The position numbers and the translations under genes are program-made. The notes beneath the pieces are model-generated. The model worked only from the letters and a program-made list of their open reading frames with translations, did no database searches and was not told the origin of the DNA. From a virus: 26,348 bases of DNA. Shown in pieces: positions 1 through 26,348 of this stretch; position 1 is the first letter of the stretch, and each line of letters starts with the position of its first letter. The stretch is from positions 1 to 26,348 of the IMG/VR virus record IMGVR_UViG_3300013132_000223; one strand, 5' to 3'.

Positions 1-806
1 TATCTAGCAGTGTTAGTGCCAGAACCAAACTGACGAGTCTGGTCATTTTGGTCTGCTTCAGGTGAAGTAAAGTTTAAACGACCAGTATCAATAAATGAAA
101 CCATACGATAAGAAGCACCATAAATAATTACATCTCTAGCAGACTCTGGTAAACCAGTAACAGAAGTAAACACATCATTTCCACTAGATAGTACTGTAGG
201 TTCTTTACCGTAAGTTACTTGAATTGTTCTACCAGGAACAATAGGTTCATAAATACTTATTGTGTTACCGTTAGCATAATCTGTAGTGTTAGCCATAGGG
301 TCATGTCTCCATCTACGGATAGGGAACCATTCACCTGAAGGACCAATATCACTCCAAGATGCAGCAAGAACAGTGTCTGCTTCAGCAGGTAAAGCATAAG
401 TTGTTACAGAAGGATTATATGAAAATGTTGTATTTGCAACACCATAAATTTTAGGGAACACTGATTTGATAGTGTCATTAATTGCACGTTTAACAGAGAT
501 TTTAGGAAATGATGGAGAGAAAGTTACTTTAGCGTTTGCTGAATGTGATGCTGCAGTAGTACCGCGATAGCCTCTACCGAATGGGGAGATAACTGCTGAA
601 CGGTCAGAACGGTCAACAGAGTCGATGTGGATAAGTTCATCATCAACCTCAATTATTCCTTTCCCAATATTATCACCACTTGCTAATGCAAGATTTAAAT
701 CATCAGCATCAATACCAGAAGTTAAATATGTTGTTCTATCTTGACGAAGAGTAAAACCTTCAAGGTTAATTAACACTTCCTCAATCATTGAATTAAATGT
801 TGTCAT
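1..806 (-). CDS. Putative virion structural protein, C-terminus cut by the window edge
   Basis: The frame is open from an ATG at 806 to the left edge, giving at least 268 residues with no stop in the window. It begins MTTFNSMIEEVL. The start overlaps the stop of the upstream gene as ATGA (803-806), which fixes it. The sequence is soluble, without membrane segments, and rich in Thr, Ser and Asp, with short beta-like stretches (for example IIEVDDELIHIDSV around residues 50-65). Position at the far end of the capsid gene cluster suggests a neck, connector or tail component. I do not recognise a specific family, so the structural call rests on context. Confidence 0.7.
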   Translation of the reverse strand, partial: MTTFNSMIEEVLINLEGFTLRQDRTTYLTSGIDADDLNLALASGDNIGKGIIEVDDELIHIDSVDRSDRSAVISPFGRGYRGTTAASHSANAKVTFSPSFPKISVKRAINDTIKSVFPKIYGVANTTFSYNPSVTTYALPAEADTVLAASWSDIGPSGEWFPIRRWRHDPMANTTDYANGNTISIYEPIVPGRTIQVTYGKEPTVLSSGNDVFTSVTGLPESARDVIIYGASYRMVSFIDTGRLNFTSPEADQNDQTRQFGSGTNTAR

Positions 807-1183
807 CTATATTTAGCCGTTTTCTTTTTAATGTTTTTAGGTTGTGCAACAAACTGTTTACCTTTAGCATTACCTCTAGCCTTAGCAGCATTAGTTGCTT
901 TCTTCTCTGAAGGACTTAAAGCCTTCCAAGCCTTATCTGGTAAATATCTTTTAGTACCTCTAGATGGTGAACCATCAGAAGTACGCCATTTTTCTTTAGT
1001 CCATTTAGACAAAGATTTTTGTTTACTAGTTTTAGAACCAGAATATCCGCCACCAGATTTTTTATATTCCATAGCAAGAAGTTGTGCTTTACGAGCAGAC
1101 CACTGTCCAGGTCTACCACCTTTAGAACCTGCCATGATTTTATTTTTTAAACGTTCACGCATTGCTGAATTGGTGTAAGCCAT
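803..1183 (-). CDS. DUF5872-type small basic phage protein
   Basis: 126 residues, strongly basic. It starts MAYTNSAMRERLKNKIMAGS, followed by GGRPGQWSARKAQL and, in the second half, KSLSKWTKEKW and YLPDKAWKALSP. This pattern matches what I know of DUF5872 (N-terminal RE(R/K)-K-I-AG-KGG-PGQWSARKAQ, Trp-rich middle, Lys-rich tail), common in aquatic phages and some bacteria. The molecular function of the family is unknown. The length is normal for it. It is coupled to the next gene by an ATGA overlap and follows the 86-residue gene directly, with its ATG one base after the upstream stop. The Lys/Arg-rich tail suggests nucleic-acid contact, which is inference only. Confidence 0.8.
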   Translation of the reverse strand: MAYTNSAMRERLKNKIMAGSKGGRPGQWSARKAQLLAMEYKKSGGGYSGSKTSKQKSLSKWTKEKWRTSDGSPSRGTKRYLPDKAWKALSPSEKKATNAAKARGNAKGKQFVAQPKNIKKKTAKYR

Positions 1184-1444
1184 TTACCATTTAACCTTAT
1201 CAGCCCAATAGGCTGCAGACATTTTACCTTTAGCAATATTTTTAGCATGACGTGCTTTAAAAGATTTTTGACGTTTAGTTGGTTGTCTGTCCCCAGTAAC
1301 ACCTTGTTGACCAAAGCGAATAGTCTTAACCTTAGAACCAACTTTGGCCACAACAATGTGTGACTTTTTAGGATGGCTAGGAGTTCGCTTTGGTCGGTTA
1401 TAACCAGAGACTCCTGCACGTTTTAAACGAGAGTCTTTTGGCAT
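1184..1444 (-). CDS. Small basic conserved phage protein (DUF6321-like)
   Basis: 86 residues starting MPKDSRLKRAGVSGYNRPKR, then a core with VVAKVGSKVKTIRFGQQGV and a tail with FKARHAKNIAKGKMSAAYWADKVKW. I recall near-identical architecture in many marine and freshwater phage proteins annotated as a domain of unknown function; DUF6321 is my best name but I am less sure of the number. It lies between the 45-residue Cys-rich protein and the DUF5872-type protein in the coupled chain of small late genes. The protein is highly basic and soluble. Function unknown; a role in DNA packaging or virion assembly is a guess from location. Confidence 0.8.
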   Translation of the reverse strand: MPKDSRLKRAGVSGYNRPKRTPSHPKKSHIVVAKVGSKVKTIRFGQQGVTGDRQPTKRQKSFKARHAKNIAKGKMSAAYWADKVKW

Positions 1445-1446
1445 AA

Positions 1447-1584
1447 TTACTTCTTAGGTTTCTTAGGTGTTGCTTTTTCAATTGATGATGGAACAGGAGA
1501 AATGTTTTCCATCGAGTTATCACCTTTAGCGTTAGCCATAGGATGATTTAAATTAGGATAGTTGCATCCACAAGTTGTACACAT
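1447..1584 (-). CDS. 45-residue Cys-rich small protein
   Basis: A short frame of 45 residues beginning MCTTCGCNYP and ending KKPKK. The N-terminus has Cys2, Cys5 and Cys7, a possible metal-binding knuckle, and the tail is Lys/Pro-rich. Its ATG (1584-1582) shares one base with the stop of the upstream 36-residue gene (TAATG), the coupling seen all along this operon, and this is the main reason to accept so short a gene. I do not recognise a characterised family. It could be a minor virion or assembly factor. Confidence 0.55.
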   Translation of the reverse strand: MCTTCGCNYPNLNHPMANAKGDNSMENISPVPSSIEKATPKKPKK

Positions 1585-1694
1585 TATTTCTTTTTACCCA
1601 TCTTTTTCATTTTAGACATTGCTTTTTTCTTAACATCCATCTTTTTCATATCCATCATTTTTTTGCCCTTAGGCATTTTTTTACCGTACATCAT
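1584..1694 (-). CDS. 36-residue Lys/Met-rich small protein
   Basis: Encodes 36 residues made almost only of Lys, Met, Gly and a few Asp (MMYGKKMPKG... ending KKMGKKK). Comparable Lys/Met-rich micro-proteins occur near capsid genes in many aquatic phages. The start overlaps the upstream stop as ATGA (1691-1694), and its stop overlaps the next start as TAATG (1584), so it is embedded in a translationally coupled chain. There are two adjacent ATG codons; the upstream one (1694) is in the ATGA overlap and is preferred. The very high positive charge suggests binding to DNA or to acidic partners, but function is unknown. Confidence 0.6.
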   Translation of the reverse strand: MMYGKKMPKGKKMMDMKKMDVKKKAMSKMKKMGKKK

Positions 1695-1942
1695 ATTCCA
1701 TATGCCTTTCCTGTTTTACTAGAAATATCTATTGCCCTGCGAATATCTTTCGTCTTAGTAGAAGAAGGTTGAATACCTTGTGCTCTAGCCGAACGATATA
1801 ACGCAAGTTCATTGTCCCATTTCTTAGCAGACATAGTTAGTCTACTAGATGCTTCACCAGGATTCAAATCCACTGTTGAAGCCTTACAGCCAAAACATCC
1901 TTCAACATATTCAGGATGTGTTCTTAATCTATGAAGGCTCAT
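1691..1942 (-). CDS. Conserved actinophage-type hypothetical protein with CFGC motif
   Basis: 83 residues beginning MSLHRLRTHPEYVEGCFGCK, with Cys16 and Cys19 in a CFGCK motif, and later KKWDNELALYRSARAQGIQP. I recall this arrangement (HP.YV.GC.GCK, then KKWD..L..Y..AR.QGIQP.GT) in small proteins from many actinobacteriophage late regions. Function is unknown. The paired cysteines might bind zinc or form a disulfide. It overlaps the end of the holin-like gene by 14 bases and is coupled to the 36-residue gene by ATGA. Confidence 0.8.
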   Translation of the reverse strand: MSLHRLRTHPEYVEGCFGCKASTVDLNPGEASSRLTMSAKKWDNELALYRSARAQGIQPSSTKTKDIRRAIDISSKTGKAYGI

Positions 1943-2222
1943 TCCCCTGTAACCTATCTAATTTAAATTCAATTCTATTAACAGCATCTTTTAAAGATGA
2001 ACCACCATTATTCGATAATTCACCATCAAGTTTATTAAGTCTTTCCATTACACCAGGAACCCTATCCCTACCTGGTTCGGCTTCTTCGCCTTCCCAATCC
2101 CTACGAAACTTATCTAACCAAATAAAAAACTTATTAATCTTTTTAATCGGAACAGCAATCACCGCAATGACCGCAGCGACTGCACCTGCAATTGCACCAA
2201 TAGTAATAATCGTGTTCGTCAT
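1929..2222 (-). CDS. Holin-like small membrane protein (DUF2746-like)
   Basis: 97 residues. Residues about 3-26 (IITIGAIAGAVAAVIAVIAV) form one hydrophobic membrane segment. A basic stretch follows (KKINKFFIWLDKFRRDW), then an acidic linker and a C-terminal amphipathic region (VMERLNKLDGEL, LKDAVNRIEFKLDRL) likely to form a coiled coil. This matches small actinophage membrane proteins assigned to DUF2746 and often proposed as holins. The lysis role is inferred from topology; another membrane or assembly role is possible. Its start overlaps the upstream stop as ATGA (2219-2222). Confidence 0.7.
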   Translation of the reverse strand: MTNTIITIGAIAGAVAAVIAVIAVPIKKINKFFIWLDKFRRDWEGEEAEPGRDRVPGVMERLNKLDGELSNNGGSSLKDAVNRIEFKLDRLQGNEPS

Positions 2223-2473
2223 TGGAAATTACTTTCAGTAATCCCAATATTTGCTGCAATAAGCGCACTTTTAACCCCGTTAGTAACTTCATATTCATGT
2301 CCCCCTGCATAATATTCTGTTGCTGAATCTATTTGGTCCGTTGAAGGAACTCTAATGATTCTGTATGTGCCACTAATTTTTAAAACTGATTTGCCTCTTT
2401 TATGTTTATATCTGTAAAACAAACCAAACCCTGCTGGTCCTTCATCAATTGTTGGTGGAAAAAATGTTGGCAA
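2219..2473 (-). CDS. 84-residue hypothetical late protein, TTG start
   Basis: No ATG or GTG lies near the 5' end; a TTG at 2473-2471 is preceded by AGGAG six bases upstream on the minus strand, so TTG is the likely start. The product starts (M)PTFFPPTIDEGPAGFGLFYR, then has VLKISGTYRIIRVPS and ends in VKSALIAANIGITESNFQ. It looks like a small beta-rich virion or head-completion protein, but I recognise no named family. It is the first gene after the capsid terminator. Confidence 0.65.
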   Translation of the reverse strand: MPTFFPPTIDEGPAGFGLFYRYKHKRGKSVLKISGTYRIIRVPSTDQIDSATEYYAGGHEYEVTNGVKSALIAANIGITESNFQ

Positions 2474-2491
2474 TTTACTCTCCTAATAAGT

Positions 2492-2517
2492 AAAGCCCCC
2501 AGTTACCCAGGGGCTTT
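2492..2517 (-). terminator. Hairpin terminator after the major capsid gene
   Basis: AAAGCCCC (2492-2499) and GGGGCTTT (2510-2517) form a perfect 8 bp stem with a 10-base loop. The stem ends in T or A runs on both strands, so it could work in either direction. It sits 20 bases beyond the capsid stop and before the TTG-started gene. It probably attenuates transcription so that capsid mRNA exceeds downstream mRNA. The U-tract on the minus strand is short. Confidence 0.7.
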
Positions 2518-2536
2518 AATCTTGATTTGAATCTAA

Positions 2537-3553
2537 CTAGTTAATGCTAGATGCTGATTCAATTCTGTACAATGCTTCTTCACGATAACGTTTGAAGCCT
2601 AGTACACCGTACCAACCGATTGGACGTAAACGCATTAATTTGTCAGTTACGTTACCGATTACTACGTGTGGTTCTTCTGCAACTGCTTCAGCAAGTGCTT
2701 GTTGACCTGCTAGCAATGTGCGGAATACACGGCGGCTTGATGCTCCATCTGTTGCGTTGTACATACGTGGTGATTCAATGAAGTATGCACCTTCGAATGT
2801 ACCGATTTCGCCAGCCCAAATGTTTTCATTTGTTTGGTATTCGTGTGGAAGTCTCCAAGCACCTGAACCTGTTTCTGCACGAAGGTCGTGTGAAACTTCT
2901 GGATGTATTGCACACCAGTATAGTGAACCCTTACGAGCAATTGCTTTTCCTGCACGTAATTTTGCAATTGCAAAACGAATATCTGCTGCAGAGATTGTAT
3001 CTTCTGCTGCGATTTCGTTAGTTGCTGTAGGGTCAGATGCACCAGCAGAACCGTAGCGAACGTTAGTTCCACCACGTAGTTCTGTTTGTACAATTTCATC
3101 AATAGAATCTGCCATGTTGAACGCAACAATGTTTGCAATTGCTGGGTCAACTTCAGCAAGTGACATCAATTGCAGTTTGCGTGTGGTCAACACTGCGTTA
3201 CCGTATTCGTTAAGAGTTACGGTTACAGCAGTTGGAGCACCAATCGCTACTGAATCTGGGTCAACTTGTTCTGATAAAGCAGTTGTTGCTTTTGATAGGT
3301 CGCTGTAGATTTGGAATACTACAGATGAACCTGGCATTGATTGTCTCGCTGGACGTTTGTCTGCGACTGAACGTAGTAATGGTTGAGAGCGAAGTGCGAA
3401 CTCAACTAAGCGGTCGTATGCTTTTTGTACGAGACCTGCACCATTAGATGGTGTAAAGGTACCTACGTTATCAGCACTTGAATATTGACCGCCACCAAGA
3501 CCACCGTTAGTATTAGCAGTACCACCAGAGAGAGCGGTATAGGCATTTGCCAT
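2537..3553 (-). CDS. Major capsid protein (HK97 fold, N4 gp56-like)
   Basis: 338 residues. The first 35 residues are Gly/Ser/Thr-rich and probably flexible. Then come LVQKAYDRLVEFALRSQPLL, a segment with PGSSVVFQIYSDLSKATTAL, and VTVTLNEYGNAVLTTRKLQL, the pattern of N4 gp56-family major capsid proteins, in which an N-terminal helix is followed by the extended strand and P-domain. Its position directly downstream of a scaffold-like gene and upstream of a terminator fits a highly expressed capsid gene. Codons look more GC-rich than in neighbouring late genes, as expected for high expression. AAAGGAA lies eight bases before the ATG. The HK97 fold is inferred from the family. Confidence 0.87.
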   Translation of the reverse strand: MANAYTALSGGTANTNGGLGGGQYSSADNVGTFTPSNGAGLVQKAYDRLVEFALRSQPLLRSVADKRPARQSMPGSSVVFQIYSDLSKATTALSEQVDPDSVAIGAPTAVTVTLNEYGNAVLTTRKLQLMSLAEVDPAIANIVAFNMADSIDEIVQTELRGGTNVRYGSAGASDPTATNEIAAEDTISAADIRFAIAKLRAGKAIARKGSLYWCAIHPEVSHDLRAETGSGAWRLPHEYQTNENIWAGEIGTFEGAYFIESPRMYNATDGASSRRVFRTLLAGQQALAEAVAEEPHVVIGNVTDKLMRLRPIGWYGVLGFKRYREEALYRIESASSIN

Positions 3554-3586
3554 TTCGGTTATTTCCTTTGGTTGTAGTTAGTTAGC

Positions 3587-4063
3587 CTAAACCTCGCCAC
3601 CTTCTTGGAATATTAAATTTGTGATTTCTTCAGCAGATTCTGCATTTTGTAATCTCAAATATAAATCATCCAATCCAGCAGGAGATTGGGCATTAGCAGT
3701 AACAGAATCAATTTGTCTGAGTGTAGCCAAATCTGGCTTCACATCATCGGGCGTCTGTACTGTTAAACCAAAAACATCAGCATTTTCTTTAATCCAATTA
3801 TCAATGATTTCTGGATTAGCCTCAATGTCTTGAGGAATAAATTTTGCTATCTTTGGACTTACGCCCTTGCTTTCAAGAACTGATTTGATAACACTTTGAC
3901 GTTGCTCAGTCCTAATCGAAGAAAGTTGTCCTTCCATTTCGGAAAGCATTTTAGATTTAGTTTTCAACTCCTTACGAAGTTGTTTTAATAAATCGCTTTC
4001 TGATTGTTGACTTTGAACAAAATCGTCATCGTCATCTTCCCATTCTTGATATGTGTTGCTCAT
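3587..4063 (-). CDS. Capsid scaffolding-like protein
   Basis: 158 residues, acidic. It begins with an Asp-rich patch (EDDDDDF, residues 8-14). A strongly helical, coiled-coil-prone segment follows (LLKQLRKELKTKSKMLSEME, residues about 25-44), then LESKGVSPKIAKFIPQDIEA, and a helical acidic C-terminus. Small size, acidity, coiled coil and location just upstream of the capsid gene are the usual signs of a phage scaffold. No protease motif is visible. GGGAGAG is placed before the ATG as a ribosome binding site. Function is inferred from context rather than a recognised sequence family. Confidence 0.75.
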   Translation of the reverse strand: MSNTYQEWEDDDDDFVQSQQSESDLLKQLRKELKTKSKMLSEMEGQLSSIRTEQRQSVIKSVLESKGVSPKIAKFIPQDIEANPEIIDNWIKENADVFGLTVQTPDDVKPDLATLRQIDSVTANAQSPAGLDDLYLRLQNAESAEEITNLIFQEGGEV

Positions 4064-4189
4064 CGCAACTCTCCCATTCTTTTGTTGTTAGTCGCAAGCC
4101 TCATAATAAATCGGGGAAAATATTATGGCTCTTACTACCAGTCTTTTACTCTCATAGGGGCTGGTCGGTCCTAGTGAGGGTCTATATGG
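4064..4189 (-). promoter_or_regulatory. Intergenic gap with hairpin ahead of the scaffold and capsid genes
   Basis: This 126-base gap is unusual in an operon where most genes overlap. It contains a 7 bp hairpin: CATAATA (4102-4108) and TATTATG (4121-4127) around a 12-base loop. On the minus strand CATAAT also resembles a -10 box, but no -35 sits at the right distance. It may be a separate capsid promoter, an RNA-processing site or a leader structure; I cannot tell which. Confidence 0.35.
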
Positions 4190-5302
4190 CTAGAATGAAC
4201 CAGCCTGTGAACTACCAAGACTTACTTGTGAAATACCAGATTGTCCAGCAAATCTTGCCTGTTCTTGTTCTTGAAGTTTCTTACGACGTTGAGAAGGCAT
4301 CAATGTTCCAGTTGTTTGACCGAATGCTTCTTGTGTAAGTTCTTGTTGTAAACCTGTTGTATCTTGTTGAGAAATTTCTGCAAGTTTTTGTGTAGTTGGT
4401 AAAGTTTCAGAAAGAGTAGCGTATGCTTCTTTAGCAATGTTACCTATTTGTTCAGTTGAATAACCACTAGTAGTTAACTGTTTTTCAAGTTGACTGATGT
4501 CTTGTTCGGCAACATTAACTTTACTTGTTGTAGCACCTGTACGAATATAGGCTTTACGAAGATTAGTTTCTAACTGGTTGATACCTTCAGGTCCTTGCAT
4601 TAAAGCAAGAGCAACTTGTGAACGTTGCTTAGCAGGGTCACCAACACCATAAGCACCTAAGTAGTTACTTAGTTGTGTTTTTAATTCATCTGGTGCATTA
4701 TCAATTTTAGCAAACACTCTATCAATACGAGCCTTAGCCTCATCAAGAGAAGTAAGCCCACCAATTAAAGCAGTAAAAGTATTTTGTGTAGCAAGTTCAT
4801 TAAGATTATATTGATTAAACAAATCACGAAAAGTTTGTTCAGCAGTAAGATATTCACCAGGAGTATAGGTAGGTAAACCTTTTGCTCTGCGACCTTCATT
4901 ACCAGCAAAACGTGTTTTATATGCTTCGGTTTGAGGTAAAAGAAGACGTGCTTCTTCAGCAGTGTATCCTTCTGTCATAAACTTTTTAATATCAGCAATT
5001 AAAGTAGGTAACCCAAGTCTTGTAAGTTCTTCTTCAATAAGAGCAAAAGCACTGCGACGTCTTTCTGAACGTTCAGCCTCATAAGGGTCAGGTGTAGTAG
5101 TAACTACTGGAGTTGAACCTGGAACAGTACCACCATAAGTTCCTTGACCTTGAACTAAACCACCAGATAGTTGAGTAAGAGTAGGAACTGCAACATTTGG
5201 ATTAACAACGTTTTGAACTCCAGCAAGTGATTTAGCAACTTCATTTTGTACTTGTTGCCAGTTAGTTGCTTTGTCTATTAAATATTCTCTATAACTAGCC
5301 AT
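4190..5302 (-). CDS. Putative virion-associated protein, 370 residues
   Basis: Soluble, mostly helical and Gln/Thr-rich. It begins MASYREYLIDKATNWQQV. The middle holds FAGNEGRRAKGLPTYTPGEY then LTAEQTFRDLFNQYNL. A similar segment (R.AGNE.RR..GLP...P.EYL..E..YR) is one I recall from structural proteins of several actinophages, where it lies near tape-measure or internal virion proteins. The C-terminus is basic and then Ser/Gly-rich. The ATG overlaps the upstream stop as TAATG at 5302. It is most likely an internal virion, ejection or tail-tube-associated protein. The exact role is unknown. Confidence 0.65.
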   Translation of the reverse strand: MASYREYLIDKATNWQQVQNEVAKSLAGVQNVVNPNVAVPTLTQLSGGLVQGQGTYGGTVPGSTPVVTTTPDPYEAERSERRRSAFALIEEELTRLGLPTLIADIKKFMTEGYTAEEARLLLPQTEAYKTRFAGNEGRRAKGLPTYTPGEYLTAEQTFRDLFNQYNLNELATQNTFTALIGGLTSLDEAKARIDRVFAKIDNAPDELKTQLSNYLGAYGVGDPAKQRSQVALALMQGPEGINQLETNLRKAYIRTGATTSKVNVAEQDISQLEKQLTTSGYSTEQIGNIAKEAYATLSETLPTTQKLAEISQQDTTGLQQELTQEAFGQTTGTLMPSQRRKKLQEQEQARFAGQSGISQVSLGSSQAGSF

Positions 5303-6849
5303 TACGCTGTCCTAAAATCTTGATTAATCATATTTATATATTCTGCTGCTTCTGCACGAGCACCATTTGTGTAAGGAAATTCTGGAGTATTTCTTAAGAA
5401 TTTATTAAAATCAGTAAAGTTAAGATTATTTGTTAAACCATTATCAACATATCTATTATCAAGTGTAATAGTATTAGGATTAATTTCTAAAGTTTTAGAC
5501 ATAGCATTAATATATGGTGAAGCAATTTCTGTCATAGTTAAATCTTCATCAATAAATTTTGCATACTGTGGATATCTAATCTTAGCAATATTTTTTATTT
5601 TAAGTTTACTATTTTCTAAAGCATTCTTATCAGTCAAAGCATTAATAGCATACTTACGTACATCAGCATCAGATAAAACAACATTATAACTTGAAGCAAA
5701 TTTACGTAAAGTAGAAAGATTAGAACCTACAACACCACCAACATTTTGAACACCCTTAGTGTCAATATATCGGTCAACAAAACGTGCTGCTAATAATTCA
5801 CGGTCTTCTTTAGTAATACCAGGAGTTGAAACCTGAGTAGTTGTTGTACCAGTTCTAGTGGTTACTTGTTTAGCAACTTTACTTTTTTCAAGTTTTCTTA
5901 ACTCTTTATAATACTGTTCAGCATCTTTAGGATTAGCATTCATGCCAGTAGCATCAAAAATAAAATCATTAAAATCTTGATATGCTTCTTCTTTAGTAGT
6001 AACAGATGGTTGAAGAAAAATACTTGTACCATCACCAGTACCAGCAATATCTTTATTGTATTCTATTTCGCTAGCAAGCCAAGTAGTAAAAGGTTTCTTT
6101 GAAGTACTGTTAGAAATAGCATAATTTTCAACAAGTTTATTCCAAGCAGTATTAACAGTATCTGCTCTTGTATATTTAGTGTTAGGATTATATTGTTGAA
6201 GTATTGACAAGATTTTATTTTTAGTTGCAGTGTCACCTTTAACAAATAAATCTTGCGCAGCACCTAAAGTATATTCTTTACCACCAACAGGAATCTTTGC
6301 AATGTCATCTAAATCGGTAGGAAGATTTCTTGTTATAGGTTTACTCATACCTTTAACACCAGTAATTTTAATATTGTTTTTCATTTCTTCACGAAGTTGA
6401 GAACGAGCAGGAATATTAGTAGGTCTGGTTCTAGTTACTAACTTTTTTGCTTCAGGTAAAAATTGATTATATCTTTTTTTACCATATGTTCCAGTCCAAG
6501 CCTTTAAACCATCACCTTTATTTTTTTTATATTTACTTGCTTCTTTCCATACAAGATATGCTGCTTTAGCGTTAGTTTCAGGGTCAAGTAATTGTTCATT
6601 AGATTTAATACCAAATTTTTCACGACGGTCAGGACCTAAATCATCCTTCATATTAATCTGAAAAATGCCGTAAGATAAATCACCAGTTTCTGGATTATTA
6701 TTAATTTTATTAGCATCAAGTGATTCATTTTCTGCTTGAGCAATAGCAAGCATTTTAGGAACAACTTCTTCAGGAAAACCGACTCCTCTTAAAAGAAACA
6801 TTATTTGTGTAAGAGTTAATATTCCTGGTGCTATTACATTACTCGGCAT
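5302..6849 (-). CDS. Virion protein with N-terminal lysozyme/transglycosylase-like domain
   Basis: 515 residues. Residues about 10-140 resemble a lysozyme-fold soluble lytic transglycosylase domain. They include an AIAQAENES segment with candidate catalytic Glu40, then GDLSYGIFQINM (residues 56-67), equivalent to the DYGLWQIN motif of the family, and KAAYLVWKEASKYKK with KAWTGTYGKKRYNQF. The remaining 370 residues are helical and unassigned. Such fusions are usually packaged in the virion and open the peptidoglycan locally during DNA entry, distinct from a lysis endolysin. It lies between two other probable internal virion proteins and overlaps the giant gene by 11 bases. Active-site assignment is from pattern only. 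Confidence 0.75.
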   Translation of the reverse strand: MPSNVIAPGILTLTQIMFLLRGVGFPEEVVPKMLAIAQAENESLDANKINNNPETGDLSYGIFQINMKDDLGPDRREKFGIKSNEQLLDPETNAKAAYLVWKEASKYKKNKGDGLKAWTGTYGKKRYNQFLPEAKKLVTRTRPTNIPARSQLREEMKNNIKITGVKGMSKPITRNLPTDLDDIAKIPVGGKEYTLGAAQDLFVKGDTATKNKILSILQQYNPNTKYTRADTVNTAWNKLVENYAISNSTSKKPFTTWLASEIEYNKDIAGTGDGTSIFLQPSVTTKEEAYQDFNDFIFDATGMNANPKDAEQYYKELRKLEKSKVAKQVTTRTGTTTTQVSTPGITKEDRELLAARFVDRYIDTKGVQNVGGVVGSNLSTLRKFASSYNVVLSDADVRKYAINALTDKNALENSKLKIKNIAKIRYPQYAKFIDEDLTMTEIASPYINAMSKTLEINPNTITLDNRYVDNGLTNNLNFTDFNKFLRNTPEFPYTNGARAEAAEYINMINQDFRTA

Positions 6850-9800
6850 TTAAATCTCCAAACTTATCTCTCTCAAGGAACCTGTCATACCAAAGAGTAA
6901 ACTTTGGAGAACTGTTCTTTAATTCACGAACTTTTTTATCAACTTCATCTTTAACAAATTGATTACTTTGAGCATCAATATTTTGTGAAGGCATATCTTT
7001 AAGATAGTCAACAACTTCTTCTCTGAAAATCATGTATTCTTCAAGTACTTTAAAAGTAGGGTCAGACTTATACCAATCTGATTCAGTAAAGTTTTTATCA
7101 CTTAACACAATATCAATTGCTCTTAAAGTGCTTTTATATTTATTTGCTTGAATACCTTTATCATACTCGTTATACCAAGTAGGGTTAACAAGTTTTTGTT
7201 GCTCAATCCAAGCAGCACGTTCCTCTTTAAGGAATCCTGCACCACGAGAACTATATGAATCAAAACCGTTCTTTTGTACTTTAATATCAAATGCTTGCAT
7301 AAACTTATTATAAGCCATCCAGCCTAAATCAATTTTAGCATTCTTGGTTGATTCTTCTAAAGAAATAATTTCTCTGAAAGGTTTACCACCAGTACCTGGT
7401 TTATTCTTTAGTTGAAAATTATATGCAGCCCTATCAAACACATTGTTTTCTCTATCAACACCCCAAGCATTTGTGATTAAAGATGTAACATATGGGTCTT
7501 CTGTTTGAATCTTTGCAACAAGGTCTTTATGTTTAACTAGTTGTTGAGAAGCATTTGCTGTTGATTCAACACCTACGTTATTTTTTGTTGGACTAGTAAT
7601 AATCATTTCATAATAGTCTGGATACTTTTCGTAAAACAAAGCATCTGCTTCGTCTATACCATATTTTTCTACATAACCTTTATAGATATCAAAGTATGGT
7701 TTATAATCTAAACTAAGATTTGGAATAACAAACATTGCTTGGTTTATTCCAAGACGTAACATAAAATGCCATACTGTTCTACTTACAATTTCATCAGGTG
7801 TTGCTTCATCAGTTCTTGTACCGTCTCTGAACTTTTGATTTTCAACTGCTAAAATTTTGTTAGCAGTTGTTAAAAACACATTATCATCAAGTTTTCTTGT
7901 TGCTGAAACACCACGTTTAGTCCATGCTGGAAGTAACATATCGTATGATAAAGGTTCTTTAGATGGACCATATGGTAAAATATATGTGTCAATAAGTCTT
8001 CTTATAGGTAAATTAGAACCAGTTGTTTCTTTATATTTAGCATCAAGATATGGTACAGCATTAATTAAATTAGATGCACTTACTTGAATAACTGGACCTG
8101 CTCCAGCGTTCCACCAAGGTTCACCAGAGAAAGGAATATTTAAACGAGTAACAGGAAAAGATACTCCTGCTAATGCGTTAAACAGTTTAGTTTTTCTCCA
8201 AGAGTTAGGTACTTGCATTGTAATTAAAGGCTCACCTGTTTGTGGGTCTTTATCTACAGCCTCTTTATTCCAAGGGTCATTCCATATTGTAATTGGTCTA
8301 ATAATTGGTTTAGGATTATTTAATATTAAATTACTGTATACACGCAAAGAGTTTAAGTTTGCTTGAATAAATGGTGATGCAAAAGAAATTATTGAAGCAA
8401 TATTTGAATATCTGTCAATTGTGTATAGTACACGTTTAGTTTCTTTTAATGCTTCACGGTGTGCTGCTTTTTCAACACCTTGTATTTCTAATTCAGTTAC
8501 TGGTTTACCTGTACGTTGTGCTTTTGCTTGTAAAAACTTTGCACCATTATCAATAGTTTTTTGATAAATGTTACCGTAAAATTGTATACGTGTGAAAGCA
8601 TCTTCAGGCATAGTACCAAGATATTTAAATAAAGTATCTACAAGTGTGCTGTAAAGTTTTCCAATATCTTGAAAGTTATCTATACGAAACTTTGTTTTAC
8701 CTATTGCTTCACCAGGAATAGGACTTAGTTTGCCTTCTAGTTGAAGTTGACCTAGGCGTGCTTCAAGTTCATAAGGTGAAGGTATTTGTTCGTAAGGTTT
8801 ATTTGCTATATCAAATCTAACACTTTGGTCAGGAAAATATGTTTGAACTTCGTTCCATCTTGTAGCAATATAGTTATCTATATCGTACTTTGATTTACGT
8901 CTTTTCTCTTGTTTAATAGCAAGTTGTTTTTGTTCTTTTTTAGTTAACTTTTTAGTTGCATCAACTTTTATTGGTCTTTGAACTTTAGTGTTACGAAACT
9001 CTATTTGTGCTTGACGGTCATTAGATAAGAACCATTTTTTGATTTTATTTAATTCACTAACTATGTGTCTTTTACCACGAGTAGTGTCAATAAGTAACAT
9101 TCTTTTTGTTATTTCTGCTTCACGAAACTGTCTAGCCTGAACATAGAGAGAAGCAAAATAGTTAGGATTATCTGGATTTAATGTTTTCCAACCATAAGAA
9201 GTATATAATTGGCTTTGCATTAAAGGGTTACGTATTTCTTTTTTCTGCTTTTGTGCAGCAGATGCAAGTTTAGGTCCTATTGAACCTAGTGAACCAGACT
9301 TGTAACCTTTAAAAATTAAATCGCCAACAATAATATCTTCTTTACCTTGAGTATATTTGTTGGCTTTGCCACCAGGTTTTTGTTGTGCTTTATTAATAGC
9401 AGTTAATACTTCACTAAAAAATTCTTGTTGTTTAACTAGTTGTTCTGTTAGTGGTTGTAATTCTTTTCTTAACTCTTTAACTTCTGCTTCTAAAACTTTA
9501 ATGTTCTCAAGAGTTTTTTGTTTACGTGTAACTTTATTATTGAAAGCAACTATTTTTTCTTCTAAAGCAATTCTCTCATCCATAAGAGAATTATATTTTG
9601 TATAGTCAGGTTTCTTTTTATTTGCTAATTTATAAAGTTCTTCATTTATACTATCTACTCTTTTAATTTCAGCAGCAAGTTCTTTACGTTCTGCACGTAA
9701 CTTTATTTTAGTATCTATTATTGCAGATAAATCTCTTTGTTTTTTATCTAATCTTTTTTGAACATCAGTATGTTTTACTCTAACAATTTCTAAATCATTC

Positions 9801-11908
9801 TTCTGCCATTTAACAATAGACTTCCAAGAACCTAATGTTGTTTTAGGTGCAGGTAAACCTAACTCTTTTGCTAAAAGAAATTTTTCTATACGGTTACCAA
9901 CAACACCATGATAAAAATTGTTAACAAAGTTTTTAGAACCTTTGGCTAATCCCATGCTTATTTCTAAAAGACTATTATTGTATAATGCTGTACGTATTTC
10001 ACCTTCAATTACGTTACGTTGAGGGTATGCAAAACGTAAAAGTGTCGCTGGTCTCCATACTGCATCAAATGCAAAGTATGTTCCTTGAAGGAAACTTTTT
10101 GTTTTATATATTCCTGAAGCAAATGTTGCTAATTCACCTTTAGCAAACTGTTGATATAGTTTAATATCTAACATTGGCATTGCGTTACCAAGTTGTGAAC
10201 TTAATGTTGGGTCAGTAAATACCCATTCACCATCACTGTATGCAAAAAGTTTTGTACGATAATGTTCCAAAACATTGTTTCTTCTTTGGTCTAGTTCCCA
10301 TTTAATTATATCTGATAAACTTTTAGCAGGACCTGAACCGTCTGGTTTCTTAATGTTTTTAGCAAACACTTCATTTGCTTCATCAGGGGTTAATGGTCTA
10401 TCAAGACCAAGTTTTTTATTGATTGCTTTAACTGCTTGGTTTTCAATACTGGTAATCATAACAATTCTGTCAGCATCTGTTTGTGCTCTAAGATATTTGT
10501 TAAGTAGGTTTCTTTTAATTTGTGTGCCTTTAGCATTTCTCCAAGGCTGCACTTTATCCATGAATGCTATAAGTTCATCTGCTGAACCTGAAGAACCAAT
10601 ACCTTTAAATGGTACCCATCCTGATGGTTGTTGTAAACCTGACCATCCTACTAATCTTACAGGCCAATCAAAGTTTGTTAATTTGTAAATCTTGTTGGTC
10701 CATTCAAGACCATCCATTTTTTCTGTAAATCTGTCATTAAGAAATGTTTTAGTTTTTGTTTCAACAATTTTTGCTCTAGCGTTTTCAACTAGTGAAGAAG
10801 GTGAAGGTGTAATTGCTCTTGTTCCAAGAAATGGTGATTCAATAATGTTATCTTGTACACGGTTAAGTACACTTCTTAAACTAGCGTTACGTGTTTTGAC
10901 ATCTTTTAAAATGTCATCATATTTTAAACCTAGTTCTTTATCTTTTAAAAGCATACCATTAACATCCCCACCATAACGTAGGTCTGCTATTTCTTGTATA
11001 CCTAATTTTTTTGGACTTGTTGACGCTTTAAATACTGGGTTTGATAATCTGTCAATTATGTCACCAATTGATGCTGCTTCTTTTTCTAAAAACTTTAAAG
11101 CATTAGGGTCACCGAATACTGCTTTTAAAGTATTTTCAGCAATAGGTCTGGCTTTGATACCATAGTTTTGTACACTGATATCACCAAAGATTCCAGCGAT
11201 AGCGTCAGGGTTTGAGGACTTTTGTGCGAATGGATGTTTTAATATTCCTGCAGCGTCTGTGTTTAAAGCAAAATCTATGAATGATGAAGCACCTTTTGTT
11301 GATGTTACTTTAGCAATTTTTTCAACATCACCCATTGGTACTTTAGGTGTAAGATATTTACCTTTAGCAAGTAATCCTACTTCTGCACCTACAACGAATG
11401 GGTCACCATACCAAGAGACCATGAAGTCTCCAGCACCTGTTGACCATTTACCTGCAAGTTCTTCATCGAATGCTTTACGGCGTTGTTCTTCATTATAGAT
11501 ATCAAAGTCTCTACGTCCACCTGTTGGAACATTGAAACCTAAATCTTCTGCAACGTTTAATGCTTTTCTTGGTAGGTTAAATGGGGCAATATCTGATGCA
11601 CCAAATAATGCTTGCATTGGTGATATTTGTTGTGCAGGTCCACGATATGTTTCAACAATACCAGATGTTGGTCTTTCTTTATCTGTTAAAAGTGCTGCTG
11701 TTGAAATACCAGCACCTACGGCTCTTGAAACTTGACCCATCTTATCCAACACAGCACGTCTTTTTGTGCCTTCAGGTGCTGCATATTCTAATGTTTCACC
11801 AAGTAATGCTTTACCTGATTCAATTCTTTTATCTATTCTTTGAGCAGCCTCTGCTGGGGTGTCAAAGTTTTTTTCAATAAAGTCAGTGAAGTCAGTAAGT
11901 AAACTCAT
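6839..11908 (-). CDS. Giant 1689-residue virion protein (probable internal or ejection protein)
   Basis: The largest gene in the window. It starts MSLLTDFTDFIEKNFDTPAE and overlaps the 55-residue upstream gene as ATGA. There is a GA-rich N-terminal part (for example VSRAVGAGISTAALL), a globular region with WRPATLLRFAYPQRNVIEGE, a long charged coiled coil at residues about 700-845, and a Tyr/Asn/Lys-rich C-terminal half. No signal peptide and no clear transmembrane helix are visible. Size, position beside a lysozyme-domain protein and location between portal and capsid genes suggest a packaged ejection protein as in podophages. A tape-measure protein is less likely, since no long hydrophobic helices or tail genes flank it. 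I recognise no enzyme domain. Confidence 0.7.
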   Translation of the reverse strand: MSLLTDFTDFIEKNFDTPAEAAQRIDKRIESGKALLGETLEYAAPEGTKRRAVLDKMGQVSRAVGAGISTAALLTDKERPTSGIVETYRGPAQQISPMQALFGASDIAPFNLPRKALNVAEDLGFNVPTGGRRDFDIYNEEQRRKAFDEELAGKWSTGAGDFMVSWYGDPFVVGAEVGLLAKGKYLTPKVPMGDVEKIAKVTSTKGASSFIDFALNTDAAGILKHPFAQKSSNPDAIAGIFGDISVQNYGIKARPIAENTLKAVFGDPNALKFLEKEAASIGDIIDRLSNPVFKASTSPKKLGIQEIADLRYGGDVNGMLLKDKELGLKYDDILKDVKTRNASLRSVLNRVQDNIIESPFLGTRAITPSPSSLVENARAKIVETKTKTFLNDRFTEKMDGLEWTNKIYKLTNFDWPVRLVGWSGLQQPSGWVPFKGIGSSGSADELIAFMDKVQPWRNAKGTQIKRNLLNKYLRAQTDADRIVMITSIENQAVKAINKKLGLDRPLTPDEANEVFAKNIKKPDGSGPAKSLSDIIKWELDQRRNNVLEHYRTKLFAYSDGEWVFTDPTLSSQLGNAMPMLDIKLYQQFAKGELATFASGIYKTKSFLQGTYFAFDAVWRPATLLRFAYPQRNVIEGEIRTALYNNSLLEISMGLAKGSKNFVNNFYHGVVGNRIEKFLLAKELGLPAPKTTLGSWKSIVKWQKNDLEIVRVKHTDVQKRLDKKQRDLSAIIDTKIKLRAERKELAAEIKRVDSINEELYKLANKKKPDYTKYNSLMDERIALEEKIVAFNNKVTRKQKTLENIKVLEAEVKELRKELQPLTEQLVKQQEFFSEVLTAINKAQQKPGGKANKYTQGKEDIIVGDLIFKGYKSGSLGSIGPKLASAAQKQKKEIRNPLMQSQLYTSYGWKTLNPDNPNYFASLYVQARQFREAEITKRMLLIDTTRGKRHIVSELNKIKKWFLSNDRQAQIEFRNTKVQRPIKVDATKKLTKKEQKQLAIKQEKRRKSKYDIDNYIATRWNEVQTYFPDQSVRFDIANKPYEQIPSPYELEARLGQLQLEGKLSPIPGEAIGKTKFRIDNFQDIGKLYSTLVDTLFKYLGTMPEDAFTRIQFYGNIYQKTIDNGAKFLQAKAQRTGKPVTELEIQGVEKAAHREALKETKRVLYTIDRYSNIASIISFASPFIQANLNSLRVYSNLILNNPKPIIRPITIWNDPWNKEAVDKDPQTGEPLITMQVPNSWRKTKLFNALAGVSFPVTRLNIPFSGEPWWNAGAGPVIQVSASNLINAVPYLDAKYKETTGSNLPIRRLIDTYILPYGPSKEPLSYDMLLPAWTKRGVSATRKLDDNVFLTTANKILAVENQKFRDGTRTDEATPDEIVSRTVWHFMLRLGINQAMFVIPNLSLDYKPYFDIYKGYVEKYGIDEADALFYEKYPDYYEMIITSPTKNNVGVESTANASQQLVKHKDLVAKIQTEDPYVTSLITNAWGVDRENNVFDRAAYNFQLKNKPGTGGKPFREIISLEESTKNAKIDLGWMAYNKFMQAFDIKVQKNGFDSYSSRGAGFLKEERAAWIEQQKLVNPTWYNEYDKGIQANKYKSTLRAIDIVLSDKNFTESDWYKSDPTFKVLEEYMIFREEVVDYLKDMPSQNIDAQSNQFVKDEVDKKVRELKNSSPKFTLWYDRFLERDKFGDLNAE

Positions 11909-12072
11909 TGAAAAGAATCTTCTTTCGTTAAAATTTCTATAATGTTTTTGTGGTCGTCAGGTGTTAAACCATCTGTGTGCGCTAATCCCCATGCTAAACC
12001 AGCGTTTTCAAAACCGATTGCGTCAAGATAGTTAGAAAAGTTTATTGCCCATTCTGTTACTTCGCCAGCCAT
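11905..12072 (-). CDS. 55-residue hypothetical protein between portal and giant protein genes
   Basis: A short frame of 55 residues, beginning MAGEVTEWAINFSNYLDAIG and continuing with ENAGLAWGLAHTDGLTPDD. It is acidic and probably helical. Both ends are tightly coupled: its ATG shares a base with the upstream stop (TAATG at 12072) and its stop overlaps the start of the giant gene (ATGA at 11905-11908). This placement makes a real gene likely despite its size. No family recognised. Confidence 0.65.
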   Translation of the reverse strand: MAGEVTEWAINFSNYLDAIGFENAGLAWGLAHTDGLTPDDHKNIIEILTKEDSFQ

Positions 12073-12515
12073 TACAAACTCCGTAAATAAAGAACAAAGT
12101 TATTTAATGTTATTGGTGCACCTTCTTGATTTGCAGCGTTTTCTATGAGTGGTAAGTATTGTGTTAATCTTTGTAGGTCTTGTTTACGTGGATTATCAGG
12201 TCTTCCTGATGCTATATTTAAACCAACTTCTGTAGGTCCAGGTCCTTCACCGAAAGGCATTCCTACTTCTGGTGCTTCGTTTGGTCTTTCAGTTGGTGCA
12301 GTTAGTGGTGTTAGTTGTGAAAAAATTGATGGTTTAGTTTGTTGTGGTTTGGCTTGTGGTACTTTACCTGCAAGTTTTGCACCTTGTTGTTGTTCTAAAA
12401 TTTGTTTACCTTCACCATATTTACCACCAGCATAGTATCTCATTGCTTGTTTGGAAGGGTTTTGGTCTGTTCTTTTAGATTTACTACCAATACCTGATAC
12501 GACTTCTTTGGCCAT
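12072..12515 (-). CDS. 147-residue hypothetical protein downstream of portal
   Basis: The N-terminal third is basic and Gln-rich (SKQAMRYYAGGKYGEG, ILEQQQGAKL), the middle is Pro/Gln-rich and disordered (KVPQAKPQQTKPS), and the end is helical (LQRLTQYLPLIENAANQEGA). It starts immediately after the portal stop (TAAATG) with AGGA inside the portal C-terminal codons. It is likely a head-assembly accessory or minor virion protein, judged only from position. No recognised family. Confidence 0.65.
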   Translation of the reverse strand: MAKEVVSGIGSKSKRTDQNPSKQAMRYYAGGKYGEGKQILEQQQGAKLAGKVPQAKPQQTKPSIFSQLTPLTAPTERPNEAPEVGMPFGEGPGPTEVGLNIASGRPDNPRKQDLQRLTQYLPLIENAANQEGAPITLNNFVLYLRSL

Positions 12516-14258
12516 TTATTGTCCTAGTTGTGAAAGTAGTTCTTGTAATCCTGCTGGTACTTGCTGTTGAGGGGCCTCTGAGGCGGCTGGTCCAGGAGCG
12601 ACGGGGACGGGTTGCTCAACTGTTGCCATTGGAGGAACCTCAGAGGCAACTTGTGGGGTAGGTGCTGGAGTAGGAGCAGGAGTTGGTGCGAATACTTCGC
12701 TTACTGCTGTTTCTATCGCTGTACCTTTTTGGCGTGCTTTAATAACTGCAGCCATTTTCATTGCTAACTCTGAAGGGTCTTGTCCTTGTGTTGTCATTTG
12801 AGGTATTGCTTGTGCTAGTTGTGACATTGCTGTGTTCAAATTGTCACGCATACGTTGAACATCTATTGCTTGTTGTTCACCTGTTACGTTCATTGACCAT
12901 GGTAGTTCACGCATAACAAAATCACGTGATACTAAATCTGCACCTAATGCTTGTAGTGAGAATATTAGTGCACGACTTGGGTCAAGTCCTGACATTAAAC
13001 CGTATCTTACTTGGATACCGTAGTCACCGTTGATATCTTTACGTGAATCGTAGTCTATTTCAAATTTTGCGCCACCTGATGTGGCTGAAATCTTTTTAGT
13101 TCCAGGGAAAAGTTTCTCATCCATTTTGAAACATAGTTGCATAATGTCTTCAAAGGTGTCTGAGAGGATTTGTTGCCCTGTTTTTACTTGTGTATCAAAT
13201 GCACCTAGTAATGCTTGTACACCTTGACCTGTAATGATGCTGGCATCAATGTTTCCTGAACGTCCTTCAGGATATCTTGCACCCATTCTCATTTCTTGTT
13301 GCAATAATGCTGCTTCTGTGAACGCAGCAGGTGGAACCTCTAGGCCTACACGGCGTATGTTCTGCGGCTGAGCAGTTCTAAGTATTGCATCAGGTCCAAA
13401 AGCGAACTCTTGGACATCGTTTGGTACAGCAAGTGGTGCATTTATTGATTTTTCTGCAGCATCCATAGCAAGTTGTGCGAAACGTGCACGTGCTATCTGT
13501 ACCCATAGGACATCATCGAATTGTCCTCTTGGTTCGTCATCTATTCCTGGGCGTCTTGCTACACGAACCATGAGTTCACCCATAGGGTTTTCACTTTGTG
13601 CTAAAACAAGGTTACCTCTGTTAGGTAAATATAATAAGATTACGTTTTTGTCTTCGTAGCGAATCATTTCTAGTTCACTATAAAGGTCTATTTCGTCTAT
13701 TTTGTATCCGTTTAGGATTTGTCTTTCAAATTCTGGGAACTCTGCGATTAGTTCTGCAATGATTTTTCTGTAACGTTTAGTGAAAGATACTACTCTGCCA
13801 TATCTATCATATTCTGGATATGAACCTAAAGGGTTTTCCACACGGATTCGTGGCATGTTTGCTTCTTGGTCTGCTTCAACAACGATAGGTAGGAAACCGT
13901 AGGTGCCGTACCAGTCTGCGCCTTGATACATTTGTGTTTGTAGGCGTGAAAATTGTACATAATTGTTGGCTATTAGTGTTTTTGTGTCAGCAAATTTTTT
14001 AGCACGGTCAGTAATATTGGTTGTTGTGCAGTTAAATGAAGGTAGTGGTGCCAATACTTCGCTAACGTCGCGTGCTGCAACGTCAACAAAGTTAGCAATC
14101 ATCGCCTTAGATGCTCCTTCTGGGAACATTTCAGGGAACACATTGACAAGGTTACCTCTGCGTACTTCAAGAATGTCACCCATTCTTGCATCGCGTGAAG
14201 CATTGCGGCGTTTTAAAGCCTCAACCTTGTTCGCTATTTGTGTAATGTTTAATGGCAC
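12516..14258 (-). CDS. Portal protein
   Basis: 580 residues. It starts MPLNITQIANKVEALKRRNA, then RRGNLVNVFPEMFPEGASKA and FVDVAARDVSEVLAPLPSFN, typical of the N-terminal part of actinophage portal proteins. Later features are DWYGTYGFLPIVVEAD, the segment ENPLGSYPEYDRYGRVVSFT, and a helical stem region with QQEMRMGARYPEGRSGNIDA. The last 60 residues are Ala/Pro/Thr-rich (PTPAPTPAPTPQ) and probably disordered. Portals form the dodecameric DNA channel at one capsid vertex. Placement two genes after the large terminase supports this. The length is within the usual 450-700 range. The start overlaps the upstream stop as TAATG at 14258. Confidence 0.85.
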   Translation of the reverse strand: MPLNITQIANKVEALKRRNASRDARMGDILEVRRGNLVNVFPEMFPEGASKAMIANFVDVAARDVSEVLAPLPSFNCTTTNITDRAKKFADTKTLIANNYVQFSRLQTQMYQGADWYGTYGFLPIVVEADQEANMPRIRVENPLGSYPEYDRYGRVVSFTKRYRKIIAELIAEFPEFERQILNGYKIDEIDLYSELEMIRYEDKNVILLYLPNRGNLVLAQSENPMGELMVRVARRPGIDDEPRGQFDDVLWVQIARARFAQLAMDAAEKSINAPLAVPNDVQEFAFGPDAILRTAQPQNIRRVGLEVPPAAFTEAALLQQEMRMGARYPEGRSGNIDASIITGQGVQALLGAFDTQVKTGQQILSDTFEDIMQLCFKMDEKLFPGTKKISATSGGAKFEIDYDSRKDINGDYGIQVRYGLMSGLDPSRALIFSLQALGADLVSRDFVMRELPWSMNVTGEQQAIDVQRMRDNLNTAMSQLAQAIPQMTTQGQDPSELAMKMAAVIKARQKGTAIETAVSEVFAPTPAPTPAPTPQVASEVPPMATVEQPVPVAPGPAASEAPQQQVPAGLQELLSQLGQ

Positions 14259-14638
14259 TACTTACCTCTTTTAAATTTTTTGTTTCTAAAGTCTGCAAGG
14301 TTTGGTACTTTAGGGTTATTCTTTTCTGCTTTAAGTTTTTTTAATGTTTGTTCAATATTTGCTGTGTTTTTTCTTTTAGGTTCAACAAATTTTAGAAAAG
14401 GTGAATCAGGTTTTTCTGTTTTTTTTGTTGATTTTTTACTTAATGCTTGTTTAAGTTTTGTTAAATCTTTAGCATCTTTAGGTCCGATTGTTTTTTTAGA
14501 AATTGGTTTAAGATTACGCATAGCAGATTGTACAACTTTAGGACCATATTTTATTACAAGTTTTGCTAATGCTGCTTGAGCAAGTCCTGCTTCATTAACT
14601 TTAATTTTACCACGACCATTTGGTTCTGATGCTTTCAT
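14258..14638 (-). CDS. Small very basic protein between terminase and portal
   Basis: I choose the ATG at 14638, giving 126 residues starting MKASEPNGRGKIKVNEAGLA. It follows the terminase stop by seven bases and has AAGGA just upstream. The frame also opens 17 residues earlier inside the terminase gene, but that start has no such signal. The product is Lys-rich with KISKK-type and LKKLKAEKNN stretches and a basic tail (ADFRNKKFKRGK). It could be a DNA-binding or head-assembly factor; the family is not recognised. Confidence 0.65.
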   Translation of the reverse strand: MKASEPNGRGKIKVNEAGLAQAALAKLVIKYGPKVVQSAMRNLKPISKKTIGPKDAKDLTKLKQALSKKSTKKTEKPDSPFLKFVEPKRKNTANIEQTLKKLKAEKNNPKVPNLADFRNKKFKRGK

Positions 14639-14645
14639 ATGTTCC

Positions 14646-16547
14646 TTATCCGTAATATATTTCTTGTTGTTGTTCAGCAAATGCTTCATCTAAATCTACA
14701 ATGTATCTTGTGTTTAATTGTTTTGTTGAATGCCATTTGGATTGCATATATCTTTGACCTGAAGTGTTTCTTTCAACCCATTCCCTAATAACTATTTCAC
14801 AGAACCATAGGGCCATTATCATATCAAATGGTTGACCTTTTCTCATGTCTGGTTTCCAAACAATAAGTTGGTTTATTAAGGCTTTAACACCTTCACTGTT
14901 TGTAGTGGAAGGTAAATCTATGAGGTTGGAGTTTCTAACGAATTTGTTTTCGCTAACCGTTCCAAACAGAGGAGCCATCGATGCAACCCCAAAATCGACG
15001 TCCCATTTGTTGTTACCAGTGAAGTGCTCACGAAATACGATTCCACGAGAAGCAAGAAAATCACGTATCGCTTCGTCTTTCGTAAGGAATAATTGAAACG
15101 CATTTTTCTCCACAACAATCACGTTAGGTTGATATTTGATAGCCCAGTCCTCAATCAAGTCCCTAATTTTGGCTGGGGTTGGTTCGGTCATGTTCACAGC
15201 ATCAAGAATGTATCTTTGTTTTGTTTCAACATTTACAGCGATTATTACTGCTGCTGTGGCACCAGACATTGCTGGGTCAATACCCATCACTATACGAAAG
15301 TTACCATCATTAGGATGACCTGGTGCACCTAACCGTATAGGGCCAGTACGGCGCATCCCATTGACACAACTTTGTACACATGCTGGTGGGAAAATAGAAT
15401 CTTCTTCAACATCTTGCTGCTGGTATACCATAGCCCAAGTTTGTGGTGTGACTTCTGAGCGACGTTGGTAAAGCGCAGGACCATCCCACTTTGGATATAA
15501 TCCTTCAGAATCAGGTGTGGTGTCCTCGTCACCGTCCCAAGGACGGTCGCTTCGAGGCCAAAGCGTCACCCAGTCGTCACTTTTGTTCGCAATCTCAAGA
15601 ACTGCTGGCATAGCCAAATATGTGAAAGGTGTTTTACCACCAGACCAATGTTCAGGATTACGTAACTCTCGATACAAATCATTAGACGCTATACGTGTCC
15701 CAACGATAAGAAGTTTACCGTTTTTACCTAGACGGGTGATAACTTCTTGCTGTAGCCATTTGATTTGTTTCTCATGCTCATGGGCGTTAGCCCCAGTGAT
15801 ACAGTCATCAAGAATAATTAAATCTGCACGGGCACCATAAATTTGTCCACCCATACCAAGTGCTTGAATAGTTGGGTCTTTCTCACTAGAGTCCCTGGCT
15901 TCTGCACCAAGATAAACTGTGTCAGTGCGCCAAGTATCAGCATCCTCTTGCCAGCCACCATCAGGACCATACATGGCCTGCAGTTTCTGCCACCTAGGGT
16001 GAGACAATCTTTGCTTGATAGCATACACAAACTCGCGTGCCTTATACAAAGTCTTAGAAACAATAATGATACGAATATTAGGATTAAGAGCAATACGGTA
16101 AGTCGAATAGTTGATAGTCACCGTAGTCGATTTAGCATGCTCAGGAGCAATATTAATCAAAACCCTATTAGGGCTAGAAGGTTCATACACCATAGCATTA
16201 TGCAACCAGGCAGGCTCACCCTTTTCAAGAAGACTAATAAAATTTTCTTGATGAGGAAAAACCTTCATCTCCAAATAGTTCTCAGAAAACTCTTTAAAAG
16301 AAATATCAAACTTCTCAGACGACTTTCTGTTAGAACGCACCTCATCCCTAGAGATACGGGCATCATCCAAAAGTTCACGAAACTTCTTATCCGTCTTCGT
16401 CCAATACTTCACCGTATCAGACTTAACCCCAGCCACCCTAGAGGCATCAACAACCGTCATACCAGAAGCCAAAGCCTTAAGGAAATCATCCTTACGCTGA
16501 GCACTCAAAGCCCTAGTATGGTGGGCATCACCAGGCCTAGCAGACAT
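14646..16547 (-). CDS. Terminase large subunit with N-terminal HTH
   Basis: 633 residues. Residues about 12-62 form a helix-turn-helix-like segment (SGMTVVDASRVAGVKSDTVK) of the kind found in small terminase subunits. The ATPase domain has a Walker-A-like loop APEHAKSTT (134-142) and Walker B LIILDD (243-248). The RNase-H-like nuclease domain has VMGIDPAMSG with Asp424, IVVEKNAF with Glu480 and FDMIMALWF with Asp575, the expected acidic triad. It cuts and translocates DNA into the procapsid through the portal. No separate small terminase gene is seen beside it. It is the first gene of the leftward operon, preceded by a 150-base leader. Confidence 0.92.
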   Translation of the reverse strand: MSARPGDAHHTRALSAQRKDDFLKALASGMTVVDASRVAGVKSDTVKYWTKTDKKFRELLDDARISRDEVRSNRKSSEKFDISFKEFSENYLEMKVFPHQENFISLLEKGEPAWLHNAMVYEPSSPNRVLINIAPEHAKSTTVTINYSTYRIALNPNIRIIIVSKTLYKAREFVYAIKQRLSHPRWQKLQAMYGPDGGWQEDADTWRTDTVYLGAEARDSSEKDPTIQALGMGGQIYGARADLIILDDCITGANAHEHEKQIKWLQQEVITRLGKNGKLLIVGTRIASNDLYRELRNPEHWSGGKTPFTYLAMPAVLEIANKSDDWVTLWPRSDRPWDGDEDTTPDSEGLYPKWDGPALYQRRSEVTPQTWAMVYQQQDVEEDSIFPPACVQSCVNGMRRTGPIRLGAPGHPNDGNFRIVMGIDPAMSGATAAVIIAVNVETKQRYILDAVNMTEPTPAKIRDLIEDWAIKYQPNVIVVEKNAFQLFLTKDEAIRDFLASRGIVFREHFTGNNKWDVDFGVASMAPLFGTVSENKFVRNSNLIDLPSTTNSEGVKALINQLIVWKPDMRKGQPFDMIMALWFCEIVIREWVERNTSGQRYMQSKWHSTKQLNTRYIVDLDEAFAEQQQEIYYG

Positions 16548-16579
16548 AAAAAACCACCACTAATATTAATATAATATAA

Positions 16580-16602
16580 GGAAATCGCAACAAGCGATTT
16601 CC
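16580..16602 (-). promoter_or_regulatory. Hairpin in late operon leader, 9 bp perfect stem
   Basis: GGAAATCGC (16580-16588) and GCGATTTCC (16594-16602) pair perfectly around AACAA. In the leftward transcript this hairpin lies about 33 bases before the terminase ATG. No long U-tract follows, so it is more likely a leader structure (mRNA stability, processing or protein binding) than a terminator. Confidence 0.6.
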
Positions 16603-16616
16603 ATAAAACACTACCC

Positions 16617-16640
16617 CATTCGCCAAGAGCCCAGCGAATG
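16617..16640 (-). promoter_or_regulatory. Second hairpin in late operon leader, 7 bp stem
   Basis: CATTCGC (16617-16623) and GCGAATG (16634-16640) form a perfect 7 bp stem with a 10-base loop, 14 bases from the first leader hairpin. The leftward transcript from the promoter at 16704-16732 would contain both. A run of eight A's next to it on the plus strand (T's in the leftward transcript) lies upstream of the hairpin, not after it, arguing against a terminator. Confidence 0.5.
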
Positions 16641-16703
16641 TAATATAAAAAAAACCCTTACACTATATCTAACCTGTTAGCACAACAAAACCTAACACAC
16701 AAA

Positions 16704-16732
16704 TATATAACAATTACATAATCCCAGGTCAA
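16704..16732 (-). promoter_or_regulatory. Probable late promoter (leftward)
   Basis: On the minus strand TTGACC (16732-16727) is followed after exactly 17 bp by TATATA (16709-16704), a good vegetative sigma factor match. Transcription would start near 16697 and read the two leader hairpins into the terminase gene. It is the best leftward match in the gap. No copy of the early-region palindrome lies on it, suggesting different control from the early genes. Confidence 0.55.
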
Positions 16733-16832
16733 ACAACCACAAAAAGTTAAAAAACAGATGAACAGCCCCCACGTATCTATCGTTTTTAACACTCTGGGGT
16801 CTTGTGTGGTTATTTGTGGGGAATTAGGTTAG

Positions 16833-16848
16833 TTAGTTAATTAACTAA
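16833..16848. repeat. 16 bp perfect palindrome in the divergent region
   Basis: TTAGTTAATTAACTAA reads the same on both strands. It is close to the skew inversion and may be a protein binding site for a dimeric regulator or an initiator, or a chance AT-rich palindrome. It is unrelated to the CTTTCTATTAGAAAG family. Confidence 0.4.
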
Positions 16849-16951
16849 ACGGCTAAAGTAATTGAATGGTCTGCTAGTTACCTGTCATATTTACTAGGCC
16901 CCGTGTTTGTTTGTTTCTTGGTAATTAGTGGGGGAATGTCCGATATTGTCG

Positions 16952-16984
16952 GGGGGTAGATTCTAGCTCTTACGATTTACCCCC
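16952..16984. repeat. Inverted repeat GGGGGTA / TACCCCC
   Basis: GGGGGTA (16952-16958) and TACCCCC (16978-16984) form a 7 bp GC-rich stem with a 19-base loop. It is unusual in this AT-rich genome and lies just before the early promoter module. It may be a weak terminator, a binding site or an origin hairpin. Confidence 0.4.
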
Positions 16985-17036
16985 TTAGTTTGGTCTGTGA
17001 GGGGTGGCGCGTGGTCGCTCGTGGCATGAGGTGTCG

Positions 17037-17051
17037 CTTTCTATTAGAAAG
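17037..17051. promoter_or_regulatory. Operator-like palindrome, copy 1
   Basis: CTTTCTATTAGAAAG, 7 bp arms around a single T. It ends seven bases before the -35 of the promoter at 17059-17087, upstream of the HTH regulator gene. First of nine copies in the early region. A dimeric repressor or activator site is the simplest reading, and the HTH protein encoded next to it is the obvious candidate binder. Confidence 0.75.
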
Positions 17052-17058
17052 TGTCCTA

Positions 17059-17087
17059 TTGATTGAATGCCATGTCTCGTGTAGTAT
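17059..17087 (+). promoter_or_regulatory. Early promoter for the HTH regulator
   Basis: TTGATT (17059-17064), 17 bp spacer, TAGTAT (17082-17087). The operator palindrome ends seven bases upstream. The same operator, 7 bp gap, TTGATT, 17 bp, -10 arrangement recurs at 17924-17975, which strengthens both. Predicted leader about 95 bases. Confidence 0.6.
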
Positions 17088-17126
17088 TAGATGTATGAGT
17101 GAGACTAATTTATGCCATGCGATAGG

Positions 17127-17168
17127 CCAAAAGGTTTCTTTTGGTTTATCGGGTGAAACTAGTCACCC
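17127..17168 (+). promoter_or_regulatory. Tandem hairpins in the early regulator leader
   Basis: CCAAAAG / CTTTTGG (17127-17133 and 17138-17144, 4-base loop) is followed at once by GGGTGA / TCACCC (17151-17156 and 17163-17168, 6-base loop). Both lie between the promoter and the regulator ATG at 17188. They may control translation or mRNA decay; the layout mirrors the paired hairpins of the late leader. Confidence 0.45.
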
Positions 17169-17187
17169 TCTAAAGAAAGATGAGAAT

Positions 17188-17763
17188 ATGAGTAAGACAG
17201 AAGAAAGACCCGTAATCGAATTGACTCACGAGAAAGTCGTGCAATTAGTGAGTGAATTAGAGAATGGCTACAAGGTAATAGATGAGACTAATGCCAAAAC
17301 TAAAGATGAGATTAAGAAACTAAAGGACGCTAGACGCGTGGTTTCAAAGTCTGTCTTTGGTCGAGTTCCAATGGCCTCATTTATGGTCTCTGAGGCTGTT
17401 GCTAAAGGGATTACATCTATTAAGAAAGTTAGTGATGATTCGGGCGTATCAATTAGCACAATTAGTAGATATGAATGGATAGGCACTACTCTCTCCAATG
17501 TCGGACTAACCAAGACATCTGAGAAACTAGCCACTAAATCACTAAATCTCTTAATCGGGGGTGTCTTGAAAAAACAGGACATGCTTAGTGTTCGAGATGT
17601 CGAGTCTTGGAAGCAAATGATTCAAGATAAGACATTTAAATTACCTAGTGCCCCGAACATCAATAGTGTTTGTGAGGCCATAGGTAACGGCTCTTATGAC
17701 AAACATCTAAACGATATTGAAACAGCCATTTCAACTCGTAGAAAAGTAATGGTGAAAGCGTAA
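17188..17763 (+). CDS. HTH DNA-binding early regulator
   Basis: 191 residues from the ATG at 17188. The N-terminal half is a charged helical region (VVQLVSELENGYKV, KDEIKKLKDARR). Residues about 75-99 (KKVSDDSGVSISTISRYEWI) form a helix-turn-helix, with GVS as the turn and ISTISRYE as the recognition helix. The C-terminal third has no recognised fold. The frame extends upstream to 16990, but that part holds an operator, a promoter and two hairpins and has odd composition, so the downstream ATG is preferred. First gene of the rightward module, followed by a strong terminator, so it forms its own transcription unit. It is the best candidate to bind the repeated palindrome. Repressor versus activator cannot be told. 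Confidence 0.75.
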   Translation: MSKTEERPVIELTHEKVVQLVSELENGYKVIDETNAKTKDEIKKLKDARRVVSKSVFGRVPMASFMVSEAVAKGITSIKKVSDDSGVSISTISRYEWIGTTLSNVGLTKTSEKLATKSLNLLIGGVLKKQDMLSVRDVESWKQMIQDKTFKLPSAPNINSVCEAIGNGSYDKHLNDIETAISTRRKVMVKA

Positions 17764-17778
17764 ATCACCATTCACAAG

Positions 17779-17816
17779 ATAAGCCCTCACGATATCGTGG
17801 GGGCTTATTCTTTTGT
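17779..17816 (+). terminator. Rho-independent terminator after the HTH regulator
   Basis: ATAAGCCCTCACGAT (17779-17793) pairs with ATCGTGGGGGCTTAT (17794-17808), with one G-T wobble and the central GATATC as tight loop, followed by TCTTTT. It is the strongest terminator in the window and isolates the regulator from the following early operon. Confidence 0.85.
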
Positions 17817-17820
17817 GCTC

Positions 17821-17837
17821 ACTTTCTATTAGAAAGT
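17821..17837. promoter_or_regulatory. Operator-like palindrome, copy 2
   Basis: ACTTTCTATTAGAAAGT, a perfect 17 bp palindrome with a single central T, immediately after the regulator terminator. No convincing promoter hexamers sit at the standard distance from this copy. It may act together with copy 3, 103 bp away. Confidence 0.7.
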
Positions 17838-17923
17838 AAAAAATTATTGAGTTGTTCAATTTTCTGAACCTGTTGTTGCTCGTTGCTGTTTTTTAATCCT
17901 GTTGCTGTTCGTTGTTGTTTTCT

Positions 17924-17940
17924 ACTTTCTGATAGAAAAT
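17924..17940. promoter_or_regulatory. Operator-like palindrome, copy 3 (imperfect)
   Basis: ACTTTCTGATAGAAAAT keeps the TTTCT and AGAAA half-sites but differs at the centre and right end. It has the same 7 bp spacing to a TTGATT -35 box as copy 1. It precedes the promoter of the second early transcription unit. Just upstream (17870-17920) is an imperfect GTTGCTGTT repeat tract. Confidence 0.65.
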
Positions 17941-17946
17941 AGTCTA

Positions 17947-17975
17947 TTGATTTGGGGGTAGGTTTGTGGTATACT
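17947..17975 (+). promoter_or_regulatory. Early promoter for the small-protein operon
   Basis: TTGATT (17947-17952), 17 bp spacer, TATACT (17970-17975). The spacing to the operator is identical to that at 17037-17087. Transcription would start near 17982, about 20 bases before the ATG at 18003. Confidence 0.7.
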
Positions 17976-18002
17976 TGTAGTATCAAGTGAAAGGATAATG
18001 TG

Positions 18003-18224
18003 ATGAGGAAAAATATTCCCACGCGAAAGATTATTCGCACACGCTCTATTGCGTTTGCGCCTAATCGTAGTAAAGCATTACGCAATGAGGCTCATTCAGT
18101 TGTGCCTAAGTGTGGTCGTGCTAAGCAATCCTACGACCCTCAAAGACGCCTACAATTTTGGTTAAAACAGGTGTCTTTATCTGACGAGTTACTTTCTATT
18201 AGAAAGTTACAAAACAATGTATAG
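18003..18224 (+). CDS. 73-residue basic early protein
   Basis: Starts MRKNIPTRKIIRTRSIAFAP from the ATG at 18003, with AAAGGA seven bases upstream; a GTG directly before it (18000) is an alternative start. Arg/Lys-rich N-terminus, then KCGRAKQSYDPQRRLQFWLK. The C-terminal codons LLSIRKL are written over operator copy 4 (18191-18207), so binding site and coding sequence coincide. No family recognised. First gene after a strong early promoter, so it could be a host-takeover or regulatory protein; this is inference. Confidence 0.55.
   Translation: MRKNIPTRKIIRTRSIAFAPNRSKALRNEAHSVVPKCGRAKQSYDPQRRLQFWLKQVSLSDELLSIRKLQNNV
18191..18207. promoter_or_regulatory. Operator-like palindrome, copy 4, inside a gene end
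   Basis: ACTTTCTATTAGAAAGT, the perfect 17 bp form, within the last codons of the 73-residue gene and ten bases before the next ATG (18217). No good promoter match is adjacent, so here it may block elongation or act in the RNA as a hairpin near the ribosome binding region. Confidence 0.65.
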
Positions 18225-18417
18225 TGGTAATGAGGGTAACAAGTTAGTTGATATTCAATTGATTTGGACTCGTGTTGATAAGTCCGAACATTGGTATAAC
18301 AATTATCTAATGAAATGTCAGTGGTGTGAGTGGCGTTACATTGCAGACAATTTTGACACTATTCGTAATGTTATCGAGAAACACCTGAAAGGGGTGCATG
18401 AAAGTAATGCAAAGTAA
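18217..18417 (+). CDS. 66-residue protein with a C2H2-type zinc-finger pattern
   Basis: Begins MYSGNEGNKLVDIQLIWTRV. Cys34 and Cys37 (KCQWCEW), then His56 and His61 (EKHLKGVH), give C-x2-C-x18-H-x4-H, a plausible single zinc finger. The WTRV..SEHWYNNYLMKC stretch precedes it. The start overlaps the end of the 73-residue gene by eight bases. The role is unknown; small zinc-finger proteins in actinophage early regions are usually uncharacterised. Confidence 0.65.
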   Translation: MYSGNEGNKLVDIQLIWTRVDKSEHWYNNYLMKCQWCEWRYIADNFDTIRNVIEKHLKGVHESNAK

Positions 18418-18763
18418 TAAACGAAATGTTGCTCGCAAGAGAGCATTTTACAAGTTGAGGGACAAGTATCCTAAACAATACCAAAAGTTTTATTTGGAGG
18501 AGTTGGCTGTGCTTGACCTGAAACCTAGAAAGTCAAAAAGAAAACCTGTCAAGGAAACAAATGTTGCCCCTGAACAGGTTGAAAAAATAATTGCTGAGCG
18601 CATGATGACAACAGAATATCTTGGTGCGCTTATGCAAGAAGGTGTGGTTTCTAACAGAAAGTTAGATATTGATATCGAACCTGTTGATGTCACACTTGAT
18701 GAAAATTATTCACCACTCTGGGATAAGAGTGCGTGGATATTCAAAGATGAGAAAGGAGAATAA
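18398..18763 (+). CDS. 121-residue hypothetical early protein
   Basis: Starts MKVMQSNKRNVARKRAFYKL, preceded by AAAGGGG, overlapping the previous gene by 20 bases; a second ATG at 18407 is possible but has a poorer ribosome site. The first half is basic and helical (ARKRAFYKLRDKYPKQYQKF), the middle Lys/Pro-rich, and the second half acidic (DIDIEPVDVTLDENYS). The N-terminal part recalls small actinophage proteins with R.K.A...L...YP..Y, of unknown function. A degenerate operator copy lies within the codons for SNRKL. Confidence 0.6.
   Translation: MKVMQSNKRNVARKRAFYKLRDKYPKQYQKFYLEELAVLDLKPRKSKRKPVKETNVAPEQVEKIIAERMMTTEYLGALMQEGVVSNRKLDIDIEPVDVTLDENYSPLWDKSAWIFKDEKGE
18646..18662. promoter_or_regulatory. 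Degenerate operator-like palindrome, copy 5, inside coding sequence
   Basis: GGTTTCTAACAGAAAGT retains TTTCT and AGAAAGT half-sites with a changed centre. It lies inside the 121-residue gene. It may be a weak site or a coincidence; it is the least certain member of the family. Confidence 0.35.
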
Positions 18764-18838
18764 ATGTATTGGGGCGATTGGTTGGCAATAGCATTGCTTT
18801 TGTCAGCAGTAAGTGCTTTACTAATTTGGAAAAGATAA
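18764..18838 (+). CDS. 24-residue single-span membrane micro-protein
   Basis: The frame encodes MYWGDWLAIALLLSAV... ending LLIWKR. Nearly the whole protein is one hydrophobic helix flanked by Trp residues and a basic C-terminus. It begins one base after the upstream stop, with GAAAGGAG as an ideal ribosome site, and ends just before the next ribosome site. Function unknown. Short membrane peptides of phages can act on host membrane enzymes, which is only a possibility here. Confidence 0.5.
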   Translation: MYWGDWLAIALLLSAVSALLIWKR

Positions 18839-18850
18839 GGAGAAAGAATA

Positions 18851-19072
18851 ATGGAAAGCAATACAATAGAAATGAAGATAAGTCATGACGGCTATCGTAA
18901 TATGGCTGGAATGTTTATCTGCAATGTCCTTGAGAATGTTAAAACTCGCAAGGATTGGACTATACAAGATGCGTCATTCTTACTACTAGGTGCAATGAAA
19001 ATTGCTCGTGGTCTGCCAGATGACGAATTTGCTCTATTGATTTCTTCAATAGATAAAAGGTATAATGGTTAG
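18851..19072 (+). CDS. 73-residue hypothetical early protein
   Basis: Starts MESNTIEMKISHDGYRNMAG with AAGGAG eight bases before the ATG. The remainder (FICNVLENVKTRKDWTIQDA, then LLLGAMKIARGLPDDEFALL) looks like a compact helical protein. No family recognised. The last codons overlap a strong promoter match (19037-19066) for the following amidoligase gene. Confidence 0.55.
   Translation: MESNTIEMKISHDGYRNMAGMFICNVLENVKTRKDWTIQDASFLLLGAMKIARGLPDDEFALLISSIDKRYNG
19037..19066 (+). promoter_or_regulatory. Promoter for the amidoligase cassette
   Basis: TTGATT (19037-19042), 18 bp spacer, perfect TATAAT (19061-19066), inside the 3' end of the previous gene. Operator copy 6 begins 12 bases after the -10, covering the expected start of transcription, a classical repressor position. 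Confidence 0.65.
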
Positions 19073-19078
19073 TAACAC

Positions 19079-19095
19079 ATTTTCTATTAGAAAGG
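19079..19095. promoter_or_regulatory. Operator-like palindrome, copy 6
   Basis: ATTTTCTATTAGAAAGG contains the TTTCTATTAGAAA core. It lies between the TATAAT promoter and the amidoligase ATG at 19102. It leaves only GGTAG as a weak ribosome site before the ATG, so a bound protein would also cover the 5' end of the message-coding DNA. Confidence 0.7.
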
Positions 19096-19101
19096 TAGAT
19101 T

Positions 19102-20247
19102 ATGGAAACCGAAGTGCCAGAACCAGAAGCACAAGAAACTTGTGAAGGTTGTGGTTTAACAGAAAGCGATAGTGGTTGTGATATAATCACTCTTGATGAG
19201 GGTTTATATTGCACCGATTGCTTGCGTTGCTGTGATGCTTGCAACGAGTATTACAGACACAAAAGTGATACTCATTGGTTTGACAGCATTTGTGGTGATT
19301 GCCAAGGTGACCACTTTGAATGCAGTTCATGTAACAAGGTGTATCACTTTGATGACAGCATAAGTTCAACAGACACACAAGAAACTTTGTGTTCACGCTG
19401 TGCTGACATGTATTGGACATATTGTAGTGAATGCAACGAATGGTATGAAGATTACAACCATAATGATGAGTGTGATGACGCTTATCGTGAAGGCATCAAC
19501 GACTACTCGTTCAAACCTACACCAATATTTCACTACCAGCCTGAGAAACCGAGCAAAACCTTTTTCGGTTTAGAGTTAGAAGTTGAGGCTGTTCATGAAA
19601 CTATCAGTGCAGGTGTAGATATCGTTCGCAAATATGCTGACGATAATTTGCTGTATCTCAAAAGTGATGGCAGTTTAAGTGACGGCTTCGAGATTGTCAC
19701 TCATCCTATGACTCACGATTGGGCTATGGAAAAGTTCCCTTGGGAGATGATAGAGAGACTACGCAGAGCAGGTTACAGGTCTTGGGACACTGACACTTGT
19801 GGTTTGCATGTGCATGCTTCTCGCACCTCATTTGTTGACAGGTCACACTTGTGGAAGTGGACTTATCTTATCAACAAAAACTCTGACGAGTGTATCAAAT
19901 TGGCTGGCCGTCATAGTCACTATGCACAATTCTATGGTGTCAAACCGACTAGCGATATTGTGTTACGCAAGTCTATGCCACGAGAAAGATATGTGGCTAT
20001 CAACTTACACCCTAGACACACCGTTGAGGTGCGCATATTCAAGGGTTCGTTACGCATACCGAGAGTTAAGACAGCACTAGATTTCATGCAGTCGTCTATC
20101 GAGTTTGCTAACAAGTTGACAATCAAAGAGGCAAGTAGTGGTCAGACTTGGTCTATGTTCAAAGATTATGTCGGCGAGCATAGTAGCAGGTTTGAGAACT
20201 TATACTTGCGTCTCAACGCAGATAAACTAACTGATTCATTGAGTTAG
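19102..20247 (+). CDS. Amidoligase (COOH-NH2 ligase) with N-terminal zinc-binding clusters
   Basis: 381 residues. Residues 1-130 carry many CxxC pairs (14/17, 37/40, 44/47, 64/67, 74/77, 97/100, 108/111), suggesting several zinc ribbons or treble clefs. Residues about 153-340 match the Amidoligase_2 family, a glutamine-synthetase-like fold: FGLELEVE (155-162) with metal-binding Glu158/Glu160, DGSLSDGFEIVTHP (189-202), CGLHVHAS (233-240) and HTVEVRIFKGSL (306-317). Family members use ATP to join a carboxylate to an amine, making amide or peptide bonds. The next gene encodes a glutamine amidotransferase, the partner often seen with this family, so the two probably act together. Substrate unknown. 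It has its own promoter and operator. Confidence 0.82.
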   Translation: METEVPEPEAQETCEGCGLTESDSGCDIITLDEGLYCTDCLRCCDACNEYYRHKSDTHWFDSICGDCQGDHFECSSCNKVYHFDDSISSTDTQETLCSRCADMYWTYCSECNEWYEDYNHNDECDDAYREGINDYSFKPTPIFHYQPEKPSKTFFGLELEVEAVHETISAGVDIVRKYADDNLLYLKSDGSLSDGFEIVTHPMTHDWAMEKFPWEMIERLRRAGYRSWDTDTCGLHVHASRTSFVDRSHLWKWTYLINKNSDECIKLAGRHSHYAQFYGVKPTSDIVLRKSMPRERYVAINLHPRHTVEVRIFKGSLRIPRVKTALDFMQSSIEFANKLTIKEASSGQTWSMFKDYVGEHSSRFENLYLRLNADKLTDSLS

Positions 20248-20262
20248 TTTCTATTAGAAAAC
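20246..20262. promoter_or_regulatory. Operator-like palindrome, copy 7
   Basis: AGTTTCTATTAGAAAAC, core TTTCTATTAGAAA, starts at the stop codon of the amidoligase gene and precedes the AAGGAGAGAG ribosome site of the next gene. No separate promoter is evident. Confidence 0.65.
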
Positions 20263-20282
20263 ACAACAGAAAAGGAGAGAGT

Positions 20283-21128
20283 ATGTGTTTACTTATGGTA
20301 GCAAAACCAAACGCAATGCCAAAAGATGATGACTTGGTTTGCGCTTGTGTTAATAATCCAGACGGGTTCGGTTATGCCGTTCACACTGGTAAAACAATAA
20401 TCACAGGTCGTGGTATGAACCATGATGATGTGATAGATAGGTTTCTTACAACTCGTGAGAAATATATCAATGGTTGGGCAATGTTTCATGCACGCTTCAC
20501 CACACATGGTGAAACTATGAAAGATAATTGTCACCCGTTTCGTGTAGGTGGTAGCCCGAATACTATCCTTGCGCACAACGGTATCCTGAGCAATGTCAGA
20601 ATACCTAATGGTGACAGGCGTTCAGATACTCGCGTGTTCGCTGAGGATTTACTACCTAAACGGCTCAACATCTTGGATAGTAAAAAGAAGTTCAAGAAGT
20701 TAGAGAAGTGGGCTGGTGGTTCTAAAATTGCTGTGTTCAGCACAGACAGGCGATTACAGAAGGCTGTGTATATTGTCAACGAGAAGTTAGGTCACTGGGA
20801 TAATGATGGTTTGTGGTGGTCTAATAGTTCATACAAGCAATACTACTACACCTACACCAAGCCTAAAACTTGGACATCATCTTACGATATAGCCAACGGC
20901 ATTGATAACAAATACATTATCGATGGTGAGGACTTGACAGAGTTTGTTGAGGAAGGTATGGCTTGTAGTTATTGTGGCCATTTCTTTGCCGAACCAGACT
21001 ATTTCCACGGCTATTGTCAGACATGCTGGACTTGTCTAGAATGTCAAGACTTCGAAGAATCTTGTATGTGTTACAGACCAGCATATAAGATTGGTCAAAG
21101 ACAACGCGAATTAGAATACGATTTCTAA
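20283..21128 (+). CDS. Class II glutamine amidotransferase with C-terminal zinc ribbon
   Basis: 281 residues. After Met removal Cys2 would be the N-terminal nucleophile (MCLLMVAKPN). Other class II (Ntn hydrolase) motifs follow in order: NPDGFGYAVH (25-34), HARFTTHGE (69-77), NCHPF (82-86), LAHNGILSN (96-104, oxyanion Asn99/Gly100) and SDTRVF (114-119). It would hydrolyse glutamine to release ammonia for transfer. The C-terminal region has CSYC (228-231), Cys245/248/251/254 and CMC (261-263), a zinc-binding module echoing that of the amidoligase. AAGGAGAGAG precedes the ATG. The pairing with an amidoligase suggests amide formation on a shared substrate. Confidence 0.87.
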   Translation: MCLLMVAKPNAMPKDDDLVCACVNNPDGFGYAVHTGKTIITGRGMNHDDVIDRFLTTREKYINGWAMFHARFTTHGETMKDNCHPFRVGGSPNTILAHNGILSNVRIPNGDRRSDTRVFAEDLLPKRLNILDSKKKFKKLEKWAGGSKIAVFSTDRRLQKAVYIVNEKLGHWDNDGLWWSNSSYKQYYYTYTKPKTWTSSYDIANGIDNKYIIDGEDLTEFVEEGMACSYCGHFFAEPDYFHGYCQTCWTCLECQDFEESCMCYRPAYKIGQRQRELEYDF

Positions 21129-21136
21129 TAGAAAGT
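21120..21136. promoter_or_regulatory. Operator-like palindrome, copy 8, overlapping a stop codon
   Basis: GATTTCTAATAGAAAGT, inverted orientation of the central base (A instead of T). The TAA stop of the amidotransferase gene lies inside it. It sits 11 bases before the next ATG. Confidence 0.65.
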
Positions 21137-21146
21137 GGTGAGATAT

Positions 21147-21212
21147 ATGAAAGACTATTGTGAGGATTGTGGACAACCTGAATGGTTGTGTATCTGTGGA
21201 GGTGATACATGA
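21147..21212 (+). CDS. 21-residue Cys-rich micro-protein
   Basis: MKDYCEDCGQPEWLCICGGD plus Thr. Four cysteines in CxxC and CxC arrangement could bind one zinc ion, a minimal zinc ribbon. GGTGAG lies before the ATG, and its stop overlaps the next start as ATGA. Its motif resembles the C-terminal cluster of the amidotransferase just upstream, so duplication of that module is possible. Confidence 0.5.
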   Translation: MKDYCEDCGQPEWLCICGGDT

Positions 21213-21307
21213 AAACAACATGTGAGGAATGTGGTCGTGTGTTTAATTTATTCGACGACAAAGATGCACAAGAATTAATCTATGGTCACGATTGTGAATC
21301 ATACTGA
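21209..21307 (+). CDS. 32-residue zinc-finger-like micro-protein
   Basis: Begins MKTTCEECGRVFNLFDDKDA and ends YGHDCESY. Cys5, Cys8, His27 and Cys29 could make a CxxC...HxC zinc site. GGAGGTGA lies directly upstream of the ATG, and the start is coupled to the previous gene by ATGA. Function unknown. Confidence 0.55.
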   Translation: MKTTCEECGRVFNLFDDKDAQELIYGHDCESY

Positions 21308-21328
21308 GAAGAAAGAGAGGTGAATAAA

Positions 21329-21493
21329 ATGATAAATGAAAACATTGACCCACGCATGGCAATAGCACAAGTGTTGGGTGAATTAGAAACAGCAGAAGAA
21401 TCTGATGCTTTCATGACAAAGATACAATCTGCTAAGAGTAATGTTGAAGCATATCAAATATGTTTAGACACATTGATGGGGGTAAACAGATGA
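21329..21493 (+). CDS. 54-residue hypothetical early protein
   Basis: Starts MINENIDPRMAIAQVLGELE, all helical by appearance, acidic. GAGAGGTG precedes the ATG. The stop overlaps the next start as ATGA (21490-21493). No family recognised. Confidence 0.55.
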   Translation: MINENIDPRMAIAQVLGELETAEESDAFMTKIQSAKSNVEAYQICLDTLMGVNR

Positions 21494-21624
21494 CATTTGA
21501 CCCTATCACATGCCATGGCCAATCTTGGGGTAACTATTGTGACATATGCGAGCAAGAAGCATATCGTGAATACATCCAAGAAATGGGAGAGGACTACGAT
21601 AATCAAGGGGGTGATGATGAGTAA
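21490..21624 (+). CDS. 44-residue Cys/His small protein
   Basis: Begins MTFDPITCHGQSWGNYCDIC, with Cys8, His9, Cys17 and Cys20 as possible zinc ligands, then an acidic tail ending GGDDE. Coupled at both ends (ATGA upstream, TAATG downstream). Small zinc knuckle of unknown role. Confidence 0.55.
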   Translation: MTFDPITCHGQSWGNYCDICEQEAYREYIQEMGEDYDNQGGDDE

Positions 21625-21830
21625 TGGAATTAGTAGAAAAAATAAACGTGTTTGCTTCTAACTTGTTGACAGAATTTTCTGCTGTTGAAAACGACAGCGA
21701 GTTTATTCTAACATTACAGGAACACGACTTGTATTATGATTTCGATAGGGCAAGTCGCTATCTTGAACACATTAAAGAATACACTTCAGCGTATCTTTAT
21801 GCCTACGATAAGGAGATGAGTAATGCTTGA
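21624..21830 (+). CDS. 68-residue hypothetical early protein
   Basis: Starts MELVEKINVFASNLLTEFSA. Acidic, helical, Tyr-rich at the end (YLEHIKEYTSAYLYAYDKEM). Overlaps the previous gene by one base and WhiB by eight, so it is in the same coupled chain. No family recognised. Confidence 0.55.
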   Translation: MELVEKINVFASNLLTEFSAVENDSEFILTLQEHDLYYDFDRASRYLEHIKEYTSAYLYAYDKEMSNA

Positions 21831-22128
21831 TGTGGTACTGGGTGAGAAAGCAAAGCAAGCCAAATGCTACAATCACCCAGACCCTGACTGGTTTCATATC
21901 CCTGGAAATAATGTGGTCAATAAACATCAGAAACAATTTTGTAATGGTTGTAAAATTATTACTGAATGTTTAGACTATGCGTTAAGGAATGATGTGTCAG
22001 GTGTGTGGGGTGGCACAACAACAGGTGAAAGAAGAACGATGAGAAGAAGTATGGGTATCAGGGTGATACCTATATCGTTGAGGGAGGTAAATGATGGCAC
22101 GGAAGAAGAAAGAGGAAGACGATATTGA
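21823..22128 (+). CDS. whiB: WhiB-family iron-sulfur transcriptional regulator
   Basis: 101 residues. The four family cysteines are at 15, 40, 43 and 49 (C...CNGCKIITEC), which hold a 4Fe-4S cluster, followed by the G(V/I)WGG turn at 60-64 and a basic C-terminal segment (GERRTMRRSMG) that contacts DNA. WhiB proteins bind the primary sigma factor and alter promoter choice, and some also sense nitric oxide or redox state. Phage copies can act in place of or against host WhiB proteins, as shown for WhiBTM4 of a mycobacteriophage. The last about 20 residues overlap the next gene by 38 bases. It is the strongest indicator of an actinobacterial host in the window. Confidence 0.92.
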   Translation: MLDVVLGEKAKQAKCYNHPDPDWFHIPGNNVVNKHQKQFCNGCKIITECLDYALRNDVSGVWGGTTTGERRTMRRSMGIRVIPISLREVNDGTEEERGRRY

Positions 22129-22390
22129 AACATTAGTTGATGAGGCGTTTCCTAAAGATAGTGAGGCTATCATGAAATCTATGGAAGCAACAGAGCAAAT
22201 CACTGACGAAGCATCAAGGTTCATAAACTTTGATGAGATATGGGAAGCAGCAGCGACACAGAAAGAAGCAAGACTTGCTATCCTAAGTATGTCTGGTATG
22301 CTTGCCTTTGCTGTATCTGAACATGGTGGAATGTATCTTGACCATTTGATACAACAAGAGGAAGAAGACAATGGAAATAAGGAAGGCTGA
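22091..22390 (+). CDS. 99-residue acidic hypothetical protein
   Basis: Starts MMARKKKEEDDIETLVDEAF with a near-perfect GGGAGG ribosome site inside the end of WhiB. The middle (SRFINFDEIWEAAATQKEAR) and LAILSMSGMLAFAVSEHGGM suggest a helical domain; the end is Glu-rich. No family recognised. It overlaps WhiB by 38 bases and the next gene by 20. Confidence 0.65.
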   Translation: MMARKKKEEDDIETLVDEAFPKDSEAIMKSMEATEQITDEASRFINFDEIWEAAATQKEARLAILSMSGMLAFAVSEHGGMYLDHLIQQEEEDNGNKEG

Positions 22391-22583
22391 TTGGAGTGGA
22401 ATACCTACTTCTGTTTGCCCTAACTGTGATTGTACTTGGTTTAATGTTCCGATAACATTTGACCCTGATACATACGAGATAGCAGCATATGGTATTGAGG
22501 GTGTAACTTGTTGGTCTTGTGACCAACCTATTACTCCTCCAATACCCATTGATTCTAAACTAGATGAGAAAGAGGATGAGTAA
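22371..22583 (+). CDS. 70-residue zinc-ribbon-like protein
   Basis: Starts MEIRKADWSGIPTSVCPNCD. CPNC (16-19) and CWSC (about 47-50) make a typical four-cysteine zinc ribbon with an intervening beta-rich segment (WFNVPITFDPDTYEI). The tail is acidic. The function is unknown; zinc ribbons often serve in nucleic-acid or protein contact. Confidence 0.65.
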   Translation: MEIRKADWSGIPTSVCPNCDCTWFNVPITFDPDTYEIAAYGIEGVTCWSCDQPITPPIPIDSKLDEKEDE

Positions 22584-22693
22584 TGGGTTGGATTCTTACA
22601 GGTGTATTCGTTAGTACAACTTTGTTCTATGGTGTTAGTTACTATAAACAGGTTGAGTTAACCGTTAGGGAAAGGATGAGACCCTATGAATAA
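22583..22693 (+). CDS. 36-residue membrane micro-protein
   Basis: MGWILTGVFVSTTLFYGVSY forms one hydrophobic span, followed by a charged tail (KQVELTVRERMRPYE). Its ATG overlaps the upstream stop as TAATG. It is the last gene before the AT-rich gap. Function unknown. Confidence 0.55.
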   Translation: MGWILTGVFVSTTLFYGVSYYKQVELTVRERMRPYE

Positions 22694-22711
22694 AACTTTA
22701 AGCATCAGGAT

Positions 22712-22740
22712 TTGCATTAGTATTAAACCAGTATTATAAT
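22712..22740 (+). promoter_or_regulatory. Promoter for the DNA metabolism genes
   Basis: TTGCAT (22712-22717), 17 bp spacer, perfect TATAAT (22735-22740). Transcription would start near 22747 inside the AT tract and read the operator and hairpin into the nuclease gene. Other TATAAT hexamers occur within the tract, so extra start sites are possible. Confidence 0.65.
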
Positions 22741-22802
22741 ATTATATTATATAATATAACATTATATAATATATATAATATAATATATATAATATAATAT
22801 AA
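22732..22802. repeat. 71 bp tract of A and T with a single C
   Basis: Only one base (C at 22762) is not A or T. It consists of overlapping ATATAAT units and is partly self-complementary. Such tracts serve as DNA-unwinding elements at origins or as promoter-proximal melting zones. It lies between a good promoter and an extended operator copy, directly upstream of DNA replication and recombination genes. Confidence 0.7.
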
Positions 22803-22823
22803 CTACTTTCTATTAGAAAGTAG
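22803..22823. promoter_or_regulatory. Operator-like palindrome, copy 9, longest form
   Basis: The ACTTTCTATTAGAAAGT core (22805-22821) is extended by CT on the left and AG on the right, giving 10 bp arms around one central T, the most symmetric copy. It sits at the right border of the AT tract and just before the leader hairpin of the nuclease operon. Confidence 0.75.
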
Positions 22824-22828
22824 ATTAT

Positions 22829-22877
22829 GAAAGGATAGTAGGTAGATTTTCATCTCACCTTTCGTCTACCTACTATC
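22829..22877 (+). promoter_or_regulatory. Strong leader hairpin, possible pseudoknot, before the nuclease genes
   Basis: GATAGTAGGTAGA (22834-22846) pairs perfectly with TCTACCTACTATC (22865-22877) over 13 bp with an 18-base loop. The loop contains CCTTTC (22858-22863), complementary to GAAAGG (22829-22834) just 5' of the stem, so an H-type pseudoknot is possible. It lacks a U-tract. It precedes a very strong GAGGAGGA ribosome site by about 20 bases. It may regulate translation or stabilise the mRNA. Confidence 0.6.
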
Positions 22878-22907
22878 AAACTTTAACGGTATTTAGAGGA
22901 GGATTAA

Positions 22908-23114
22908 GTGTTAAAGATAAACGGATATGATGTACCTGAACATGTTTCCTATTCAAGTATTACCACTTGGTTGTCCTGTGGTTATCGCTACTACTTGACT
23001 CGTATTCAACAGGTCGAGGAACAACCTGCTGCTTGGACTCTTGGTGGGTCTGCTGTGCATAAAGCAACAGAAATGTATGACTTACAACTATGGGAGTTAA
23101 AGAATGATAATTAA
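22908..23114 (+). CDS. N-terminal part of a split Cas4/RecB-like nuclease
   Basis: 68 residues from a GTG with GAGGAGGA upstream: (M)LKINGYDVPEHVSYSSITTW, then LSCGYRYYLTR and LGGSAVHKATEMYDLQLW. This matches the first segment of Cas4/AddB-type PD-(D/E)XK exonucleases of actinophages: S-x-S-x4-W-x2-C, with Cys24 as the first iron-sulfur ligand, and GGSAVH. Intact homologues continue into the nuclease core; here the frame stops at 23112-23114, overlapping a separate gene. The rest of the enzyme lies at 23592-24254 in the same reading phase. Either the two products reassemble, or the enzyme is inactivated. Confidence 0.75.
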   Translation: MLKINGYDVPEHVSYSSITTWLSCGYRYYLTRIQQVEEQPAAWTLGGSAVHKATEMYDLQLWELKNDN

Positions 23115-23595
23115 GTTAGAAACTTGGGAGTATGAATATGCCAGCAATATTGGTGTAAGAAGATTCACAAACAATTGGGGTAAAGAAAACGCAACATACT
23201 ATGACCCAGCAAAAATGGAAGACAACAGGACAGCACTTGTTGCTTCTGCGATTGGTGAACTTGCTGTGGCTAAAGCAACTAACCAGTATTGGCATGCAAG
23301 TATTTGGAAAAATAGTAAGCATGATGAGTATAAAGATTTACCTGATGTTGGTGAATTTGTTGAGGTTCGTAGAGTACGAACACAAGATGGTCCTACTGTT
23401 AGGGAAAAAGATTTATTGAAAGAAAACCTTTACATCTTTGGTGTAAGACCTATCGGTCCAGAGTTCACTGAGGTTGAGATACTTGGTTGGACTAGAGCGA
23501 TACATGGTTGGCATCATGGTGTGCCAACATCTTTCGGTAAAGTTATTCCACAATCATTACTTAACCCTGTTGAAACTTGGGTAACCCCAAGATGA
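23104..23595 (+). CDS. Gene inserted inside the split nuclease; possible restriction-endonuclease-like fold
   Basis: 163 residues. Starts MIIKLETWEYEYASNIGVRR. Core motifs are IGELAVAKATNQYWHASIWK, DVGEFVEVRRVRT, NLYIFGVRP, EVEILGWTRAIHG and, near the end, VIPQSLLNP. I recall a widespread phage and bacterial family of unknown function with the same order (E.AVAKAL...Y, D.G..EVR.T, ...L..G.., ..GWI.G.EA, Y.VPQ..L). The pattern Glu, Asp-x-Gly, Glu-x-Arg hints at a PD-(D/E)XK-like fold, which is inference. It overlaps the N-terminal nuclease fragment by 11 bases and the C-terminal fragment by ATGA, so it is co-translated with both. Confidence 0.7.
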   Translation: MIIKLETWEYEYASNIGVRRFTNNWGKENATYYDPAKMEDNRTALVASAIGELAVAKATNQYWHASIWKNSKHDEYKDLPDVGEFVEVRRVRTQDGPTVREKDLLKENLYIFGVRPIGPEFTEVEILGWTRAIHGWHHGVPTSFGKVIPQSLLNPVETWVTPR

Positions 23596-24254
23596 ATATA
23601 GATAATATTTGGACACAAGCGTGGAACCTTGAGGTTGAGCAGATATTAAAATATCAAGAACCAAACTTTGATATCGCTAACCTTAGACAATCAGTTCGAA
23701 CAACTAAAGCAAACCCTGATGGGGAGAATGCTACATGGTGGTTTGAGAATGGTAAAAAGTTTCTACAATCTTGGGTTAACTGGCGTGCTAATAGTGGTTG
23801 GGAAATCTGGCAAACACCACAAGGTGTACCTGCTATAGAGTTACTACTTGAAATTGAAACAGGTGGTATAAATATTAAAGGTGCAGTTGACCGAGTGTTT
23901 GTTACACCACAAAATGAAATCATTGTGGTTGATTTAAAAACAGGTTTGCGTACACCACAATCAGATTTACAGTTACAAGTTTATGCTTGTATGCTTGAGC
24001 GTGCCACTGGTGTGAGACCACACTATGGTGTATATTGGATGGCAAGACAAGGTGGAACAAGTACGCCCACCAAACTAGATAAGTTTACATTACAAAAGTT
24101 AGATGAAATGGTTGCTCTCTTTCAGAAAGCACGAGAGAATAATCTTTATCTACCTAACTTTGAGTCATGTAAAATGTGCTCTGTACAAGAGTACTGTTAC
24201 TGGGTAGACGGAGAGAAGTCTACTGGGTTAGGAGAAATCAATGGCAACAAATGA
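23592..24254 (+). CDS. C-terminal part of a split Cas4/RecB-like nuclease
   Basis: 220 residues from the ATG at 23592, which overlaps the previous stop as ATGA; an in-frame ATG at 23577 would add five residues. Nuclease motifs: INIKGAVDRVFV with Asp100, IIVVDLKTG with Asp114 and Lys116, DLQLQVYACMLE, and C-x2-C-x5-C (Cys193, 196, 202) near the end, the other three iron-sulfur ligands of the Cas4/AddB type. It would resect DNA ends in recombination, probably with the DnaB-like ATPase downstream. The catalytic residues are all on this fragment, but the first cysteine and the N-terminal helices are on the separate 68-residue product. Confidence 0.8.
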   Translation: MNIDNIWTQAWNLEVEQILKYQEPNFDIANLRQSVRTTKANPDGENATWWFENGKKFLQSWVNWRANSGWEIWQTPQGVPAIELLLEIETGGINIKGAVDRVFVTPQNEIIVVDLKTGLRTPQSDLQLQVYACMLERATGVRPHYGVYWMARQGGTSTPTKLDKFTLQKLDEMVALFQKARENNLYLPNFESCKMCSVQEYCYWVDGEKSTGLGEINGNK

Positions 24255-24666
24255 AGCACTGTTTTCAGTTAGTATGAAAACAAAAAACGGAACCATCCTC
24301 ACCTTACGTGCAGATGATTTTGAAACATTTTCTAAACACATCTCTGAAGCAGTTGGTGGAAACATTAACCTAATCGTTGGTGCTTTAGAAGATGTTGTTC
24401 ACGGACAAGACGGTGTTGTCTACGCTGCACAAGCATTAGGTGCAACAAGTGTGGTAACTGAACCTAACATTGGTAGTGGTCCTGTGGCACCACCATCAGC
24501 AGGTTCATATCCTGTACCTACCTGTCACCACGGTCCAAAGAAACATAAGAGTGGTAATGGTGCTAAAGGTCCTTGGCAAGCATGGATGTGTCCATCTGCT
24601 AAAGGAACACCAGACCAGTGCCAACCTATGTGGATTAAGCGTGGAGAAATTGGTTGGGTTGCATAA
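24241..24666 (+). CDS. Zinc-ribbon protein between nuclease and ATPase genes
   Basis: 141 residues. Residues 1-70 begin MATNEALFSVSMKTKNGTIL and look like a small alpha/beta domain (TLRADDFETFSKHISEAV). A Pro/Gly linker follows, then a zinc-ribbon-like end: CHHGPKK (Cys95), WMCPS (Cys117), DQCQPMW (Cys127). A similar C-terminal motif (C.HG.M......C......C...W) is known to me from actinophage proteins next to Cas4-like exonucleases. A role in single-stranded DNA binding is plausible but not shown. It overlaps the nuclease end by 14 bases. Confidence 0.7.
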   Translation: MATNEALFSVSMKTKNGTILTLRADDFETFSKHISEAVGGNINLIVGALEDVVHGQDGVVYAAQALGATSVVTEPNIGSGPVAPPSAGSYPVPTCHHGPKKHKSGNGAKGPWQAWMCPSAKGTPDQCQPMWIKRGEIGWVA

Positions 24667-25455
24667 GTGAGAACACTCACTAGAACAATCGGTAAAACTG
24701 AATCAGGTGGCGAACCATTGCCACCTGTGTTCAGGACTTTTGAATATTCCCAAATTGTTTTACGACGAAGCGAAGTCAGTATGTTTGCTGGCGCACCTGG
24801 TGCTGGTAAATCAACACTTGCTTTAGCGTTAGCAACTTGGATGAAAGTTCCAACACTTTATGTTTCAGCAGACACTGGTGCACACACTATGAGTATGCGT
24901 TTATTCTCAATGCTCACAGGTAAAAGCCAAGATGAGGCAGAGAAACTTTTATCATCAGATACTAAGTTTGCTAAAGATGCAATCAATAAAGGTTCAAGTC
25001 ATATCTTTTGGTCATTCGAAGCAGCACCAACCCTATCAGATTTAGATGAGGAAGTGTTATCGTTTGAGGAAATACATGGCGAGAATCCACACCTTATAGT
25101 ATTAGATAACCTTATCGACATCAGTGATGGTGGTGGTGAAGAATGGTCCTCTATGCGTCAAACAATGAAAGAGATAAAGTTTCTTGCAAGAGACACCAAC
25201 GCTGCAATCCTTATCCTACATCACACTAGTGAAGCATTTGATTCTAATCCTTGCCCACCAAGGGCTGCGATACAAGGTAAAGTTTCACAACTACCAGCAC
25301 TGATTTGTACGATAGGTCAAACACCTAACGGTATGATGGGTGTTGCGCCAGTAAAGAATCGTTATGGTAAAGCAAATGCTTCTGGAAGTGAACCAGTATA
25401 TCTGTCATTCAATCCAGAGTTTATGTATCTTGCTGACCCTAGAGAATCATTGTGA
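24667..25455 (+). CDS. RecA/DnaB-like P-loop ATPase
   Basis: 262 residues with a GTG start directly after the upstream stop (TAAGTG). Walker A is FAGAPGAGKST (40-50), Walker B is LIVLDNL (143-149), ILILHHTSEA (181-190) is the beta-strand with paired His, and KNRYGKANASG (230-240) resembles the arginine-finger end of DnaB-like helicases. It lacks the N-terminal primase-binding domain of full DnaB (about 450 residues), so it is a short AAA_25/DnaB-like ATPase, which in actinophages sits beside the Cas4-like exonuclease. Likely a helicase or recombinase motor in replication or repair. Confidence 0.85.
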   Translation: MRTLTRTIGKTESGGEPLPPVFRTFEYSQIVLRRSEVSMFAGAPGAGKSTLALALATWMKVPTLYVSADTGAHTMSMRLFSMLTGKSQDEAEKLLSSDTKFAKDAINKGSSHIFWSFEAAPTLSDLDEEVLSFEEIHGENPHLIVLDNLIDISDGGGEEWSSMRQTMKEIKFLARDTNAAILILHHTSEAFDSNPCPPRAAIQGKVSQLPALICTIGQTPNGMMGVAPVKNRYGKANASGSEPVYLSFNPEFMYLADPRESL

Positions 25456-25458
25456 GGA

Positions 25459-25527
25459 ATGAAGATGGCAGATGTTATATTTGTTTATCTATCTGGTATT
25501 GCACATGCAACAACGAATCGAATGTAG
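25459..25527 (+). CDS. Possible 22-residue micro-protein
   Basis: Frame MKMADVIFVYLSGIAHATTN plus Arg-Met, with GAGGA just before the ATG at 25459. It fills the only gap between the ATPase and proteasome-like genes. It has a short hydrophobic stretch. Weak evidence; it could be leader sequence. Confidence 0.3.
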   Translation: MKMADVIFVYLSGIAHATTNRM

Positions 25528-25537
25528 GGAATAAACC

Positions 25538-26077
25538 TTGACAACAATAATAGGTTTACAGAAAAAAGATTATTGTCTTCTTGTTGCTGATTCACGTATC
25601 ACTGATGATGATGGTAGAACTTATTATCATCCTCATGTTACTAAGATAACTAAGCGTGGAAAGTATTTGATTGCAGGTGCAGGACTTACACAGCCTTGTG
25701 ACATTATTCAACACAACTGGTTACCACCAACACCAACATCTGTAGCCTATAAAGATTTGTATCATTACATGATTGCATCAGTTGTTCCATCAATGAGGAC
25801 AGCGTTAGCAGTTAACGGGTATGCACCTGATAAAGATAATGATGATGCAGATTTTATTTTCCTTATCGCATTAGGTGGCACAATATTTGAAGTAGATGAT
25901 TCACTATCTGTACTTATGCGTGAAGATGGAATCTATGGTATAGGTTCAGGTTCTGCCTACGCAATAGGTGCATTGCATGCTGGTGCTACTTGGAAACACG
26001 CTATGCAAATTGCTGCAAAGAATAATATATTTACAGCACCACCATTCATAACACAAAAGCAGGTAAAAAATGGATAA
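25538..26077 (+). CDS. Proteasome/HslV-like Ntn hydrolase
   Basis: 179 residues with a TTG start preceded by AGGGA. The N-terminus MTTIIGLQKKDYCLLVADSR matches the self-activating proteasome beta/HslV fold: Thr2 would become the catalytic N-terminal threonine after Met removal, Asp18 lies in VADSR, and Lys36 in VTKITKRGKYLIAGAG corresponds to the catalytic lysine. A glycine-rich GIGSGSAYAIGALHAG segment (134-149) is the other hallmark. Length fits HslV (about 175). The target is unknown: it may degrade host proteins, process virion proteins, or use the fold for another amidohydrolase. No HslU-like unfoldase is in the window. Confidence 0.8.
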   Translation: MTTIIGLQKKDYCLLVADSRITDDDGRTYYHPHVTKITKRGKYLIAGAGLTQPCDIIQHNWLPPTPTSVAYKDLYHYMIASVVPSMRTALAVNGYAPDKDNDDADFIFLIALGGTIFEVDDSLSVLMREDGIYGIGSGSAYAIGALHAGATWKHAMQIAAKNNIFTAPPFITQKQVKNG

Positions 26078-26234
26078 CCGTGAAGTAAACTGGGCTAAGT
26101 CTTGGTCTAAATGGGCTAACAAATCTAGGAAAGAAGTTATCGAAATGACTGACCATTTAAAAACTTTGTATGAGTTAGAACAAAAAATGAAATGGTTACG
26201 TAAAACTCGTGGTTGGTATAGAGGAATATTTTAA
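26070..26234 (+). CDS. 54-residue basic hypothetical protein
   Basis: Starts MDNREVNWAKSWSKWANKSR, highly helical and Trp/Lys-rich, ends GWYRGIF. Its ATG lies inside the last codons of the Ntn hydrolase gene (eight-base overlap). AGGT lies a few bases before it. No family recognised. Confidence 0.55.
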   Translation: MDNREVNWAKSWSKWANKSRKEVIEMTDHLKTLYELEQKMKWLRKTRGWYRGIF

Positions 26235-26235
26235 T

Positions 26236-26348
26236 ATGAGTAATCCTAGTAAACAGAAAGGAACATCTGCTGAAACAGCAGTAGTAAAATATTTAAAAGA
26301 AAACGGTTTCCCTAAAGCAGAACGCCGTGCCTTACAAGGTAACCTAGA
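26236..26348 (+). CDS. Probable Holliday junction resolvase, 3' end outside the window
   Basis: 37 codons visible: MSNPSKQKGTSAETAVVKYL, then ERRALQGNLD. KG(T/S).AE..V..YL...GFP.AERR.L.G..D is the N-terminal signature of phage Hjc/VRR-type resolvases, in which the Glu and the Asp after G.. form part of the PD-(D/E)XK site. It follows the previous stop by one base. It would cut branched DNA before packaging, consistent with the DNA-metabolism block upstream. Confidence 0.7.
   Translation, partial: MSNPSKQKGTSAETAVVKYLKENGFPKAERRALQGNL

Follow-up and report, generated by a model that had tools for sequence, protein, structure and literature searches.

Gene layout and catalytic domains of the pair

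The window, the whole stretch of DNA analysed here, is a viral record in full with a length of 26,348 bases and a GC content of 37.7%. It shows the gene set of a tailed phage, with the major capsid protein, portal and terminase genes on the - strand, and its + strand carries replication and other early genes. Two neighbouring genes of the + strand form the cassette studied. The first (19102..20247) encodes an amidoligase, a GS-like COOH-NH2 ligase of 381 amino acid residues, and the second (20283..21128) encodes a class II glutamine amidotransferase (GATase) of 281 residues. Both are ATG open reading frames and have exactly the coordinates given in a preliminary description of this DNA. The amidoligase was assigned according to PF12224, phrog_16683, AF2 and Foldseek, and the GATase according to phrog_25883, AF2, Foldseek and the matches of its family members to PF13230 and PF13522. 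NCBIfam gave weak GlmS/PurF matches only, and neither protein was matched by PADLOC. Outside the cassette, a gene encoding a WhiB-like protein (21823..22128, + strand; PF02467, E=2.3e-14) indicates an actinobacterial host, and the source of the window is an aquatic phage of Actinobacteria.

The ligase domain spans residues ~150-345 of the amidoligase. The protein matched Amidoligase_2 (PF12224) with an E-value of 1.9e-8 and 34.9 bits, against a cut-off of 22, and phrog_16683 with an E-value of 9.7e-38, and all 45 family members matched Amidoligase_2 at E<=0.01. The GS-like Amidoligase_2 assignment of the preliminary description is thereby confirmed, and the motifs quoted in it are present on invariant columns of the 45-member alignment. 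Invariant residues are G156, E158, E160, D189, E197, H236, H238, R241, R270, E309 and R311. We take the ExE, E, HxH and ExR residues to be the metal and ATP ligands of the GS fold; these acidic, histidine and arginine residues, whose loss would have spoken against a ligase, are predicted to form an intact active site for ATP-dependent amide ligation.

The GATase of the window matched GATase_4 (PF13230) with an E-value of 9e-5 and 22.0 bits, one bit below the 23-bit cut-off. Among its relatives, 33 of 33 matched GATase_4 and 28 of 33 matched GATase_6 at E<=0.01, and the match to phrog_25883 had an E-value of 1.6e-42. Residues C2, R71, T74, H75, H84, N99, G100 and D115 are invariant across the 33 members and presumably correspond to the glutamine site of GlmS. 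The nucleophile Cys2 directly follows Met1: its column is invariant, and 76 of 78 open reading frames as called start with MC. The motifs HxRxxTxG, NxHPF and HNG were found in all 78 sequences and SDT in 77. The class II GATase motifs quoted in the preliminary description lie on invariant columns (33 members), and with the catalytic motifs intact the second protein is predicted to have glutaminase activity.

AlphaFold models (AF2, single chains), built from the family alignments, had a mean pLDDT of 84.4 for the amidoligase and 80.7 for the GATase. Foldseek searches against PDB matched the amidoligase model to YbdK, glutamine synthetases, GmaS, PafA and Dop (best E=3.5e-5), and the GATase model to the GlmS glutaminase domain, EgtC and PurF (best E=3.8e-7). 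Whole-chain TM-scores were low for both models (0.3-0.47), therefore these matches give the fold class only.

Each protein also contains a cysteine-rich module. In the amidoligase it is N-terminal (residues 14-124; 19141..19473, + strand) and comprises two repeat units, which matched each other with an internal hhalign probability of 76%. Nine of its cysteines are invariant and five nearly invariant in the 45-member alignment. The spacing from C14 to C67 resembles the LIM pattern CX2C-X16-23-HX2C-X2-CX2C-X16-21-CX2(C/H/D), which holds two zinc ions. The Pfam LIM family was matched by one of the 45 members (E=2.9e-5), LIM sequences in PDB gave weak matches (best E=0.023), and so did LIM structures in Foldseek (e.g., LMO2, prob 0.75). 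On this basis the array may be described as LIM-like. The module of the GATase is C-terminal (residues 228-263; 20964..21071, + strand) and has eight cysteines in the pattern CX2C-X13-CX2C-X2-CX2C-X6-CXC, all of them invariant in the 33 members; the model is of low confidence there, with block pLDDT values of about 54-70. The multi-CxxC clusters pointed out in the preliminary description are thus more than chance in both proteins, and both modules probably bind zinc. Homology or mutual pairing of the two modules was unsupported (hhalign probability 7-26%); since they are not detectably homologous, they may well have different binding partners, and the docking to a common substrate suggested in the preliminary description is only a possibility.

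Palindromes and regulation of the early region

Three palindromes surround the two genes. One with the sequence TTTCTATTAGAAA lies upstream of the amidoligase (19081..19093) and is kept in all seven close relatives that contain this DNA, though the upstream gene differs among them. Another TTTCTATTAGAAA palindrome lies between the genes (20248..20260), its first base directly following the amidoligase stop codon, and this site is TTTCTAWTAGAAA in all eight close relatives that have the gap. The third, TTTCTAATAGAAA, overlaps the GATase stop codon (21122..21134) and was found in 8/8 close relatives with the region. Since close relatives retain the palindromes around the pair, also when another gene has taken the upstream position, the sites themselves are conserved.

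Allowing up to two mismatches, the TTTCTATTAGAAA palindrome has 20 matches against 2.6 expected, and the palindrome TTTCTAWTAGAAA has nine sites in 17038-22819, including two that deviate at one position. The palindromes belong to the whole early region and are not specific to the pair. Of the two operators attributed to the cassette in the preliminary description, the palindromes are real and conserved in relatives, but they are not dedicated to it. The position in a regulated early region is supported. The dedicated promoter proposed there was not upheld: the match of 10 out of 12 positions at 19037-19066 is mostly inside the upstream gene and is not conserved in relatives, and the number of promoter-like matches in the region (22) is not clearly above that in shuffled sequences (15.4, sd 4.0).

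Similar arrays were found in other phages. In 33 of the 80 viral loci some exact-arm palindrome occurs at least four times, against a maximum of 1-2 in shuffled sequences, although a few of the 33 (e.g., L038 and L048) are AT-rich runs. The sequences vary by phage, and the positions recur, for example 0-3 bases after the ligase stop codon. Phage-specific palindromes of 13-17 bp with 4-9 copies were observed in the window and in L034, L042, L043, L045, L049, L051, L064, L066, L074, L076, L079, L087, L094 and L110, at conserved positions between early genes; examples are TTTCTAWTAGAAA, GTAAGATAATCTTAC, GGTCGGWTTCCGACC, GTCTGATAATCAGAC, GTACGAYAATCGTAC and GTTTGGATTTCCAAAC. This looks like a dispersed operator (stoperator-like) system with turnover of specificity, comparable to the stoperators of cluster A mycobacteriophages. 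The array may be more unusual than the enzyme pair.

A candidate for binding the palindromes is a putative helix-turn-helix protein (16990..17763, + strand; weak HTH_3 match, E=0.003), whose true start is probably downstream of 16990. Of the loci that extend 2.5 kb or more upstream, 22 have both the palindrome array and an upstream gene of this family or an analogous one, two have the array only, two the gene only and 29 neither, an association with a Fisher p of 5e-11, uncorrected for phylogeny.

Distribution of the pair and its known relatives

A profile search of the viral collection gave at least 599 pattern matches and at least 597 confirmed relatives, of which the best 80 loci entered the analysis. 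Since this selects the closest relatives, the statistics hold for the zinc-type clade alone. Among these best 80 of at least 597 relatives, the GATase gene directly follows the amidoligase in all 78 testable loci, and in the other two the contig ends before its position. The 78 paired loci belong mostly to actinophages. The gap between the two genes ranges from -38 to 37 bp, with a one-base overlap in a dozen cases, and no ligase-GATase fusion was found among the loci searched. The linkage proposed in the preliminary description thus extends to related phages, and within the zinc-type clade the two enzymes are an obligate pair. A WhiB-family gene is located within five genes downstream of the pair in 50 of the 80 loci.

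A scan of 84,980 species genomes yielded 71 bacterial loci, mostly from Nocardia and other Actinobacteria, as well as Clostridia and Ruminococcus, with 86 adjacent ligase-GATase pairs. The order ligase-GATase-ligase-GATase was found in 29 loci. The tandem copies of Nocardia are ~45-50% identical to each other; however, copy 1 best matches copy 1 and copy 2 best matches copy 2 across species, for both proteins and in nearly all loci. Order and partners are thus the same from species to species, which indicates two old, separately maintained pairs. Pairwise identities of ligases and GATases correlate at 0.90. This would fit cognate partners, and correlated divergence is also expected of any co-inherited pair. 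The occurrence of the pair is patchy among the sampled genomes: it was found in 30 of 80 Nocardia genomes and in one of 296 genomes sampled from the rest of the phylum (centre genome itself excluded). The neighbours of the cellular copies include DUF4192, DprA, Prim-Pol, SSB and a TrwC relaxase, and for this reason these copies look like mobile elements. In L121, L123, L126, L131 and other Nocardia loci, two or three pairs stand in tandem in islands that also contain DUF4192, DprA, Prim-Pol and SSB genes. Contigs of gut Clostridia and Ruminococcus (L029 4161-6163 and L171-L191) contain amidoligases with N-terminal cysteine arrays, some of them adjoining a more distant GATase, and represent a branch outside Actinobacteria.

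The pairing of an amidoligase with a class II GATase is already known in phages. As stated in the preliminary description, the family literature links GS-like amidoligases with class II GATases (Iyer et al. 2009, as cited in PMC10580990), and PMC10580990 also cites this connection for gp105 and gp106 of Marvin. Marvin is a Mycobacterium phage (Marvinvirus) whose Amidoligase_2-like and class II GATase genes are adjacent, as in the window, at 29-32% identity. Its gp106 keeps a similar C-terminal eight-cysteine module; gp105 differs from the ligase of the window in a shorter cysteine array and an extra C-terminal region. In the Marvin genome the pair is located at the right end and has hypothetical genes as neighbours. 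Both gp105 and gp106 are annotated as glutamine amidotransferase domain proteins; this label of the amidoligase, seen in L025 4534-5895 (JF704100.1, Marvin gp105) and in other Marvin-group records, has apparently been transferred from the neighbouring gene.

One early phage region also holds the two enzyme classes in the systems of Iyer et al. 2009 (as cited in PMC10580990) and in LUZ24-like phages such as UFV-P2 (PMC3890496). In UFV-P2 an HNH gene separates amidoligase and GATase, and ATP-grasp and AIG2-like genes accompany them (PMC3890496). The Methylophilales phages MEP401 and MEP402 and the Manatee Spring podovirus MW202733 show adjacent amidoligase and GATase genes with the catalytic motifs kept. 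Unlike the GATase of the window, those of MEP402 and MW202733 are devoid of the eight-cysteine module, and of these two, which were aligned, only MW202733 has the extended N-terminal cysteine array. Amidoligase/class II GATase pairs are thus widespread in phages, and their substrate is unreported in the literature surveyed. The novel features of the present case are that the pairing is obligate, that both partners bear a putative zinc module, that a tandem form exists in cells, and that the neighbours are of mobile-element rather than cell-wall type. No description of the zinc-bearing variant, the obligate pairing or the tandem form was found in the literature searched, and papers dealing with phages of Nanopelagicales, of reservoirs and of Actinomarinales are silent on it. 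With at least 597 confirmed viral relatives, the clade points to the Marvin-group phages of Mycobacterium smegmatis as a cultured model, and the tandem form of Nocardia is natural material on partner and substrate specificity.

Possible function of the pair

We favour glutamine-dependent amidation of a protein. In this tentative reading, which we hold with somewhat less than even confidence, the pair is a mobile-element-borne, two-protein, amide-forming enzyme that makes protein contacts through its cysteine modules and has a protein as its likelier target. The class II GATase would use its Cys2 nucleophile to hydrolyse glutamine to ammonia. With ATP, the GS-fold amidoligase would turn a carboxylate into an activated acyl phosphate, which it would then couple to this ammonia or to a small amine. 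The likeliest role of the LIM-like array and the eight-cysteine module would be in contacts between proteins, to keep ligase and GATase assembled or to bring in a target protein. We infer that ammonia passes between the subunits, that a protein is the substrate and that the phage benefits.

An amide-forming pair is suggested because both families and folds were recovered with invariant catalytic residues, and because the genes are adjacent in all testable viral loci and in the cellular pairs, with correlated identities. Contacts with proteins are suggested because LIM domains are protein-interaction modules, and this makes a host or phage protein a likelier substrate than a free metabolite, DNA or the cell wall. 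Zinc ribbons can bind nucleic acid too, which counts against this reading. The low whole-chain TM-scores and the lack of a fusion among the loci searched also weigh against it, and the GATase could, given EgtC among its structural matches, hydrolyse gamma-glutamyl amides. The Pup ligase/deamidase PafA/Dop, matched by the ligase model in Foldseek, uses a GS fold on a protein substrate; to our knowledge, it has neither a class II GATase partner nor a LIM-like array. A bolder version, which we consider unlikely, is that mobile elements use the pair to recode a host protein, converting specific Asp/Glu carboxylates to amides or conjugating an amine, with LIM-like modules that select the target for host takeover or counter-defence and the two pairs of Nocardia acting on two targets.

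Opposite reactions of the two enzymes offer a doubtful alternative that nevertheless deserves some weight. EgtA and EgtC add and remove a gamma-glutamyl group in ergothioneine synthesis, and the ligase could likewise load an amine with a gamma-glutamyl group, or with that of another amino acid, and the GATase-like enzyme could take this group off again. YbdK and GmaS, structural neighbours of the ligase, are gamma-glutamyl ligases, EgtC is among those of the GATase, and in UFV-P2 the region with the amidoligase, GATase and ATP-grasp genes also contains an AIG2/GGCT-like gene (PMC3890496). However, no GGCT or pathway family appears near the zinc-type pair among the 25 of 31 families listed, and in PDB the GATase profile is closest in sequence to PurF and GlmS, which transfer ammonia.

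Enzymes such as MurT/GatD and LtsA amidate peptidoglycan or its precursors, and an amidation of this kind by the pair could change the surface, or lysis by other phages, and exclude superinfection. This appears quite unlikely. Iyer et al. 2009 proposed cell-wall amidation for phiEco32, as cited in PMC10580990, and a transglycosylase-like gene lies near the pair in 40 of the 80 loci, directly upstream in 11; the transglycosylase is plausibly a mere lysis or entry enzyme. The fold is GS and not Mur ligase, and neither Mur-type or lipid II genes nor any other cell-wall family occur near the cellular copies among the 25 of 31 families listed. The MurT/GatD type itself, a Mur-ligase domain with a class I-type GATase, is excluded by the GS fold of the ligase and the class II GATase.

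Amidoligases and GATases have also been discussed for phage base modification, and the zinc modules could bind DNA; formation of an amide on a modified base by the pair is nonetheless very unlikely. No base-modifying enzyme was found among the genes scanned in the window, weak evidence since this is a 26-kb fragment, and none among the 25 of 31 families listed near the cellular copies. The neighbours of the cellular copies thus lend neither cell-wall amidation nor DNA modification support, as an absence of evidence.

Finally, two other genes of the window encode predicted enzymes. A virion-region protein (5302-6849) has an N-terminal lysozyme-like SLT_3 domain (E=1.5e-6). An HslV/proteasome-beta-like peptidase (25538-26077; phrog_1040, E=1.7e-29), encoded 4.4 kb downstream of the pair, was rejected as an obligate partner, as it is missing from several records of ~40 kb; it is present in 18 of 50 amidoligase-carrying records and begins with M-T-T-I-I-G, like proteasome subunits.
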